DNA from: Pseudomonas sp. GR 6-02
GTDB lineage: Bacteria; Pseudomonadota; Gammaproteobacteria; Pseudomonadales; Pseudomonadaceae
DNA: 64,000 nt
Assembly: GCF_001655615.1 (NCBI RefSeq)
Contig: NZ_CP011567.1
Span: 4,163,001-4,227,000 of the forward strand
Direction: 5' to 3'
Shown: positions 1 through 64,000 of the stretch, piece by piece
Layout of the letters: each line of letters begins with the position of its first letter
How positions within the stretch are numbered: the stretch's first letter is position 1
Program-made: the position numbers and the translations under genes
Notes under the pieces: model-generated
Told to the model about the DNA's origin: nothing
The model's input: only the letters and a program-made list of their open reading frames with translations
Databases searched by the model: none

Positions 1-278
1 ACAACGGCCTGCCGAACAAGAAGTACAGCGTTGCCATGGCCCGCACCATGGAGCCGCATTCGGCTTCCGCGCAATTCTTCATCAACGTGGCTGACAACAG
101 CTTCCTGAACCACAGCGCCAAGACCGTTCAGGGCTGGGGCTACGCGGTATTCGGCGAAGTGGTTGAAGGCACCGACGTCGTCGACAAGATCAAAGGCGTG
201 GCCACCACCTCCAAGGCCGGTCACCAGGACGTACCTGCAGACGACGTGATCATCGAGAAAGCCGAGATCATTGAGTGA
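1..278 (+). CDS. ppiB: Peptidyl-prolyl cis-trans isomerase B (cyclophilin), C-terminal part
   Basis: This is the 3' part of a cyclophilin gene that begins left of the window; the reading frame is open from base 3. The protein speeds cis-trans isomerisation of X-Pro bonds during folding. The visible part carries the core cyclophilin blocks: [18 protein letters not shown], where the Q-F-F-I run belongs to the active-site groove, and then [18 protein letters not shown]. The length after these blocks fits the small cytoplasmic PpiB type. Its TGA stop (276-278) overlaps the GTG start of lpxH, so the two genes are translationally coupled. The ppiB-lpxH pairing is common in gamma-proteobacteria, which supports both calls. 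Confidence 0.93.
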
Positions 279-1027
279 TACTGCTGATTTCAGACTTGCA
301 TCTGGAAGAGGAGCGCCCGGACATTACCCGGGCGTTTCTGGATTTGCTCGCTGGACGCGCCCGCTCGGCGAGTGCGTTGTACATTCTGGGCGACTTTTTC
401 GAGGCGTGGATTGGCGACGATGCCATGACAGCCTTCCAGCGTTCCATCTGCCAGGCCCTGCGTAATTTGAGCGACAGCGGCACGGCCATTTTCCTGATGC
501 ACGGCAATCGCGACTTCATGCTCGGCAAGGCCTTCTGCAAAGCGGCCGGCTGTACCTTGCTCAAAGATCCGAGTGTCGTGCAGTTTTACGGCGAGCCGGT
601 GCTGTTGATGCACGGCGACAGCCTCTGCACCCGCGACGTAGGTTATATGAAGCTGCGGCGCTACCTGCGTAACCCGATCACCCTGTTCATCCTGCGCCAT
701 CTGCCTTTGGGCACCCGGCATAAACTGGCGCGCAAGCTGCGCAGTGAAAGCCGTGCGCAAACGCGGATGAAGGCCAATGACATTGTCGATGTCACGCCGG
801 AAGAAGTGCCGCGGGTCATGCAGGCCTATGGCGTGAAAACCCTGATCCACGGCCATACCCATCGCCCCGCCATCCACAAGTTGCAGATTGGCGAGCAAGC
901 GGCCAAGCGCATTGTGCTGGGGGATTGGGACCGTCAAGGCTGGGCGTTGCAGGTGGATGAGCAAGGGTTTGCGTTGGCGCCGTTTGATTTCACCCCGCCG
1001 CCGCAATTGGCAGCACCTTCAGCCTGA
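275..1027 (+). CDS. lpxH: UDP-2,3-diacylglucosamine pyrophosphatase LpxH
   Basis: LpxH hydrolyses UDP-2,3-diacylglucosamine to lipid X and UMP, the fourth step of lipid A synthesis, at the inner face of the cytoplasmic membrane. The 250-residue protein has the calcineurin-type metallophosphatase motifs in order: SDLHL near residue 6, GDFFE near 40, GNRD near 78, a GDS-containing block near 114 and GHTHRP near 195. The start is GTG at 275, chosen because it overlaps the ppiB stop in a GTGA junction and leaves ISDLHL at the proper N-terminal position. The stop codon (1025-1027) lies at the edge of a short genome-wide inverted repeat. Size and motifs match the family. Confidence 0.95.
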
Positions 1028-1050
1028 TCGTTCCCACGCTCTGCGTGGGA
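1026..1050. repeat. Short inverted repeat between convergent genes
   Basis: The core TTCCCACGCTCTGCGTGGGA forms a hairpin, and it recurs with one change at 22408-22433. It lies between convergent lpxH and the efflux transporter gene, overlaps the lpxH stop codon, and may act as a bidirectional transcription end. There is no T tract, so terminator function is only inferred. Confidence 0.7.
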
Positions 1051-1064
1051 CCGATCTTCCTGCC

Positions 1065-2594
1065 TCAGTGGCCGGAAGCAGCCGGCCCCGCCTTCGCCGC
1101 AAACGGCGGTTTCGCCAGCCATACCAGCAGAATCAAACCCATGAACGCCCACCCCAGCAACGTGAAGTAATCCACGGTGGAGAGCATGTACGCCTGGCTG
1201 GTCAGTACATGATCCAGTTGCGCGTAGGCCGGGTTGCCCGCCCCGCCCAGCGTGTTCAACGCCTCCCGGGTTGCCGGCTCATAGGTGGTGATGCTTTCAC
1301 TCAGATACGCATGGTGCTGATCGGCCCGGCGAATCCAGATCCAGGTGGTCAACGACGCCGCAAAACTACCGCCCAGGGTCCGCAGGAAGGTCGCCAGCCC
1401 CGCGCCGTCGGCAATCTGGCTCGGCGGCAGGTCCGACATCAAAATGCTCAAGGTCGGCATGAAGAACAGCGCCACGCCAATGCCCATGAACAGCTGCACC
1501 AGGGCGATGTGCTGGAAGTCCACTTCGTTGGTAAACCCGGCGCGCATGAAACAACTCAAACCGATGCACAGGAACGCGCCACCGGCCAGCAATCGCAGGT
1601 CGAATTTGTGCGCGTACCTACCGACAAACGGCGACAACACCACCGGCAGAATGCCGATCGGTGCCACCGCCAGGCCAGCCCAAGTGGCGGTGTAGCCCAT
1701 CTGGGTTTGCAGCCATTGCGGCAGGATCAGGTTGATGCCGAAGAACCCGGCGTATCCGCCCACCAGCACGATGGTGCCGATGCGGAAGTTGCGGTAGGCG
1801 AACAGCCGCAGGTTGACCACCGGGTGTTTGTCGGTCATTTCCCAGATCACGAACACCGCCAGCGCAATTACCGAAATAGCTGCGCCGATGATGATGAAAT
1901 TCGACTCGAACCAGTCCAGGTCATTGCCCTTGTCGAGAATCACCTGCAACGCGCCAACGCCAATGATCAAGGTGATCAGACCCACGTAATCCATCGGCTG
2001 GTAACTGGTCTCCACCGGACGCGCCTTGAGTTGCTGGCGCACCACCATCACGGCGAAAACCCCGATCGGCACGTTGATGAAGAAGATCCACGGCCAGCTG
2101 TAGCTGTCGGTGATCCAGCCACCGAGGATGGGACCTGCAATCGGCGCCACCACCGTGACCATCGCCAGCAACGCCAGGGCCATGCCGCGCCTCGCGGGCG
2201 GATAGACCGCGATCAACAGCGTCTGGGTCATGGGGTACAACGGCCCGGCCACCAGGCCTTGCAGTACCCGAAAGCCGATCAGCTCCGGCATCGAAGTCGA
2301 GATACCGCACAGAAACGACGCCAGCACGAACAGCATCGTCGCCCAGAGAAACAGTTTCACCTCACCAAAGCGCCGGCTGAGCCAACCCGTCAGCGGCAGC
2401 GCGATGGCGTTGCTCACGGCAAACGAGGTGATCACCCAGGTGCCCTGCTCCGAACTCACGCCCAGGTTGCCGGAAATCGTCGGCAAGGCCACGTTGGCGA
2501 TGGTGGTGTCGAGCACTTGCATGAACGTCGCCAGCGACAGGCCGATGGTGCTGAGCACCAGGCTGGGCGGCGAGAAAGAGGCGTTATGGCTCAT
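1065..2594 (-). CDS. emrB: EmrB/QacA-type MFS drug exporter (DHA2 family)
   Basis: This is an inner-membrane proton-driven drug exporter of 509 residues, the usual size for 14-helix DHA2 transporters. The N-terminal run GLSLATFMQVLDTTIANVAL is the diagnostic DHA2 motif (LD-x-T-I-V/A-NVALP), and it is followed by a GTWVITSF block and the GWLSRRFGEVK loop. Hydrophobic segments continue to the C-terminus. The start is ATG 2594, with AAAGGA a few bases upstream. It is the last gene of a MarR-OMF-HlyD-EmrB run, so it probably works with the two upstream gene products as a tripartite pump across both membranes. The substrate cannot be told from sequence. Confidence 0.93.
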   Translation of the reverse strand: MSHNASFSPPSLVLSTIGLSLATFMQVLDTTIANVALPTISGNLGVSSEQGTWVITSFAVSNAIALPLTGWLSRRFGEVKLFLWATMLFVLASFLCGISTSMPELIGFRVLQGLVAGPLYPMTQTLLIAVYPPARRGMALALLAMVTVVAPIAGPILGGWITDSYSWPWIFFINVPIGVFAVMVVRQQLKARPVETSYQPMDYVGLITLIIGVGALQVILDKGNDLDWFESNFIIIGAAISVIALAVFVIWEMTDKHPVVNLRLFAYRNFRIGTIVLVGGYAGFFGINLILPQWLQTQMGYTATWAGLAVAPIGILPVVLSPFVGRYAHKFDLRLLAGGAFLCIGLSCFMRAGFTNEVDFQHIALVQLFMGIGVALFFMPTLSILMSDLPPSQIADGAGLATFLRTLGGSFAASLTTWIWIRRADQHHAYLSESITTYEPATREALNTLGGAGNPAYAQLDHVLTSQAYMLSTVDYFTLLGWAFMGLILLVWLAKPPFAAKAGPAASGH

Positions 2595-2663
2595 CGCGAA
2601 TCCTTTGGAGCTGAATTTTTTGGAGCGGGATTGGCACAGCGCCTGTTACTGACGCAGCTGACC

Positions 2664-2702
2664 TTGTGGGAGTGAGTGTGGAGAGGGAGCTCACTCCCAC
2701 AG
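2664..2702. repeat. Inverted repeat inside the efflux operon
   Basis: The arms TTGTGGGAGTGAG (2664-2676) and CTCACTCCCACAG (2690-2702) pair at 12 of 13 positions. The hairpin lies in the 126-base gap between emrA and emrB and could attenuate or stabilise the operon transcript. It resembles other GTGGGAG-type repeats of the group, for example at 60581-60642. Confidence 0.65.
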
Positions 2703-2720
2703 GGTCGGTGTGATGGCGAA

Positions 2721-3929
2721 TCAGCGGTGCGCGGTTTTGCTGACCGCGGCGCTGTTATCGTGGATCAATTGGGTGATCATCGCGTCGGCCTCGACCAACT
2801 GACGGTCATACACATTGGTACTGAACGAAGCCTTTTGCGGTGGCTGTTGCGCCAACACCGGACCGCTCTGGTCACGCAGGTTCACCTCGACCTGAGTCGA
2901 CAGGCCGACCCGCAACGGGTGCTTGGCCAGTTCTTCGGCATTGATGTGAATCCGCACCGGCACCCGCTGCACGATCTTGATCCAGTTACCGGTGGCGTTC
3001 TGCGCCGGCAGCAAGGCAAACGCACTGCCGGTCCCGGCACCGAGGCTGTCGATGGTGCCGCTGTATTTGACGTTGCTACCGTAGAGATCGGCTTCAATGT
3101 CCACCGGCTGACCGATGCGCATGTCACGCAGTTGGGTTTCCTTGAAATTCGCGTCGATCCACAGCTGATCCAGCGGAATCACCGCCATCAGCGCGGTGCC
3201 CGGCTGGACACGCTGACCGAGTTGCACGGTACGTTTGGCGACATAACCGGTGACCGGCGCGATCAAGGTGCTGCGGGCATTGTTCAGGTACGCCTGACGC
3301 ACTTGCGCAGCGGCGGCCATCACATCCGGGTGCGACGACACCACTGTGTCATCGACCAGCGCGCTGGTGGTCTTGAGCTGTTGTTGGGCGTTGGCCAGGG
3401 CGTTCTGCGCCGAGGTCAGGTCATCACGGGCGTGGGACAGCTCTTCCTGGGAAATCGCCCCGCCGGCAGCGAGGTTTTTCCGCCGATTGAAGTTCTCCTG
3501 AGCCTTTTGCACTTCGGCCTGCTGCGCATTGACCTGGGCTTTCATGCCGTCGACGTTACTGTACAAACCGCGCACCTGGCGCACAGTGCGGGCCAGGTTG
3601 GCCTGGGCGCTTTGCAGACCGACTTCGGCGTCGTTCGGATCGAAGTTGATCAGCACCTGGCCTTCATGGACCAAATCGCCATCGTCAGCGCCGATGCTGA
3701 CCACGGTGCCGGTGACCAGCGGCGTGATTTCCACCACGTTGCCGTTCACGTAGGCGTCATCGGTGCTTTCGCTCCAGCGGCCGAAGAATTGGTGATAACC
3801 CCAGACGCCGGCTCCGGAGAGGATCACCATGATGGTCAGGACAAAAAGCATCACCTTGCGCTTGCGCGGGTTGCTCGTGTCTTGACCGTTGTCAGGCGTT
3901 GGGGTTGGAGTTGTATCGGCAGTGGCCAT
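2721..3929 (-). CDS. emrA: EmrA/HlyD-type periplasmic adaptor of a drug efflux pump
   Basis: This membrane fusion protein of 402 residues links the EmrB-type exporter to the outer-membrane channel. A short cytoplasmic N-terminus is followed by a single membrane anchor near residues 27-46. Next come a lipoyl half-motif (TGTVVSIGADDGDLVHEGQVL), a long helical hairpin rich in Ala and Gln (about 95-210), the second lipoyl half with APVTGYVAKRTVQLGQRV, and a beta-barrel domain with PVDIEAD. This order is that of HlyD/EmrA adaptors. The start is ATG 3929 with AAGG upstream. It lies 15 bases downstream of the OMF gene, in the same operon. Confidence 0.93.
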   Translation of the reverse strand: MATADTTPTPTPDNGQDTSNPRKRKVMLFVLTIMVILSGAGVWGYHQFFGRWSESTDDAYVNGNVVEITPLVTGTVVSIGADDGDLVHEGQVLINFDPNDAEVGLQSAQANLARTVRQVRGLYSNVDGMKAQVNAQQAEVQKAQENFNRRKNLAAGGAISQEELSHARDDLTSAQNALANAQQQLKTTSALVDDTVVSSHPDVMAAAAQVRQAYLNNARSTLIAPVTGYVAKRTVQLGQRVQPGTALMAVIPLDQLWIDANFKETQLRDMRIGQPVDIEADLYGSNVKYSGTIDSLGAGTGSAFALLPAQNATGNWIKIVQRVPVRIHINAEELAKHPLRVGLSTQVEVNLRDQSGPVLAQQPPQKASFSTNVYDRQLVEADAMITQLIHDNSAAVSKTAHR

Positions 3930-3944
3930 GACAAGTACCTTGAA

Positions 3945-5414
3945 TTAGTTGTGCTGCGTGGCTGGGGTTGCGTTGGCGGCGGTCAGGGTTTCGCCCTGAA
4001 ATCCGCCACCCAGCGCTTGCATCAGTTGGATCGACAGGTCGATCTGCTCGGCATTCAGGTTGGCCAGCTGACGCTGGGCCTGGAGCAACTGCTGCTCGAT
4101 GCTGAGCACGTCGAGGTAGTTGCCGATGCCGGAACCGTAGCGCTGGACCACGGTGTTGTAAGAATCCCGGGCGATGTCGGTGGCGTGTTGCTGGGCACCG
4201 ATTTGCCGGCCGATATCGTGCAACTGGTTGATGGTGTCGCTGACATCGCCCAAGGCTTTCACCAGGCTTTTGTTGTACTGCGCCACCGCGAGGTCGTAAT
4301 CGGCGTCGCGGGAATCGAGGTCGGCACGCAGGCGGCCGCCGTCGAAAATCGGCACCGAGATCGTTGGAGCGATGTTGAAGAAACGGCTCGCCGAGCCAAA
4401 CATCGCATCGCCCAGTAAAGATTCGGCACCCGCCGCCGCGCTCAAGTTCAAGTTGGGATAGAACTGTGTTTTGCCAGCGGCGATGTTCTTGCTCGCGGCC
4501 TCGACCCGCCAGCGCGCGGCCACGAGGTCGGGACGACGACCGAGCAGTTCGGCCGGCAATACCGACGGCAATGCAACGGCGCTGGCCTGAAGGACTTTCG
4601 GCCGGGCGATTTCGTTGCCGCGATCCGGGCCTTTGCCCAGCAGCACCGCCAAGGCGATTTTCGCGCTTTGCAGGCGTTTCTCGGCGTCGATCAGGCTGGC
4701 TTCGGCGCTGGCTTCAAGGCTTTCGGTTTGCTGGAACTGGTACTGACTGTCGATCCCCGAGCTCAGGCGACGCTGGCTGAGGTCGAGCATTTGTTTGGTG
4801 CGTTTGAGGTCTTCGCTGGCCAGGTCATGGATGATGTGCGCCTGCCCCAGATCGCTGTAGGCACGGGCGACGTCGGCGGACAAGGTCAGTTGCGCGGCCT
4901 GCTGATCGACTTCGGCGGCGCGGGCCTGGCCCAACGCGGCTTCCCAGGCATCGCGCTGGCCGCCCCAGAGGTCGAAGGTGTAATTGAAGCTGGCGCCGAG
5001 ATTACGCACAGTGGAGTAAGTGCCACCCTGCCCGCTCGGGTCTTTGTCGCGGGCCAGACGCGAACGGCTGACACCGGCATTGGCATCGAGGGTGGGCATC
5101 CGTGCAGCATCGGCGGCGTAGGCGGCAGCACTGGCCTGGTGAGCGCGGGCGTCGGCGATTTGCATGTCGGGGCTGTCGTGCAGGGCTTCGCGGATCAGGC
5201 CGTCGAGCTGCGGGTCGCCGAGGCTTTTCCACCAGTCGCTTTTCGGCCATGCGGCGGGTGTCAGGGTCACGCCATTGAGCGACTGCCCGGCCTTGAGGTT
5301 CTTCGCATCGAGGCTGACGCCTTCGGTGCTCAGGCCACTGTAACTGGCGCAACCGGCGACGCTCATGGCCAACAGCACCAGGCTCAGTCCGGTACGCAGG
5401 CGTTTACTGTTCAT
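3945..5414 (-). CDS. NodT/OprM-family outer-membrane efflux lipoprotein
   Basis: This is the outer-membrane channel of the tripartite pump, about 489 residues. The N-terminus is a lipoprotein signal with the lipobox VAGC, so Cys becomes the acylated residue 1. Two repeated OEP domains follow (helical, with many Ala, Gln and Asp), including the typical W-W-x-x-L-x-D-P-x-L-D motif early on and GRRPDLVAARWRVEAA at the start of the second repeat. ATG 5414 is preferred over GTG 5420 because AGGTGG lies just before it. It overlaps the 3' end of the MarR gene by 11 bases, which ties the pump to its regulator. Confidence 0.92.
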   Translation of the reverse strand: MNSKRLRTGLSLVLLAMSVAGCASYSGLSTEGVSLDAKNLKAGQSLNGVTLTPAAWPKSDWWKSLGDPQLDGLIREALHDSPDMQIADARAHQASAAAYAADAARMPTLDANAGVSRSRLARDKDPSGQGGTYSTVRNLGASFNYTFDLWGGQRDAWEAALGQARAAEVDQQAAQLTLSADVARAYSDLGQAHIIHDLASEDLKRTKQMLDLSQRRLSSGIDSQYQFQQTESLEASAEASLIDAEKRLQSAKIALAVLLGKGPDRGNEIARPKVLQASAVALPSVLPAELLGRRPDLVAARWRVEAASKNIAAGKTQFYPNLNLSAAAGAESLLGDAMFGSASRFFNIAPTISVPIFDGGRLRADLDSRDADYDLAVAQYNKSLVKALGDVSDTINQLHDIGRQIGAQQHATDIARDSYNTVVQRYGSGIGNYLDVLSIEQQLLQAQRQLANLNAEQIDLSIQLMQALGGGFQGETLTAANATPATQHN

Positions 5415-5883
5415 TGCCACCTACCCGCAGCAAGGTGATCGAGTCACCCGCCGCTACCAGGATTTTCTTCAGGATGTGTTCCAGGGCTTTCAATTCTTCC
5501 GGGGTGATGGCCCCGGCCAGTTCATTCATGGCATCGGCGCCGATTTCCGGCAGACGGTCAGTCAACTGTTGACCTTGTTCGGTCAGCACCAGTTGCACCT
5601 GACGGCGGTCTGCTTCGGAGCGTTGGCGGGCGAGGAAACCTTTCTGTTCCAGACGATCGAGCATGCGGGTCATCGAACCACTGTCCAGCGACAGGTGGCG
5701 GCACAGCTCGGCCGGGGTATCGACGCCGAACTGGGCCATGATGATCAACACTTTGAACTGCGCGGCGGTGATGCCGTGGGGTTCCATGTGAGTGTCGATG
5801 ATCCGGTCCTTGAGCAGCGCGGCGCGTCCGAGCAAGAGGCCGAGATGGCAATTATGGAAATCGTATGAGGAGAAATGTTTCAT
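5404..5883 (-). CDS. MarR-family transcriptional regulator of the efflux operon
   Basis: This regulator has 159 residues and a winged-helix MarR fold. AAQFKVLIIMAQFGVDTPAELCRHLSLDSGSMTRMLDRLEQKGFL is the HTH region, and the DRRQVQLVLTEQG wing carries the conserved D-R-R. It is the first gene of the efflux operon and overlaps the OMF gene. It probably represses the operon and is released by small phenolic or cationic ligands, as for EmrR-like family members. Two copies of the palindrome CTGCCTAGGCAG (one with a single change) lie directly upstream and overlap the promoter, which supports autoregulation. Confidence 0.93.
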   Translation of the reverse strand: MKHFSSYDFHNCHLGLLLGRAALLKDRIIDTHMEPHGITAAQFKVLIIMAQFGVDTPAELCRHLSLDSGSMTRMLDRLEQKGFLARQRSEADRRQVQLVLTEQGQQLTDRLPEIGADAMNELAGAITPEELKALEHILKKILVAAGDSITLLRVGGNEQ

Positions 5884-5898
5884 CGGACCACCAATTAG

Positions 5899-5953
5899 CT
5901 GCCTAGGCAGTGAATGTATGTCGAGATATTACTGCTTAGGCAGCCAATGTCAA
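5899..5953 (-). promoter_or_regulatory. MarR-operon promoter with two operator palindromes
   Basis: On the minus strand TTGACA (5953-5948) and TAATAT (5931-5926) form a near-consensus sigma-70 promoter with a 16-base spacer. A perfect 12-base palindrome CTGCCTAGGCAG is at 5899-5910. A one-change copy CTGCTTAGGCAG at 5932-5943 falls within the -35/-10 spacer. The two centres are 33 bases apart, about three helical turns, which suits cooperative repression by the adjacent MarR protein. Confidence 0.8.
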
Positions 5954-6022
5954 CGCAATAGTTAGGATGCTTTGTATTTAGCTGATCGGCGGCGGGGGGA
6001 TAGAGTGGTCAATCGTCGGCAG

Positions 6023-6056
6023 GAACAGGTTCACCCACATGATCGTGAACCTGTTC
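6023..6056. repeat. Strong stem-loop downstream of the OprD gene
   Basis: GAACAGGTTCAC (6023-6034) is perfectly inverted at 6045-6056 with a 10-base loop. It lies just past the stop of the porin gene and probably ends or protects its transcript. No T run follows on the minus strand, so a Rho-independent terminator is not certain. Confidence 0.6.
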
Positions 6057-6078
6057 GCCGATGGGCTTGAAGGCGGGC

Positions 6079-7398
6079 TTACATCAGGGGAATGGAATAG
6101 CTCACGATCAGGCGATTCTGATCCTGATTGCGGGCGATATCGCTGCGTGACATTGCGTTGCGCCAGCCGAAACCGACGTTCTTCAACGCGCCACTTTGAA
6201 TCACATAATCCAGGGAGATATCTCGCTCCCATTCGCTCGCGTCCTGGCCGCTTGTCGTCTGGATGTTGTTGCCCTTGAGATACATGACCGACGCCTTCAG
6301 ACCCGGAACTCCCACGGCCGCGAAGTCGTAGGCATATTGCGCGAATGCGGTCCGTTCGCCGGCCTGGATGAAGGTTTGAATGGTGCGGTCGGTGTACAGA
6401 TAAAGACTGGCGCCGCCCTCGCCTTTGTCGACCAGCCCGCCTTGATTGAGTTGAGCAAAGTTGCTGTCATCGGAAACGCTTTGATAACCCGCTGTAATGG
6501 CATGGCCGCCTAACGAGTAAATGAATGCCGCACTCCAGGTATCGTTGTCGATTTCACCCGTCCCGCCTTTGGTATAACCACCTAACTTGTAACCACTGGC
6601 ACGCCCGGCGGCACTGCTGTTCTTGCCATCGGAAGTGGTCTTGAAATATCGCAAGTCGGTTTTCAGCGAGCCGTACTCACCCAACGGCAGTACATGCAAT
6701 ACACCGGCGAAGTGCTGTTGGTAATAGTCTTCAAGGTTGGCGTAGTAATACTGGGCAGTCAGGTCTTTAGTCAGTTTGTAATCAGCGCCGGCGAAGGTGA
6801 ACTTGTTGCTTTCCTGGTTGGCACCCGCTACCGCCAGGCCGGCACTGTCGCTGGAACCGCGGCCAGTGGCATGCTCAAGTTGGCCGGCGGTAAAGGTCAG
6901 ATTATCGAGTTCGTTGCTGGTGACCTGACCGCCTTCAAAGGTTTGCGGCAGCAGTCGACCATCGTTCGCCACCAGAATCGGCAACTTTGGCTGCAAGGTG
7001 CCGTAGCGCAACTCGGTCTTGGAGAACCGCATCTTTGCTGTCGCGCCGGCACGCGCCCATTGATCCGCGGCCTTATCGCCATCACTGGGAATCATTGAAC
7101 TGCCGACATGCCGTCCTTCACCGCTGTCGAGCTTGATCCCAAGCAAACCGATCGCATCCAGACCGAAACCCACCGTACCGTCGGTGAACCCCGACTGATA
7201 GTTGAGCATGAAGCCTTGGCCCCATTCTTCAGTTTTCGACGGCGCGGCGGCACCGTCGCGGTTATCGTTATTGAAATAGAAGTTACGCAAGTTCAAGTTG
7301 GCTTTGCTGTCATTAATAAAATCAGCAGACGCCAAGGGACTCAGGGCCATGCCCAAACCGCCGGTCAAAAAACTTAATACTTGAAACGAGGCTTTCAT
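6079..7398 (-). CDS. OprD-family outer-membrane porin
   Basis: This is a substrate-selective porin of about 439 residues. The chosen start ATG 7398 has GGAG nine bases upstream and yields a clean signal peptide ending near SPLASA. The mature protein begins with the OprD family sequence DFINDSKANLNLRNFYFN and contains WGQGFMLNYQSGFT, the TGxVGFGLDAIGLLGIKLD strand pair, and GTLQPKLPIL(V)ANDGRLLPQTFEGG, all hallmarks of the family. It ends in alternating beta strands, with an atypical Pro-Leu-Met C-terminus. Family members take up amino acids, aromatic acids or peptides; the substrate of this one cannot be read. It stands alone, between the MarR promoter and the ABC/phosphodiesterase operon. 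Confidence 0.93.
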   Translation of the reverse strand: MKASFQVLSFLTGGLGMALSPLASADFINDSKANLNLRNFYFNNDNRDGAAAPSKTEEWGQGFMLNYQSGFTDGTVGFGLDAIGLLGIKLDSGEGRHVGSSMIPSDGDKAADQWARAGATAKMRFSKTELRYGTLQPKLPILVANDGRLLPQTFEGGQVTSNELDNLTFTAGQLEHATGRGSSDSAGLAVAGANQESNKFTFAGADYKLTKDLTAQYYYANLEDYYQQHFAGVLHVLPLGEYGSLKTDLRYFKTTSDGKNSSAAGRASGYKLGGYTKGGTGEIDNDTWSAAFIYSLGGHAITAGYQSVSDDSNFAQLNQGGLVDKGEGGASLYLYTDRTIQTFIQAGERTAFAQYAYDFAAVGVPGLKASVMYLKGNNIQTTSGQDASEWERDISLDYVIQSGALKNVGFGWRNAMSRSDIARNQDQNRLIVSYSIPLM

Positions 7399-7589
7399 CA
7401 GGGCGAACTCCAGCGCAGAAACCATGTTCTGTGCGCAGTAAAAAGACAGCAGGAAGCAACGGGCCCACCAATGGATAAGCCCGCGCATTAAGTCATCATT
7501 GAGATAAACGTCATGTAACCGTACTAAGTGGCCGTCGTTAAAACCTCCCCAAGCTAAATAAGCACAGCATCGTCATCGTCCTGGCGTTA

Positions 7590-8423
7590 TCAGTCGATCA
7601 ATCCATGATCGTCATAAAACGGATAAGGCCCGGCGTATTCACCGAACACGGCGTTGTGGGTCACCAGACCTTGTTGCGGATGCCAGCGATGTACCAGGTA
7701 CCCCGCCGGCTCCAGATTGAAATGTGCGGGCGCGGATGCCTCCAGATCCAGCACGATCTGGTGGGAAGTGCCGGGGCACACACAACTCAACGAGCCGCCG
7801 AAGCGACGCTGCATGGGCCGATGCAGATGCCCACAAAGCAAGCGCTCTACCTGCGGATGGCGAGCGACGAGCGCTTCCAAAGCAGCGGTATTGATAAACG
7901 GCTCGTGGTCCATGTGGCCGATGCCCGTGATAAAGGGCGGATGATGGAGAATCAACAGCGTCGGTACATGGGGGCGACGGGACAATTGCTCATCGAGCCA
8001 GCGCAACTGGCTGTCCAGCAATTGACCGCCATGGGCGCCCGGCCGGGTCGAGTCCAAGCCGATCAGGCGTACCGGATGCTCCTCGACCACCCAGTCGAGC
8101 GGCGCGTTGGCGTTAGTCGGCAAATAAGTGTGATGGGTAAATCCCGCCAGTAGCTGCTCGCGATGATCGTGATTGCCGGGAACCAGATAGACAGGCATGT
8201 GCAATCGCGCCAGTTCGCGCTTGAGCACCGCGTATTCATCGGCACGGCCGAAATCCACCAGGTCGCCGCTGATGACCACGATGTCAGGGCGCGGTTGGCT
8301 GGCATTCAAATGATCCACCGCGCGCCGCAACGCGCCCAGACAATCGACCACGCCATAGGTCAGCTTTTGATCGGCTTTAAGGTGCAAATCGCTGATCTGC
8401 GCAATAAGAAACGGACTGTTCAA
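7590..8423 (-). CDS. Calcineurin-type phosphodiesterase (CpdA/GpdQ-like)
   Basis: This is a binuclear metallophosphoesterase of about 277 residues. The motifs appear in order: AQISDLHL (residues 6-13), GDLVDFG, PGNHDHR, ILHHPP and CGHLHRP. This is the set shared by cAMP phosphodiesterase CpdA and glycerophosphodiesterase GpdQ. The start is unsure: TTG 8423 gives the family N-terminus LNSPFLIAQISD and has AAGAG upstream; a longer frame reaches 8495 and would overlap the ATPase gene. It is the last gene of an ABC import operon 25 bases downstream of the ATPase. That position suggests it hydrolyses an imported phosphodiester rather than acting as a general cAMP enzyme; this is inference. Confidence 0.8.
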   Translation of the reverse strand: MNSPFLIAQISDLHLKADQKLTYGVVDCLGALRRAVDHLNASQPRPDIVVISGDLVDFGRADEYAVLKRELARLHMPVYLVPGNHDHREQLLAGFTHHTYLPTNANAPLDWVVEEHPVRLIGLDSTRPGAHGGQLLDSQLRWLDEQLSRRPHVPTLLILHHPPFITGIGHMDHEPFINTAALEALVARHPQVERLLCGHLHRPMQRRFGGSLSCVCPGTSHQIVLDLEASAPAHFNLEPAGYLVHRWHPQQGLVTHNAVFGEYAGPYPFYDDHGLID

Positions 8424-8448
8424 AATAAGTGCTCTTAAACAAAAAACA

Positions 8449-9480
8449 TCACGAATGCAGGGTGAACAACACGTGTGGCTCGATGGCCAGGGCAATCAGA
8501 GCGCCAGTGGCATGAATGACGCCGTCAGCGCTGTCCACCAGCAATGGCTGCCCGGCCCCGACGTCCACCAACAGGCGACTTTGCGCCCCCTGGAAAAACT
8601 GCCCGACCAGACGACCGCGCACATGCCCGGCACCGTCCATCACCCGCAAATGCTCAGGACGGCAGTACACCGTCGTCGGCACAGGGATCCCCTTCCAGGG
8701 CAACTCGCCACCGCTGACCTTCAAGCCATGGGCGGTCGGTTCGATCACCGGGAACGCATTGAGGTTGCCGACGAAACTGGCGACAAACGCGTTGGCGGGT
8801 TGCTGATAGATGTCTCGTGGCGTGGCCAGTTGTGCGATGCGTCCGCGCTCCATGACCAGGATCCGGTCCCCCAGCGCCATGGCCTCGCCCTGGTCGTGCG
8901 TCACAAACACCGAGGTAATGCGCAAGCTGCGCAGCAGTTGATCCAGCTCGCTGCGCAGCCGTTCGCGCAACTGCGCATCCAGCGCTGCCAACGGCTCATC
9001 AAGCAGCAACACCCGAGGCCGGGGGGCCAACGCACGGGCGAGTGCCACCCGCTGACGCTGGCCGCCGGACAACTCGTGAATGCGGCGTTTGCCGTGATCC
9101 TGCAGGCCGACCAGTTCCAGTAACTCGGCGCAACGCTTGTTGCGTTCGGCGGGCGACAGGCCTCTTATCTTCAGGCCGTAAACAATATTGCCGGCCACGT
9201 CCAGGTTCGGAAACAACGCGTAATTCTGAAACACCATGCCCACGTCGCGGCGCTCGATCGGCAGGCGTGTGACGTCACAGTCGGCAAAGAAAATCTGCCC
9301 GACATCCGGGCGTTCAAGGCCGGCGATCATGCGCAACGTGGTGGTTTTACCGCAACCGGACGGGCCAAGGATCGCCAAGGTTTCCCCGGCCTCGATAGTC
9401 AGGTTCAAATCATCTACAGCAACGGTGCCGTCAGAGAACGCCTTGCGGCAACCCTGCAGGCGAATAGTGGTTCCAGTCAT
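8449..9480 (-). CDS. ABC transporter ATP-binding protein (PotA/FbpC type)
   Basis: This is an import ATPase of 343 residues. Walker A is GPSGCGKTT (about 38-46), the Q-loop is MVFQNYALF, the signature is LSGGQRQRVALARAL, and Walker B is VLLLDEPLAALD followed by the H-loop VFVTHDQ. The C-terminal third is a TOBE regulatory domain, usual for spermidine, iron and phosphonate-type importers. The start ATG 9480 overlaps the stop of the upstream permease (9477) by 4 bases. It energises the two permeases encoded upstream in the same operon. Confidence 0.94.
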   Translation of the reverse strand: MTGTTIRLQGCRKAFSDGTVAVDDLNLTIEAGETLAILGPSGCGKTTTLRMIAGLERPDVGQIFFADCDVTRLPIERRDVGMVFQNYALFPNLDVAGNIVYGLKIRGLSPAERNKRCAELLELVGLQDHGKRRIHELSGGQRQRVALARALAPRPRVLLLDEPLAALDAQLRERLRSELDQLLRSLRITSVFVTHDQGEAMALGDRILVMERGRIAQLATPRDIYQQPANAFVASFVGNLNAFPVIEPTAHGLKVSGGELPWKGIPVPTTVYCRPEHLRVMDGAGHVRGRLVGQFFQGAQSRLLVDVGAGQPLLVDSADGVIHATGALIALAIEPHVLFTLHS

Positions 9481-10271
9481 CGACGCTCTCCACGAGAAAG
9501 ACGGGCGCTGATGGCTTGCAACGCAATCAGCAGCGGCACGATCATCAACAGAAATATGAGGGTGTAGGCGCTGGCCACTTCCAGCCGCGCCGAGGCATAG
9601 CTGTCGGCCAGGCCCACCGGCAAGGTCTTGGTCATCGGTGTGTGGAGCATCCAGGTCAGGTTGAACTCACCCAGCGACAGGGTGACGACCATCAACACTC
9701 CGGCCAGTATCCCGGCCCGACAATTGGGCACCACCACACTGAAGAAACGCTTGATCGGCCCGGCACCGAGGCTCGCCGCCGCCTCTTCGAGCGTCGGCAA
9801 TTGCTGGCGCTGCATCACCGCCATTACTGGGCGCACCAGAAATGGCAAGGTAAACAGCACATGACCCACCAGGATAAACAGCCAACTGCTGCGAAACTCG
9901 CCGAATTGCCCGTAGGTCAGCAGCAACGCCAAGGCACTGGCCAAGCCCGGCATGGCCACGGGCAACACCATCAGCTCTTCAAATGCACGGCTGAAGCGGT
10001 TGTTCATCCGCACCAGGGCATAAGCCGCCGGCACGCCGATCACGCAAACACACACGGCACAGGCAACCGCCAACCGCAGTGATAACCAGACCGTCGGCGA
10101 GTAGCTTTGCCAGACCTGAATCAACCAGTCGAACGTCAGGCCACTGGACACCCCGACGAAGTAATTGCGCGTCAGCCCCGCCAGCAATGACATCAGCACC
10201 GGCACCAACATGAAGGCACAGACCAGCAGGGTAAAAACCAGCTGTGCGATAAACAGCGTTGTTCGTTTCAC
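9477..10271 (-). CDS. ABC transporter permease (second subunit)
   Basis: This is an inner-membrane permease of 264 residues with about six hydrophobic segments. The ATPase-docking EAA loop is visible as EEAAASLGAGPIKRFFSVVVPNCRAGI. The start is GTG 10271 in a 4-base GTGA overlap with the previous permease stop. Overlapping junctions on both sides place it firmly in the same operon. Substrate specificity cannot be read from it. Confidence 0.92.
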   Translation of the reverse strand: MKRTTLFIAQLVFTLLVCAFMLVPVLMSLLAGLTRNYFVGVSSGLTFDWLIQVWQSYSPTVWLSLRLAVACAVCVCVIGVPAAYALVRMNNRFSRAFEELMVLPVAMPGLASALALLLTYGQFGEFRSSWLFILVGHVLFTLPFLVRPVMAVMQRQQLPTLEEAAASLGAGPIKRFFSVVVPNCRAGILAGVLMVVTLSLGEFNLTWMLHTPMTKTLPVGLADSYASARLEVASAYTLIFLLMIVPLLIALQAISARLSRGERR

Positions 10272-11137
10272 AAAACCGTCCCCGACTGTTTGGCCACGCG
10301 CCGTGCCAGCAACAGCACCGCCCAGGTGACTGCTCCGAGGATGACCGACAGCGCAGCGGCCACGGTGAAATTGGCGTAGTTGGTGAACACGTTATAGATG
10401 GCCACGGGGGTCACGTTCAGCCGCGTGCCCAAGGTGAACGCAGTGCCGAAAGCGCCCATCGACGTCGCGAAACAAATGGCGCCGCAGGATACTAGCGCGG
10501 GGGCCAACCCCGGCACGATCACGTCGCACACCACCCGCCAATGTCCGGCGCCGAGTGAGTGCGCGGCTTCTTCCAGGCTGCGATCCAGGCTTTCACACGC
10601 GGCCATCACCGTGAGAATCACCCGCGGAATCGAGAAGTACAGATAACCGATGAACAGCCCCGTCAGCGAGTAAGCGAAAATCCAGCGCTCACCCGCCAGC
10701 CCCAGACCGAGCGAGGCGAACAGGCCTTGTCGACCGGCCAGCAGAATCACCAGAAAGCCGACCACCACCCCGGGAAACGCCAGCGGAAACGTCAGCAGCG
10801 CAACTAACGCCGAGCGACCGAAGAACTGCTGGCGAGCGAGAAACACCCCGCTGATGCCACCGACCAACAACGCCGCCAGTGTCACCAACGCCGCAAGGAG
10901 ACAGGTCTGCACCAGGCTGCCAAGGTATTGCGCACTACTGAGCACTTGCCAATAGCCACTGTCGCTGCCCTCGCGCCCCTGCCCACCCAGCACAATCAAA
11001 TGCGCCAGCGGCAACAGCCAGAACGCGAGCAGAACCGCTGCCGCCGGGGCCAGCGCCCAGGCAACCGTTGGTCGCAAGCGCTGCAAAACATCGTGGCGGG
11101 ACGAGACGTCCTGCACGTTGAGCGGCACAGTCGTCAC
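10268..11137 (-). CDS. ABC transporter permease (first subunit)
   Basis: This is an inner-membrane permease of 289 residues, starting with GTG 11137 right at the stop of the binding-protein gene (11138). It has several hydrophobic helices and the EAA loop LEEAAHSLGAGHWRVVCDVIVPGLAPAL. It would pair with the other permease as a heterodimer, as in spermidine/putrescine (PotB/PotC) and 2-aminoethylphosphonate (PhnU/PhnV) type importers. Confidence 0.92.
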   Translation of the reverse strand: MTTVPLNVQDVSSRHDVLQRLRPTVAWALAPAAAVLLAFWLLPLAHLIVLGGQGREGSDSGYWQVLSSAQYLGSLVQTCLLAALVTLAALLVGGISGVFLARQQFFGRSALVALLTFPLAFPGVVVGFLVILLAGRQGLFASLGLGLAGERWIFAYSLTGLFIGYLYFSIPRVILTVMAACESLDRSLEEAAHSLGAGHWRVVCDVIVPGLAPALVSCGAICFATSMGAFGTAFTLGTRLNVTPVAIYNVFTNYANFTVAAALSVILGAVTWAVLLLARRVAKQSGTVL

Positions 11138-12142
11138 TTACTTGACCTCACTCAGATAGCGCGCAGCAAAGGCTTCCTGCACCGCCGCCATTTTTTCGTA
11201 ATCGACCACGCCGGCGCGGGCATAGTCACTGTCCGGAAGGAACTGCGCGGCGACGTCGGCCGGCATCTTCATCTCACGAACCGGACGCAGATATGCCTTG
11301 GCCCACAACGCCTGCCCCTGGTCGGACAGCACAAAATCCAGGACCTTTTCGGCGTTGGCGCGATGCGGTGCATTGTCGACCACGCTCATCACGTAAGGCA
11401 CGCTGATGCTGCCTTCCCTGGGGATCACGAAAGCGACGTTCGCCTTGTCTTTGTAGCGCGCACGGTAAGCGTTGAAGTCGTAGTCGACCAGAATCGGCAG
11501 CTCACCGGAAAGCACCCGCGCATACGCGGTTTGTTTCGGCACGATGGGCGCGTTTTTCGCCAGTTTCTGGAAGTAATCAATGGCCGGCGCGAAGTTATCC
11601 AGGGTCCCGCCCATCGCCTGATTAATGGCGACCGCGGACACGTAACCGACGAATGCACTGGATGGATCGAGGTAGCCGACCATGCCTTTGTACTCAGGCT
11701 TGAGCAGATCAGCCCAGCTCTGCGGCACCGGCAAGCCACCCAGCGCATCGACGTTGACCATGATTCCCAACGTGCCGGAATGAATTGCAAACCAGTGCCC
11801 CTGCGGGTCTTTCAACCCCGTCGGAATCTGCTCCCAGCCTTTGGGCTTATAAGTCCCGACGACTCCGGCTTTTTGTGCCTGTAAACCGAATGTCACGCCG
11901 TAATACACCACGTCCGCCACCGGCGCGGCGTGCTCGGCAACCAACTGCGCCAGAGCCTGGCCAGAGTTTTTATTGTCCAGCGGTACCTGCACACCTGTGG
12001 TGTCGGCAATGGCCTTGAGTTGAGTGCCCCAATCTGCCCATTCCGGTGGACAGTTGTAGCAAATCGCCGTTTCAGCGGCCTGGGCCAGGCTGGCCACACC
12101 GCACAGCCATAACGCAGCCAGGGTTTTAGTGAAGCGGGTCAT
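11138..12142 (-). CDS. ABC transporter periplasmic substrate-binding protein
   Basis: This is a periplasmic binding protein of 334 residues. ATG 12142 is chosen because GAGGAG lies 8-10 bases upstream and the product then begins with a standard signal peptide (MTRFTKTLAALW...) cleaved near AQA-AET. The fold is of the Fe(III)/spermidine/phosphonate group (SBP type 2), with YGVTFGLQAQKAGVV and YLDPSSAFVGYVSA blocks typical of COG1840-like proteins. The phosphodiesterase at the operon end and the LacI regulator at its head suggest an organic phosphate or sugar-phosphate-like ligand. That is inference; ferric iron or polyamine cannot be excluded. Confidence 0.88.
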   Translation of the reverse strand: MTRFTKTLAALWLCGVASLAQAAETAICYNCPPEWADWGTQLKAIADTTGVQVPLDNKNSGQALAQLVAEHAAPVADVVYYGVTFGLQAQKAGVVGTYKPKGWEQIPTGLKDPQGHWFAIHSGTLGIMVNVDALGGLPVPQSWADLLKPEYKGMVGYLDPSSAFVGYVSAVAINQAMGGTLDNFAPAIDYFQKLAKNAPIVPKQTAYARVLSGELPILVDYDFNAYRARYKDKANVAFVIPREGSISVPYVMSVVDNAPHRANAEKVLDFVLSDQGQALWAKAYLRPVREMKMPADVAAQFLPDSDYARAGVVDYEKMAAVQEAFAARYLSEVK

Positions 12143-13145
12143 CGAGTTTCTCCTCGTAGGGTTGAGTACTTTCGCCTGGCCGGACATGGCAAGGCAGGCA
12201 ATGGGAAACCGGGGCAGCGCCAGCAATTTGTGCCAGCAATTGGTCAATGACCGTGCTGGCCAGCGTTGCAATTGGCTGCACCACGCTGCACAGCGTGGGG
12301 TGCATTTGCGTGCCCAGGGCGATACCGTCGAAACCGATCACTGACAGCTGCCCAGGCACATTCCAGCCGTGTCGGCGCAGTTCGGCGATCAGGCTGATCG
12401 CCAGCAAATCGTTGGAACAAACCAACGCGCTGGGCGCCTGTGGTCCGGACAAAAAAGGTTCAAGGGCGGCGAAATCGGCTTGGGTATGGGCGGGCATTTC
12501 GATCACCGGCAAGCTGTCGAGGCCGTGCTCACGCATCGCGTCGCCATAACCGGCGTAACGCAGACGGGCACGGTCAGACTGCAAGGCCGGGCCGGCGACC
12601 ATGCCAATGCGCCGATGCCCAGCGTCCAGCAAATAGCGCGTGGCCAGTGCCATCCCGGCGCGGTTGTCGACCGACACCGCGCTGTAATCGGGATTGCTCG
12701 GTTGGTGATAAGCCAGCACAAACGGCGTGTCCTCGCTGGCGAGGCTTTGCAGCACGCGGTTGCTTTCGGCATCGGTAACGGTCAGCACCAGCCCGTCAAC
12801 CCGCTGGCGCAACAACTCCTCGACCACCGCGCTTTCACGCTCGCTGTTGTAATCGGTGGTCGCCAGCAACAAATTGTAGCCACGCAAACGCGCGGCCCGC
12901 TCCATTGCCTGGAATTGCTCGGCGAACACCGGATTGAGGAGATTGGGGACCACCACCCCGATCAGGTTGGTGGTTTGCAAACGCAGTTGACGGCCGAGGC
13001 GATTGGGCCGAAAACCCAGTTCGCGGGCAGCGGCGAACACTTGCTCGCGGGTCGCCGGACGCACCACTTCAGGGGAGGCGAAGGTCCGCGCGGCAGTCGC
13101 CCGCGATACACCTGCCAGTCGTGCAACTTCTTTCAAATCAGTCAT
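12126..13145 (-). CDS. LacI-family repressor of the ABC/phosphodiesterase operon
   Basis: This LacI/GalR-type regulator of 339 residues starts with the HTH LKEVARLAGVSRATAARTF (residues 3-21), then a hinge helix and a periplasmic-binding-like ligand domain (IGVVVPNLLNPVFAEQF, GYNLLLATTDYN, VIGFDGIALG). It heads the operon and its stop overlaps the binding-protein start region by 17 bases, so it is co-transcribed with the genes it probably controls. A perfect palindrome TGAGATCGATCTCA lies 12-25 bases upstream of its ATG and is the likely operator. Confidence 0.93.
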   Translation of the reverse strand: MTDLKEVARLAGVSRATAARTFASPEVVRPATREQVFAAARELGFRPNRLGRQLRLQTTNLIGVVVPNLLNPVFAEQFQAMERAARLRGYNLLLATTDYNSERESAVVEELLRQRVDGLVLTVTDAESNRVLQSLASEDTPFVLAYHQPSNPDYSAVSVDNRAGMALATRYLLDAGHRRIGMVAGPALQSDRARLRYAGYGDAMREHGLDSLPVIEMPAHTQADFAALEPFLSGPQAPSALVCSNDLLAISLIAELRRHGWNVPGQLSVIGFDGIALGTQMHPTLCSVVQPIATLASTVIDQLLAQIAGAAPVSHCLPCHVRPGESTQPYEEKLDDPLH

Positions 13146-13156
13146 TGTCGCTCGCT

Positions 13157-13170
13157 TGAGATCGATCTCA
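13157..13170. promoter_or_regulatory. Putative LacI-family operator
   Basis: TGAGATCGATCTCA is a perfect 14-base palindrome with a central CG, as LacI/GalR family operators have. It sits just upstream of the lacI-type gene that heads the ABC/phosphodiesterase operon. Confidence 0.65.
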
Positions 13171-13485
13171 TTCGCGAGAACATTACTCAGCGAACATGGC
13201 GTTCATGCGATTAAAAGATGACATTTTGATGTCAATCGCGGCATCCGATTACGCCCCACCCGCTCAACGGATTTGAGCACAGGCGCACCTGTCAGACCTT
13301 CAGCGATCCCGCAGAAATAGACTGGGTGTGTTTCCTCCCCCCACGTCCAGAGTCCGTGATGTCTTGCTCTGGGCTACGAGCGAAAAAATGATAAATGTTC
13401 TAGTTAGTGAATTATTGTGAAGCCATTATGGTGGCGATTAATCCCCACTGATCAAACCCATACAAACTCCAACCGAGCTCACTGA
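13171..13485. other. Intergenic region between lacI-type and chemoreceptor genes
   Basis: This divergent spacer of about 315 bases holds an A+T-richer stretch (13380-13450) before the chemoreceptor gene, which presumably contains its promoter. No clear sigma-54 or sigma-28 motif, small ORF or terminator was found. Confidence 0.5.
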
Positions 13486-15126
13486 ATGAACATCCTGAGC
13501 CGCTCTGAATTCTCGACCAAACTGCTGACAGCGTTTGTTTTCTGCGCCTTGATTACTCTACTCGTAGGCGCCGGTAGCATCCTGAGCATTAATCGGTTGT
13601 CCACGGCGCTGGCGTTGACCTTTTCTGACGACCTCGTGTCAGTGGGCAAAATCGGGGAAACCCTGAGCAGCCTCACCGCGCACAACCGTGGGATGTATCG
13701 TCTGCTTGATGGGCAAAGAGGCGTGTTACCGGACAGCGAAAATCACCGCCTGCACGAAGCGCTGGTGACTGATTTGAACACTGCAAAAAATGCCTACGCC
13801 AGCTACCGTGCGACGCCACTGCAGGACGATGAGCGCGCGGCGGGTGACAAACTGGACCTGGTCTGGCCGACCTACATCAGCACATCACAAAAGATTGTCG
13901 AACTGATAGACGCCAAAAATCTGGACCAGGCCGCCGTCATCCTCAACGGCACCAATAACATCGCGTTCCGTGAAGCGCGAAGCCTGATACGGGTGATGGT
14001 TGATTCCAACAACCGACAGATAGGCGAAGGCGCTGCTGAGGCGGAAGCGTTGCACCGCACCGCCATACTGTCGTTGACGACCGGGATCATCATTGCGTTC
14101 GTCCTGGCAATCGCCCTTGGCGTCTTCATCACCCGCATGATCACACGTCCATTGGCGCTGGCCGTGTCTTACGCACAGGAGATTGCAGGTGGGGACCTCA
14201 CCCGAGCCATCAGCGGCAACAGCCACGACGAAGCAGGCCAGTTGCTCAATGCCATTTCTGCGATGCAAGGGGGCCTGAAGCGTACCCTCACACAAATCGC
14301 CAACGCATCGGATCAACTGGCCTCAGCCGCCGAAGAACTGTCAGCTGTGACCGAAGAAAGCACACGCGGGTTAACCCGTCAGAATGATGAAATCCAGCAG
14401 GCTGCCACGGCGGTCAACGAGATGACCGCTGCGGTTGAAGAAGTAGCACGTAACGCCGTCACTACTTCACAAGCCTCAAGCAGCGCCAGTAGCGACGCCA
14501 TTAACGGTCAGTCACAAGTCAAACAGACCGTGACAGGCATCACCCACATGGTGGCCGAAATCACCGATTCCAACCAGGCAGTGACCGAACTGGCCGGCAA
14601 TGTCCGGGAGATCAGCAAGGTGCTGGACGTGATTCGCAGCATTGCCGAACAGACCAATCTGCTGGCCTTGAATGCCGCTATCGAAGCGGCCCGTGCGGGA
14701 GAGCAAGGTCGTGGTTTTGCCGTGGTGGCCGACGAAGTTCGTGCCTTGGCCCATCGCACCCAGGCCTCCACCGTGGAAATCGAAGGCATGATCAGCACTG
14801 TGCAACGCGGGGCCGACGGGGCCGTGAACGCCATGGGCAAGAGCCTGGCACTGGCCACTCAAACCCAGGACCTGGCGCAGGACGCCGGTTCGGCGTTGCA
14901 GAAGATTACGGACGGCGTTTCGATCATCAACGAACGCAATCTGGTGATTGCCTCCGCCTCCGAAGAGCAGGCCCAGGTCGCACGGGAAGTGGACCGTAAC
15001 CTGACGAACATCCAAGACCTGTCGACCCAGAGTACCGCGGGGGCCAATCAGACGGCGGCCGCTAGCCAGGAGCTGTCTCGCCTGGCCGGTTCGTTCAGCA
15101 CCTTGGTCGCCCAGTTCAAACTCTGA
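13486..15126 (+). CDS. Methyl-accepting chemotaxis protein
   Basis: This is an inner-membrane chemoreceptor of 546 residues. TM1 is at about 15-35 ([18 protein letters not shown]). It is followed by a periplasmic helical domain of roughly 155 residues (four-helix-bundle type, 4HB), TM2 at about 191-211, a HAMP domain, and the cytoplasmic signalling hairpin. The hairpin tip reads [41 protein letters not shown], the near-invariant CheA/CheW-binding region. Glu/Gln-rich methylation helices flank it. No C-terminal CheR-tethering pentapeptide is present. The ligand is unknown. It is transcribed alone, divergent from the LacI operon. Confidence 0.95.
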
Positions 15127-15223
15127 GCGCCGCCGCCCCACTCCCGCAAGGACCACACCGGACCGTGTGGGGCGGACCTGCTTACGACGGGAGCGACCCG
15201 GTCTATCTGAAAGGATCGAGGTG

Positions 15224-18200
15224 TTAGAAATCCCGCTTGTAGAAGATGTCCAGCGAACTGGCCACGCCGCTGGCGGCTTCGAGGTAGACTTTTTTGCTCA
15301 GCTTGTAACGCAAGGCGATGGTGTTGGCCGGTTCAAACACGCCTACGCCATAACGCAGGCTGAGCTTCTCGGAGATGTTGCCGCTGGCCACCACACTGGT
15401 GGTATTGCCGCTGCCTTGGGTATCGAGCTGGAAGTCCTGAATGCCCAGATCCTTGGCCAACCCGCTAGTGACCCCGGAGCTGCCCATCAAACCCAAGCCG
15501 AGGGCGGCCTGGGCGAGCATGTTGTTGTCTTCACCGGTGGTACTCAGCGGACGCCCCAGCACCAGGTAGGACAACGCCTGCTCCTGACTCATCGCCGGCT
15601 CGGAAAAGATCTGCGTGGTCGGCTGTTCGGCACTGCCGCTCAAGCGAATGCCGGCAATCACGTCGTCGGTCTGGCGAATCGCTTCGATGTCCAGGTACGG
15701 CTGATCGATGGGACCGGCAAACAGCAATCGGGCCCGACGCACCGTCAGCCGCTGGCCGTAGGCGCGATAACGCCCGTCGTTGAGCCAGAGCTCGCCGCGT
15801 GTGTCCATGTTGTCGCCGATGTGCACATGACCTTGCAGGTTGGCGGTCAGGCCAAACCCGGCGAAGCTGAGTTTGTCTTCCCCGACCACCACATCGATGT
15901 CCATCGCCATGGCCATCGGCGGCTTGCCCTCTTCGGTCTGCTGACCGACGATCACCGTGTCATCGGAGACCTTGACCGTCGACGGCGGCAGCTCACGCAC
16001 GGTGATTTCGCCCTTGGGCACCAGCACTTTGCCGACGATTGCGAGTTTGTCGTCCTTCATCGAAATTTTCAGGTCCGGCGCCACTTCGAGCTTGGCGTAT
16101 GGCTCGACGCTGACCGGCAACTGCGTGCCTTTGAGGGCCAGGTCCACCACCAGTGCCTGGCCCCAGGCGATGTTGCCATTGAGGCTGCCCTGCCCGCTCT
16201 TGCCGCTTTTCCAGCTGCCGTTCAGCTGTACGGTTTCGCCGGCAATCACGGCTTGCAGTTGCAGGGCCTGGAGCGCCATCGGCAGTTCCGGCCCGGAGAT
16301 TTCACCGTCGCGCAGCTCAAGGTTGCCGTTGACCTGCGGCGCCAACAACCCGCCAGACAGCGTGCCGCTGCCGTTCAAATGCCCGGTGAGTTTCTCGACC
16401 ATCGGCACAAACGGCCGCGCCACCGACAAATCCAGGCCATTGAGGCGGAATGAGCCGGTCAGCGGTTTGTTCTTCGGCAACGGGTTGATCTGCGCCTGCA
16501 GCATCAGCTCACCAAGCTTGCCACCGACGAAGCTGAGGTCGGTGTCGATGCGTTTTGGCGTGAGTTTGCTGGTGAGTTTCAGGGTCTGGTACGGGAAGTC
16601 CAGCCACTGATCCTTTTCCTTCATGCGCAACGTGCCGCCGCTGGCATCGACGCTGATCTGGCCGTTCGGGCCGCTGGCCGGCAAATCCAGTTGCAGGTCG
16701 GCGTTGAGCCGGCCCTGCCAGGCAAAATCCTTCGGCAGCCATTGCGCCAGGCTGTCGATCGGGAACTGCTTGAGGTGGTAACGCAGCTTTGGCTCGGGCA
16801 TCAAGCGCTGGTCTTCGCCACACAGGCTGGCCGGGCCGGACATCCAGCAATGGGCACCGAAGTTGATTTTGCCGTCCGCCAGCCGTTCGAGTCTGGCCGG
16901 GTTTTGCAGCTTCCAGTCCTGACCACCGGCCTGGATATCGCCACTGGCCAGACGCCCGCGCCAGTTACCTTTATCCAACGCGCCGTCGAGACCGAGCGCC
17001 AGTTTCAGTTTCGGTCCTTGCAGGTCGAGGGTCAGCTTCTGGTTTTTGATGTCGCCCTGGCCGCTGGCGGTCAAGGTGCCCAGTGACGTGTCGCCGGTCT
17101 GAATGCCGCTGCCCTTGAGGTCGATCTTCGCCCGTTGAGCACTGTCGAGGGTGGCATCCAGATTGAGGCTTTGCAGGCGGTTGTCTTCGAAAACCAGTTG
17201 CGTGCCTTGCAGGGCGAGCTTGCCTTGCGGTGCCTTGAGCGTGCCGGCGACATTGACCCGACCATTGAGCTGGCCGCGCAGTTGCGGCCAGAGTTGGGCC
17301 AGGCGCGGCATTTTGATGTCGATCTGGCCGGCGAGTTTCTGTTGCAGGCTGCCTTGGCCATTGATGCTGTTGTCACCCAGGCGAATCTGCAACGCGCTGA
17401 GGTTCCATTGCTCGCCGCCGCCATCAGCCTTGGCTTGCAACACCGCCGGCTGCCCGCGCAGTTTGCCTTTCAGGTCCAGGTCGGCGGTCAGGCTGAGCCT
17501 TTCATTCTTCATCTCGCCTTTGCTGCGTAACGGACCCGCCAAGGTACCCGGCAACTCCGCGAGCCAGTACGCCGGGTTGATCGCCGAGAGGTCCAGCGCG
17601 GTATCCCAGGCGATGCCGTCGGCAAATTGCAGGTTCAGGTGCCCTTCGGCCTTGCCCTGCCCGGCTTCGAGCTTGAATTGCGGCAGATGGATTTGGCTCA
17701 GGTCGCCGCTGAACGGGCTGTTCAGGCTGAACGCCCCGGCCGGACCATCCAGTACGGCCTTGAAGTTACCGATGTAGTTGCCGTCGGTGTAGGAGACTTC
17801 ACCGTTGAAGCTGCGCAGTGCCACTTGCGGCTCGTCGATCAGCGGATAGAGGCGGTGCCAGGGGAAATCCAGCCAGTCGATTTTCGCTTCGGCACTGAAG
17901 CCTTTGCTCCAGTCCAGTTGCCCGGTGAGCTTGAGGCTTTGTTTGTCATTGGCGGTCAGGTCGAGACCCGCGATTTGCGCGCCCTTGGCGTCAACCTTGC
18001 CTTGCAGCAACAACGCGACCGGGCCAAGTTCGGCGGGCAACGTGGCTTTGCCGAGCAACTGGTAGCCGTTTTTCAGGTCGCCATCGCCGGTGAGTTCCAG
18101 TTGATTGAGTTGCAGGGTGTCCGGCAGCTCGGCGCTGGCCTTGAAGCCGTCAGAGATGACGCGCACTTTGGCCGGCAGGTTTTCCACCAGCGGCTGCAAT

Positions 18201-18898
18201 TCGCCGGTCAACTGCCCGTTCAGGTAACCGCTGCTGTTGGCTTTCAGGTTCAGGGTTTTCAGCAGATCGCCGTCGACCTTCAAAGCCAGTGCCCAAGGTT
18301 CGGTGCCCGGCGCCGGCAAGGTCAGTTTGCCTTCGGCGGTCAGCGGCCAGTTGCCGCTCGGTTGCAACAGGCCGGACAGGTTCAGGCTCAGTTCATCCCG
18401 CTGCAAGTGCACCGAATCGATCTGCAAACCCTGTTCGGTCCAGTGCGCCGCCAGTTGCAGGCCTTTGAGCTCTTCGCTGCCGTTGAACAGCAGACGGCCG
18501 ACCTTGACGTCACCCAACTCAATGGCCAGCGGCAATTTCAAGTCTGGAAGGCTGATCGGCCCGCTGCTTTGCTCTTCCACGCCTGGCGGGAATTGCAGGC
18601 TGACCTGCTCGGCCTGCAATTGCTCGATGCACAGCGTCATGCGCGTCAGGCACAGTGGCGACCAGGCGAAAATCGCCTGGTTCAGCTCAACCCGGCTGTT
18701 GTCCTGCTGCCACAGCAGATGGTCGGCGCTCCACTGTCCACCCAAACGGCCCTGGAAATTCTCCACGGTCAAACCCGGCACAAACCCGAGCGCCCAGCGA
18801 CTGCCCGTCGCCGTACCCAGCACGATGATCAAGGCCAGCACGACCAGCATCAGCAGCGCCGGGATCGCCAGCAGCGCTATTTTCAAACCACGCTTCAC
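15224..18898 (-). CDS. tamB: Translocation and assembly module subunit TamB
   Basis: TamB is a 1224-residue AsmA-like protein that spans the periplasm and works with TamA in inserting outer-membrane proteins and in lipid transport between membranes. It has an N-terminal signal anchor (about residues 7-28) and a very long repetitive beta-rich body (recurrent L-x-L-x-G patterns). The C-terminal DUF490/TamB domain includes GxGLTANLQGHVHIG and SxPxMSQEQALSYLVLGRPLS and ends in a beta strand finishing YKRDF. GTG 18898 overlaps the tamA stop in a GTGA junction. Size and ending agree with the family. Confidence 0.95.
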   Translation of the reverse strand: MKRGLKIALLAIPALLMLVVLALIIVLGTATGSRWALGFVPGLTVENFQGRLGGQWSADHLLWQQDNSRVELNQAIFAWSPLCLTRMTLCIEQLQAEQVSLQFPPGVEEQSSGPISLPDLKLPLAIELGDVKVGRLLFNGSEELKGLQLAAHWTEQGLQIDSVHLQRDELSLNLSGLLQPSGNWPLTAEGKLTLPAPGTEPWALALKVDGDLLKTLNLKANSSGYLNGQLTGELQPLVENLPAKVRVISDGFKASAELPDTLQLNQLELTGDGDLKNGYQLLGKATLPAELGPVALLLQGKVDAKGAQIAGLDLTANDKQSLKLTGQLDWSKGFSAEAKIDWLDFPWHRLYPLIDEPQVALRSFNGEVSYTDGNYIGNFKAVLDGPAGAFSLNSPFSGDLSQIHLPQFKLEAGQGKAEGHLNLQFADGIAWDTALDLSAINPAYWLAELPGTLAGPLRSKGEMKNERLSLTADLDLKGKLRGQPAVLQAKADGGGEQWNLSALQIRLGDNSINGQGSLQQKLAGQIDIKMPRLAQLWPQLRGQLNGRVNVAGTLKAPQGKLALQGTQLVFEDNRLQSLNLDATLDSAQRAKIDLKGSGIQTGDTSLGTLTASGQGDIKNQKLTLDLQGPKLKLALGLDGALDKGNWRGRLASGDIQAGGQDWKLQNPARLERLADGKINFGAHCWMSGPASLCGEDQRLMPEPKLRYHLKQFPIDSLAQWLPKDFAWQGRLNADLQLDLPASGPNGQISVDASGGTLRMKEKDQWLDFPYQTLKLTSKLTPKRIDTDLSFVGGKLGELMLQAQINPLPKNKPLTGSFRLNGLDLSVARPFVPMVEKLTGHLNGSGTLSGGLLAPQVNGNLELRDGEISGPELPMALQALQLQAVIAGETVQLNGSWKSGKSGQGSLNGNIAWGQALVVDLALKGTQLPVSVEPYAKLEVAPDLKISMKDDKLAIVGKVLVPKGEITVRELPPSTVKVSDDTVIVGQQTEEGKPPMAMAMDIDVVVGEDKLSFAGFGLTANLQGHVHIGDNMDTRGELWLNDGRYRAYGQRLTVRRARLLFAGPIDQPYLDIEAIRQTDDVIAGIRLSGSAEQPTTQIFSEPAMSQEQALSYLVLGRPLSTTGEDNNMLAQAALGLGLMGSSGVTSGLAKDLGIQDFQLDTQGSGNTTSVVASGNISEKLSLRYGVGVFEPANTIALRYKLSKKVYLEAASGVASSLDIFYKRDF

Positions 18899-20622
18899 AG
18901 CTCAGGCCCCATGGAAAAGTGCAGTCGAATGCCGCCGTCGTCGTCCATCGCGTGGGCTAGGTCGAGGCGAATTGGTCCTACCGGCGAAACCCAGCGTACG
19001 CCAATACCGACGCCGGTCTTCAGGTTCGGCAGTTCGAGGGTGTTGAAGGAGTTGCCCTGATCGATGAAGGTTGCGACCCGCCACTTTTCGGCGATGGAGT
19101 ATTGATACTCGACGCTGCCGGCCACCATGTAACGGCCACCGATACGGTCGCCATCGGAGTTCTCCGGGGACAGGCTCTGGTAATCGTAACCGCGCACGCT
19201 CTGATCGCCACCGGCGAAGAAGCGCAGAGACGGCGGCACCGATTTGTAACCGTTGGTGGCGCTGCCGCCGACCTGCACCCGACCGAGGAAGCGGTGTTTA
19301 TCGAAGACCGTGGTCAGGCCTTTGACCAGTGCCGTGCCATACACCAGGTTGGTGTCCGAACCCAATCCTTCCTTGGCGACCTTGGTTTCGAATTGCAGGC
19401 GATAGCCATTATGCGGATCGATGCGGTTGTCGCTTTTCAGGTACGAATAGCTCACGCCGGGCATTAGCAAGGTACTGAGCCCCGAGTCGTCACCGAGTGT
19501 GTATTCCTCACGTTGCCATTTAAGCGACACCACCCGCTGCCAGCCGCTGGGCAACTTGCTGTGCCATTCGGGGCCGAGGGTCAGCAATTTGCTGCGGGAG
19601 TCGGTGCCAGCGATATCTTCATATTGATAGCCAGCGGCCCAGCGCAGTTTGTCGGTCAACGGTGGGTCCAGGGGAATGTCGTAAAACACCCCGACGTTCT
19701 GCCGCGGTGCCGACAGTTCGGCTTCCCAGCCATAGCTGTCGCCTTGCGGGTTGACCCAGTGCCGGGTCCAGTTGGCCTTGATTCGCGGGCCGACGTCGGT
19801 GGAAAACCCCAGACCCAAGCCCATGGTCCGAGGCTTGCGGGTGTCGAGTTTGACCGCCACCGGGATCACGTCGTCCTTGGAGGCCGTTGGCGCCGCGTCG
19901 ACGCGCACGCCTTCGAAATAACCGCTCGATTGCAGCGCCTGATTGAGTTCGGCGATCAGTTCCGAGTCATAGGGCGTACCGGCCTTGAACGGCACCATGC
20001 GTTGCAGCAGGTCTTCGTCGAACGGCGTGTCGCCTTCAAAACTGACTTTGCCCAGCGCATAACGCGGGCCGCTGTCGTAGATCAATTCGATGTCGGCGAC
20101 GCCCGCGCGCGGGTCCACCAGCAGCTTCTGGCGAGTGAAGCGCCCACTGAAGAAGCCGAAACGCGAGGCCTGGTTCTGGATCAGCCGCTTGGCGTCTTCG
20201 TAACGGCCATGGTTAAGCACCGCGCCTGGCATTAGCAGGTCGCTTTTGGGCACACGAAAGGATTTGAGCGAGGCGGCAGGACCGTCGACACGTATCGTGA
20301 CGTTACGCAAATGGATCGGCTCGCCGGGATCGATGTTCAGCACCAGGCGCGGCGTCTTGCCGCCCTTCACGTCGCTGTCGATTTGCGGCTGGTAATACCC
20401 CAAGGCCTGGGCGGCCTTGCGCGCCTGTTCTTCGGCGCCGCGACTGAAGCGCAGCAAGGCTTCTTCATCGCGATCGCCGAGGCTACCGATATAGCCCTCT
20501 ATATTGGCCTTCAGTTCATCGTTGGACGGTTTGATCCGCACATCCAATTCACTTTGCGCCAGCGCCGCGCAGCTGGATAACAGCATCAACAGGCCGCTGG
20601 TCATTCTTCCTGGAACATTCAT
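18895..20622 (-). CDS. tamA: Translocation and assembly module subunit TamA
   Basis: TamA is an Omp85-family outer-membrane protein of about 575 residues. A signal peptide ends near ALAQS. Three POTRA-like segments follow (for example YQPQIDSDVKGGKTPRLVLNIDPGEP and RYALGKVSFEGDTPFDEDLL), then a 16-strand barrel with the Omp85 motif VRGYDYQSLSP near residue 480. ATG 20622 (MNVPGRM...) is used; ATG 20604 is equally possible, with AGGAAG close by. It is co-transcribed with tamB through a 4-base overlap, the usual arrangement. Confidence 0.94.
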   Translation of the reverse strand: MNVPGRMTSGLLMLLSSCAALAQSELDVRIKPSNDELKANIEGYIGSLGDRDEEALLRFSRGAEEQARKAAQALGYYQPQIDSDVKGGKTPRLVLNIDPGEPIHLRNVTIRVDGPAASLKSFRVPKSDLLMPGAVLNHGRYEDAKRLIQNQASRFGFFSGRFTRQKLLVDPRAGVADIELIYDSGPRYALGKVSFEGDTPFDEDLLQRMVPFKAGTPYDSELIAELNQALQSSGYFEGVRVDAAPTASKDDVIPVAVKLDTRKPRTMGLGLGFSTDVGPRIKANWTRHWVNPQGDSYGWEAELSAPRQNVGVFYDIPLDPPLTDKLRWAAGYQYEDIAGTDSRSKLLTLGPEWHSKLPSGWQRVVSLKWQREEYTLGDDSGLSTLLMPGVSYSYLKSDNRIDPHNGYRLQFETKVAKEGLGSDTNLVYGTALVKGLTTVFDKHRFLGRVQVGGSATNGYKSVPPSLRFFAGGDQSVRGYDYQSLSPENSDGDRIGGRYMVAGSVEYQYSIAEKWRVATFIDQGNSFNTLELPNLKTGVGIGVRWVSPVGPIRLDLAHAMDDDGGIRLHFSMGPEL

Positions 20623-20687
20623 AGGCGCGGATGCTATCACGAGCTTGGGAGCCTGATAGAGCCGGACTTGTCCCAAAAGTTCGGCGA

Positions 20688-21338
20688 TTACGCTGTTGCT
20701 GTTTGTAACACCTGCGGGTTGGCGTGGAAAAACACGTGCTCACGAATCGGCCCTACGGCCACTTCGCCGATTTCCTCATAGCCCTGACGCTTATAGAACT
20801 CCAGATAGCGAGGATTCCCAGTGTCGAGGATCACGCCTTGGGAGTGCTCATCGACCGCGCACCAGTTGTGCACCGCTTGCAGCAACTGTTCGCCAAAGTG
20901 CTTGCCCTGGAATTGCGGGTGAACCCCCAGCAATGGCAGGACGTGCACCGAGTCGGACGGCACGCACGCCATCACGGCGGCGTGGTAATCGAGGTAGCGT
21001 CGGGTACAGCGAAACCCGGTGCTGAGCACCATCCGCAGGCGCCAGGCCCAGCTTTCGGTGATGCCCAGGCGGCGTTGCGGCGGCGCGATCAGGGCGATGC
21101 CGATCAAGCGGTCATTCACCAGCAGGCCGATGGCCGGCAAATCCTGCAGAAAGTGCTGTTTGATCAGTTCGCGCACCGTCGCCCGGACTCGCTGTTCATA
21201 ACCGGGGCGTTCGGCTTCGAACAGGTAGCCGAACGTCGGCTCGTGCCGGTACGCCTGGTACAACAGGGAACGCGCTTCGCGGGAATAGCCGCTGTCGAGC
21301 ATGTGAATATCGGCGATGGCGGTCGAGGTTTCGGGCAT
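20688..21338 (-). CDS. GNAT-family N-acetyltransferase
   Basis: This is a GCN5-related acetyltransferase of 216 residues. The acetyl-CoA binding motif A is LGVHPQFQGKHFGEQLLQAVHNW (Q-x-x-G-x-G/F type), and motif B reads ILDTGNPRYLEFYKRQGYEEIGE. ATG 21338 is chosen since AGGGAGA precedes it by nine bases; longer in-frame versions lack a good ribosome site. The acceptor substrate is unknown. It is followed by tamA 66 bases downstream on the same strand. Confidence 0.9.
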   Translation of the reverse strand: MPETSTAIADIHMLDSGYSREARSLLYQAYRHEPTFGYLFEAERPGYEQRVRATVRELIKQHFLQDLPAIGLLVNDRLIGIALIAPPQRRLGITESWAWRLRMVLSTGFRCTRRYLDYHAAVMACVPSDSVHVLPLLGVHPQFQGKHFGEQLLQAVHNWCAVDEHSQGVILDTGNPRYLEFYKRQGYEEIGEVAVGPIREHVFFHANPQVLQTATA

Positions 21339-21582
21339 AACGGCGGATCTCCCTGGGGCACAGCTCAGATGGCTGCGCTCTTCTTGGTACGAGCCTTGGG
21401 GTGGCTTCACAGTTCCCCAGACAGGTATAGACCAAGCGAGGAGCTTCATCGACCGGACTTGCCCGCGAAGAGGCCGGATCTGCCAACACATCTCTGACAG
21501 GACACAATGAATCCCCTCACCCCAAAGCTGGCCCCATTCCTACATGTCAGCTAGCATCGCACTTTTGCCAGGACTGCCGACC

Positions 21583-22395
21583 ATGAAGATCGTCTCCTTC
21601 AACATCAACGGGCTGCGCGCTCGCCCGCATCAGCTGGCGGCGCTGATCGAAAAGCATCAGCCGGACGTGATCGGGTTGCAGGAAACCAAGGTCCACGACG
21701 ACCAGTTTCCCCTGGCCGAGGTGCAGGCGCTGGGGTATCACGTGTATTTCCACGGCCAGAAGAGTCACTACGGCGTGGCCCTGCTCTCGCGCCAGGAGCC
21801 GATTGCGCTGCACAAAGGTTTCGCCACTGATGAAGAAGACGCTCAACGGCGCTTTATCTGGGGCACGTTCGCCGACGCCAATGGCGTGCCGGTGACCATC
21901 ATGAACGGCTATTTCCCACAGGGCGAAAGCCGCGATCACCCCACCAAGTTCCCGGCCAAGGAACGTTTCTACAGCGATTTGCAGCAATTGCTGGAAAGCC
22001 AGTTCAGCAACGACCAGCCGATCGTAGTGATGGGCGATGTGAACATTTCCCCGGAAGACTGCGACATCGGCATTGGCCCGGATAACATGAAACGCTGGCT
22101 GAAAACCGGCAAATGCAGCTTCCTGCCCGAAGAACGCGAATGGATGGCACGCCTGAAGAACTGGGGTCTGGTGGACAGTTTCCGTCACCTGAACCCGGAG
22201 GTTGCCGACCGTTTCAGCTGGTTCGACTACCGCAGCCGCGGTTTTGAAGATGAGCCCAAGCGTGGGCTGCGGATTGACCTGATCATGGCGTCCAACGGGT
22301 TGTTGCCTCGGGTCAAGGACGCAGGCGTGGATTACGAACTGCGCGCAATGGAAAAGCCTTCCGATCACGCGCCGATCTGGCTTGAGTTGAGCTGA
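21583..22395 (+). CDS. xthA: Exodeoxyribonuclease III
   Basis: This is the major AP endonuclease / 3'-5' exonuclease of base-excision repair, 270 residues. Family motifs are [15 protein letters not shown] at the N-terminus, [10 protein letters not shown] with the metal-binding Glu, [28 protein letters not shown] and the final SDHAPIW with the catalytic His. ATG 21583 is chosen since the conserved protein begins MKIVSFN; an upstream ATG would add 13 unconserved residues. A genome repeat follows the stop. Confidence 0.96.
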
Positions 22396-22407
22396 TAACG
22401 TTTTGCT

Positions 22408-22433
22408 GATCGTTCCCACGCTCCGCGTGGGAA
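22408..22433. repeat. Second copy of the TTCCCACGCT-type inverted repeat
   Basis: This copy has the same core as the repeat at 1026-1050 with one change in the loop region (CTCCGCGTGGGA). It lies between the stop of xthA and the next gene, both on the plus strand. Confidence 0.75.
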
Positions 22434-22507
22434 TAATCACTGTCATCGTTCAGAAACCTTACTGACTTATTCTCCCGGCACTTTCTTTGGCTTATTAAGG
22501 TGCCGGC

Positions 22508-23845
22508 ATGTCCCTGCGCGTGTTGTTCCTGCTGCTCGGCGCCGTGCTGCCGTTGACAGTATCGGCCGGCGATCTGCCGACGCCCGAACGCGGCCCGGTG
22601 CTGCGCATCCAGGGTTCCAACACCATTGGCGCGGCGTTGGGGCCGGCGCTGGTCGAGGGGTTGATGCATGAACAGGGCCTGCTCAAGGTGCACCGCGAAG
22701 CCCCGGACAAAGCCAACGAACAACGCATCGTCGGAGAAACCGCTCAGGGCCGCCGAGTGGAGGTGGAAGTCGCGGCCCACGGTTCCAGCACCGGATTCAA
22801 AGCCCTGAAAATCGCCTCCGCCGATCTTGCGGCCTCGTCACGGCCGATCAAGGACAGCGAACGACTGGATCTCGAACCGCTGGGCGACCTGAAAAGCCCG
22901 GTTGCCGAACAAGTCATCGCCATCGACGGGCTGGCCATCATCCTTCATCCGCACAATCCGCTGAAGCAGCTCAACACCGAGCAACTGGCGCGAATTTTCA
23001 GCGGCGAAACGAAAACCTGGGAAGAGCTCGGCGGCACCGGTGGGACGATTCATCTCTACGCGCGGGATGACCAATCGGGCACCTACGACACGTTCAAGGA
23101 GTTGGTCCTCAGCCCGCGTGGGAAAATGCTGAGCGGCAACGCGAAACGCTTCGAATCCAGTGAGCAATTGTCCGACGCGGTGAGTCTGGACCCGCAAGCC
23201 ATCGGCTTCATCGGTTTGCCTTATGTGCGCCAGGCCAAGGCCGTGGCCATTGTCGATGGCGACTCCCAGGCCATGCTGCCGCTCAATAGCCTGATCACGA
23301 CGGAAGATTACCCGCTGTCCCGTCGGCTGTTCTTTTACCTGCCGCCGAACGGGAAAAATCCCTGGGCCAAGGCGCTGGTGAAGTTCGCCCAGAGCAGCAA
23401 TGGCCAGGCGATTGTTGCGGCCAATGGTTTTATCGCGCAAACCGTTCAGGCCATGGCCGTCACACCGAATGCGCTGATGCCCGAGGGTTATCAGGCACTC
23501 AGTCGGCATGCCCAGCGGCTGACGGTGAATTTTCGTTTCGAAGAAGGCAGCGCGACGCTGGACAACAAGGCCCGCCAGGACCTGTCGCGGGTGCTCGACT
23601 ATATAAGGCAGCACGACAAAGCCAATCGGCAGGTGACGCTGGTAGGGTTTGGCGATGCCAAGAGCGACCCCGCGCGGGCCGACCTGCTGTCGAAACTGCG
23701 GGCCATGGCGGTGCGGCGAGAACTGGTGAAAAGCGGCGTGGTGTTTCGCGAGATTCGCGGTTTTGGCGCCGAGATGCCGGTGGCGGCCAACAGCGGGGAT
23801 GAAGGGCGGATCAAGAATCGGCGGGTTGAGGTTTGGGTGTATTGA
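22508..23845 (+). CDS. PstS-like phosphate-binding domain fused to an OmpA peptidoglycan-binding domain
   Basis: This is an exported 445-residue protein with two domains. After a signal peptide ending near VSAGD, residues 30-300 match PstS-type binding proteins: the N-terminal RIQGSNTIGAALGPAL loop, GLAIILHPHNPL, IFSGETKTWEELGG and the anion-binding-like ARDDQSGTYDTFKELVL. The C-terminal 110 residues are an OmpA-type domain (VNFRFEEGSATLDNKARQDLSRVLDYI, VTLVGFGDAKSD, IKNRRVEVWVY), which should hold the protein to the cell wall. No Pst permease genes are near. A role in phosphate or other ligand sensing is possible but unproved. Confidence 0.9.
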   Translation: MSLRVLFLLLGAVLPLTVSAGDLPTPERGPVLRIQGSNTIGAALGPALVEGLMHEQGLLKVHREAPDKANEQRIVGETAQGRRVEVEVAAHGSSTGFKALKIASADLAASSRPIKDSERLDLEPLGDLKSPVAEQVIAIDGLAIILHPHNPLKQLNTEQLARIFSGETKTWEELGGTGGTIHLYARDDQSGTYDTFKELVLSPRGKMLSGNAKRFESSEQLSDAVSLDPQAIGFIGLPYVRQAKAVAIVDGDSQAMLPLNSLITTEDYPLSRRLFFYLPPNGKNPWAKALVKFAQSSNGQAIVAANGFIAQTVQAMAVTPNALMPEGYQALSRHAQRLTVNFRFEEGSATLDNKARQDLSRVLDYIRQHDKANRQVTLVGFGDAKSDPARADLLSKLRAMAVRRELVKSGVVFREIRGFGAEMPVAANSGDEGRIKNRRVEVWVY

Positions 23846-23878
23846 AGTAAGCACCAAACATTGTGGCTTGGGGGCCTA

Positions 23879-24012
23879 CTGTGGCGAGGGGGCTTGCCCC
23901 CGTTGGACCGCGAAGCGGGCCTCAAACCGGCCACCGCATTTTTCCTGGAAAGACGCGGTGTACAATTTACGACTGCTGCGCAGCCGAACGGGGGCAAGCC
24001 CCCTCGCCACAG
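23879..24012. repeat. Paired CTGTGGCGAGGG-type repeat (R0-like)
   Basis: Two inverted copies, 23879-23906 and 23985-24012, frame about 78 bases. The right arm ends 3 bases before the acyl-CoA dehydrogenase stop. It lies between convergent genes and recurs at 55408-55506, with single or short copies at 40685-40710 and 58148-58177. The pairs resemble REP doublets (REPINs) that are mobilised in trans. Confidence 0.8.
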
Positions 24013-24015
24013 GTC

Positions 24016-25245
24016 TCAGTGCCCGCTGCGCATCATTTCCTTAGGCACGTACTTGCCGATCTCGAACTTGCCAATCGCCGCGCGGTGCACTTCGTCCGGG
24101 CCGTCGGCCAGGCGCAGGGTGCGTTGCATGGCATACATGTAGGCCAGCGGGAAATCGTTGGACACCCCTGCCCCGCCATGGATCTGGATCGCCCGGTCGA
24201 TCACCCGCAACGCCACGTTCGGTGCAACCACTTTGATCTGCGCGATCTCGCTCTTCGCCACTTTGTTGCCGACGGTGTCCATCATGTACGCCGCTTTCAA
24301 CGTCAGCAGTCGCGCCATGTCGATCTCCATCCGCGAGTCGGCGATTTTGTCGATGTTGCCGCCCAGACGCGCCAAGGGTTTGCCAAACGCGGTGCGGTTG
24401 ACCGCCCGTTTGCACATCAGCTCCAGCGCACGTTCAGCCATGCCGATCGAACGCATGCAGTGGTGAATCCGGCCCGGGCCGAGGCGACCCTGGGCGATTT
24501 CGAAGCCGCGTCCTTCGCCCAACAGGACGTTTTCGTACGGCACCCGGACGTTCTCGAATAGCACTTCGGCGTGGCCGTGAGGCGCGTCGTCGTAACCGAA
24601 CACCGGCAGCGGACGCACAATCTTCACGCCCGGCGTATCCACCGGCACCAGAATCATCGAGTGCTGAGCGTGGCGTGGTGCATCCGGATTGCTCAGGCCC
24701 ATGAAGATCAGGATCTTGCAGCGCGGATCGCAGGCCCCTGAAGTCCACCATTTCTTGCCGTTGATCACCCACTCATCGCCATCACGCACGGCACGGGCAG
24801 CCATGTTGGTGGCGTCGGACGAGGCCACGTCCGGCTCGGTCATGGCGAACGCCGAGCGGATCTCGCCGCGCAACAGCGGTTCGAGCCAGCGTTGCTTCTG
24901 CTCTTCGTTGGCGTAACGCACCAGCACTTCCATGTTGCCGGTGTCGGGCGCCGAGCAGTTGAACGGCTCAGGGCCCAGCAATGAGCGACCCATGATTTCC
25001 GCCAATGGCGCGTATTCGAGGTTGGTCAGGCCGGCACCCAGTTCAGACTCAGGCAGAAACAAATTCCACAGGCCTTCGGCCTTGGCCTTGAGTTTGAGTT
25101 CTTCCATGATCGCCGTCGGCTGCCAGCGATCGCCCTCGGCGACCTGGCGTTCGAACACCGCTTCGGCGGGATAAACGTAGGTGTCCATGAACGCAGTCAC
25201 GCGCTCACGCAGTTCCTGGACCTTGGGCGAATAAGCGAAATCCAT
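24016..25245 (-). CDS. Acyl-CoA dehydrogenase
   Basis: This is an FAD-dependent acyl-CoA dehydrogenase of 409 residues. It has [16 protein letters not shown] (flavin/substrate contact), [11 protein letters not shown], the [13 protein letters not shown] segment and [15 protein letters not shown] near the C-terminus, the last diagnostic for the family. RIHHCMR and the 409-residue length resemble the ACAD10/11-like subgroup for longer or hydroxylated acyl-CoAs rather than short-chain enzymes. It is divergent from a LysR regulator that probably controls it. The exact substrate is unknown. Confidence 0.92.
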
Positions 25246-25433
25246 GGCAGCTCTACCTTTTAATCAGGGGTTCAGAGGAGTTGTTCAGGTCATGCAATCG
25301 ATGCTAGAACAGCTACGAAAATTTACCTAACCTATTCTCGGCGTGTATTAACATTCATCACCGATATATGATCGGCTGATTGCCAAGGCCCTCGGGTCCG
25401 ATCAAGACGCCCCTGATAACAAGAGTGCAGCGC

Positions 25434-26363
25434 ATGAATCTGAGCAAGGTCGACCTCAACCTTTTCATCGTCTTCGACGCGATCTACACCGAAGCCAACC
25501 TGACCCGCGCCGGGCAGATCGTCGGCATTACTCAACCGGCGGTGTCGAACGCTCTGGCCCGCCTGCGCGAAACCTTCAACGACCCGCTTTTCGTGCGCAC
25601 CGCCCAGGGCATGGTGCCCACACCGATGGCGCAGAACATCATCGGCCCCGTGCGTAACGCCCTCTCCCTGCTGCGGGTGTCGGTGCAGGAAAGCCGCATC
25701 TTCAACCCGTTGCAGGCGGTCAAGACCTACCGCATCAGCATGACCGACCTCACCGAAGCGGTGATCCTCCCACCATTGTTCCAGCGCCTGCGCCGCCTGG
25801 CGCCGACGGTGATCATCGAAAGTTTCCTGTCCAAACGCCGCGAAACCACCAAGGAACTGGCGGCCGGGCGCCTGGATTTCGCGGTGGATGCGCCGCTCAA
25901 CACCGACCCGCAGGTGCGCCACGTCAAGTTGATGGAAGACCGTTATGTGTGCGCCATGCGCAAGGGCCATCCGCTGGCGGGCAAAGAGAAATTCACCCTC
26001 GACGATTACCTGTCCCTGACCCACATCCATATCTCCAGCCGCCGCAGCGGCCTGGGCTATGTCGACCTGGCCCTGGGCAAAATGGGCATCCAGCGCAAGA
26101 TCGCCCTGCGCTCCCAGCATTACCTGATGGCGTCCCAGGTGTTACAGCAGACCGACATGGTCATGACCGTGCCTGAACGCTTCGCCCGTCGCCATGATTT
26201 GTACTCGGTGAACCTGCCGGTCAAAGAAGTTCCGCCGGTGGAAACCCACCTCTACTGGCACGAAAGCACCGACCAGGACCCGGCCAACCGCTGGATGCGC
26301 GAGCAGATGATCGAGTTGTGCCAGCAGGTCACGGCGCACGAGAAGAAGCTGGATACGGTGTAG
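25434..26363 (+). CDS. LysR-family transcriptional regulator
   Basis: This regulator has 309 residues. The N-terminal winged HTH reads VDLNLFIVFDAIYTEANLTRAGQIVGITQPAVSNALARLRETFNDPLFVR, typical of the LeuO/NodD-like branch, and is followed by a substrate-binding domain. ATG 25434 is chosen because the family begins MNLSKVDLNLF; a longer TTG form (25380) adds a non-conserved leader. It is divergent from the acyl-CoA dehydrogenase across 188 bases, so it is the likely regulator of that gene. Confidence 0.9.
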   Translation: MNLSKVDLNLFIVFDAIYTEANLTRAGQIVGITQPAVSNALARLRETFNDPLFVRTAQGMVPTPMAQNIIGPVRNALSLLRVSVQESRIFNPLQAVKTYRISMTDLTEAVILPPLFQRLRRLAPTVIIESFLSKRRETTKELAAGRLDFAVDAPLNTDPQVRHVKLMEDRYVCAMRKGHPLAGKEKFTLDDYLSLTHIHISSRRSGLGYVDLALGKMGIQRKIALRSQHYLMASQVLQQTDMVMTVPERFARRHDLYSVNLPVKEVPPVETHLYWHESTDQDPANRWMREQMIELCQQVTAHEKKLDTV

Positions 26364-26383
26364 GACGTTAATCCGCGTCATCG

Positions 26384-26480
26384 TTCTTCGCGGGCAAGCC
26401 TCGCTCCTACAAGGTTAGCGTCGAACCACGATTAAATGATCGACACCAAACCTGTAGGAGCGAGGCTTGCCCGCGAAGAG
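26384..26480. repeat. Paired GTAGGAGCGAGGCTTGCCCGCGAA-type repeat
   Basis: Inverted copies at 26384-26412 and 26451-26480 surround about 40 A+T-richer bases. It lies just past the LysR stop. The same pair is at 62773-62865, and a decayed single copy is at 30327-30348. Confidence 0.8.
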
Positions 26481-26510
26481 GCCCGTCACTACACAGACAA
26501 TTCATGCCCC

Positions 26511-26540
26511 TTGACGTAAACGTCAACCTGACATTAGCTT
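26511..26540 (+). promoter_or_regulatory. Putative LiuR operator/promoter upstream of liuR
   Basis: TTGACGTAAACGTCAA (26511-26526) is palindromic apart from its central two bases and contains a TTGACG -35-like hexamer. A weak -10-like TAGCTT lies 18 bases on, the lengthened spacing used by MerR-type activators. It matches the TACGTTAACGTA palindromes at 30403-30418 and 30447-30460. Confidence 0.7.
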
Positions 26541-26568
26541 AGCGCCATGACCTTTTTCGAGCGCTTCC

Positions 26569-26967
26569 ATGAGCAGCCAGACCTATAGCATTTCCGACCT
26601 CGCCCGCGAGCTCGACATCACCACCCGGGCCATTCGCTTCTATGAAGAGCAAGGCCTGCTCAGCCCCGAGCGTCGCGGTCAGGAACGCATTTATTCGCCC
26701 CGTGACAAGGTCAGTCTGAAGCTGATCCTGCGGGGCAAGCGCATTGGTTTTTCCCTGGCCGAATGCCGCGAGCTGATCGAGCTCTATGACCCCTCCAGCG
26801 GTAACACCAAGCAATTGCACAGCATGCTGGCGAAAATTGCCGAGCGTCGGGAACAACTCGAGCAGCAACTGCTGGACATCGAACAGATGAAGCTGGAACT
26901 CGACACAGCCGAGGAGCGCTGCACCCAGGCGCTGGAGCAAACGATCAAGAGCCAGCAGCTCGTGTAG
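26569..26967 (+). CDS. liuR: MerR-family regulator of the liu (leucine/isovalerate) genes
   Basis: This MerR-type regulator has 132 residues. The N-terminal winged HTH reads YSISDLARELDITTRAIRFYEEQGLLSPERRGQERIYSPRD, followed by a coiled-coil dimer helix (EQLEQQLLDIEQMKLEL). It lacks a metal-binding cysteine tail. Position at the head of the mvaB/liu genes and the shared palindromes identify it as LiuR, known to control branched-chain acyl-CoA breakdown. Its stop codon TAG (26965-26967) is supplied by an invading repeat sequence, so its C-terminus may differ from relatives. Confidence 0.9.
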   Translation: MSSQTYSISDLARELDITTRAIRFYEEQGLLSPERRGQERIYSPRDKVSLKLILRGKRIGFSLAECRELIELYDPSSGNTKQLHSMLAKIAERREQLEQQLLDIEQMKLELDTAEERCTQALEQTIKSQQLV

Positions 26968-27054
26968 GAGCTGAGCTTGCTCGCGAAAGCGGTATGTCCT
27001 TCAACATGGATGTCGACTGACCTGACGCTTTCGCGAGCAAGCTCAGCTCCTACA
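26963..27054. repeat. Inverted repeat TGTAGGAGCTGAGCTTGCTCGCGAAAGC type
   Basis: The arms at 26963-26991 and 27026-27054 are almost perfectly complementary with a 34-base loop. It lies between liuR and mvaB and would form a strong hairpin in their joint transcript. Confidence 0.8.
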
Positions 27055-27096
27055 GGGCTCTGTGAACATTCATACAATCTCAACAGGTCGATTCCC

Positions 27097-27996
27097 ATGT
27101 CCCTCCCCACCCACGTACGCCTGGTCGAAGTCGGCCCCCGCGACGGTCTGCAAAACGAAGCCCAACCCATCAGCGTCGCGGACAAGGTGCAACTGGTCGA
27201 TGCGCTCACCGCCGCTGGCCTCGGCTATATAGAAGTCGGCAGTTTCGTCTCGCCCAAATGGGTGCCGCAAATGGCCGGTTCCGCCGAGGTCTTCGCGCAG
27301 ATCCAGCGCAAACCAGGGGTGACCTATGGCGCCCTCGCCCCCAACCTGCGGGGCTTTGAAGACGCTATCGCCGCCGGGGTCAAGGAAGTCGCAGTGTTCG
27401 CCGCAGCGTCCGAAGCGTTCTCCCAGCGTAATATCAATTGCTCGATCAGCGAGAGCCTGGAGCGCTTCGTGCCGATCATGGACGCCGCCAAACAACACGG
27501 CGTCAGCGTGCGCGGTTACGTGTCCTGTGTGCTGGGCTGCCCTTATGAGGGTGATGTCAAGCCTGCACAAGTCGCCCGGGTCGCTCGCGAGCTCTATGCG
27601 ATGGGCTGCTACGAGGTTTCGCTGGGAGACACCATCGGCACCGGCACCGCTGGCGCGACCCGCAAGATGTTTGAAGTGGTTTCGGCCGACGTGCCACGGA
27701 AAAAACTGGCCGGGCACTTCCACGACACCTATGGCCAGGCCATGGCCAATATCTACGCCAGCCTGCTGGAAGGCATTTCGGTATTCGACAGCTCCATTGC
27801 CGGCCTTGGCGGCTGCCCGTACGCCAAGGGCGCCAGCGGTAACGTCGCCACCGAAGACGTGGTTTACCTGCTCAACGGCCTGGGCATCGAGACCGGGATC
27901 GACCTGGACGCCTTGATTCGCGCCGGCCAGCAGATTTGCGCGGTGCTGGGGCGCCCTACCGGTTCTCGCGTGGCCAAGGCTCGCAGCGCACAGTGA
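27097..27996 (+). CDS. mvaB: Hydroxymethylglutaryl-CoA lyase
   Basis: This enzyme cleaves 3-hydroxy-3-methylglutaryl-CoA to acetyl-CoA and acetoacetate, the last step of leucine breakdown. The 299-residue TIM-barrel protein has VEVGPRDGLQNE at the start (catalytic Arg and Asp), YVSCVLGCPYEGDV, SLGDTIGTGT, HFHDTYGQAMAN with metal-binding His residues, and the family signature GLGGCPYAKGASGNVATED with the catalytic Cys. ATG 27097 is chosen since the family starts right before VRLVEVGPRDG. It follows liuR after a hairpin repeat and is followed by the CrcY small RNA. Confidence 0.96.
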   Translation: MSLPTHVRLVEVGPRDGLQNEAQPISVADKVQLVDALTAAGLGYIEVGSFVSPKWVPQMAGSAEVFAQIQRKPGVTYGALAPNLRGFEDAIAAGVKEVAVFAAASEAFSQRNINCSISESLERFVPIMDAAKQHGVSVRGYVSCVLGCPYEGDVKPAQVARVARELYAMGCYEVSLGDTIGTGTAGATRKMFEVVSADVPRKKLAGHFHDTYGQAMANIYASLLEGISVFDSSIAGLGGCPYAKGASGNVATEDVVYLLNGLGIETGIDLDALIRAGQQICAVLGRPTGSRVAKARSAQ

Positions 27997-28015
27997 CAGT
28001 GTGGATGTGTCCGGG

Positions 28016-28057
28016 TGTTACCGCGTGTTCTGGCACGTGGGGCGGAAACGAGTAACA
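28016..28057 (+). promoter_or_regulatory. Putative CbrB upstream activator site for CrcY
   Basis: TGTTAC (28016-28021) and its inverse GTAACA (28052-28057) flank 30 bases. Known CbrB sites use TGTTAC/GTAACA half-sites. They lie 80-125 bases upstream of a sigma-54 promoter, a normal distance for an enhancer-binding protein. The wider-than-usual spacing makes the assignment tentative. Confidence 0.55.
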
Positions 28058-28138
28058 CGGAAACAAATTGTCAGGTTTGGTACGGGTGAAAAATCTCACA
28101 AAAAATCAAATCATTGATTTTAAAGGACTTTTCAAAGT

Positions 28139-28154
28139 TGGCATGGCTTCTGCT
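28139..28154 (+). promoter_or_regulatory. Sigma-54 promoter of the CrcY small RNA
   Basis: TGGCATGGCTTCTGCT has GG at 28140-28141 and GC at 28152-28153, separated by exactly 10 bases as sigma-54 promoters require, and it matches TGGCAC-N5-TTGCT closely. Transcription should start about 11 bases after the GC, near 28164. Confidence 0.85.
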
Positions 28155-28163
28155 ATCTCTATG

Positions 28164-28545
28164 GCATAACAAGAATAAAAAGCTGCAAACCAATAAAAAT
28201 AAGACGTAACGACTCTGACATAACAAGAACAACACGGCAGAGACGCAGCTAACAGATTTTTTTGGAGAAGGTGTGCTTTTCAGGGTGCTTTTCGGAGTAA
28301 CCCGCAACCGGGCAGAGAACAATAAAACTACCTTCAGGTAGCTCCCGAACTGGTTGGATCGCTTGGCGAAAAAGTAGATCAGCGCTCAAAAAAATACGTT
28401 TGCTCTTGATCCCGGATGGGGATCGACAAAAACAGCGGTAAAGGGCCACGGTTGCCAAAAACAACAACAGACCGCCCCTCAATAATAAAAAAAGAGCACG
28501 TAACGACAAAATTAAAGGGGAGCTTCGGCTCCCCTTTGTGCTTTC
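28164..28545 (+). ncRNA. crcY: CrcY-type small RNA (Hfq/Crc sequestering)
   Basis: This is a non-coding RNA of about 380 bases in an A-rich stretch unlike its GC-rich surroundings. It carries repeated CA motifs of the AAnAAnAA type that bind Hfq/Crc: 28168-28180, 28192-28203, 28222-28233, 28318-28328, 28457-28470 and 28481-28493. It starts from a sigma-54 promoter with CbrB-like half-sites and ends in a strong terminator. RNAs of this family are made under CbrAB control and relieve carbon catabolite repression by titrating Hfq/Crc. CrcY of P. putida lies next to mvaB as here, which is why CrcY is preferred to CrcZ (usually beside cbrB). The 5' end is estimated. Confidence 0.85.
28514..28545 (+). 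terminator. Rho-independent terminator of CrcY
   Basis: A 10-base-pair stem AAAGGGGAGC/GCTCCCCTTT with a TTCG tetraloop (28514-28537) is followed by a T-rich tract. It also faces the end of the convergent acyl-CoA synthetase gene. Confidence 0.85.
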
Positions 28546-28607
28546 TTGTCTTTCTATTTTTCTCGACCCACATGTGGAAGCAGGCTCGCCCCCACACTGG
28601 TTATGTG

Positions 28608-30305
28608 TCAGGCGTTTTTGCTGCGCAGCTCCTCGATGCTGATCTCGCGCATCCGAAACTTCTGGATCTTGCCGGTCACGGTCATCGGAAACTCCTCGAC
28701 GAACTTGAAGTAACGCGGCGTCTTGAAGTGCGCGATACGCTCCTTGCACCAGGCTTGCAGTTCCTGCTCGGTAGCGCTGTGGCCGGGATGGAATTTGATC
28801 CAGGCGACAATCTCTTCGCCATACCGGGAGCAAGGAATGCCGATCACCTGCACATCGGCAACCGCCGGGTGGGTGAAGAAGAACTCTTCAAGTTCGCGCG
28901 GGTAAATATTCTCACCGCCGCGAATGATCATGTCCTTGTTACGCCCGGCGATGCACACGTGGCCTTCGTCGTTCATGCTCGCCAGATCGCCGGTGTGCAT
29001 CCAGCCAGCGTCATCGATAGCCTCGGCGGTGGCTTGCGGGTTCTTCCAGTAGCCGAGCATCACGCTGTAACCCCGAGTGCACAGCTCGCCAATGGTGCCG
29101 CGTGGCACCAGATTGCCCGCCTCGTCGATGATCTTGCTTTCCAGTTGCGGCTGGGTGCGGCCGACCGTGGTGACGCGCAATTCCAGGTCGTCCGACGGAC
29201 CGGTCTGCAAAGACACGGGGCTGGTTTCCGTCATGCCGTAGGCAATCTGCACTTCGCTCATGTGCATTTCGCCGATAACCCGACGCATCACCTCGATCGG
29301 ACACGTCGCCCCGGCCATGATCCCGGTGCGCAGGCTCGACAAATCAAATTCGGCGCGCTTGGGCTGATCGAGCATGGCGATGAACATGGTCGGCACGCCA
29401 TAAAGCGCGGTGGCTTTTTCTTCGGCGACGGTGGTCAGGGTCAACAGCGGATCGAAGGCATCGTTGGGGTAAATCATGGTGCTGCCGTGGGTGACGCAGC
29501 CGAGGTTGCCCATGACCATGCCGAAGCAGTGATACAGCGGCACCGGAATCACCAGCCGATCACGGGCAGTCAGGCCGAGGCTTTCGCCGACCATGTAACC
29601 GTTGTTGAGAATGTTGTAGTGGCTGAGGGTCGCGCCCTTGGGGAAACCGGTGGTGCCGGAGGTGTACTGGATGTTCACCGCCTGGTCGAAATGCAGGCTG
29701 TCCTGGCGTTCGTGCAATGGCTCGATCGACACACTGGCTGCCAGATCGGCCAATTGCGACCACGGCAGGAAACCCGAGGGTGGCTGCGCATCCAGGCTGA
29801 TGACCCCACGCAGTTCCGGCAGGCGTTCGCTCTGCAAGCGGCCGATGGATTGCTCCGCCAATTCCGGCACCAACCCTTGCAGCATGCCGTGATAGTCGGA
29901 GGTCTTGAAGGCCCCGGCGCAAACCAGCCATTGGCAGCCGGATTGCTTCAATACGTATTCGAGTTCCGAACTGCGATAAGCCGGGTTGATGTTGACCAGG
30001 ATCACGCCGATTTTCGCACTGGCGAACTGGCTGATGCACCACTGGGCGCAGTTCGGGGCCCAGATACCGAGCCGGTCACCGGTTTGCAAACCCAGCGCCA
30101 GGAATGCTCTGGCGTGCAGATCAACAGCATCCGACAGCTGCTGCCAGGTGTAACGCAGCTGTTGGTGGCGCACGACCAGCGCCTCCCCGTTCGGGTATTG
30201 CGCGACGGTGTTATCAAACGCCTGGCCGATGGTCATCGCCAGCAAGGCTTTGTCCTGGGAACCACGGGTATAGCTGCGCTGCGGGCTTGCACTGGGTTGA
30301 TCCAT
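28608..30305 (-). CDS. Acyl-CoA synthetase (AMP-binding) of the liu locus
   Basis: This acyl-activating enzyme of 565 residues converts a free acid, CoA and ATP to acyl-CoA. The ATP motif is [16 protein letters not shown]; then come [47 protein letters not shown] and the C-terminal [13 protein letters not shown] with the catalytic Lys. It resembles medium-chain fatty acyl-CoA synthetases. ATG 30305 is chosen over an upstream frame that runs through repeat sequence. It is divergent from liuABCD with LiuR palindromes between, so it likely belongs to the same regulon, for example activating isovalerate or acetoacetate. The leader just before its ribosome site contains an Hfq/Crc-like A-rich motif. 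Confidence 0.9.
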
Positions 30306-30314
30306 GACGACCCC

Positions 30315-30329
30315 TATTGTCTTTATTGT
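30315..30329 (-). promoter_or_regulatory. Candidate Hfq/Crc (CA) motif in the synthetase leader
   Basis: Read on the minus strand, ACAATAAAGACAATA directly precedes the AGGGG ribosome site of the acyl-CoA synthetase gene. A-rich AAnAAn motifs at this place are what Hfq/Crc cover to block translation. CrcY, which titrates Hfq/Crc, is encoded at the other end of this gene. Confidence 0.45.
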
Positions 30330-30402
30330 AGGAGCGAGGCTTGTGTGGCAAGCCACATAAGGCGACGCAGGTCTTTCAGAACTGGCTCTACTCTCGCTCA
30401 AG

Positions 30403-30460
30403 TTGACGTTAACGTAAAGGGTGATTGACAGCCATTCGTCACAGGCTTACGTTAACGTAA
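30403..30460. promoter_or_regulatory. Two LiuR-type palindromes in the divergent liu promoter region
   Basis: TTGACGTTAACGTAAA (30403-30418) and the 14-base perfect palindrome TTACGTTAACGTAA (30447-30460) share the core ACGTTAACGT. They lie between the acyl-CoA synthetase and liuA, which point away from each other. One site for each promoter is the simplest reading. Confidence 0.8.
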
Positions 30461-30516
30461 AGGTGAGAGCTGAATCACTGCCCTCCCCACCCTACAAAAA
30501 AGCCAAAAGGTGCCCC

Positions 30517-31680
30517 ATGAGCTACCCATCCCTGAACTTTGCCCTCGGTGAAACCATCGACATGCTGCGCGATCAGGTTCAGTCCTTCGTCGCCAAAGAG
30601 ATCGCCCCGCGCGCCGCTCAGATCGACATCGACAACCTGTTCCCGGCTGACCTGTGGCGCAAATTCGGCGACATGGGCCTGCTGGGCATCACCGTGCCGG
30701 AAGAGTACGGCGGCGCGGGCCTGGGTTACCTGGCGCACGTGGTCGCCATGGAAGAAATCAGCCGCGGTTCGGCCTCGGTCGCCCTGTCCTACGGCGCGCA
30801 CTCCAACCTCTGCGTCAACCAGATCAACCGCAACGGCACTCACGAACAGAAAAGCAAATACCTGCCGAAACTGATCAGCGGCGAACACATCGGTGCCCTG
30901 GCCATGAGCGAGCCGAACGCCGGTTCCGACGTGGTCTCGATGAAGCTGCGCGCCGACAAACGCGGCGATCACTACGTACTCAACGGCAGCAAGACCTGGA
31001 TCACCAACGGTCCTGACGCCAACACCTACGTGATCTACGCCAAGACCGACCTGGAAAAAGGCCCGCATGGCATCACCGCGTTCATCGTCGAGCGCGACTG
31101 GAAAGGTTTCAGCCGCAGCAACAAATTCGACAAGCTCGGCATGCGTGGCTCGAACACCTGCGAGCTGTTCTTCGATGACGTCGAAGTGCCGGAAGAAAAC
31201 ATCCTCGGCGTACTCAATGGCGGCGTGAAAGTGCTGATGAGCGGCCTCGACTACGAGCGCGTGGTGCTTTCCGGTGGCCCGACCGGGATCATGCAGGCCT
31301 GCATGGACCTGATCGTGCCGTACATCCATGACCGCAAACAGTTCGGCCAGAGCATCGGCGAATTCCAGCTGATCCAGGGCAAAGTCGCCGACATGTACAC
31401 CCAACTCAATGCCAGCCGCGCTTACCTGTATGCCGTGGCGCAGGCCTGCGAACGTGGCGAAACCACTCGCAAGGACGCTGCCGGGGTGATCCTCTACAGT
31501 GCCGAGCGCGCCACGCAAATGGCCCTCGACGCGATCCAGATTCTCGGCGGTAACGGCTACATCAACGAATTCCCGGCCGGTCGTCTGCTGCGTGACGCCA
31601 AGCTGTATGAAATCGGCGCCGGCACCAGTGAGATCCGTCGCATGCTGATCGGTCGCGAACTGTTCAACGAAACCCGCTAA
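30517..31680 (+). CDS. liuA: Isovaleryl-CoA dehydrogenase
   Basis: This enzyme oxidises isovaleryl-CoA to 3-methylcrotonyl-CoA in leucine catabolism. The flavoenzyme has 387 residues. [13 protein letters not shown] and [17 protein letters not shown] contact FAD and substrate, [22 protein letters not shown] holds the catalytic Glu typical of isovaleryl-CoA dehydrogenases, and [23 protein letters not shown] is the C-terminal family signature. ATG 30517 follows AAAAGG. It is the first gene of liuABCD, under LiuR palindromes. Confidence 0.96.
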
Positions 31681-31692
31681 ACGGAGCTGTCC

Positions 31693-33300
31693 ATGGCTAT
31701 CCTGCATACCCAGCTCAACCCCCGTTCGGCGGAGTTCGCGGCTAACAGCGCGGCGATGCTCAAACAGGTCGACGCCCTGCACAGCCTGCTCGCGCAAGTG
31801 CAGCAAGGTGGTGGCCCGAAGGCGCAAGAACGTCACACCTCGCGGGGCAAACTGCTGCCCCGTGAGCGGATCAATCGCCTGCTCGATCCGGGTTCGCCGT
31901 TTCTCGAGATCAGCCAACTGGCGGCCTACGCGGTGTACGGCGAAGACGTTCCCGCCGCTGGCGTGATTGCCGGGATCGGCCGGGTGGAAGGCGTCGAATG
32001 CATGATCGTCGCCAACGATGCCACCGTGAAAGGTGGCTCGTACTACCCGCTGACCGTTAAAAAACACCTACGCGCACAGACCATCGCCCAGCAGAATCGC
32101 CTGCCGTGCATTTATCTGGTGGACTCCGGTGGAGCCAACCTGCCGCGCCAGGATGAAGTGTTCCCGGACCGCGAACACTTCGGGCGGATCTTCTTCAACC
32201 AGGCCAACATGAGCGCCATGGGCATTCCGCAAATTGCGGTGGTCATGGGCTCTTGCACCGCCGGGGGCGCCTACGTTCCGGCGATGGCCGACGAGGCGAT
32301 CATGGTTCGTCAGCAGGCCACCATCTTCCTCGCTGGCCCACCGCTGGTGAAAGCCGCGACCGGTGAAGTGGTCAGCGCCGAAGACCTCGGCGGGGCCGAT
32401 GTGCACTGCAAGATTTCCGGGGTCGCCGACCACTACGCCGAAAGCGATGAACATGCCCTGGCATTGGCCCGGCGCAGCGTGGCCAACCTCAACTGGCGCA
32501 AGCTCGGCGAACTGCAACAACGTACGCCGATCGCGCCGCTGTATAGCAGCGACGAGTTGTACGGCGTGGTCTCGGCCGACGCCAAGCAACCGTTCGATGT
32601 GCGCGAAGTGATCTCACGACTGGTGGACGGCTCGGCGTTCGATGAGTTCAAGGCGCTGTTCGGGACGACTTTGGTGTGCGGCTTCGCCCACCTGCACGGC
32701 TACCCGATCGCGATCCTCGCCAACAACGGCATCCTCTTCGCCGAGGCCGCACAGAAAGGCGCGCATTTCATCGAACTGGCCTGCCAGCGCGGCATTCCGT
32801 TGCTGTTCCTGCAGAACATCACCGGGTTCATGGTCGGCCAGAAATACGAGGCCGGCGGCATCGCCAAGCACGGCGCGAAATTGGTGACCGCCGTGGCTTG
32901 TGCCAAGGTGCCGAAATTCACCGTGATCATCGGCGGCAGCTTCGGCGCCGGTAACTACGGCATGTGTGGCCGGGCCTACGATCCACGCTTCCTGTGGATG
33001 TGGCCGAACGCGCGAATCGGCGTGATGGGCGCCGAACAGGCGGCGGGTGTGCTGGTGCAGGTCAAGCGCGAGCAAACCGAGCGCAGCGGGCATCGTTTCA
33101 GCGCCGAGCAGGAAGCCGAGATCAAGCAACCGATCCTCGATCAGTACGAAGAACAGGGGCACCCCTACTACTCCAGCGCCCGGCTGTGGGACGACGGCGT
33201 CATTGACCCGGCGCAGACCCGCGACGTGTTGGCCCTGGCCTTGTCGGCGTCGCTGAACGCACCCATCGAACCGAGCCGCTTCGGCGTGTTCCGGATGTGA
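31693..33300 (+). CDS. liuB: Methylcrotonyl-CoA carboxylase carboxyltransferase subunit
   Basis: This is the beta subunit (535 residues) of 3-methylcrotonyl-CoA carboxylase; it moves the carboxyl group from biotin to 3-methylcrotonyl-CoA. The crotonase-like carboxyltransferase halves are plain: [17 protein letters not shown] and [16 protein letters not shown] in the N half, then [29 protein letters not shown] and [25 protein letters not shown] in the C half. It lies 12 bases after liuA with GGAG upstream. Confidence 0.97.
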
Positions 33301-33313
33301 TCTGGAGAAAACC

Positions 33314-34129
33314 ATGAGCGACTTCAATACCCTTGAGCTGCAGACCGATCCCCGTGGTTTTGCCACCCTGTGGCTCAGCCGAGAAGAAAAGAACAACGCG
33401 TTCAACGCCGAAATGATCCGCGAACTGATCCTCGCGCTGGATAAAGTGTCGAGCGATGCCAGCCTGCGTTTTCTGCTGATCCGTGGGCGCGGCAAGCATT
33501 TCAGCGCCGGTGCCGATCTGGCCTGGATGCAGCAATCGGCCGAACTCGATTACCACACCAACCTTGATGACGCCCGGGAACTGGCGGAGTTGATGTACAA
33601 CCTCGCCAAACTGAAAGTCCCGACGCTGGCCGTGGTGCAGGGCGCGGCGTTTGGCGGCGCGCTGGGCCTGATCAGTTGCTGCGACATGGCGATTGGCGCC
33701 GACGACGCGCAGTTCTGCCTGTCGGAAGTGCGCATCGGCCTGGCGCCAGCGGTCATCAGCCCGTTCGTGGTGCAAGCCATCGGCGAACGCGCGGCGCGGC
33801 GTTATGCCTTGACTGCCGAACGTTTCGGCGGGCAACGGGCTCGGGAAATCGGCCTGTTGTCAGAGAGCTATCCGATGGCTGAGCTGGAGCAGAAAGTCGA
33901 TCACTGGATCGACAATCTACTGCTCAACAGCCCGGCAGCCATGCGCGCCAGCAAGGATCTGCTGCGTGAAGTCGGCAACGGCGCGCTGACTCCGGCGCTG
34001 CGCCGCTACACCGAGAATGCCATCGCCCGAATTCGCGTCAGCCCGGAAGGCCAGGAAGGCCTGCGCGCCTTCCTGCAAAAACGTTCGCCCACCTGGCAAG
34101 CCGAAATCACCCTCAAGGAGCCGCGTTGA
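33314..34129 (+). CDS. liuC: 3-methylglutaconyl-CoA hydratase
   Basis: This crotonase-fold enzyme of 271 residues hydrates 3-methylglutaconyl-CoA to HMG-CoA. The oxyanion-hole block is KHFSAGADLAWMQ; VVQGAAFGGALGLISCCDMAIG and FCLSEVRIGLAPAVISPFV follow, as in the family (LiuC, formerly annotated gamma-carboxygeranoyl-CoA hydratase). It lies 13 bases after liuB, and its stop overlaps the ATG of liuD. Confidence 0.95.
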   Translation: MSDFNTLELQTDPRGFATLWLSREEKNNAFNAEMIRELILALDKVSSDASLRFLLIRGRGKHFSAGADLAWMQQSAELDYHTNLDDARELAELMYNLAKLKVPTLAVVQGAAFGGALGLISCCDMAIGADDAQFCLSEVRIGLAPAVISPFVVQAIGERAARRYALTAERFGGQRAREIGLLSESYPMAELEQKVDHWIDNLLLNSPAAMRASKDLLREVGNGALTPALRRYTENAIARIRVSPEGQEGLRAFLQKRSPTWQAEITLKEPR

Positions 34130-36084
34130 TGAGCGCACCTGTTCTCACCACCCTGCTGGTGGCCAACCGTGGCGAAATCGCCTGCCGGGTGATGCGCACC
34201 GCCAAGGCTCTGGGCCTGACCACTGTGGCCGTGCACAGCGCCACCGACCGTGACGCCCGGCACAGCCGCGAAGCGGATATCCGCGTCGACCTGGGCGGCA
34301 GCAAAGCCGCCGACAGTTACCTGCAAATCGACAAACTGATCGCCGCCGCGAAAGCCAGCGGTGCTCAGGCAATTCATCCCGGTTATGGTTTTCTCTCGGA
34401 AAACGCCGGGTTCGCCCGGGCGATCGAGGCGGCGGGCCTGATTTTCCTCGGCCCGCCCGCCTCGGCCATCGACGCCATGGGCAGCAAGTCTGCGGCCAAA
34501 GCCTTGATGGAAACCGCCGGTGTGCCGCTGGTGCCCGGCTATCACGGCGAAGCCCAAGACCTCGACACCTTCCGCGATGCCTGCGAACGCATCGGTTATC
34601 CGGTGTTGCTCAAGGCCACGGCGGGCGGCGGCGGTAAGGGCATGAAAGTGGTCGAGGACGTCAGCCAACTGGCCGAAGCCCTGGCCTCGGCGCAGCGTGA
34701 AGCACAATCGTCGTTCGGCGATTCGCGGATGTTGGTCGAGAAATACCTGCTCAAGCCACGTCACGTGGAAATCCAGGTGTTCGCCGACCAGCATGGCAAT
34801 TGTCTGTACCTCAACGAGCGTGACTGCTCGATTCAGCGTCGTCATCAGAAAGTCGTCGAAGAAGCACCCGCTCCAGGCCTGACCCCGCAATTGCGTCGGG
34901 CCATGGGCGAAGCCGCCGTACGCTCGGCTCAAGCGATCGGCTATGTGGGCGCCGGCACCGTGGAGTTTTTGCTGGATGCGCGCGGTGAGTTCTTCTTCAT
35001 GGAAATGAACACGCGCCTGCAAGTCGAACACCCGGTGACCGAGGCCATTACCGGCCTCGACCTGGTGGCCTGGCAAATTCGTGTAGCCCGCGGCGAAGCG
35101 CTGCCGATGACACAGGATCAGGTGCCGCTGATCGGCCATGCGATCGAAGTGCGGTTGTACGCCGAAGACCCGGGCAACGATTTTCTGCCGGCCACCGGGC
35201 GCCTGGCGTTGTACCGCGAATCCGCCGAAGGGCCGGGGCGTCGTGTGGACAGTGGCGTCGAAGAAGGCGACGAGATTTCGCCGTTCTACGACCCGATGCT
35301 TGGCAAGCTGATTGCCTGGGGCGAAGACCGTGAACAGGCGCGGCTGCGATTGCTGAGCATGCTCGAGGAGTTTGCCATTGGCGGGCTGAAGACCAACATC
35401 AACTTCCTGCACCGGATCATCGGCCACCCGGCGTTTGCCGCCGCCGAACTGGATACCGGGTTCATTCCGCGTTATCAGGAGCAACTGCTGCCAGCACCTT
35501 CGCCGCTCAGTGATGAGTTCTGGCAAGCGGCGGCCCAGGCGTTTGCGCAAAGTCAGCCGGCTGTTTTGCGCGCCGATGATCCGAGTTCGCCGTGGGCCTT
35601 CAACAATGGTTTCCGTGCCGGGTTGCCGACAGAAATCACCCTGCATTTGAGTTGCGAAGGGCAAGACCGGGCGCTGACCCTGGGCGATGCCGCCGCGCAT
35701 ACCGCACGGCTCAAGGGTGAATACCTGCTGACCGAGCACAGCGGTTTGCGCCGCCAGCACCGGGCCATCCGCCGTGGCGATGCGCTGTATCTGCAATGGG
35801 ACGGCGAGCTGCGCCGCATCGAGTCGTATGACCCGATCGGCGCCGTCGAAGCCAGTCACAGCCATCAAGGCGGGCTTACCGCGCCCATGAACGGCAGCAT
35901 CGTGCGGGTGTTGGTGGAGGCCGGGCAAACGGTCGAAGCCGGGGCGCAACTGGTGGTGCTGGAAGCGATGAAGATGGAGCACAGCATTCGCGCGCCCCAC
36001 ACCGGGGTAATCAAGGCGTTGTATTGCCAGGAAGGCGAAATGGTCAGCGAAGGCAGTGCGTTGGTGGAGTTGGAGCAAGCGTGA
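34129..36084 (+). CDS. liuD: Methylcrotonyl-CoA carboxylase biotin-carrying subunit
   Basis: This is the alpha subunit (651 residues) that carboxylates its own biotin with ATP and bicarbonate. Biotin carboxylase domain: LVANRGEIACRVMRTAK, HPGYGFLSENAGFA, KATAGGGGKGMKVV, ERDCSIQRRHQKVVEEAPAP and MEMNTRLQVEHPVTE. A C-terminal biotinyl domain has EAMKMEHSIRAPHTG with the biotin-bearing Lys. ATG 34129 overlaps the liuC stop (a TGATG junction) and follows AAGGAG. It completes the liuABCD set. Confidence 0.97.
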   Translation: MSAPVLTTLLVANRGEIACRVMRTAKALGLTTVAVHSATDRDARHSREADIRVDLGGSKAADSYLQIDKLIAAAKASGAQAIHPGYGFLSENAGFARAIEAAGLIFLGPPASAIDAMGSKSAAKALMETAGVPLVPGYHGEAQDLDTFRDACERIGYPVLLKATAGGGGKGMKVVEDVSQLAEALASAQREAQSSFGDSRMLVEKYLLKPRHVEIQVFADQHGNCLYLNERDCSIQRRHQKVVEEAPAPGLTPQLRRAMGEAAVRSAQAIGYVGAGTVEFLLDARGEFFFMEMNTRLQVEHPVTEAITGLDLVAWQIRVARGEALPMTQDQVPLIGHAIEVRLYAEDPGNDFLPATGRLALYRESAEGPGRRVDSGVEEGDEISPFYDPMLGKLIAWGEDREQARLRLLSMLEEFAIGGLKTNINFLHRIIGHPAFAAAELDTGFIPRYQEQLLPAPSPLSDEFWQAAAQAFAQSQPAVLRADDPSSPWAFNNGFRAGLPTEITLHLSCEGQDRALTLGDAAAHTARLKGEYLLTEHSGLRRQHRAIRRGDALYLQWDGELRRIESYDPIGAVEASHSHQGGLTAPMNGSIVRVLVEAGQTVEAGAQLVVLEAMKMEHSIRAPHTGVIKALYCQEGEMVSEGSALVELEQA

Positions 36085-36090
36085 AATGAA

Positions 36091-36120
36091 GATCGGTCCT
36101 ACGCGTTGCGAGGACCGATC
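36091..36120. terminator. Hairpin between convergent liuD and the S24 repressor gene
   Basis: GATCGGTCCT (36091-36100) is perfectly inverted at 36111-36120 around a 10-base loop. It is placed between two converging stops and probably ends both transcripts. No long T tract is present. Confidence 0.65.
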
Positions 36121-36123
36121 CGA

Positions 36124-36789
36124 TTAGAATTTGGCAGTCGCCTGAACCACCACGCCGATGATTCGGCATTCCTCGGTGTAAAGGGCTTTCGGATACGTCG
36201 GATTGAGCGGGACCAGGTAACGCTGCCCGCCCTCTTCGATCAGTTTGCGAAAGACCGCCTCGGCGCTGCCGGGCCATTGGGCGATCACCAGTTTGCCAGG
36301 CTCCGGCACGATCGCCGGGTCGACCAGAATCAGCATGCCCTCGGCAATGCTCGCTCCCGTAGGGGCGGTCATCGCGTCGCCGACCACCACCAGCCAGAAC
36401 GCCGCGCCCTGTGCGTGGTAATCGGACAGCTCGAAACGTGGCTTGCTGACAGCCAGCGAAGTACCGTAGGTCGATAGCTCGCCGTCGCGCACCTCCCCGG
36501 TTTCCCGCCAGTCACTGACCGGGTAGCGAAAGTACGGGTTGTACTTTTGCGCCAGGGAGATCTCCTCATCCTCTGAGGGCAGCGGCTCCCTGATCACCAT
36601 CGCCACTTCCAGATAGTCCATGCCGAGCGCCCGCAAGACACGATTCATCTCTGCGATGCCGGGCTGACGACGTTTATTGAGCCAGTGGCCGACGCCACCC
36701 TGGGACATCCCGATGCGCTCGGCGAGTATTTCCTGAGTGACTTTGAGTTCACTCATTTTGGCCTTGACCAATTCAATCCATTTATCCAT
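36124..36789 (-). CDS. XRE/S24-type repressor lacking self-cleavage residues
   Basis: This CI/LexA-like repressor has 221 residues from ATG 36789. The N-terminal HTH reads VTQEILAERIGMSQGGVGHWLNKRRQPG (17-44). The C-terminal S24 domain is recognisable from VVGDAMTAPTGASIAEGMLILVDP and PLNPTYPK. Three residues that family members need for RecA-stimulated self-cleavage are changed. The catalytic Ser of GDSM is Ala139, the catalytic Lys of the FKKL block is Arg181, and the Ala-Gly cleavage pair appears as Thr97-Gly98. The alignment is by eye. It probably binds DNA as a repressor that does not respond to SOS. No prophage or pyocin genes are nearby, so its target is unknown. Confidence 0.85.
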   Translation of the reverse strand: MDKWIELVKAKMSELKVTQEILAERIGMSQGGVGHWLNKRRQPGIAEMNRVLRALGMDYLEVAMVIREPLPSEDEEISLAQKYNPYFRYPVSDWRETGEVRDGELSTYGTSLAVSKPRFELSDYHAQGAAFWLVVVGDAMTAPTGASIAEGMLILVDPAIVPEPGKLVIAQWPGSAEAVFRKLIEEGGQRYLVPLNPTYPKALYTEECRIIGVVVQATAKF

Positions 36790-36918
36790 GTGCGGCACGA
36801 TACGTGGGGTACTCCGACCATCAAAACACAAATTGTAGTATTAAAACTGAAGACACAAATACAGTAAGTACTAAGCTGGGCTCACGGATTTGAATTTCTC
36901 ACGGAGCTCGCCATCGTC

Positions 36919-37260
36919 ATGACCATCCCCAGCAATACCTTGCCCGATATGCAAATCGACACCAGCCTCACCTCGCCAAAAGGCTCTGCCGCGGCGCAGC
37001 GCGCACTGGACTATTACTTGAAACCAGCTGTGTCAGAAGTAGCCAGCGAAGAACGTTTCTTTGATGTGAACCGTAACATCAGCAGCGAAGAGGCGCTGGT
37101 CCATGCTTCGGATCTGCTGCGGTGCGCCGTTGCCACCGCGCATGAGTCAGCCAACCAACTGCAGGGCGCAAGCCGGGATCTGGCGTTTTCGACGGTGCAC
37201 ATGATCGACATGGCCAAGGCGATGGTCGAACGGGCCCTGGAGGGCAATCAGAACAATTGA
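36919..37260 (+). CDS. DUF6124-family small protein
   Basis: This 113-residue protein resembles a Pseudomonas-specific family now called DUF6124 (earlier DUF3077). It has AAQRALDYYLKP, then LLVHA-like EALVHASDLLRCAVATAHESANQL, and a C-terminal helix VHMIDMAKAMVERALE. No function is known. It is divergent from the S24 repressor across about 130 bases and lies just upstream of the PrrF RNA. It has no signal peptide and no membrane segment. Confidence 0.75.
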   Translation: MTIPSNTLPDMQIDTSLTSPKGSAAAQRALDYYLKPAVSEVASEERFFDVNRNISSEEALVHASDLLRCAVATAHESANQLQGASRDLAFSTVHMIDMAKAMVERALEGNQNN

Positions 37261-37318
37261 GGCGGGAGCGCATTGGAGGAGGACAGGAAAATTTTTCCAA
37301 TCGCGCAGGTAGAAACAT

Positions 37319-37350
37319 TTGACTTGCAAATGATAATGATTATTATTGCA
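37319..37350 (+). promoter_or_regulatory. Fur-controlled promoter of PrrF
   Basis: TTGACT (37319-37324) and TATTAT (37341-37346) form a sigma-70 promoter with a 16-base spacer. A Fur box beginning GATAATGATTATTATT (37332-37350, about 14 of 19 matches to consensus) overlaps the -10, so Fur-iron should block it. Confidence 0.85.
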
Positions 37351-37352
37351 TC

Positions 37353-37466
37353 AACTGGTCGCGAGATCAGTCGATAGGCCAAGAGACCTTAGGTCGGACT
37401 CCTGGACTATCTCCTCATCAGGCTAATCACGGTTTTTGACCCGGCTTTTTGCCGGGTCTTTTTTTT
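37353..37466 (+). ncRNA. prrF: PrrF small RNA (iron-sparing)
   Basis: This is a regulatory RNA of about 114 bases. It opens with AACTGGTCGCGAGATCAG and contains the conserved target-pairing core ACTATCTCCTCATCAGGCTA, followed by a CACGG-TTTTT stretch and a terminator, all as in PrrF1/PrrF2 of P. aeruginosa. Under iron limitation it represses iron-rich proteins by base pairing with Hfq. A Fur box overlaps the promoter. It is single here; the tandem pair known in P. aeruginosa is not present in this window. Confidence 0.93.
37438..37466 (+). terminator. Rho-independent terminator of PrrF
   Basis: The stem GACCCGGC/GCCGGGTC with a five-T loop (37438-37458) is followed by eight T residues. Confidence 0.92.
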
Positions 37467-37741
37467 GCCAGTCAGGCTGGCTTTGGCTTCAGGCTAATGA
37501 AGTCTGTAGGTGCTGCAAAATTCGATTGGCGCGGATGATATCAAAAGAATATCTACTGCCAAGAGAAGCCCGGCAGCACTGGGCCAAACTAACGAAAAAT
37601 AGCACTTGAGAATCAATTGCGCAGTCTCTAAGCTGCATCGGCGTCAAGGAGGACGCCCCCCCTTTTACCCCCCCGTAATTTCCCCCCGGTTTCTCCCCCT
37701 CTTGCGTGTAAAGTAGCAGCCATAAAAATCGTATTCAGGAA
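37467..37741. other. Intergenic region before the M14 carboxypeptidase gene
   Basis: About 275 bases without a credible gene. There is a C-run-rich stretch (37650-37690) and presumably the promoter of the downstream gene. No other RNA structure was identified. Confidence 0.5.
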
Positions 37742-37747
37742 ATGATT

Positions 37748-38899
37748 ATGGCCGGGGCTAAATCTTCTTTCGACATCAGCGCTAACTTCGACAGCGGCAA
37801 CATTGATGTGCTGGACATCAGCAATCCTCTGCAAGCATTGCTGGCCATCAGGCCAGACACTCGCAGCCAGCATTTCCAGTGGTTCCATTTCAAGGCCAGC
37901 GGCCTGCATGTGGGTCAGGAGCATTGGTTTCGTCTGAACAACGCCAGCAAATCCTCATACAACAAGGCCTGGGATGGTTATCAGGCGGTGGCGTCCTACG
38001 ACCACGTCAACTGGTTCCGGGTGCCGACCATCTTCGAAGGCGACTGCCTGCGTTTCAGCCTTGAAGCCACTGCCACCCATGCCTGGTTCGCCTACTTCGA
38101 ACCCTACAGCCGTGGCCGTCACGACTGGCTGATCGAACAGGCACTGACCAAGGCCGGCACCGAACTGTTGGCCACCGGCAAGAGCGTTGAAGGTCGTGAC
38201 ATCCAGTTGTTGCGCAAAGGAACTGGCGGCGAAGGCCAGCGCAAGGTCTGGATCATTGCCCAGCAACACCCCGGCGAACACATGGCCGAATGGTTCATGG
38301 AAGGCGTGATCGAACGCCTGGAAAAACATGACGACCCGGTGCTGAATAAGCTCCTGGCCAGCGCCGACCTGTACCTGGTGCCGAACATGAACCCGGACGG
38401 CGCCTTCCACGGTCATTTGCGCACCAATGCCATGGGCCAGGACCTGAATCGCGCCTGGCAGAACGCCAGCCAGGAAATCAGCCCGGAAGTGCTGTTCGTT
38501 CAGCAGCAAATGGAAAAATACGGCGTCGACCTGTTCCTCGACATCCATGGCGATGAAGAAATTCCCTACGTGTTCACCGCCGGTTGCGAAGGCAACCCCG
38601 GCTATACACCGCGGATCGAAAAACTCGAAGAGCGCTTCCGCAGCCATCTGAAGCACCTGACCAAGGACTTTCAGACCAAACACGGCTACACCCGCGACGA
38701 ACCGGGCAAAGCCAACATGACCCTGGCCTGCAACAGCGTCGGTCAGAAGTTCGACTGCCTGTCCTTTACCATTGAAATGCCCTTCAAGGACAACAACGAC
38801 GCGCCGAATGCGCTGACCGGCTGGTCTGGTAAGCGTTCGAAGCAGTTGGGCAAGGATGTGCTGACGACCATTGCCGACATGGTCGATACCTTGCGCTGA
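37748..38899 (+). CDS. M14-family zinc carboxypeptidase (cytosolic type)
   Basis: This protein of 383 residues has an N-terminal beta-sandwich domain (SQHFQWFHFKASGLHVGQEHWFRL) preceding an M14 catalytic domain, the layout of cytosolic carboxypeptidases related to eukaryotic deglutamylases. Zinc ligands fall in QQHPGEHMAEWFMEG (H-x-x-E) and DIHGDEEIPYVF; Arg/Asn come from NMNPDGAFHGHLRTN; and the catalytic Glu is in FTIEMPF. There is no signal peptide. ATG 37748 has AGGAA at good spacing; ATG 37742 is an alternative. The natural substrate in bacteria is unclear. It is transcribed alone. Confidence 0.9.
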   Translation: MAGAKSSFDISANFDSGNIDVLDISNPLQALLAIRPDTRSQHFQWFHFKASGLHVGQEHWFRLNNASKSSYNKAWDGYQAVASYDHVNWFRVPTIFEGDCLRFSLEATATHAWFAYFEPYSRGRHDWLIEQALTKAGTELLATGKSVEGRDIQLLRKGTGGEGQRKVWIIAQQHPGEHMAEWFMEGVIERLEKHDDPVLNKLLASADLYLVPNMNPDGAFHGHLRTNAMGQDLNRAWQNASQEISPEVLFVQQQMEKYGVDLFLDIHGDEEIPYVFTAGCEGNPGYTPRIEKLEERFRSHLKHLTKDFQTKHGYTRDEPGKANMTLACNSVGQKFDCLSFTIEMPFKDNNDAPNALTGWSGKRSKQLGKDVLTTIADMVDTLR

Positions 38900-38916
38900 T
38901 CACCCTTGGACAAAAG

Positions 38917-38955
38917 ATCGCAGCCTTCGCAGCTCCTGCAAGGCTGCGATTTTTT
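38917..38955. terminator. Bidirectional terminator
   Basis: The stem ATCGCAGCCTT/AAGGCTGCGAT (38917-38927 with 38940-38950) is followed by TTTTT, with CAAAA on the other side. It is placed between the converging carboxypeptidase and hxlR-type genes. Confidence 0.85.
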
Positions 38956-38961
38956 GATGTT

Positions 38962-39408
38962 TTACTCAGCCGGGATCCGCACACAATCCTGGGGCCCCAA
39001 CAGCCGCCCATCCTCGGCGCGCAATTCCAGCGGCCGCACCGGTCGACCGTTCTCACGATCGACAACCTGCGAATGCGCCTCCCCCGCCTCATAGAAAAAC
39101 GCCTCGCCCCACTGCCGCAACCCGATGATTAACGGGAACAAGCCCTGGCCCTTCTCCGTCAGCACATATTCCTGATACGCGCTGCCATCCGACGCCGGCA
39201 CCAGATCGAAAATCCCGTGGGCCACCAATGTGCGCAGGCGTGCCGAAAGAATGTTCTTGGCCATGCCGAGATTGCGCTGGAACTCACCGAAGCGTCGCAG
39301 GCCATCGAACGCATCGCGCACGATCAATAGCGACCACCAATCCCCAATCGCATCCAGTGAACGAGCGACCGGGCATTCGGCGCCTTCCATGCTTGTACGT
39401 TTAACCAT
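38962..39408 (-). CDS. HxlR-family transcriptional regulator
   Basis: This winged-HTH regulator has 148 residues: CPVARSLDAIGDWWSLLIVRDAFDGLRRFGEFQRNLGMAKNILSARLRTLVAHGIF, typical of HxlR/YodB. A conserved Cys near residue 10 could sense electrophiles or oxidants as in relatives. ATG 39408 gives the family N-terminus. It is divergent from an MFS exporter; a 22-base perfect inverted repeat lies between them and is the likely operator for both. Confidence 0.92.
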   Translation of the reverse strand: MVKRTSMEGAECPVARSLDAIGDWWSLLIVRDAFDGLRRFGEFQRNLGMAKNILSARLRTLVAHGIFDLVPASDGSAYQEYVLTEKGQGLFPLIIGLRQWGEAFFYEAGEAHSQVVDRENGRPVRPLELRAEDGRLLGPQDCVRIPAE

Positions 39409-39430
39409 GACCGCGTCCGCCGGCAACCAA

Positions 39431-39490
39431 TGTGGTTGCAATATAAAACCAGAATCCTTACCGTACAACTGGTTTTATATTGCAACCACA
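39431..39490. promoter_or_regulatory. HxlR operator: 22-base perfect inverted repeat
   Basis: The arm at 39431-39452 (containing GGTTGCAATATAAAACC) is repeated in inverted orientation, without mismatch, at 39469-39490, around a 16-base spacer. Each arm also reads GGTT-N9-AACC. It lies between the starts of hxlR and the MFS gene, ends close to both, and is A+T-rich. Confidence 0.82.
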
Positions 39491-39504
39491 CAAGGAAGCC
39501 TGTG

Positions 39505-40926
39505 ATGAAACCTGACCACCCGTTAAGCGGCGCCGTGGTGCTGCTGTTTGCCGTCGCCTGCGGCCTGGCCGTCGGCAATGTGTATTACGCACAACCATTG
39601 CTCGATGCCATGGCCGAAGCCTTCGCCATGGACCCGGCAACCATCGGTATCATCATCACCCTCACTCAGATCGGTTATGGCGTGGGCCTGTTGTTGCTGG
39701 TCCCTCTGGGGGATCTGCTCAACCGCCGCCGATTGATCGTCTTGCAAACCCTGCTGTCGGCACTGGCCTTGTTGATGATTGCGTTAGCCCCGAGCAGCAC
39801 CTGGCTGTTGCTCGGCATGGCGCTGACCGGGTTACTGGCGGTCGTTACGCAAGTCCTGGTGGCCTACGCCGCGACGCTGGCCATCCCGGCGCAACATGGA
39901 CGTGTGGTAGGCGTGATCACCAGCGGCATTGTCGTCGGCATTCTATTGGCACGAACGGTGGCCGGCGGCATGGCCGACCTGGCTGGTTGGCGTTCGATTT
40001 ATCTGCTGTCCGCCGGGTTGACCCTGGTGATGGCGCTGCTGTTGTTTCGTGTGCTGCCCAGGCACGAAGACGCGCGACCGGATAGCGCTTACGGCGCGTT
40101 GATCGGCTCAGTCTTCACGTTGTTCAAGGAAGAACCCGTGTTGCGTCAACGGGCCATCCTTGCCCTGCTGACGTTCGCCAGTGCCATGGTGCTGTGGACC
40201 CCTTTGGTATTGCCGTTGAGCGCCCCGCCGCTTTCACTGTCCCACACCGAAATCGGACTGTTCGGGCTGGCCGGGGCTGCCGGCGCACTGGCCGCTGCTC
40301 GCGCCGGGCATCTGGCCGATCGTGGCCTGGGTCAATGGACCAGCGGACTGTCGTTGTTGCTGATGCTCGCCTCATGGCTGCCCATCGCCCTCACTCAATC
40401 CTCGCTGTGGGCGCTGCTGCTCGGGGTGATTACGCTGGATCTGGGTTTGCAGGCCGTCCATGTCACCAGCCAGAGCATGATCTACAGCGTGCGCCCCGAA
40501 GCGCAAAGCCGACTCACCGCCGGCTACATGCTGTTCTATTCGATCGGCAGCGCCTTGGGCTCTATCGGTTCGACGGCGATGTATGCCTGGGGCGGCTGGA
40601 TCGCGGTGTGCTGGCTGGGTGCGGGCATCAGCGCCGTAGCGTTGATCTATTGGTGGCTGACGCTCGCCGCCAAAACACCCAACACCTGTGGCAAGCCCCC
40701 TCGCCACAGTTATCGGCAGTCCCCCCGACTCATCCACGGTCCCTGCCCCGCAACATGCTGTCCAGCACCTCATCGCGGCGCACCCAACCGTGAAACAACG
40801 CCGCCGCCAGGTGCAGCAGCACGGTCAGGAACAATAGATACGCCAGATACCTATGTGCCTTGCGCAGGAATGCAAACACCTGCGTATTCGCCGGCAGGAT
40901 CGACGGCAGTTGCAACGAGCTGCTGA
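39505..40926 (+). CDS. MFS transporter with repeat-derived C-terminal extension
   Basis: This is a 12-helix major facilitator exporter of the DHA1/YnfM-like type: GNVYYAQPLLDAMAEAFAM and GYGVGLLLLVPLGDLLNRRRLIV (loop 2-3 motif) near the start. ATG 39505 follows AAGGAA. Helices end near residue 390 (AVALIYWWLTLAAKTPNT). The next 80 residues (Pro, Arg, Thr and Ser rich) look unlike a transporter. They begin exactly where a CTGTGGCAAGCC-type genome repeat enters (40685) and run on antisense through the 3' part of the cytochrome b561 gene. The repeat has probably replaced the ancestral stop. It is likely controlled by the divergent HxlR. Confidence 0.88.
   Translation: MKPDHPLSGAVVLLFAVACGLAVGNVYYAQPLLDAMAEAFAMDPATIGIIITLTQIGYGVGLLLLVPLGDLLNRRRLIVLQTLLSALALLMIALAPSSTWLLLGMALTGLLAVVTQVLVAYAATLAIPAQHGRVVGVITSGIVVGILLARTVAGGMADLAGWRSIYLLSAGLTLVMALLLFRVLPRHEDARPDSAYGALIGSVFTLFKEEPVLRQRAILALLTFASAMVLWTPLVLPLSAPPLSLSHTEIGLFGLAGAAGALAAARAGHLADRGLGQWTSGLSLLLMLASWLPIALTQSSLWALLLGVITLDLGLQAVHVTSQSMIYSVRPEAQSRLTAGYMLFYSIGSALGSIGSTAMYAWGGWIAVCWLGAGISAVALIYWWLTLAAKTPNTCGKPPRHSYRQSPRLIHGPCPATCCPAPHRGAPNRETTPPPGAAARSGTIDTPDTYVPCAGMQTPAYSPAGSTAVATSC
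40685..40710. repeat. Short CTGTGGC...GCCACAG repeat within the MFS reading frame
   Basis: CCTGTGGCAAGCCCCCTCGCCACAGT is a compact member of the R0-like family seen at 23879-24012 and 55408-55506. It sits at the boundary between the true MFS coding part and the odd C-terminal tail. Confidence 0.75.
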
Positions 40927-41275
40927 GCATCACCGGATCGCCAGCCGCCGATATCATCGCCCAGCCCAGCAGCGGCAAAATCAGCATCAAGGCGTACAGC
41001 AAGACATGCGAAGCCTTCGCCGCGAGCACTTGCCAACCCGGCAAGTCCGCCGGCAGCGGTGGTTGCCGGGTCGAAAAACGCACGGCCAGACGCACGACCA
41101 CCAACAGCAGAATGGCGATGCCCAACGGTTTGTGCAGGTGGATCAGCCACTCGTGACGCTCGGACACCGAGGCCACCATGCCGGCGCCGATGAACAGCAT
41201 CGCGATGATCATCAGCGCCATCAGCCAATGCAGCAGCCGCGCCAGGGGAGCGAAATGGTTCGGTTGAGCGCTCAT
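40730..41275 (-). CDS. Cytochrome b561
   Basis: This is a four-helix di-haem b membrane protein of 181 residues. HWLMALMIIAMLFIG (helix 1 with His), LHKPLGIAILLLVVVRL (helix 2 with His), ASHVLLYALMLILPLLGW (helix 3 with His) and KAHRYLAYLLFLTVLLHLAAALFHGW (helix 4 with His residues) give the CybB pattern. It oxidises quinol and can pass electrons to a periplasmic partner. The ATG overlaps the stop of the catalase-like gene upstream, so the two likely form an electron-transfer pair. Its last 197 bases are antisense to the MFS tail. Confidence 0.92.
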   Translation of the reverse strand: MSAQPNHFAPLARLLHWLMALMIIAMLFIGAGMVASVSERHEWLIHLHKPLGIAILLLVVVRLAVRFSTRQPPLPADLPGWQVLAAKASHVLLYALMLILPLLGWAMISAAGDPVMLSSSLQLPSILPANTQVFAFLRKAHRYLAYLLFLTVLLHLAAALFHGWVRRDEVLDSMLRGRDRG

Positions 41276-42363
41276 TGATGAGCCTCCTGCTTGGCGTTGG
41301 GCAACTGATTCACTTCGCTGGTGCGACGCAGATAGGAATTGGCATAGCCCGCTGAACGAGCGGCGAGCAGCGGGTCGTCGGAGCCTTCGATACCGCTGGG
41401 CAATACCAGTGGGTCGTAGTTGATGTCACGGCACTCGCCATTGAGTTGTGGCTGGGTGCTTTCGAGCACCAGAGTGCCGGCGTTCACAACTTTTCGGTCG
41501 CCGGGCCAGGCCTTGCTCGCGTCGTTGACCGGGTCCCCAGGGTTCGCCAGGGTGATGTTCAACTGCCAACGCAGCGGTCCGGCGGACAAACGCTGAACCA
41601 GATCCTTCTCCAGAAAGTCAGCGCCCTCCGGTGCCGTCGCGCCCGCCGCATCCTGAGCAACCGGGGTCATGCTCCAACGCACCGCTTGCCGCTGCCCCGC
41701 TGCGTTCACCAGGTAAAACGCATTGACGCTGTTATACGTCTCGGTCGCATAACTGGCAGAAGGTTTGGCAGTCTTGATCCAGGCAAGAAACGGCGCGGCT
41801 TCCGGGTGAGAACCGAAGAACGCCGGCACTGCCGCAGGATTCGGTTTGCCGGTGGCCGGGTCCGGTGACTGCGCCTGTTGCAGCTGATAGAACGCCTCGG
41901 GCGTGCCCACCGGGAACACCGGCATGCTGTTCATCCCGGTGCGCCACTGCTGACCGTTGGCCTGGGTAAAGCGCAACGCCAGGCTGCGGATCGGCACGCT
42001 GTTGTCCGGTGCGTAAGGGTTGCCGGCAGGCAGCGCGAAACGCCCGACCACCGGGGTCCGCGCTTCATTGAACACTTGGGCGCTGGAATACTCGCGCACC
42101 TGGCCGCTACTCTCGAAATGCCCGATAACGCACACCCCTTTGGCGTGGTTACGACGGAACCCCGGGTGCACGCCGTTGTTTTTCTCCAGCACATTGATCA
42201 ACGCTTTCGGCGTCAGGCGCTGTGGGTCGAGTGTGCCGTTGACGTAGGCAAAAGCCCCGGCCAGCGCGGCGACCACCACGGCAATGCCGGTCAGGCGCAA
42301 CGTCAGGCTCGCGGTGCTCAGGGGCGGCCGAGACGGCCCTGTTGTAGATGAGCGATCAACCAT
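41272..42363 (-). CDS. SrpA-like catalase-related peroxidase
   Basis: This small catalase-fold haem protein has 363 residues. An N-terminal membrane anchor or signal (about 25-46) should put it on the periplasmic side. The distal-His block is GVHPGFRRNHAKGVCVIGHF, followed by RSLALRFTQANGQQWRTGMNSMPVFPVGTPEAFYQL as in SrpA-type catalases. ATG 42363 has GGAG at good distance. Family members are peroxidases rather than true catalases. Co-translation with cytochrome b561 suggests that quinol supplies the electrons for peroxide reduction; that link is inference. Confidence 0.9.
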   Translation of the reverse strand: MVDRSSTTGPSRPPLSTASLTLRLTGIAVVVAALAGAFAYVNGTLDPQRLTPKALINVLEKNNGVHPGFRRNHAKGVCVIGHFESSGQVREYSSAQVFNEARTPVVGRFALPAGNPYAPDNSVPIRSLALRFTQANGQQWRTGMNSMPVFPVGTPEAFYQLQQAQSPDPATGKPNPAAVPAFFGSHPEAAPFLAWIKTAKPSASYATETYNSVNAFYLVNAAGQRQAVRWSMTPVAQDAAGATAPEGADFLEKDLVQRLSAGPLRWQLNITLANPGDPVNDASKAWPGDRKVVNAGTLVLESTQPQLNGECRDINYDPLVLPSGIEGSDDPLLAARSAGYANSYLRRTSEVNQLPNAKQEAHQ

Positions 42364-42485
42364 GAAAGTCTCCGGGGCCATAGGCCACAGGGGGAAAGAG
42401 CTATGAGACGAACGTCACGTAGGATTATTCCCCCTGAACTGTAGTTTCTTTCAAAGCACCGCTAGCGACGAATCCTCAAGGTTGG

Positions 42486-43250
42486 TCAAACCGGGTTAAA
42501 ACTCGGCTCACGCTTCTGCAAAAAAGCCTGCATACCTTCCTGTTGCCCCTGCGTGGCAAACAAACCATGAAACACTCTTCGCTCGAAAAGAAGGCCATCG
42601 CGCAATCCTGACTCCAGTGCCCGGTCCACTGCTTCTCGCGCAGCGAGTGTGGCGGTTTTGGCGAAACCGGCAATGATCTGCGCTGCGGCCAAGGATTGCT
42701 CCAGCAGATCGCTGGCAACGATGACCCGCGACACCAATCCTGCCCGCTCGGCCTCTTCGGCCGACATCGAGCGTCCGGTCAAAATCATGTCCATGGCCTT
42801 CGACTTGCCGATCAGGCGCGTGAGACGTTGGGTCCCGCCCATTCCAGGCATCACCCCCAACCTGATTTCCGGTTGTCCAAAACGAGCGTTATCGGCAGCA
42901 AAGATCAGATCGCACATCATGGCCAACTCACAGCCGCCACCGTATGCATAACCGGCAACAGCGGCCAGCTTGGGCGTACGCAACGCGGCAAAGGCTTCCC
43001 AATCGGCGAAATAATCCTCATGGACCATGTCCAGGTAAGATTTTCCGTACATCTCCTTGATGTCGGCACCCGCCGCAAAAAAATCCGCTGTCCCGGTGAT
43101 CACGAAACAGCCGACTCCGGGGTCGCGGTCCAGCCGTTGCAAGGTGTCCAGCAGTTCGCGCATCAGGGCCGAACTCAAAGCATTCCTGGCCTGCGGCCGA
43201 TTAAGACGAATCAATACGACTCGATCATGACGTTCGATCAATGTGTGCAT
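42486..43250 (-). CDS. Enoyl-CoA hydratase/isomerase family protein
   Basis: This crotonase-fold protein has 254 residues. The oxyanion-hole region is [21 protein letters not shown], then [24 protein letters not shown] (Glu of GGGCELA, one catalytic Glu) and [25 protein letters not shown] (second catalytic Glu region), so both hydratase glutamates appear present. It is 57 bases downstream of the membrane oxidoreductase and on the same strand as the adenylation gene. This suggests one operon of three genes. The substrate is unknown. Confidence 0.88.
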
Positions 43251-43307
43251 GGTGATCTCATTAAATAGATGTGAAATGTTTGAATGAAAAAACGCTCTTG
43301 GCACACT

Positions 43308-44642
43308 TCAGGAATCCCAGATTGCGCCATACGCCGGAATGCCCCGCCCCTCCATTTCCTCAACCACTCGCTGGGTGAGCGTCTGGTTCGAAATGCAGAT
43401 CACCGCCTCGGCACCGAACGAGCAAACCGCGTCATAAGCCAGTTGCACAAGGTCTGGCTTGCCGAGCACATCGGTGTCCCAGATCAAGGCATCAGGATTG
43501 GCCCGCAGGATCTCTTCCACCAGTTCGTCACCGTAGGTTTTTCGCGGGCTGCGGGTCGACCAGACCAGCCGTATCGGTACTTGCCTGGCCAACAAATGGG
43601 GCAACACCGGGCCGATGCCGCTGCCCGTGGCGATGTACACCACCGATTTGAACAGGGTTTCGATGTGCGCCACGCCAGCGGTGGTAATGCCTTTGACCCA
43701 GACATGCGTCGGCATTTGCTCGATGAACTCGCCGGTCCAATCACCTGCCCGGGAAATGATCAGGCGAAAACCCGCTTCACCCGGTGCGGGAATATTGGCA
43801 AAGGAATGCCACTCCATCAGCGGGTTGAGACTGATGGCGTTGGAGGAGCCGGCAAACGGCGTGACATGGTCAAAACGGGCTATTACCGCATGAGAAGAAG
43901 GCCTGATCAGTTGCACCGGCACTTTGCGCAGACGAAACCATGGCAAGGCGATGCTGAACGTCAGCACAATCAGCATCCAGAATGCCACCGACGTCGACAG
44001 CGCCTCGCTCACGGAGGCCTGCGGGTTCTGGTCCCGGGTAAACAGAACGCTCCATACCCAGAACAGGGCAAGTGCGGTCCACCCACCAAAGCGGTGCATT
44101 CGCTCGAAGCCGTTGTGAAAACGCCCGCGAATCCGCGGGTGAGCCATGACGGCCACCAGCAGCAAGATCCCCAGCAACCCGGCGCTCACCCCGAGCAGCG
44201 CCAGGGAAACGCCGCCCAAGCTTTCAGTCCAATGCCAGGCCAGGGAGCCGATCAACACCGCGAACCAGCCAATCGCCGCCAGCGCCCCGCCACTGTGCAA
44301 GCCGCCAAAGTGGTAAACCTTGGCCAGTGAGCGGCGTATCGCAAGCGGCCAGGAAGTGGGCGCCCGGGTTGCCAGCCAGAACAGCAGATTGATGATGTAT
44401 TGCTGGCGAATCAAAATCGCCAGCGACAGATTCGCCACCACCAATCCCGACAGCGCCTCAAGGACTATCCCCGTGGATGTCCACCACTGCCCGGCGGTCA
44501 ACCCATGCGCCAGTGCCGCGATATTGAATGCAAGCACCAGCGCTACGAGGCGGTTGTAATGCGAAAATATCGGCAACGTCCCCAATCGCCGCCACAGCAC
44601 GCGCTTGACCGGCAGCGCGGTATCCGGATTCCCCCCCTTCAT
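43308..44642 (-). CDS. Membrane-bound NAD-binding oxidoreductase (TmpA/TmpL-like)
   Basis: This integral-membrane protein has 444 residues. The first 260 hold about six or seven hydrophobic helices with several His (HYNRLVALVLAFNIAALAHG, KVYHFGGLHSGGAL, MHRFGGWTALALFW). A cytosolic ferredoxin-reductase-like part follows, with a WHSFANIP segment resembling the FAD-contact H-P-F-T of ferric reductases and SVVYIATGSGIGPVLPHLL as the NAD(P) site (about 340-345). The closest architecture I recall is fungal TmpA, and the C-terminal part of TmpL. ATG 44642 overlaps the adenylation gene stop in an ATGA junction, so the two are co-translated. The reaction is not known. Confidence 0.75.
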   Translation of the reverse strand: MKGGNPDTALPVKRVLWRRLGTLPIFSHYNRLVALVLAFNIAALAHGLTAGQWWTSTGIVLEALSGLVVANLSLAILIRQQYIINLLFWLATRAPTSWPLAIRRSLAKVYHFGGLHSGGALAAIGWFAVLIGSLAWHWTESLGGVSLALLGVSAGLLGILLLVAVMAHPRIRGRFHNGFERMHRFGGWTALALFWVWSVLFTRDQNPQASVSEALSTSVAFWMLIVLTFSIALPWFRLRKVPVQLIRPSSHAVIARFDHVTPFAGSSNAISLNPLMEWHSFANIPAPGEAGFRLIISRAGDWTGEFIEQMPTHVWVKGITTAGVAHIETLFKSVVYIATGSGIGPVLPHLLARQVPIRLVWSTRSPRKTYGDELVEEILRANPDALIWDTDVLGKPDLVQLAYDAVCSFGAEAVICISNQTLTQRVVEEMEGRGIPAYGAIWDS

Positions 44643-46237
44643 GCGCCCACCCCTTGCCGGGTCGTCGCGTCGGCCTGGTGCGTCATCGCCCACTCCAGCA
44701 GCAAGCGTTTGTCGACCTTGCCGCGTGAGGTCAGCGGAATGTGCTCCACGGCGAGGATCAGCGAAGGGACGCAATAGTAGGCAAGCCGCTCTTCACAGCG
44801 CCGTCTTGCATCATCGATGTCCGTGGTAACGGGATAGACGAAGGCCACCAGATGGCGACTGTCGAGTTTCAACGTGACCGCCCGCTCGCAGCGATCAGAT
44901 GACTCCAGAGCCGCAGAAACAGAGTCGAGCTCCACCCGAAACCCTCTGACCTTGACCTGATCATCGACACGTCCCAGGTGTTCAAGTTCGCCGTTCACTG
45001 TCCAGCGCCCCAGATCACGTGTGCGAAACATCATCCGGCCCTGCCCCAGAAACGGATCGGGCCGATAGCGTTCGGCGGTCAGCGTCGGGTTACTCAAATA
45101 ACCGGCGGTCACACAGTCGCCGCCAGCCCACATCTCACCTTGCTCACCCGCCTGACAGAGCTGGCCCGCCTCATCCAGCACGTACACCGTGTTGTTGGGC
45201 GTGGGTTTGCCGATCGTCAATGCACCTGCGCCCCTGTAATGCTGCATGGTGTTGACGATCGTGGTTTCGGTCGGGCCGCAGGCATTGTAAAAAGTGCAGA
45301 ACGAGGACCAGCGATCAGCCAGGGGCTGAGGGCAAGGCTCCCCGGCAAGGGCCACGACCTTGACTTGCTGACAACGCAATGGATCGAGTGTGCCGAGTAT
45401 CGAAGGTGTAGCGATCAGCACATCGCATTGTTCAGCAGTCTGGGCGATGTCCTTGCCACGGATCATCAAGGTCGCACCATGAGCCAGACACCCGAGTATT
45501 TCCCAGGCCGCCATGTCAAAGGCGATGTTAAGTATCTGTCCGACCTTGAGCCCAGGCCGCATGCCGAGATTGCCAGGGGCTGTCAGCAATATATTGCACA
45601 CATTGCGGTGGGTCACCCGAACCCCATTGGGCAGGCCGGTGGTGCCGGAGGTAAACAGCACGAAACACAACCGGTCCGGGGTCGATGACAGCGAACAGGC
45701 CACATTCAGGTCATCAGCGGGTGTTGACGCAACCGCCATGAACTCATCGAGGCAAATGCAGTGTTGCTGCGACGTCAGGGGAATTCGCGACTCGAGGCTC
45801 GACAGTGTCAGCACCACCCGCGTCGAGGCCACGTCCATGATGTGGCGCAATTGCGCGGTGGGAGTAATCCCTACGTGCTGAGGGATGTAGGCAGCACCCA
45901 CTTTCAATGCGGCCAACATTCCCGCCAGCATCGGGATCGAACGCTCCACAAACAAGGCCACGTGATCGCCCGGGGCGACGCCCTGCTGACGCAACAGCGT
46001 GGCCAGTCGGTTGGCCTGCCGGTTCAGTTCACCGTAGGTGATGGCTTCGCCCTCACAATGGGCGGCAATGTCCTGAGGTCTGGCGGCGGCTTGCGCCTCG
46101 ATGGCGTGATGGATCAGAAGATACTCAGGCTCAACCGTCGGCCCACGACCGAACTGCGGCCACACGTCATGGGTGTTGTTGTCCGGAAGCAGCGAACACA
46201 TCGATGCCGACTCAAGGGAAATTTTGCACTCTTGCAT
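44639..46237 (-). CDS. Stand-alone amino-acid adenylation protein (NRPS-like)
   Basis: This protein of 532 residues matches a nonribosomal-peptide adenylation domain. A3 is FTSGTTGLPNG (with Asn204 where Lys is usual), A4 is NIAFDMAAWEILGCLAHGA with Asp241 that normally binds the substrate amino group, A5 is YNACGPTETTIVNT, A7 is MMFRTRDLGRW, A8 is GRVDDQVKVRGFRVEL, and A10 is SRGKVDKRLL with the catalytic Lys. There is no carrier domain after it; the protein ends 25-30 residues past A10. It should activate an amino acid or similar amine acid as adenylate. Next comes a membrane oxidoreductase in a 4-base overlap, the order of domains in fungal TmpL. Confidence 0.82.
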   Translation of the reverse strand: MQECKISLESASMCSLLPDNNTHDVWPQFGRGPTVEPEYLLIHHAIEAQAAARPQDIAAHCEGEAITYGELNRQANRLATLLRQQGVAPGDHVALFVERSIPMLAGMLAALKVGAAYIPQHVGITPTAQLRHIMDVASTRVVLTLSSLESRIPLTSQQHCICLDEFMAVASTPADDLNVACSLSSTPDRLCFVLFTSGTTGLPNGVRVTHRNVCNILLTAPGNLGMRPGLKVGQILNIAFDMAAWEILGCLAHGATLMIRGKDIAQTAEQCDVLIATPSILGTLDPLRCQQVKVVALAGEPCPQPLADRWSSFCTFYNACGPTETTIVNTMQHYRGAGALTIGKPTPNNTVYVLDEAGQLCQAGEQGEMWAGGDCVTAGYLSNPTLTAERYRPDPFLGQGRMMFRTRDLGRWTVNGELEHLGRVDDQVKVRGFRVELDSVSAALESSDRCERAVTLKLDSRHLVAFVYPVTTDIDDARRRCEERLAYYCVPSLILAVEHIPLTSRGKVDKRLLLEWAMTHQADATTRQGVGA

Positions 46238-46495
46238 GTTAAAAATTCTCTTCAGGCTCAATATTTACGTTCAAGCACGGGTGGTTCTGCGCAGCCTGGT
46301 GAGAGGCTGGGCTGACTGCCTGAGCTTGCTGCATGGGTTGAGCCGCGAAGTTCGATGCCATTACATGGATTACAAACCCCTCAGAAATCTCCTACACAAA
46401 TAAGTAATGGTTTTCCCCGACGAAGGAATAAACCACAGTGGCCGGCGTCCTTCTTGTCAGTGCCATTCATCACAGCCAGAGAACACGCCATTTCC

Positions 46496-47002
46496 ATGAA
46501 CAACATCGACGGACAATTGCGTGAAATCATTCCCAGGCTGCGGCGCTTCGCCGTATCGTTGACGCGCAACCCCAGCAGCGCCGACGATCTGGTGCAGGCA
46601 AGCCTGGAACGAGCGCTGTCGAATTGGAGCGCTAAACGTCCGGAGGGCGACCTGCGGGCCTGGCTGTTTTCGATTCTTTATCGGCAGTTTCTCGACGCCC
46701 ACCGCCGCTCCCGGCGGTATGCGCGGATGCTCGAATTCTTTACCGGGCGCGACGATGCGCAGCCTTCGGTAGAACGCACGGTAATCGCCCAATCGACCCT
46801 GCAAGCCTTCGATCAGCTCAGCACCGAACAGCGCGCACTGCTGCTCTGGGTGTCGGTCGAAGGCATGAGTTACAAGGAGGTCGCCGAGATTCTCGACGTC
46901 CCCATCGGCACCGTGATGTCACGCCTGTCCCGCGCGCGTCAGGCCTTGCGCCAGCTCAGTGACGGCGAAATCACCCGCCCTTCCCTGCGGAGACTCAAAT
47001 GA
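46496..47002 (+). CDS. ECF-type RNA polymerase sigma factor
   Basis: This sigma factor has 168 residues. Region 2 is LREIIPRLRRFAVSLTRNPSSADDLVQASLERAL and continues to the DLRAWLFSILYRQFLDAHRR segment; region 4 is LSTEQRALLLWVSVEGMSYKEVAEILDVPIGTVMSRLSRARQAL. ATG 46496 is used since the family begins a few residues before region 2. Its stop overlaps the start of the anti-sigma gene in an ATGA junction. Its promoter targets are unknown; the divergent adenylation gene is one possibility. Confidence 0.92.
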   Translation: MNNIDGQLREIIPRLRRFAVSLTRNPSSADDLVQASLERALSNWSAKRPEGDLRAWLFSILYRQFLDAHRRSRRYARMLEFFTGRDDAQPSVERTVIAQSTLQAFDQLSTEQRALLLWVSVEGMSYKEVAEILDVPIGTVMSRLSRARQALRQLSDGEITRPSLRRLK

Positions 47003-47751
47003 TCAGCCTGCCTCCCAACGAGCGTGACCTGCACGCCTACGTCGATCACCAACTCAGCGATGCCGACCGACATCAAGTGGAAATTTATCTGGCCGGCAAC
47101 GCCGAAGTGGCCGCACAAGTACGCGCCTGGCAGCAAGACGCCCAGCAATTGCGCGCAGCCCTGAGCGGCGCCTTGCAGCAACCGGCCAACCCGCAACTTG
47201 ACCCGGCGCTGATTCGCCAGCGCCTCAAACGCCAGTCTCGCCGTCATCTGGCCAGTGCCGCGATGTTGTTGATTGCGGTCAGCGTCGGCGGATTGGGCGG
47301 TTGGCACGCGCGGGAGATGACTCTGGTCAGCCCCCCACTGCCGATGGCCGATGCGATGCAGGCCTACCGACTGATTGCTCAGCAAGGCATGCTGCCGGCG
47401 GATTACCAAGTCAGCGACGATGGCGATATGCAAGGCTGGCTCGACCGCTATTTCAGCCAGGCCCATCGCCTGCCGAACTTGGCGGGGGCAGGCTACAAAC
47501 CGGTCAGCGGCCGTTTGCTCAGTACCGAACAAGGGCCGGCGGCGATGGTGGTTTACGAAGATCAGGGCGGCCACAAAGTCAGCTTCTACGTCCGGCCACC
47601 GGGGCCGAAAAACTTCCTCCTGCCCCGCGGCAGCCGCAGCGACGGCGAACTGCAGGCCGAGTATTGGTCGGATGCCGGGTACAACTACGCGATGGTCAGC
47701 CCGAGTGACACACCGGCGGCGCAGATACTCAAGCAGACACTGAAGTTCTGA
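46999..47751 (+). CDS. Membrane anti-sigma factor
   Basis: This protein of 250 residues is translationally coupled to the ECF sigma gene. The cytoplasmic N-terminal domain (ERDLHAYVDHQLSDADRHQVEIYLAGNAEVAAQVRAW) is the usual anti-sigma helical domain but lacks the H-x3-C-x2-C zinc motif. One membrane segment lies at about 84-101 (HLASAAMLLIAVSVGGLGGW), followed by a periplasmic domain of about 145 residues. It should hold the sigma factor at the membrane and release it upon an envelope signal. Confidence 0.88.
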   Translation: MISLPPNERDLHAYVDHQLSDADRHQVEIYLAGNAEVAAQVRAWQQDAQQLRAALSGALQQPANPQLDPALIRQRLKRQSRRHLASAAMLLIAVSVGGLGGWHAREMTLVSPPLPMADAMQAYRLIAQQGMLPADYQVSDDGDMQGWLDRYFSQAHRLPNLAGAGYKPVSGRLLSTEQGPAAMVVYEDQGGHKVSFYVRPPGPKNFLLPRGSRSDGELQAEYWSDAGYNYAMVSPSDTPAAQILKQTLKF

Positions 47752-47763
47752 TCCGGGTTGTGG

Positions 47764-48600
47764 TCACCCCTGCCCAAACACCTGCGAAGGCCTGCGCAAC
47801 AGCGGGTCGAACGGGTTGATCCGCGGCCCGATCAACGCCGCTTCGCGCTTGAGCATTTCCACCACGGTCGGCAAACGATCCGGCCCCAGGCGATCACTGA
47901 TCGTGGCTACGCTCAACGCCGCCACCGCCCGGCCGTCGCGATCGAGGATCGGCACGGCCACGCCGGCCATGCCCTGCAACACGCCGGTGTTGCGCCCGGC
48001 GTACCCGAGCGCGCGCACATTCTCGACTTCCGAGCGCAGGAACACTTCGTCATACAGGTGAAAATCCTTGAGCCGCGGCAAGTTGTAGTGAATCACCGTG
48101 TCGCGTTCCTCTTGCGGCAGGAATGCCAGAATCGCCAGGCTGCCCTGACCCACGCCGAGCGCCACCCGCCCGCCGATGTCACCGGTAAATGTGCGGATCG
48201 GAAACGGCCCTTCACTGCGGTCCAGACAGATCGCATCAAAGCCACTGCGCGCCAGCAAAAACAGCGAATCGCCCAGCGATGCCGATAACCGCAGCAATGC
48301 CGGCCGCGCCAGTTCTCGCAGGTTGTTGGTATTGCCGGCGCGGGCCGCCAAGGCAAAAAACTCCAGGCTCAGGCGATAGCGTTTGCTGCGGGCGTCCTGC
48401 TCGACCATGCCCTCGTCCATCAAGCTGCGCAGCAAGCGGTGGGTAGTCGGTTGCGACAAGCCGATGCGCTGCGCCAGTTGCGTCACGCGTTCGCCGCCCT
48501 CGACGGTGTCACCCAGGCTGCGCAGCACCGCAAACAGTCTTGAGACCGCACCGACACCGACTTCATTTTTGTTTTCATTCCGATCAGTGGAATCTGACAT
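47764..48600 (-). CDS. IclR-family regulator
   Basis: This regulator has 278 residues: winged HTH (VSRLFAVLRSLGDTVEGGERVTQLAQRIGLSQPTTHRLLRSLMDEGMV) then an IclR effector domain (RFTGDIGGRVALGVGQGSLAILAFLP, GYAGRNTGVLQGMAGVAVPI, AALSVATISDRL). The start is either ATG 48600 (used; TGAGA upstream) or ATG 48612. It is divergent from the ABC/oxidase operon and is its likely regulator. The inverted repeat TCACTGAA/TTCAGTGA lies between them. Confidence 0.91.
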   Translation of the reverse strand: MSDSTDRNENKNEVGVGAVSRLFAVLRSLGDTVEGGERVTQLAQRIGLSQPTTHRLLRSLMDEGMVEQDARSKRYRLSLEFFALAARAGNTNNLRELARPALLRLSASLGDSLFLLARSGFDAICLDRSEGPFPIRTFTGDIGGRVALGVGQGSLAILAFLPQEERDTVIHYNLPRLKDFHLYDEVFLRSEVENVRALGYAGRNTGVLQGMAGVAVPILDRDGRAVAALSVATISDRLGPDRLPTVVEMLKREAALIGPRINPFDPLLRRPSQVFGQG

Positions 48601-48624
48601 TTGATTTCTCATCAATAAATTTAC

Positions 48625-48662
48625 TCACTGAATAAAACTGAAAATAGTCATCGCTTCAGTGA
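48625..48662. promoter_or_regulatory. Candidate IclR operator
   Basis: TCACTGAA (48625-48632) is inverted as TTCAGTGA at 48655-48662, with 22 A+T-rich bases between. It is near the IclR gene start and about 180 bases before the ABC operon start. Binding is inferred from position only. Confidence 0.45.
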
Positions 48663-48843
48663 AATAGGTTATTGAGCCCATCCTATTCTTCGTCCTACTC
48701 TGCGTCCATACAGGGGCGATTCGAACAACAACGGCAGCCGACACATGTCGAGCGCCAACGCACCCCGCAACATCTTTTCGTATCTGCCCATACAAAAAAG
48801 CGCGCCGTTGGCGACGCATAACAATCTCAGGTGGAGCGCAGTC

Positions 48844-49869
48844 ATGGCTTTTGTGCAGCTTGAAAACCTCGGCAAACGATATGGCGAGATCGACGCAGTC
48901 GTCGCCACCAACCTGTCGGTGGAAAAAGGCGAGTTCGTCTCACTGCTCGGCCCCTCCGGCTGCGGCAAAACCACCACCCTGCAAATGATCGCCGGCTTCG
49001 TCGAAGTCAGCAGCGGACGCATTGTGCTGGACGGTCGCGACATCACCCACGCCAAACCCGCCAGCCGTGGCCTGGGCGTGGTATTCCAGAGTTACGCGCT
49101 GTTCCCGCACATGACCGTGCAAGACAACGTCGCCTTCGGCCTGCGCATGCGCAAAGTGCCCAACGGTGAGTTGCAGCAACGGGTGGACCGAGTGCTGAAA
49201 CTGGTTCGCCTGCACCAGCACGCCGAGCGTTACCCGCGAGAGCTTTCCGGCGGCCAGCGCCAGCGTGTTGCACTGGCCCGGGCGTTGGTGATCGAGCCGC
49301 CGGTGTTGCTGCTCGACGAACCGCTGTCCAACCTCGACGCCAATTTGCGCGAAGAGATGCAGTTCGAAATCCGCCGCATCCAGCGTGAAGTCGGGATCAC
49401 CACGCTGATGGTCACCCACGACCAGTCCGAAGCGCTGTCGATCAGCGATCGGGTGGTGGTGATGCAGGCCGGGCGCATCACCCAGATCGACGCCCCTTAC
49501 ACCCTCTACGAACACCCGCGCACCGAGTTCATTTCCGGGTTCGTCGGCAAAGCCAATCTGCTGCCCGGTGAGCGAGATGGCGCCGGCGTGGTTCAGGTGT
49601 GCAACACCGGCAACGGTGAACTGACGTTAAGCCTGCGCCCGGAGAAAATCGATCTGCGGGAAAAAGGACATGGTCGTCTGCAAGGCAAGATCGCCAGCCG
49701 CTTCTTCCTCGGCAGCCAATGGTTGTACGGCGTAACGACAACCCTGGGCGAACTCTGCGTGGTGCGCCGCAACGACGGCTCGGCGCCACTGGCCGAAGGC
49801 ACGGCGGTCGGCCTCGACTGGGACGCGGCACTGCTGCGGGTGCTGAGTGTCGACGAGGTGTCGGCATGA
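48844..49869 (+). CDS. ABC transporter ATP-binding protein (PotA type)
   Basis: This is an import ATPase of 341 residues. Walker A GPSGCGKTT, Q-loop VVFQSYALFPHMT, signature LSGGQRQRVALARAL, Walker B LLLDEPLSNLD and H-loop MVTHDQSE are all intact; a C-terminal TOBE domain follows. ATG 48844 has GGTGGAG at good distance. Its stop overlaps the permease start in an ATGA junction. It heads an operon of seven genes for import and oxidation of what is probably an opine or amino-acid-like compound. Confidence 0.94.
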   Translation: MAFVQLENLGKRYGEIDAVVATNLSVEKGEFVSLLGPSGCGKTTTLQMIAGFVEVSSGRIVLDGRDITHAKPASRGLGVVFQSYALFPHMTVQDNVAFGLRMRKVPNGELQQRVDRVLKLVRLHQHAERYPRELSGGQRQRVALARALVIEPPVLLLDEPLSNLDANLREEMQFEIRRIQREVGITTLMVTHDQSEALSISDRVVVMQAGRITQIDAPYTLYEHPRTEFISGFVGKANLLPGERDGAGVVQVCNTGNGELTLSLRPEKIDLREKGHGRLQGKIASRFFLGSQWLYGVTTTLGELCVVRRNDGSAPLAEGTAVGLDWDAALLRVLSVDEVSA

Positions 49870-50735
49870 ATACGCTCGCCGCCATCCGCCAGGGACGCCA
49901 AGGGTATGTGTTGTCGGCGCCGGCCCTGGCGTTGTACGTCGGCCTGCTGGCGATCCCGCTGCTGCTGACGCTGGTGTTGTCGTTGAACGTCTTCGACTAC
50001 AGCGCGGGGATCAACAGCGACGCCTACACCTTCGCCCATTACAGCAGCCTGCTGGGCGATCCGTACTTCTACGAGATCTTTCTGCGCACGATGTGGATCA
50101 GCGCCCTGACCACCCTGCTCTGCGTGCTGATCGGCGTGCCCGAGGCCTACATCCTCAGTCGCATGGGCGCACCGTGGCGTTCGATTTTCCTGATTCTGAT
50201 CCTCACGCCGCTGCTGATTTCGGTGGTGGTGCGGGCGTTCGGCTGGAGCCTGTTGCTGGGCGCCGACGGGCTGGTCAACCAGACCTTGCAAGCCTTCGGT
50301 GGCTCACCAATGAAGCTGCTCTACACGCCGTTCGCGGTGGTGATCGCGCTGGTCCACGTGATGCTGCCGTTCATGATCATTCCAGTCTGGACCTCGCTGC
50401 AAAAACTCGACCCGGCCGCCGAGCAGGCTGCGCTGTCACTGGGCGCCAGCCACTTCACGGTGATACGCAAAGTGGTGTTGCCGCAGGTCATGCCCGGCGT
50501 GCTCTCCGGCACCTTGATCGTGTTCGGCCTCGCGGCCAGTTCCTTCGCCATTCCCGGCTTGCTCGGCGGACGCCGGCTGAAGATGGTCGCCACGCTGATC
50601 TACGACCAGTACCTGTCGGAGCTGAACTGGCCGATGGGCGCCGCGATTGCCGTGGCCCTGCTGTTGCTCAACCTGCTGATCATGCTGTCGTGGAACCGGA
50701 TGATCGAAGGCCGCTACAAGAAGTCATTGGGATAA
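49866..50735 (+). CDS. ABC transporter permease (PotB type)
   Basis: This is an inner-membrane permease of 289 residues with about six helices. The EAA docking loop is EQAALSLGASHFTVIRKVVLPQVMPGVLSG. ATG 49866 overlaps the ATPase stop. The length and first-position order (before the PotC-type subunit) match spermidine/putrescine-type importers. Confidence 0.93.
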   Translation: MNTLAAIRQGRQGYVLSAPALALYVGLLAIPLLLTLVLSLNVFDYSAGINSDAYTFAHYSSLLGDPYFYEIFLRTMWISALTTLLCVLIGVPEAYILSRMGAPWRSIFLILILTPLLISVVVRAFGWSLLLGADGLVNQTLQAFGGSPMKLLYTPFAVVIALVHVMLPFMIIPVWTSLQKLDPAAEQAALSLGASHFTVIRKVVLPQVMPGVLSGTLIVFGLAASSFAIPGLLGGRRLKMVATLIYDQYLSELNWPMGAAIAVALLLLNLLIMLSWNRMIEGRYKKSLG

Positions 50736-50741
50736 TTCGTC

Positions 50742-51536
50742 ATGTCCAGAAACGGTCCTTTCGCCCTGCTGTTCCATGCCCTGGTGGTGCTGTTCATGCT
50801 CGCGCCGCTGGTGGTGGTGTGCCTCGTCGCCTTCACCCCGGAAAACACCCTGAGCCTGCCGACCACGGATTTCTCCCTGCGCTGGTTCCGCGCCGTGTTC
50901 GAACGCGCGGACTTTGTCGATGCGTTCTACAACAGCCTGATCCTGGCGTTCAGCGCGGCCAGTCTGGCGACGCTGATTGCGGTGCCGGCGGCGCTGGCGA
51001 TCACCCGCTTCGAGTTCCCCGGACGGGACTTTTTCAACGCCCTGTTCCTGTCGCCGATCATCATTCCGCACCTGGTGCTGGGGGTGGCGTTGCTGCGCCT
51101 GTTTGCGCTGATGGGCGTCAACGGCAGCTTCGCCTGGCTGATCTTCGCCCATGTGCTGGTGATCACACCGTATGTGTTGCGGCTGGTATTGGCGTCGGCC
51201 ATCGGCCTGGACCGCAGCGCCGAACACGCCGCGCAATCCTTGGGTGCCGGACGCTTCACGCTGTTCCGGCAAATCACCTTGCCGATGATTCTGCCGGGGG
51301 TCGCCGGTGGCTGGCTGCTGGCGTTCATCAACAGTTTTGACGAGGTCACGTTGTCGATCTTCGTCACCTCGCCGGCCACGCAAACCTTGCCGGTGCGCAT
51401 GTACGTGTACGCCACCGAATCCATCGATCCGATGATGGCGGCGGTGTCGGCCCTGGTGATCGCGCTGACCGCGCTGACGATGATTCTGCTCGATCGGGTC
51501 TACGGCCTGGATCGGGTTCTGGTGGGTAAACAATGA
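50742..51536 (+). CDS. ABC transporter permease (PotC type)
   Basis: This is an inner-membrane permease of 264 residues, six bases after the first permease. The EAA loop reads EHAAQSLGAGRFTLFRQITLPMILPGVAGG. The segment AFINSFDEVTLSIFVTSP after it is typical of PotC/YdcV proteins. It pairs with the previous permease. Confidence 0.93.
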   Translation: MSRNGPFALLFHALVVLFMLAPLVVVCLVAFTPENTLSLPTTDFSLRWFRAVFERADFVDAFYNSLILAFSAASLATLIAVPAALAITRFEFPGRDFFNALFLSPIIIPHLVLGVALLRLFALMGVNGSFAWLIFAHVLVITPYVLRLVLASAIGLDRSAEHAAQSLGAGRFTLFRQITLPMILPGVAGGWLLAFINSFDEVTLSIFVTSPATQTLPVRMYVYATESIDPMMAAVSALVIALTALTMILLDRVYGLDRVLVGKQ

Positions 51537-51543
51537 GGGCGCC

Positions 51544-51834
51544 ATGGCTCTGCTGAAACGACTGGCCGAAGGCGACCGCCCGGCCCTGGACTTTACCCTC
51601 GACGGCGTGCCTGCCAGTGGCTTGCTCGGCGACACCCTGCTGACCGCCGTGCTGACCTGCAGCGAACACCTGCGCGGCAGCGACTTCAGCGCCGAACCCC
51701 GCGCCGGCTTTTGCCTGATGGGCGCCTGCCAGGACTGCTGGGTACGCCTGGGCGATGGCCGCCGGGTGCGGGCCTGCTCGACGCAGCTTGAAGCCGGCCA
51801 GCAGGTCAGCCGCGAACCGGGGCGCTCGGTATGA
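51544..51834 (+). CDS. [2Fe-2S] small subunit of an opine oxidase/HcnA-like enzyme
   Basis: This protein of 96 residues is like HcnA and the small subunits of opine and D-amino-acid-type dehydrogenases. The cluster-binding run GFCLMGACQDCWVRLGDGRRVRAC gives C-x4-C-x2-C and a later Cys. It would pass electrons between the two flavoprotein subunits encoded next. It overlaps the following gene by 4 bases (ATGA). Confidence 0.88.
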   Translation: MALLKRLAEGDRPALDFTLDGVPASGLLGDTLLTAVLTCSEHLRGSDFSAEPRAGFCLMGACQDCWVRLGDGRRVRACSTQLEAGQQVSREPGRSV

Positions 51835-53186
51835 ACGCGGTGGTGATCATCGGCGCCGGCCCCGCCGGGATTCGTGCGGCGCAGACGCTGGTGGCGCATG
51901 GCGTGCGCCCGGTTCTGCTGGACGAAGCCGCACGCGGTGGCGGGCAGATTTATCGGCGGCAACCGGCGAACTTCAAGCGCTCGCCCGTCAAGTTGTATGG
52001 CTTCGAAGCCCCCAAGGCCAACGCGCTGCATCAAACCATCGACGCACTGCGTGAACAACTCGATTACCGCCCCGACACGCTGGTATGGAACGCCGAGGCC
52101 AACGCACTCGACACCTTGCACGATGGCCGCGCCATACGCGTGGCGTTCTCCCGGGTGATTGTCGCCACGGGTGCCACCGACCGGATTCTGCCGGTGCCGG
52201 GCTGGACGTTGCCGGGGGTGTACAGCCTCGGCGCGGCGCAGATCGCCTTGAAGTTTCAGGGCTGCGCCATTGGTGAACGCGTGGTATTCGCCGGCAGCGG
52301 ACCATTGCTGTACCTGGTGGCGTATCAATACGCCAAGGCCGGTGCCAACGTGGTCGCGGTGCTCGACAGTTCGCCGTTCAGCGCTCAGGCCCGCGCCCTG
52401 CCCGGTCTGTTGTCACAACCGGCTACCCTCGCCAAAGGCCTCTATTACCGCACCTGGCTGACCGCCCACGGCATCCCGGTGCATCAGGGCGCCAGCTTGT
52501 CAGGCATCGATGGCCAACAGCGTGTGCAATCGCTGATCTGGCGCAACGCAAAAGGCCAACATCGAATCGACTGCGACGCCGTCGCCTTCGCCCATGGCCT
52601 GCGCAGCGAAACCCAACTCGCCGATCTGCTGGGCTGCGAATTCACCTGGAACCCGCTCAACCGCGCCTGGCTGCCACAGCGCGACAGCGCCGGGCGCAGC
52701 AGTGTCGCCGAGGTGTACCTGGCGGGTGACGGCGCCGGCATCATGGGCGCCGACGCGGCGGAAATGGCTGGCGAACGGGCAGCCCTGGCGCTGCTCGAAG
52801 ACAGCGGTTACCTGCTCCCGCCGCAACGTGCCACCCAGCTGGAACAGTCGCTGAAAGCAATCGGCAGATTCCGCCAGGGTCTTGAGCGTGCCTTTGCTTT
52901 CCCCGAAAGCTGGGCCGCCGACGCTGCGGATGACCTGATGATCTGTCGCTGCGAAGAAGTACGCGCCGGCGACATCCGCCAGGTGGTGCGCGAAGGTCAT
53001 TGGGAGATCAACCGGGTCAAGGCCCATTGCCGGGTCGGCATGGGTCGCTGTCAGGGCCGGATGTGCGGGGCCGCCGCCGCGGAAATCATTGCCTGCGAAA
53101 GTCAGCGTTCGGTAGCCGACATCGGTCGGTTGCGGGCTCAGGCACCGATCAAACCCTTGCCGTTCGGTCTGGAGGTCGAGCCATGA
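51831..53186 (+). CDS. FAD/NAD(P)-type large subunit of an opine oxidase/HcnB-like enzyme
   Basis: This flavoprotein has 451 residues. The N-terminal dinucleotide fold is VVIIGAGPAGIRAAQTL, a second GxGxxG-like site is VVFAGSGPLLYLVAYQYAKAG, and a C-terminal BFD-like iron-sulfur domain has CRCEEVRAGDIRQ...HCRVGMGRCQGRMCG with four cysteines. This is the HcnB / OoxA architecture. ATGA overlaps on both sides tie it to the small and third subunits. The product oxidises a secondary amine or amino acid with its partners; the substrate is not readable. Confidence 0.9.
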   Translation: MNAVVIIGAGPAGIRAAQTLVAHGVRPVLLDEAARGGGQIYRRQPANFKRSPVKLYGFEAPKANALHQTIDALREQLDYRPDTLVWNAEANALDTLHDGRAIRVAFSRVIVATGATDRILPVPGWTLPGVYSLGAAQIALKFQGCAIGERVVFAGSGPLLYLVAYQYAKAGANVVAVLDSSPFSAQARALPGLLSQPATLAKGLYYRTWLTAHGIPVHQGASLSGIDGQQRVQSLIWRNAKGQHRIDCDAVAFAHGLRSETQLADLLGCEFTWNPLNRAWLPQRDSAGRSSVAEVYLAGDGAGIMGADAAEMAGERAALALLEDSGYLLPPQRATQLEQSLKAIGRFRQGLERAFAFPESWAADAADDLMICRCEEVRAGDIRQVVREGHWEINRVKAHCRVGMGRCQGRMCGAAAAEIIACESQRSVADIGRLRAQAPIKPLPFGLEVEP

Positions 53187-54298
53187 TCGAGGTCGAGGCG
53201 GTCATCATTGGCGGCGGCATTGTCGGGGCCTCCGCCGCCCTGTTTCTGAGCAAGGCTGGCCGACGCGTAGCGCTGCTGGAACGAGATTTTTGCGGTTCGC
53301 ATTCCAGCGGTGTGAACTATGGCGGCGTGCGTCGTCAGGGCCGGCCGCTGTCGCAATTGCCGTTGTCGCAACGGGCCCACGAAATCTGGGGACAGCTGCC
53401 GCAATTGATCGGCATCGACGGCGAGTACCAGCGCAGCGGTCACTTGAAACTCGCCCGCAGTCTCAACGATTTACGAGCGTTGCAGGATTACGCCGCCAGC
53501 AGCCAGGGGTTCGGCCTCGATTTGCAACTGTTCGACCGCAGTGAGTTGCGCGCACGTTTTCCGTGGGTCGGAGACGTCGCGGTCGGTGCTTCGCTGTGCC
53601 CGGACGATGGCCACGCCAACCCGCGCCTGGTGTCTCCGGCGTTTGCCCAAGCGGCACGTCGGCATGGCGCGCAGGTGCATGAGCAATGCGCAGTCACGGC
53701 GGTGGAACACAATGGTCAGCGCTTTCGCGTCAGCACTCAATCCGGCCTCGAACTGCGCGCCCCCTGGCTGCTGAACTGCGCCGGCGCCTGGGCCGGCAAC
53801 CTTGCCGCGCAATTCGGTGAAGCGGTGCCGATGCACGCCGGGCACCCGGCGATGCTGGTCACCGAGCCGTTGCCGCTGGTGATGAATGCCAGCACCGGCG
53901 TCGAAGGCGGCGGCATCTATGCCCGTCAAGTCGCGCGGGGCAATTGTGTGTTGGGCGGCGGTCAGGGCTTTGCCCTTGATGGTGCCCGCACCCGACCTGG
54001 TCAGAGCGCGGTGATCGAGATCCTGCGTCAGGCCGTCGAGCTTTACCCGTTTCTTGAAGGCGCCCAGGCGATTCGTACCTGGAGCGGCACCGAAGGTTAT
54101 TTACCCGACCGCCAACCGGTGATCGGTCACAGCAGCACCCAACCCGGTCTGTTGCACGCATTCGGCTTTGCCGGCGCGGGCTTTCAGATCGGGCCTGCGG
54201 TGGGCCAGGCGCTCACCGAGATCATCTGTAGCGGCGCGTCAAAGACGCCGCTGGATGCGTTTTCCATCACCCGGTTTCACTCCATCTCCGTAGCTTGA
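53183..54298 (+). CDS. DAO-type FAD oxidoreductase subunit (OoxB/HcnC-like)
   Basis: This D-amino-acid oxidase-fold protein has 371 residues. The FAD site is AVIIGGGIVGASAALFLSKAGRRVALLE near the start, then SSGVNYGGVRRQGR, LLNCAGAWAGNLAAQFGEAVPM and the C-terminal GFAGAGFQIGPAVGQALTEII. ATG 53183 overlaps the preceding stop. It resembles the catalytic beta subunits of opine oxidases, HcnC and sarcosine oxidase, and so should hold the substrate-oxidising site. The binding protein follows 18 bases later. Confidence 0.9.
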   Translation: MIEVEAVIIGGGIVGASAALFLSKAGRRVALLERDFCGSHSSGVNYGGVRRQGRPLSQLPLSQRAHEIWGQLPQLIGIDGEYQRSGHLKLARSLNDLRALQDYAASSQGFGLDLQLFDRSELRARFPWVGDVAVGASLCPDDGHANPRLVSPAFAQAARRHGAQVHEQCAVTAVEHNGQRFRVSTQSGLELRAPWLLNCAGAWAGNLAAQFGEAVPMHAGHPAMLVTEPLPLVMNASTGVEGGGIYARQVARGNCVLGGGQGFALDGARTRPGQSAVIEILRQAVELYPFLEGAQAIRTWSGTEGYLPDRQPVIGHSSTQPGLLHAFGFAGAGFQIGPAVGQALTEIICSGASKTPLDAFSITRFHSISVA

Positions 54299-54316
54299 TA
54301 GAGGAAGGTCGCGCCA

Positions 54317-55363
54317 ATGAATAACCTCAAACGCACTGCACTGCTCGGTTTGTCCTGCATGAGCGCCCTGCTCACGGTCACTCAGGCCCACGCCGAACCG
54401 ACGCTTTACCTGGGCATGAACGGCGGGACCATGGAGCGGCTCTACGCCGACAAGGTGCTGCCGGCTTTCGAGAAAGCCAATAACGTCAAAGTGGTGATTG
54501 TGCCGGGGACCTCGGCCGATATTCTGGCCAAGGTCCAGGCCAGCAAAGGCAACCCGCAATTGCACGTGATGTTCCTCGACGACGGCATCATGTACCGCGC
54601 CATTGCCATGGGCCTGTGCGACAAACTCGAAGACAGCCCGACCCTGGCGCAGATTCCGCCCAAGGGCCGCATCAAGGATCAAGCGGTGGCGGTCAGCCTC
54701 GGCGTTACCGGGTTGGCGTACAACACGCGGCTGTTCAAGGAAAAGGGCTGGAACGCGCCGACCTCCTGGATGGACATGGCCGATCCGCGCTTCAAGGACA
54801 AACTGGTGTTCCAGTCGATGGCCTCCTCGACCTTCGGCCTGCACGGTTTCCTGATGTTCAACCGGATTCAGGGCGGCAGCGAGACTAACGTCGAACCGGG
54901 GTTCAAGGCCTGGCCGAACACCGTCGGGCGCAACGTGCTGGAGTACATTCCGAGCTCGGCGAAAATCTCCGAAATGCTCCAGACCGATGAAGCGGCGCTG
55001 TTCCCGCTGACCCCGACCCAGGTCACCGCACTGAAACTCAAGGGTATGCCGGTGGAATATGCGCAGCCGAAGGAAGGCTCGGTGGTGCTCAACGTGGCCG
55101 AATGCGCCATCGCCAACAACACCCAGCCAGAACTGGCGCAGAAACTCGCGGCCTTCTTGCTGACGCCTGCCGCACAGGCTGCGGCGCTTGAAGACGGCGA
55201 TCAGATTCCGTCGAACCCGAATACGCCAACCACCGACAAGACCCGCGGTCAGGTCGAGGCAATGAAACACTATCTGGAAACGGCGATTGCCATCGATTGG
55301 GATCAGGTCAACGAACAGCGTCCGACGTGGAATGACCGGTGGAATCGCAGTATCGAGCGCTAA
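54317..55363 (+). CDS. Periplasmic substrate-binding protein of the oxidase-linked ABC importer
   Basis: This is a PotD-like binding protein of 348 residues with a signal peptide cleaved near AHA-EPT. Blocks such as LYLGMNGGTMERLYADKVLPAFEKANNVKVVIVPG, LDDGIMYRAIAMGLCDKL and AECAIANNTQPELAQKLAAFLLTP are typical of spermidine/putrescine-type SBPs. As the last gene of the operon it supplies the importer encoded five to seven genes upstream. Linking a PotABC-type importer to an opine-oxidase-like heterotrimer suggests one nitrogenous ligand that is imported and then oxidised. Confidence 0.9.
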   Translation: MNNLKRTALLGLSCMSALLTVTQAHAEPTLYLGMNGGTMERLYADKVLPAFEKANNVKVVIVPGTSADILAKVQASKGNPQLHVMFLDDGIMYRAIAMGLCDKLEDSPTLAQIPPKGRIKDQAVAVSLGVTGLAYNTRLFKEKGWNAPTSWMDMADPRFKDKLVFQSMASSTFGLHGFLMFNRIQGGSETNVEPGFKAWPNTVGRNVLEYIPSSAKISEMLQTDEAALFPLTPTQVTALKLKGMPVEYAQPKEGSVVLNVAECAIANNTQPELAQKLAAFLLTPAAQAAALEDGDQIPSNPNTPTTDKTRGQVEAMKHYLETAIAIDWDQVNEQRPTWNDRWNRSIER

Positions 55364-55407
55364 CCTCGAAGATCAGGTGAGAGGGCTTTTGTGGCACGGG
55401 AGCTTGC

Positions 55408-55506
55408 CTGTGGCGAGGGAGCTTGCTCCCGTTGAACTGCGCAGCAGTTCCTTTTTTGGGGCCGCTTCGCAGCCCAACGGGAGCAAGCTCCCTCGCCACA
55501 AAAGCC
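55408..55506. repeat. Paired CTGTGGCGAGGGAGCTTGCTCCCG repeat (R0-like)
   Basis: The left copy starts at 55408 and an inverted right copy ends at about 55506; extra decayed copies (GTGGCACGGGAGCTTGCC before it, TTCTCGACACAAAAGC after it) widen the cluster to roughly 55385-55522. It fills most of the gap between the binding-protein gene and the AFG1-like ATPase gene. Confidence 0.8.
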
Positions 55507-55619
55507 TTCTCGACACAAAAGCTTGGTCGGCAGCAGTGGAAGGGAAATTACCCACTTGGTTAAACTACGCCGCTGCGGCTCAGGGGGAGCCGGCCTGAAG
55601 ATTACGGGGTGACATCACA

Positions 55620-56747
55620 TTGGCCGTACGACCGCCCAACCGTCCGCAACTCACACCACGCTGGTCCGCGCTACGCCGTTTTTTCGGCAAGGCATTCGCG
55701 GCGCCATCCAGTGGCAGCGCGCAAGGCCGGGTGATCCACGACTACTTCCGCCACAAGGCCCATGTTCAGGGCTACACCCTCAGCCACAGCCAGTTGCGCG
55801 TGATCGACTGCATGGCGCAGCGCGCGTCGGCGCTGCCGGGGTCATCGGCGCCACTCCCCGGACTTTACCTCCATGGTGCGGTCGGGCGCGGCAAGAGCTG
55901 GCTGCTCGACGGTTTTTTCCAGGCCATCCCCGCCACGGCAAAACAGCGCCTGCACTTCCATGAGTTTTTTGCGCAGTTGCACCAGGGCATGTTCAGCCAT
56001 CGCGATCAGCCCGATGCGCTGGCAACCACCCTCGACGAACTGCTGCAAGACTGCCGGGTGCTGTGTTTCGATGAATTCCACGTGCATGACATCGGCGATG
56101 CGATGCTCATCACGCGGTTGTTCAAGGCGCTGTTTCGCCGGGGGATTCTGCTGCTGGTGACCTCAAACTACCCGCCGGAAGGTTTACTGCCCAACCCGCT
56201 TTACCATGCCCGTTTCAAACCGGTGATCGACCTGATCAACACGCGCATGCAGGTGATGGAAGTCGGCGGCCCCCATGATTACCGCAGTCAGGCGCGACCC
56301 CGTGCGCAGCAGCTGTTTACCCAGGGCCAGTACGTCTGGCCGGCCACGGTGAGCCAGCGTCAGGCGCTGCACCTGCTCGAACACGACGCACCGCCCATTC
56401 GGCTGCCCGTCGGGACACGACACCTTCAAGCCCGATACTGCGAAGGGCGAACCATTGGCTTCACCTTCGCCGACTTGTGCGAACACCCCACCGCCGTCAT
56501 GGACTACCTGGAACTGTGCCGTCGCTTCGACCGCTGGATCATCGACAAACTGCCCAGCCTCGCCGGCTGTTCAATCGCCGCCCAGCAACGCTTCATCAAC
56601 CTGATCGACGTCTTGTACGACCAGGACAAACACCTGATTCTGCTCGGCCACCAGTCATTGCGCGAATGCCTGGATGGCGATGCCATCGACCTGGCGCGCA
56701 CGCGCAGCCGGCTGGGGCAGTTACTGGAAGTCAGGGAACTCGCCTGA
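55620..56747 (+). CDS. AFG1/ZapE-like ATPase
   Basis: This P-loop ATPase has 375 residues. Walker A is LHGAVGRGKSWLLDGF, Walker B is RVLCFDEFHVHDIGDAMLI, sensor-1 is LLVTSNYPPEGL, followed by ARFKPVIDLINTRMQVMEVGG, all of the AFG1/ZapE family. ZapE itself binds FtsZ under stress. The N-terminus (basic, PPNRPQLTPRWSALRRFFG) differs from the usual ZapE start, so this may be a second paralogue. The start is TTG 55620 with GGGGTGA nine bases upstream; no better start exists in frame before the conserved part. Confidence 0.85.
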   Translation: MAVRPPNRPQLTPRWSALRRFFGKAFAAPSSGSAQGRVIHDYFRHKAHVQGYTLSHSQLRVIDCMAQRASALPGSSAPLPGLYLHGAVGRGKSWLLDGFFQAIPATAKQRLHFHEFFAQLHQGMFSHRDQPDALATTLDELLQDCRVLCFDEFHVHDIGDAMLITRLFKALFRRGILLLVTSNYPPEGLLPNPLYHARFKPVIDLINTRMQVMEVGGPHDYRSQARPRAQQLFTQGQYVWPATVSQRQALHLLEHDAPPIRLPVGTRHLQARYCEGRTIGFTFADLCEHPTAVMDYLELCRRFDRWIIDKLPSLAGCSIAAQQRFINLIDVLYDQDKHLILLGHQSLRECLDGDAIDLARTRSRLGQLLEVRELA

Positions 56748-56828
56748 CAGCCACCACCACTTTCCCGCTATCATGTCGCCCATTTCCAGGCCCCAGCGCC
56801 TTCCTTCAGATCAATAGCGAACCTGCCT

Positions 56829-58133
56829 ATGCACACCCTCGCACAACTGCGCGCCGGCCAACTGTCGGGTATCACCCGCCTGGACCTGGTCTGTGGCCTG
56901 ACCGAATTCCCCCGGGAAATCTTCGACCTGGCGGACTCGCTGGAAGTGCTCAACCTCAGCGGCAACGCCTTGCGCAGCCTGCCGGACGATCTGCACCGCC
57001 TGACCCGTTTGCGCGTGCTGTTCTGCTCGGACAATCAGTTCACCGAACTGCCCGCCTGCCTCGGCCAGTGTACGGCGCTGACAATGATCGGTTTCAAGGC
57101 CAACGCCATCGAACACGTGCCGGCCGCCGCCCTGCCGCCGCTGTTGCGCTGGCTGATCCTGACCGACAACCGCATCACGGATCTGCCAACCGAACTGGGC
57201 GAGCGCCCGTACCTGCAAAAACTCATGCTCGCCGGTAACCGCTTACAGCGTTTGCCCGAGAGCCTGAGCCACTGTCATCGACTTGAACTGATCCGCATTG
57301 CCGCCAATCAGCTCACCGAGCTTCCCGAATGGCTGCTGACCCTGCCGGGCCTGACCTGGCTGGCGTACGCCGGTAACCCATTGGAAACCGAAGCCGATGC
57401 GGCCGCACTTGAAGCCACGACGAGCATTCCCTGGTCCGAGCTGAGCCTGGAGCAGAAACTCGGCGAAGGCGCGTCGGGGGTCATTCATCAGGCGCTGTGG
57501 GAGCAGACAAAACAGGTCGCGGTAAAACTCTACAAAGGCGAGATGACCAGCGACGGCTCGCCGTTGCACGAAATGAACGCCTGCATCACCGCCGGCATCC
57601 ACCCTAACCTGATCCGGGTCGAAGGGCGGATCGTCGGGCACCCACAGGCGCAAGCCGGGCTGGTGATGCAACTGATCGATCCGAGCTACCGCAACCTGGC
57701 CAGCCTGCCGAGCCTGGCGTCCTGCTCCCGCGACATCTATGCCGACGACACCCGGTTCAGCGCCGGCGTGGCAATGTGCATCGCCAGTGGCATCGCCTCG
57801 GTGGCCGAACACCTGCACCGCCAAGGCATCACCCACGGCGACCTCTATGGCCACAACATTCTGTGGAACGAGCATGGCGATTGTCTGTTGGGGGATTTTG
57901 GCGCGGCATCTTTCCATGCCACCTCGGACAGCCTTGAAAGCCGCGCGCTGCAACGGATCGAGGTACGGGCGTTCGGGATTTTGCTGGGAGAATTGCTGGA
58001 GCGGATCGACTCAGGGTTGAGCGCTGAACAGCGGGTCGCGTTAGAGGATTTACAACAGCGCTGCTGTCAGCCGGATGTGTTGGCGCGGCCGGGGTTCAGT
58101 GAGGTGGTGCGGGAGATGGCCGCGTTCAACTAG
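56829..58133 (+). CDS. Leucine-rich-repeat protein kinase
   Basis: This cytoplasmic protein of 434 residues has eukaryote-like make-up. Residues 15-195 contain about seven leucine-rich repeats (for example LEVLNLSGNALRSLPDDLHRLTRL). Residues 205-430 are a protein kinase domain: glycine loop KLGEGASGVIHQALW, VAVKLYKGE with the ATP Lys, the catalytic loop THGDLYGHNILWN (His-Gly-Asp instead of His-Arg-Asp), and GDFGAASFHA. It has no signal peptide or TM segment. Such LRR-kinases are widespread in Pseudomonas but their targets are unknown; some LRR proteins are secreted effectors. It is 81 bases after the AFG1-like gene. Confidence 0.9.
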   Translation: MHTLAQLRAGQLSGITRLDLVCGLTEFPREIFDLADSLEVLNLSGNALRSLPDDLHRLTRLRVLFCSDNQFTELPACLGQCTALTMIGFKANAIEHVPAAALPPLLRWLILTDNRITDLPTELGERPYLQKLMLAGNRLQRLPESLSHCHRLELIRIAANQLTELPEWLLTLPGLTWLAYAGNPLETEADAAALEATTSIPWSELSLEQKLGEGASGVIHQALWEQTKQVAVKLYKGEMTSDGSPLHEMNACITAGIHPNLIRVEGRIVGHPQAQAGLVMQLIDPSYRNLASLPSLASCSRDIYADDTRFSAGVAMCIASGIASVAEHLHRQGITHGDLYGHNILWNEHGDCLLGDFGAASFHATSDSLESRALQRIEVRAFGILLGELLERIDSGLSAEQRVALEDLQQRCCQPDVLARPGFSEVVREMAAFN

Positions 58134-58147
58134 CGGCAAATATAGAA

Positions 58148-58177
58148 CCTGTGGCGAGGGAGCTCCCTCACCACAGG
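58148..58177. repeat. Short CTGTGGCGAGGG...CCACAGG repeat
   Basis: This is a compact hairpin of the R0-like family, between the converging kinase and YebC/PmpR genes. Confidence 0.7.
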
Positions 58178-58201
58178 TTAAATCACAACGGTCAGAACCG
58201 C

Positions 58202-58906
58202 TTAACCCGCCAACCCGACAAACATGTCCTGCACGTCATCGTGGTTATCGAGGCCTTCGAGGAACGCTTCAACTTCTGCCATCTGCTCGTCGCTCAAGCC
58301 GCTCACCGGGTTCTTCGGTTGATAACCCAACTTGGCCGACAACACGGTGAAGCCTTGCTCCGGCAGCGCTTTCTGTACCGCATCCAGGTCCGCAGGGTCG
58401 GTCAGGAACAGCGTCGCGCCGTCTTCGCCCGGCTCGAAATCCTGGGCGCCGGCTTCGATCGCGGCCATTTCCGGATCGGCGTCAGGGCTGTCCGGGGACG
58501 CCTCGATCATGCCGACGTGGTTGAAGTCCCAGGCCACCGAACCGGAAGCGCCCAACTGGCCCTTGCGGAACGCCACGCGGATTTCAGCGACGGTGCGGTT
58601 GATGTTGTCAGTCACGCATTCAACGATCAGCGGCACCTGATGCGGTGCGAACCCTTCATACGTCACGCGATGGTATTGCACGGTTTCGCCGAGCTGGCCG
58701 GAGCCTTTCTTGATCGCGCGTTCCAGGGTTTCGCGAGGCATCGAGGCTTTTTTCGCCTGTTCGACCACCAGACGCAGGTGTGCGTTGGTGGCGGTATCGG
58801 CACCGTTGCGCGCAGCAATGGTGATTTCCTTCACCAGTTTGCCGAAGATCTTGCCCTTGGCGTTGGCTGCCGCTTCTTTGTGTTTAACCTTCCACTGTGC
58901 GCCCAT
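58202..58906 (-). CDS. YebC/PmpR-family regulatory protein
   Basis: This protein has 234 residues and the family N-terminus [27 protein letters not shown], followed by [30 protein letters not shown] and [23 protein letters not shown]. The family includes PmpR, a repressor of quinolone signalling in P. aeruginosa, and YebC proteins that also help ribosomes pass proline stretches. This member has WKVK where canonical YebC has WxxIKH, so it is likely the second, PmpR/YeeN-like paralogue. It stands alone, with a repeat after its stop. Confidence 0.88.
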
Positions 58907-59138
58907 TACTCACTCTCTTGATCTGTGGCGCCGAGACATCTATTGGCCGACGCGTAGCGCAAGTTTATACGGCCTAAAGATGCCAATCGACCAAAAAATT
59001 CCAACATCTTCAGCCCACGACGGGTCGACATCTTCACCAGCGTTTGTAGGGCGATTCTGAAAAGTCGATTTGCGGTGACGCTTCAGGGCTATGGTTTCGT
59101 ACCCTCTGCGCCCGTTCTCCAAGGCAGAAGCGCGCTCG

Positions 59139-60569
59139 ATGCACAACGACAAGGAAAGCCCCTACACCCTGACACTCCTCGACGGCGGTCTGAGTTTGCA
59201 GGTGTTGCAGTTCAATGGCCGCGAGGGCCTCAACCAGCCCTATCGATTCGACATCGAGGTGATCGGCCTCGCGCCGGCGATGAACCTGGATCGGTTGCTG
59301 CAACAGCCGGCGTTCCTGAGGCTGTCGGCTGATCAGGGCATTCACGGCGTGATCCACAGCGTCAGCCGCGAACATCGCGGCCCGTATCGGGTCGGCTACT
59401 CGCTGGTGCTGGCGCCACACGTTCAACGACTTCAGCTGCACAGCTCGCGTCGGGTATTTCATCGTCTCAGCGTGCCGGCGATCGTGCGTCAGTTGCTGGA
59501 GGAGCATCAGCTGCCCGAGCACAGTTATCGCTTCGACCTGACCAGCGAGCACTACCCGCTGCGGCCTTTCTGCATTCAATACGATGAGAGCGATCTGGCC
59601 TTCATGCAGCGGCTGTGTGAAGAAGAAGGCATCCACTTCCACTTCGAACATCAGCACGACGGGCACGTGCTGGTCCTGGCCGATGACAGCCTGAGTTTCC
59701 CGCAGGAACCGCTGCTGATGCCGTTCCATGCCGACGTGTTCAACGACCCGCTCTTGCCGGCGATCAGCGAACTGTTCCAGCGCCATGACCCGGACCCCGC
59801 CCCGGCACAATGGGATGCCAGAAACCGCGGCGCGCACGTGATCGGCGACGGCGCGGCCAACCACCCGCTCACCGGAACGGGCCCGGTTACGGCAAGACCT
59901 GCGCCCGAACAGCTTCATCGCGAACAGCTGGGCCGCCGCTCGCTGGAACGCCTGCGTTGCCAGCACCGGCAGATCCACGGCCAAAGCACCCTGAACGAGC
60001 TGCGCAGCGGACGAATCGTACAAGTGGCGCAGCACCCGCTCTCGAGCTTCAACGATCAGTGGCTGCTCACCAACATCCAGCACCAGGGGCAGCAGCCGTC
60101 GATTCTCGCCGAGGACAAGCCCGGCCATGACATGGCCGGGCGCTACAGCAATCGCTTCACCGCCATTCCCTGGTCAACGGTGTTCAGGCCGGCGCTCAAA
60201 CAGGTCAGGCCGAGCATCCCGGGCTATCAGACCGCCCGGGTGCTGGGCCCCGTCGGGCAACCGGCGGCACTCGATGAGCAAGGCCGAATACAGGTCTGCT
60301 TGTGGCCGAAACCGGGGTTCGAGGCGGATGAGTCCGTTGGGCTCTGGCTACCGATCGCCCTCGCAGCACCGGACGGTCGGATCGATCCGTCCAGGCTGCC
60401 CTTGGCCGGCACCGAAGTGTTGGTCAGTTTTCTCGACAGCGACCCGGACCGGCCGGTGTTGTGTGCCGGCATGAGCCACCTCCAGCCTTCCCGTCCCGCT
60501 CCCGAGCCGCGCCGCGATGCGCATCTACTGCTCGACTGGCTGATCAACCGCTCGGATCCCATGCCGTGA
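59139..60569 (+). CDS. Short orphan VgrG (type VI secretion spike)
   Basis: This VgrG protein of about 476 residues (if it starts at ATG 59139 after AAGGCAG; an in-frame start at 59091 would add 16) carries the gp44-like first domain (YTLTLLDGGLSLQVLQFNGREGLNQPYRFDIEVI), the FCIQYDESDLAFMQRLCEEEGIHFHFEH block, and the OB-fold (ARVLGPVGQPAALDEQGRIQVCLWP, VLVSFLDSDPDRPVLCAGM). It stops right after the OB-fold, so the long beta-helix needle of standard VgrG (usually 600+ residues) is missing. No Hcp, PAAR, chaperone or effector gene lies next to it; a repeat and a LysR gene follow. Confidence 0.88.
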   Translation: MHNDKESPYTLTLLDGGLSLQVLQFNGREGLNQPYRFDIEVIGLAPAMNLDRLLQQPAFLRLSADQGIHGVIHSVSREHRGPYRVGYSLVLAPHVQRLQLHSSRRVFHRLSVPAIVRQLLEEHQLPEHSYRFDLTSEHYPLRPFCIQYDESDLAFMQRLCEEEGIHFHFEHQHDGHVLVLADDSLSFPQEPLLMPFHADVFNDPLLPAISELFQRHDPDPAPAQWDARNRGAHVIGDGAANHPLTGTGPVTARPAPEQLHREQLGRRSLERLRCQHRQIHGQSTLNELRSGRIVQVAQHPLSSFNDQWLLTNIQHQGQQPSILAEDKPGHDMAGRYSNRFTAIPWSTVFRPALKQVRPSIPGYQTARVLGPVGQPAALDEQGRIQVCLWPKPGFEADESVGLWLPIALAAPDGRIDPSRLPLAGTEVLVSFLDSDPDRPVLCAGMSHLQPSRPAPEPRRDAHLLLDWLINRSDPMP

Positions 60570-60580
60570 TTTTACCGGGC

Positions 60581-60642
60581 CGCTCCCACAGGAATTTATG
60601 CTGGCCGCCAACCTTGCGTACGACGCAAAACCTGTGGGAGCG
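60581..60642. repeat. Inverted repeat CGCTCCCACAGG/CCTGTGGGAGCG
   Basis: Perfect 12-base arms (60581-60592 and 60631-60642) with a 38-base loop, extending on the right into GTGGCTTGCCCGCGAT like the other genome repeats. It lies between the vgrG stop and the convergent LysR gene. Confidence 0.75.
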
Positions 60643-60671
60643 TGGCTTGCCCGCGATAGCCGCGCCGCGGT

Positions 60672-61535
60672 CTACCCGACGGGCGCCAGCCCAAAAAACG
60701 CCTGTATCAAGCGCAAATCCCGCCGCCGTTCCATACAACCGATCATGTGCCGATTGACCAGCCCCTCGCCAATGATCGGCACCGCCGCCACCCGTGGGTC
60801 GTGGCTGACTTCCACCGACGACACCACGCCCACGCCTAACTCGGCGGCCACTGCCTCGGTCACGGCCTCGCGACTGTCCAGTTCCAGCAACACCCGTGGA
60901 TTGACCCCGGCCTGAACGCACGCCTCGTCGAACGTGCGCCGGGTAATCGAACTCGGCTCGCGCAGCACCATGATCACCTGATCCAGCGCCTTGAGCGGCA
61001 GCCCTTGCGACTGCTGCGCCCACGGATGGCCCGCGGGCACCAACGCGCAAATCCTCGACTCGCTCAACCCTTGCAGATGCAACCCTTTGCGCGGCTCCAC
61101 TTCGGTCAGCACCGCCACGTCGGCATGCTCCGACAGCAACGCCGCGAGGGTTTCCTGGGCATTGCCCAACCGCAGGTTCACGGTGATCCCCGGATAACGC
61201 GCACGCAGGCTGGCGAGCATCGGCATGACCATGTGCGGGCCATCCGCCGCCACTTCCAGGCGCCCGGTGAGTAGCTGCCGGTTGGCCTCCAGCATCGCCT
61301 GCGCTTCTTCGGCCAGGCCGAACATTGCCCGGGTGATCGCCGCGAGCCTGGTGCCCTCTTCCGTCAACTCGACCCGCCGCGCGGTGCGGCGCAGCAAGGT
61401 GATCTGGTAGTGCTCCTCCAGCGCCTTGATGTGCCCGGTGACCGCCGGTTGGCTGATAAACAGGCGCTCAGCGGCGCGGGTGAAGCTGCCCTCTCGGGCC
61501 ACGGCATCGAAGGCACGCAGCTGGAACAGATTCAT
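60672..61535 (-). CDS. LysR-family regulator of the phnWX genes
   Basis: This LysR-type regulator has 287 residues: FQLRAFDAVAREGSFTRAAERLFISQPAVTGHIKALEEHYQITLLRRTARRVELTEEGTRL is the HTH, and the rest is a periplasmic-binding-type effector domain. It is divergent from phnW across 113 bases, the arrangement seen for 2-aminoethylphosphonate regulators in Pseudomonas, so it probably activates phnWX in response to the phosphonate. Confidence 0.9.
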   Translation of the reverse strand: MNLFQLRAFDAVAREGSFTRAAERLFISQPAVTGHIKALEEHYQITLLRRTARRVELTEEGTRLAAITRAMFGLAEEAQAMLEANRQLLTGRLEVAADGPHMVMPMLASLRARYPGITVNLRLGNAQETLAALLSEHADVAVLTEVEPRKGLHLQGLSESRICALVPAGHPWAQQSQGLPLKALDQVIMVLREPSSITRRTFDEACVQAGVNPRVLLELDSREAVTEAVAAELGVGVVSSVEVSHDPRVAAVPIIGEGLVNRHMIGCMERRRDLRLIQAFFGLAPVG

Positions 61536-61648
61536 GAATAACTCTCACTGATGGCTGGCATAACAACAAACAATTTTATTGATAGCACGCCGAATTGCAA
61601 TTTATGCCCCGTAGTTTCATCCCACTGAGCTTTTGCAAGGACACAAGA

Positions 61649-62758
61649 ATGCGTACTGCCGAGCCCATCCTGCTCACCCCCGGCCCATTGACCACATCGC
61701 AACGTACCCGTCAGGCGATGATGGTCGACTGGGGTTCATGGGATGACCGCTTCAACCAATTGACCGCCAGCCTGTGCGAGAAATTGCTGGTGATCATCAA
61801 CGCCGGCGACAGCCACCACTGCGTGCCCCTGCAAGGCAGCGGCACGTTCGCGGTCGAAGCGGCGATCGGCACGCTGGTGCCCCGGGACGGCAAAGTCCTG
61901 GTGCTGATCAACGGCGCCTACGGCAAACGCCTGGCGAAGATCTGCGAAGTGCTTGGCCGTTCGTTCAGCACCTTCGAAACCGCCGAAGACGAACCGATCA
62001 CCACCGCCGACGTCGACCGCCTGCTGCAGGCCGACGCCAGCATCACCCACGTCGCCTTGATTCACTGCGAAACCAGCACCGGCATCCTCAACCCGCTGGC
62101 GGAAATCGCCCACGTCATCGAGCAGCACGGCAAACGCCTGATCATCGACGCCATGAGCTCGTTTGGCGCCCTGCCGATCGATGCGCAACAGGTGCCTTTC
62201 GACGCCCTGATCGCCGCCTCGGGTAAATGCCTGGAGGGCGTGCCGGGGATGGGCTTCGTTTTCGCTCGCAAAGAAGCGCTAGCGAACGCCGCCGGCAACT
62301 CGCACTCGCTGGCGATGGACTTGTTCGATCAGCACACCTACATGGCCAAGACCGGTCAATGGCGTTTCACCCCGCCGACCCACGTGGTCGCGGCGCTGCA
62401 CGAAGCCTTGCTGCAATACCACGAAGAAGGTGGCTTGCCCGCCCGGCATCAGCGCTACGCCAACAACTGCCAGGTGCTGCTCGATGACATGGCCAAACTC
62501 GGCCTGCGCAGCTTCCTGCCCGCGGCGATCCAGGCGCCGATCATCGTTACCTTCCACGCGCCGAAAGACCCGCGCTACCAGTTCAAGAAATTCTACGAAC
62601 GGGTCAAGGCCAAGGGTTTCATCCTCTACCCCGGCAAACTGACCCAGGTCGAAACCTTCCGGGTCGGCTGCATCGGCCACGTCAACCAGGCCGAAATGCA
62701 CGCAGCGGTGGCGGCCGTGGCCGAGGTGCTGCGCGAGATGGAAGTCATCGAAATCTAA
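61649..62758 (+). CDS. phnW: 2-aminoethylphosphonate-pyruvate transaminase
   Basis: PhnW moves the amino group of 2-aminoethylphosphonate to pyruvate, giving phosphonoacetaldehyde and alanine. The 369-residue PLP enzyme of fold type I begins [32 protein letters not shown], has [38 protein letters not shown] and the PLP-binding Lys in [18 protein letters not shown] 61649 follows AAGGACA; an upstream ATG adds 18 unconserved residues. The next gene, phnX, uses its product; a long hairpin repeat lies between. Confidence 0.96.
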
Positions 62759-62772
62759 ACCACCACTGTTCC

Positions 62773-62865
62773 CTGTAGGAGCGAGGCTTGCCCGCGAATG
62801 CAGACGACACGGTGCGTCAGTTAAACCCTGTAATCGTTCTTCGCGGGCAAGCCTCGCTCCTACAG
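62773..62865. repeat. Paired GTAGGAGCGAGGCTTGCCCGCGAA repeat between phnW and phnX
   Basis: Inverted arms 62773-62798 and 62840-62865 match without mismatch. The element fills the phnW-phnX spacer and ends 11 bases before the phnX ATG, close to its ribosome site. Confidence 0.85.
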
Positions 62866-62876
62866 AGATCAGAGAC

Positions 62877-63704
62877 ATGAACTATGTAAACCCAACCAAA
62901 CTGCAAGCCGCCATCCTCGACTGGGCCGGCACCGTGGTCGACTTCGGCTCCATCGCCCCGACGCAGATTTTCGTCGAAGCCTTCGCCGAGTTCGACGTCC
63001 AGGTTTCCATCGAAGAAGCCCGTGGGCCGATGGGCATGGGCAAGTGGGACCACATCCGCACCCTGTGCGATCAGCCATCAGTTGCCGAGCGTTATCGCCA
63101 AGTGTTCGGCCGCACGCCGACCGACGATGACGTCACCGCCATCTACCAACGCTTCATGCCGCTGCAGATCAAAAAAATCGCCGAACACTCGGCACTGATT
63201 CCGGGCGCCCTGGACACCATCGCCAACCTGCGTCAGCAAGGAATCAAGATCGGCTCGTGCTCCGGCTACCCGAAACAAGTCATGGACAAAGTGGTGGAAC
63301 TGGCCGCCACCAACGGCTACGTCGCCGATCACGTGGTCGCCACCGACGAAGTGCCCAACGGCCGCCCATGGCCCGCTCAGGCCCTGGCTAATGTGATTGC
63401 GCTGGGCATCGACGACGTCGCGGCCTGCCTGAAGATCGACGACACGGTGCCGGGCATTCTCGAAGGTCGCCGTGCCGGCATGTGGACCGTGGCGTTGATC
63501 TGCTCCGGTAACGCGCTGGGTCTGGACTACGAAGGTTATCGCGCGCTAAGCAGCGACCAACTGGCCAGCGAACGCAAGCGCATTCATGCCCTGTTCGAAG
63601 GCTCGCGACCGCACTACATGATCGACACCATCACCGATTTGCCCGAGGTGATCGCCGACATCAACAAGCGCCTGGCCAACGGCGAGATGCCGCAAGCCAA
63701 CTGA
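62877..63704 (+). CDS. phnX: Phosphonoacetaldehyde hydrolase
   Basis: PhnX splits the C-P bond of phosphonoacetaldehyde, giving acetaldehyde and phosphate. This HAD-superfamily protein has 275 residues. The nucleophile motif is [15 protein letters not shown], the cap Lys for Schiff-base formation is in [12 protein letters not shown], and motif [13 protein letters not shown] and acidic motif [22 protein letters not shown] follow. GAGATCAGAGAC precedes the ATG. With phnW it forms the classic two-step phosphonate route. Confidence 0.96.
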
Positions 63705-63728
63705 TCGCACCCCTCGCCTCATAATACA

Positions 63729-63763
63729 AGCGCCAGTTCCTTGGATGGAACTGACGCTTTTTT
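63729..63763 (+). terminator. Rho-independent terminator after phnX
   Basis: A near-perfect stem AGCGCCAGTTCC/GGAACTGACGCT (one mismatch, five-base loop) is followed by T residues. Confidence 0.88.
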
Positions 63764-63896
63764 GTGGTCGATCACTTGATTTAGAGCATTGAGCGGCCCA
63801 TTTGCCTCGGGCAAATCCTGCGAAACAGGATTACAGTTAGTGCACGCCGTCGAACAAGAACGGTGACTTCAGACCAGAATTGTGAGGAAACACCGT

Positions 63897-64000
63897 ATGC
63901 CCTGGAAGAATTCCGAATCACGCTACAGCACCGTATCGATCGCGCTGCACTGGTTGATGCTGGTTCTGTTAATACTGGTCTACGCCTGTATCGAATTTCG
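63897..64000 (+). CDS. Cytochrome b561, N-terminal part (cut by window end)
   Basis: The frame starts at ATG 63897 after TGAGGA and reads MPWKNSESRYSTVSIALHW, then LMLVLLILVYACIEF up to the window edge. The polar start followed by ALHW with the haem His in the first helix is the pattern of CybB-type cytochrome b561. It is unrelated in position to the other b561 at 40730-41275. Only 34 codons are visible. Confidence 0.85.
   Translation, partial: MPWKNSESRYSTVSIALHWLMLVLLILVYACIEF

Follow-up and report, generated by a model that had tools for sequence, protein, structure and literature searches.

The stretch of DNA analysed here (64,000 nucleotides from Pseudomonas sp. GR 6-02, referred to as the window) carries three genes on its minus strand, which we designated ADEN, MEMB and ECH. 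The three reading frames proposed in the initial annotation were all confirmed in their places and on this strand, and the GSGIGP site it had pointed out was present in MEMB. The genes of the operon and the features around them are as follows.

40730-41275, minus strand: cytochrome b561, on the other flank of the insertion site from the sigma factor gene.
41272-42381, minus strand: catalase-like gene, on the same flank as cytochrome b561.
42486-43250, minus strand: ECH, an operon-specific enoyl-CoA hydratase of 254 aa with catalytic Glu 108 and 128 both kept.
43308-44642, minus strand: MEMB, 444 aa, a six-helix membrane protein with a C-terminal FAD/NAD(P)-type domain, of the PF26733 family and with a predicted NADPH-oxidase fold.
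44639-46237, minus strand: ADEN, a stand-alone NRPS-type adenylation protein of 532 aa with the pocket DMWIAAAIVK and without a carrier domain, the orthologue of Sare0718.
46238-46403, minus strand: stretch of 166 bases upstream of ADEN, absent from the empty-site sequence, likely to hold the operon's own promoter.
46355-47002, plus strand: ECF sigma factor, flank of the insertion site.
46999-47751, plus strand: anti-sigma-like gene, on the same flank as the sigma factor gene and outside the system.

The TmpL-type parts, which the annotation had described as lying here in two co-translated genes, are indeed found as two overlapping genes, ADEN and MEMB, the overlap being four bases (ATGA). In 23 of 26 same-genus genomes with a catalase-like gene of at least 47% identity, the ECF gene lay directly beside it and no operon was present; L092-L095, with catalase identities of 27-35%, were left out of this empty-site count. 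The Pseudomonas operon is a rare cassette between the ECF sigma gene and the catalase-like gene. The ECF sigma factor, catalase and cytochrome b561 were ruled out as parts of the system by the operon-free sites, and also by the different neighbours of the operons in the other taxa scanned. In the 166 bases upstream of ADEN, GGAAT was absent on the ADEN strand, and the promoter scan returned 2 sites against 1.5 expected.

Conservation of the gene set and its relation to fungal NPS12 proteins

Among 38 loci picked for holding MEMB, some of which may come from near-identical genomes, ADEN was directly upstream of MEMB in all 38 and ECH directly downstream in 34, and the gene arrangement is thus not due to chance; short matches in G014, G497 and G876 (E 3e-4 to 1e-3) were left out of the counts. 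All three genes were also present in 15 of 18 further loci. The adenylation (A) domain and the membrane part were fused in 13 of the 38 bacterial loci, with the split form found elsewhere, including in the window. Aquimarina has a natural fused homologue. Distances of the three proteins over 20 loci gave Mantel r values of 0.91, 0.81 and 0.88, with 0 of 2000 permutations as high, and in these protein comparisons the hydratase clade was shown to be inherited with the operon. The conservation of the three genes together, which the annotation had set as a test of its proposal, held in scattered bacteria far outside Pseudomonas, although no Burkholderia, the second genus it had named, appeared among the organism names in the matches listed, many of which bore no name.

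Salinispora arenicola carries the three genes in the order seen in the window (Sare0718-0717-0716), with identities over the matched stretch of 60% for ADEN, 57% for MEMB and 67% for ECH. This is our locus L196, with the gene order ADEN-MEMB-ECH; both primers printed in PMC3360062 match it without mismatch and its ADEN gene is 1671 bp, as printed. A phosphopantetheinyl transferase gene, printed for sare0719 in the same paper, lies upstream of the Salinispora operon, unlike the window. The annotation had not recognised a bacterial pathway of this form, which overlooked that the Salinispora adenylation protein was assayed in 2012 (PMC3360062); in the consulted text of that paper the membrane neighbour is named a hypothetical protein, and the operon is not tied to TmpL. 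Among the matches listed in a literature search, no paper joined the bacterial membrane gene to TmpL.

NPS12 proteins with the same Pfam pair (PF00501 and PF26733) made up 71 rows, 69 of them fungal-named and 2 without a name. The membrane halves of one fused bacterial protein and of fungal proteins shared 45-50% identity. GDWT occurred in 71/71 and GSGIGP in 70/71 NPS12 rows, the latter also in 230 of 240 bacterial proteins. RLHFD, printed as the FAD motif of TmpL, was found in none of the 240 bacterial proteins and in just 5 of the 71 NPS12 rows, and with such rarity among NPS12 proteins too it does not mark the group. In the membrane tree, in which three lone membrane genes carry the label 'split', 18 fungal rows formed one clade (100/100) and the branch between bacteria and fungi was weak (88/52); in the A-domain tree (SH-aLRT only), the bacterial and fungal groups were sister clades relative to 16 NRPS A domains. 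Judged by sequence, fungal NPS12 proteins have one half homologous to ADEN and the other to MEMB, and the TmpL likeness that the annotation had proposed is borne out through this NPS12 homology. The tie to TmpL and TmpB runs via NPS12-named proteins and via papers that place both in the NPS12 group, not via the TmpL and TmpB sequences themselves.

Like the window, the fungal NPS12 group, to which TmpL of Alternaria and A. fumigatus and TmpB of A. nidulans belong, combines a carrier-free A domain, a six-helix membrane part and a GSGIGP-bearing FAD/NAD(P) part, with the same Pfam pair and pocket code, and an enoyl-CoA hydratase/isomerase gene is printed as adjoining A. nidulans tmpB (PMC4804170). 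Stand-alone bacterial A domains have been placed inside the NPS12 clade (PMC2823734). Whereas fungal TmpL holds both halves in one chain, the window has two overlapping genes in a bacterial host. Fungal TmpA, as described in papers, lacks an A domain, consisting of the membrane and FAD/NAD(P) part, and has as its partner a separate adenylate enzyme, AfeA, reported as coumarate-ligase-like, in contrast to the NRPS-type ADEN.

Properties of the adenylation, membrane and hydratase proteins

In profile searches ADEN matched PF00501 (E 1.9e-66), and it scored 328.1 bits against the NCBIfam amino-acid adenylation model TIGR01733, for which the cut-off is 317.4. The pocket DMW[IV]AAxI[VI]K was found in 126 of 143 bacterial A-domain rows, which include overlapping loci from one genome, and in 70 of 71 NPS12 rows; it was shared by 0/16 control NRPS A domains. 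Sare0718, whose 10-residue pocket code is identical to that of ADEN, is reported to activate L-alanine in vitro with a Km of 0.116 mM and a kcat of 12.6 per min (PMC3360062). The predicted substrate of ADEN is L-alanine or a close analogue, and the retention of the pocket from Bacteroidota to mushrooms suggests one substrate in common. ADEN departs from the classical NRPS trait of a carrier in the protein or adjoining it, and has no condensation domain either. In keeping with the annotation's description, no carrier motif was detected in the window, the 38 related loci, 311 related proteins or the 18 further loci; as a positive control, 16 ordinary NRPS loci were scanned for the same motif, and 12 contained it.

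The PF26733 label of MEMB is taken from database annotation and not from a profile scan. Its structure model has six helices and, by structural match, an NADPH-oxidase fold. The ferric reductase/NOX profiles PF01794, PF08022 and PF08030 gave no match to MEMB of the window and matched 4, 1 and 2 of 45 MEMB members weakly (best E 0.015). By sequence, solved structures gave chance-level matches only, and SpNOX and NOX2 shared 12-13% identity with MEMB with no sequence-level match. Membership of a well-characterised reductase family, which the annotation had named as a test of its reading, was thus not seen by sequence, the likeness being one of modelled fold. Four His residues were kept among the 45 members (H111 and H176 in 45/45, H116 in 44/45 and H183 in 40/45). 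GDWT, HPF and the His spacing are NOX residues; at the outer-heme spacing of NOX, MEMB has no His, and it may have room for one inner heme. Not every MEMB is paired with an A domain: some are lone genes and others are fused to a cyclic-nucleotide-binding domain (10 rows in one PF26733 clade, 100/100), so MEMB has other uses. The 33 pattern matches in viral contigs included no relative, and for the five plasmid MEMB records, four neighbourhoods of which were opened, no A domain was annotated beside MEMB in the PLSDB gene table, which is incomplete.

ECH matched PF00378 in a profile search (E 4.6e-72), scored 382.9 bits against PRK05862, just below the cut-off of 396, and had EchA8 as its best solved-structure match. 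It shares the fold family and both Glu residues with short-chain enoyl-CoA hydratases of this type, but stands in an operon clade of its own, which held 21 of 22 operon hydratases in the tree, that of L033 lying outside. Both catalytic Glu were present in 50/50 operon hydratases. ECH was missing from the operon in 4 of the 38 loci (L016, L028, L058 and L061); at the cut-off used, the L016 and L061 genomes had a housekeeping-type hydratase only and the L058 genome had none. ECH may thus be dispensable, which counts against the explanation that we favour below. One hydratase of this clade that is encoded outside the operon lies in a gene cluster of the valine-degradation type.

Proposed function and alternative explanations

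We propose, with moderate confidence, that the fungal NPS12/TmpL-type system has in these three genes its split bacterial counterpart, and that they make a small amino-acid-derived product. The predicted role of ADEN is activation of L-alanine or a close analogue without a carrier, and with no carrier found the adenylate would pass to CoA or another small thiol. MEMB, going by its predicted fold, would pass electrons from NAD(P)H through a flavin and would alter the activated amino acid's redox state, and ECH would likely act on the resulting thioester, adding water or some other nucleophile across a C=C bond. The operon likely yields a small alanine-derived product, which would leave the cell and may act as a signal. 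The interpretation given in the annotation is, as a whole, partly supported. Papers on fungi describe some species as depending on TmpL to keep their redox balance and to form spores normally, report, for the species studied, that TmpL and TmpB affect sporulation and infection as well as redox balance, and assign an extracellular sporulation signal to the related AfeA-TmpA pathway. Three further points count against our explanation: the NADPH-oxidase fold usually reduces whereas the substrate called for by a hydratase step is an oxidised one, MEMB is also found without an A domain, and the ECH of L033 falls outside the clade.

In the bacterial operon the soluble and membrane parts are encoded by separate genes, each of which could be expressed on its own, and the hydratase joins the set. 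Going by the Salinispora enzyme, alanine is the first substrate to try, and since one pocket is kept from Bacteroidota to mushrooms, a tractable bacterium could serve to find the product. Valine breakdown runs from isobutyryl through methacrylyl to 3-hydroxyisobutyryl. A more specific proposal, which we consider quite unlikely, copies this route step by step with NH2 replacing CH3, and is in line with the clade member in the valine-type cluster mentioned above: the NADPH-oxidase-fold protein would be a biosynthetic enzyme that turns an alanyl thioester, at the membrane, into its dehydroalanyl (2-aminoacrylyl) equivalent, to which the hydratase would add water or some other nucleophile. If true, it would give a single signal chemistry common to bacteria and fungi.

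Alternatively, MEMB could chiefly serve redox output, generating a redox signal as an NAD(P)H oxidase or reductase, with ADEN as an amino-acid sensor or gate and not a biosynthetic enzyme. Lone MEMB genes exist, and in one PF26733 clade the cyclic-nucleotide-binding domain replaces the A domain, as a regulatory input would; loss of TmpL is reported to raise ROS in two fungi (PMC2766074), and both in Pseudomonas and in L059 the operon has catalase-type genes as neighbours. The Pseudomonas catalase-like neighbour, however, belongs to the insertion site only. A dedicated hydratase clade, of which a sensor has no need, travels with ADEN and MEMB, the catalytic Lys of ADEN is kept in 143/143 bacterial and 71/71 NPS12 rows, and the Salinispora enzyme is reported to turn over (PMC3360062), all of which makes a chiefly redox role unlikely.

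We consider it very unlikely that an amino aldehyde, formed by MEMB through reduction of the alanyl adenylate or thioester, goes on to condense into a pyrazine-type compound, with the hydratase in a side reaction. NAD(P)H is the usual electron donor for the fold of MEMB, fusion of the A domain with the reductase is seen in the 13 bacterial loci and in fungal NPS12, and other types of adenylate-forming reductases are known in fungi; yet the known ones, as indicated in PMC9605436, rely on a carrier and have another kind of reductase domain, and the co-inherited hydratase is left unexplained. It is highly improbable that ADEN is an accessory enzyme of a different NRPS pathway, loading a carrier protein whose gene lies elsewhere in the genome. 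Ordinary NRPS genes are present in the host genome, and L196, L197 and L198 have, upstream on the same strand, a gene for a 4'-phosphopantetheinyl transferase. Transferase homologues were nevertheless found by tblastn, used because motif scans were insensitive and had missed three true genes, in just 3 of 22 actinomycete loci and in 0/45 other sequences including the window. No carrier motif occurred across 56 loci, and the fusion or overlap of ADEN with MEMB points instead to a direct hand-over.

The operon and its distribution

The operon lies in a 6.5 Mb, single-contig genome, and its nearest named relatives are Pseudomonas loci. As the initial annotation had observed, a stand-alone adenylation protein (ADEN), a membrane oxidoreductase (MEMB) and an enoyl-CoA hydratase (ECH) are encoded together, and their coordinates and four-base overlap were confirmed:

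44639-46237, minus strand: ADEN, above the amino-acid adenylation cut-off
43308-44642, minus strand: MEMB, sharing ATGA with ADEN
42486-43250, minus strand: ECH, an enoyl-CoA hydratase by profile

MEMB had no family match in the local Pfam copy; its relatives carry the label PF26733 in a large protein database, and no paper turned up in a text search on that number.

Scanning genome contigs yielded at least 29 loci, including Pseudomonas, Aliikangiella, Marinibactrum, Streptomyces, Aquimarina and a related flavobacterium, Splendidivirga, a Bacteriovoracaceae and an Anaerolineae MAG, and nine further loci completed a set of 38. In this set, chosen for holding MEMB and possibly including near-identical genomes, ADEN was directly upstream of MEMB in 38/38 loci and ECH directly downstream in 34/38 (the operons at L016, L028, L058 and L061 having no ECH), with ADEN and MEMB fused into one chain in 13 and split in 25. 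The full set was present in 15 of 18 more loci from one actinomycete family, the remaining three (L199-L201) having MEMB alone of the three. Distances for ADEN, MEMB and ECH were correlated across 20 loci (Mantel r 0.91, 0.81 and 0.88).

The MEMB family is rare in its own genus, with clear matches in 3/36 genomes, in 2/21 other genomes of the order and in 4/398 of Pseudomonadota (genomes G000 and G050 among them). It is also rare in Actinomycetota (3/296 genomes) and Bacteroidota (2/247), seed genomes counted in, and is frequent within genome G662's actinomycete family (38/300). Actinomycete G1030 has two overlapping MEMB matches in different frames (C1:1615777-1617068), perhaps a frameshift or sequencing error. 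Lone MEMB-like genes without an annotated A domain alongside were seen on a Pantoea piersonii plasmid (L062 8001-9281, 48% identity) and on cyanobacterial plasmids (L063-L065, about 31%).

Kinship with fungal NPS12 proteins

With the membrane half of a fused bacterial protein as query, at least 71 additional proteins were retrieved: 69 bear fungal names, most often 'nonribosomal peptide synthetase 12', and two are unnamed. They are 45-50% identical and have the same Pfam pair. Among the matches listed, GDWT was present in 71/71 NPS12 rows and GSGIGP in 70/71, and RLHFD in only 5/71. The likeness to TmpL proposed earlier was borne out at the sequence level, the link being these NPS12-named proteins and the placement of TmpL and TmpB in the NPS12 group in papers including PMC4804170, in the part consulted. 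In an A-domain tree with 16 ordinary NRPS A domains as outgroup, the 37 bacterial and 16 fungal rows formed sister clades, and in the membrane-half tree 18 fungal rows formed one clade (100/100). The latter tree required 10 changes of the fused label, at least five forced by strong branches, and 10 of the split label, at least six so forced. Judged by sequence, the system is a bacterial, split form of the fungal NPS12/TmpL kind, with a dedicated hydratase and with a substrate candidate.

Pocket, hydratase and candidate pathway

Pocket residues were mapped to PheA positions by motif spacing, using the PheA numbering, which agrees with the TmpB residues in PMC4804170. The window ADEN code is DMWIAAAIVK. 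Positions 235, 239, 301, 330 and 517 were invariant in 143 bacterial rows and position 236 was M in 142; DMW[IV]AAxI[VI]K was found in 126/143 bacterial rows, in 70/71 NPS12 rows among the matches listed and in 0/16 control NRPS A domains. For the Salinispora orthologue Sare0718, the sections seen of PMC3360062 describe alanine-dependent adenylation. Both primers of that paper match locus L196 without mismatch; its 1671-base ADEN gene is followed by MEMB and then ECH, 57% and 67% identical, respectively, to their window counterparts. With MEMB in place at a locus carrying these primers, position and homology make sare0717 most likely the membrane partner of Sare0718. A 4'-phosphopantetheinyl transferase homologue lies upstream on the same strand at L196 (3982-4911), L197 (9773-10519) and L198 (10478-11173).

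The catalytic Glu pair was present in 50/50 operon hydratases, and 21/22 fell, across three phyla, into one clade (100/97), outside which lies the host's second hydratase (54%). Two non-operon rows fell inside it. One is L101, from elsewhere in the Anaerolineae MAG that contains L028; the other is L113, whose neighbourhood encodes an acyl-CoA dehydrogenase together with a 3-hydroxyisobutyryl-CoA hydrolase (the latter above cut-off), a combination known from valine breakdown. At the Bacteriovoracaceae locus L033 (9303-10070), the hydratase in the ECH place is 33% identical and outside the clade, perhaps a replacement. An enoyl-CoA hydratase/isomerase gene also lies beside A. nidulans tmpB, as one of the neighbours conserved in several Aspergilli, according to the portion seen of PMC4804170.

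From gene set, homology, pocket and hydratase clade, the following pathway seems likely. ADEN would form an alanyl or similar adenylate; this may pass to a small thiol such as CoA, or directly to MEMB, a transfer proposed because no carrier motif was found, despite the transferase upstream in three loci. MEMB would shuttle electrons among NAD(P)H, flavin and the activated amino acid, and ECH would act on the resulting unsaturated thioester. By analogy with the related AfeA-TmpA pathway, which yields an extracellular sporulation signal (PMC4804170, in the part seen), the product may exit the cell. The redox direction is the weakest step, because a hydratase needs an oxidised substrate and reduction is the usual activity of the predicted MEMB fold. 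In the main rival reading, ADEN would act as sensor for MEMB, which would serve as a redox output. This reading is favoured by several proteins (among P0198-P0240, about 540-700 aa) in which the PF26733 membrane protein is fused to a cyclic-nucleotide-binding domain (PF00027) instead of an A domain, 10 such rows forming one clade (100/100) in the membrane-half tree; we nevertheless consider this rival unlikely.

Neighbourhood and insertion site

Genes for two-component systems or histidine kinases lie next to the operon at L056, L057, L059, L184, L192 and L194, loci spread over several phyla, which hints at regulation by an external signal. DUF6733 is encoded by a fourth gene after ECH in 13 Bacteroidota loci of one cluster, of which L015 and L017 were scanned, and at L057:

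L015 10279-11007, L017 10268-11014, L057 6041-6754: DUF6733 (PF20507), after ECH
L014 10291-10935 (Aliikangiella): Gcw_chp protein (PF09694), after ECH

In the window, the operon is placed within the divergent promoter region of an ECF sigma gene and a catalase-like gene. The two genes are directly opposite in 23 of the 26 same-genus genomes having the latter, and the operon lies between them in three, the window's included; as the pair is mostly operon-free, the redox neighbourhood is here a landing site. Alignment to empty sites put the joints of the insert near 42450 and 46404, and GGAATAA-type elements are retained to either side of it (42382-42450 and 46404-46499). At L059, a full catalase gene (10624-12159; PF00199 with PF06628) and then an ankyrin-repeat gene adjoin the operon divergently.
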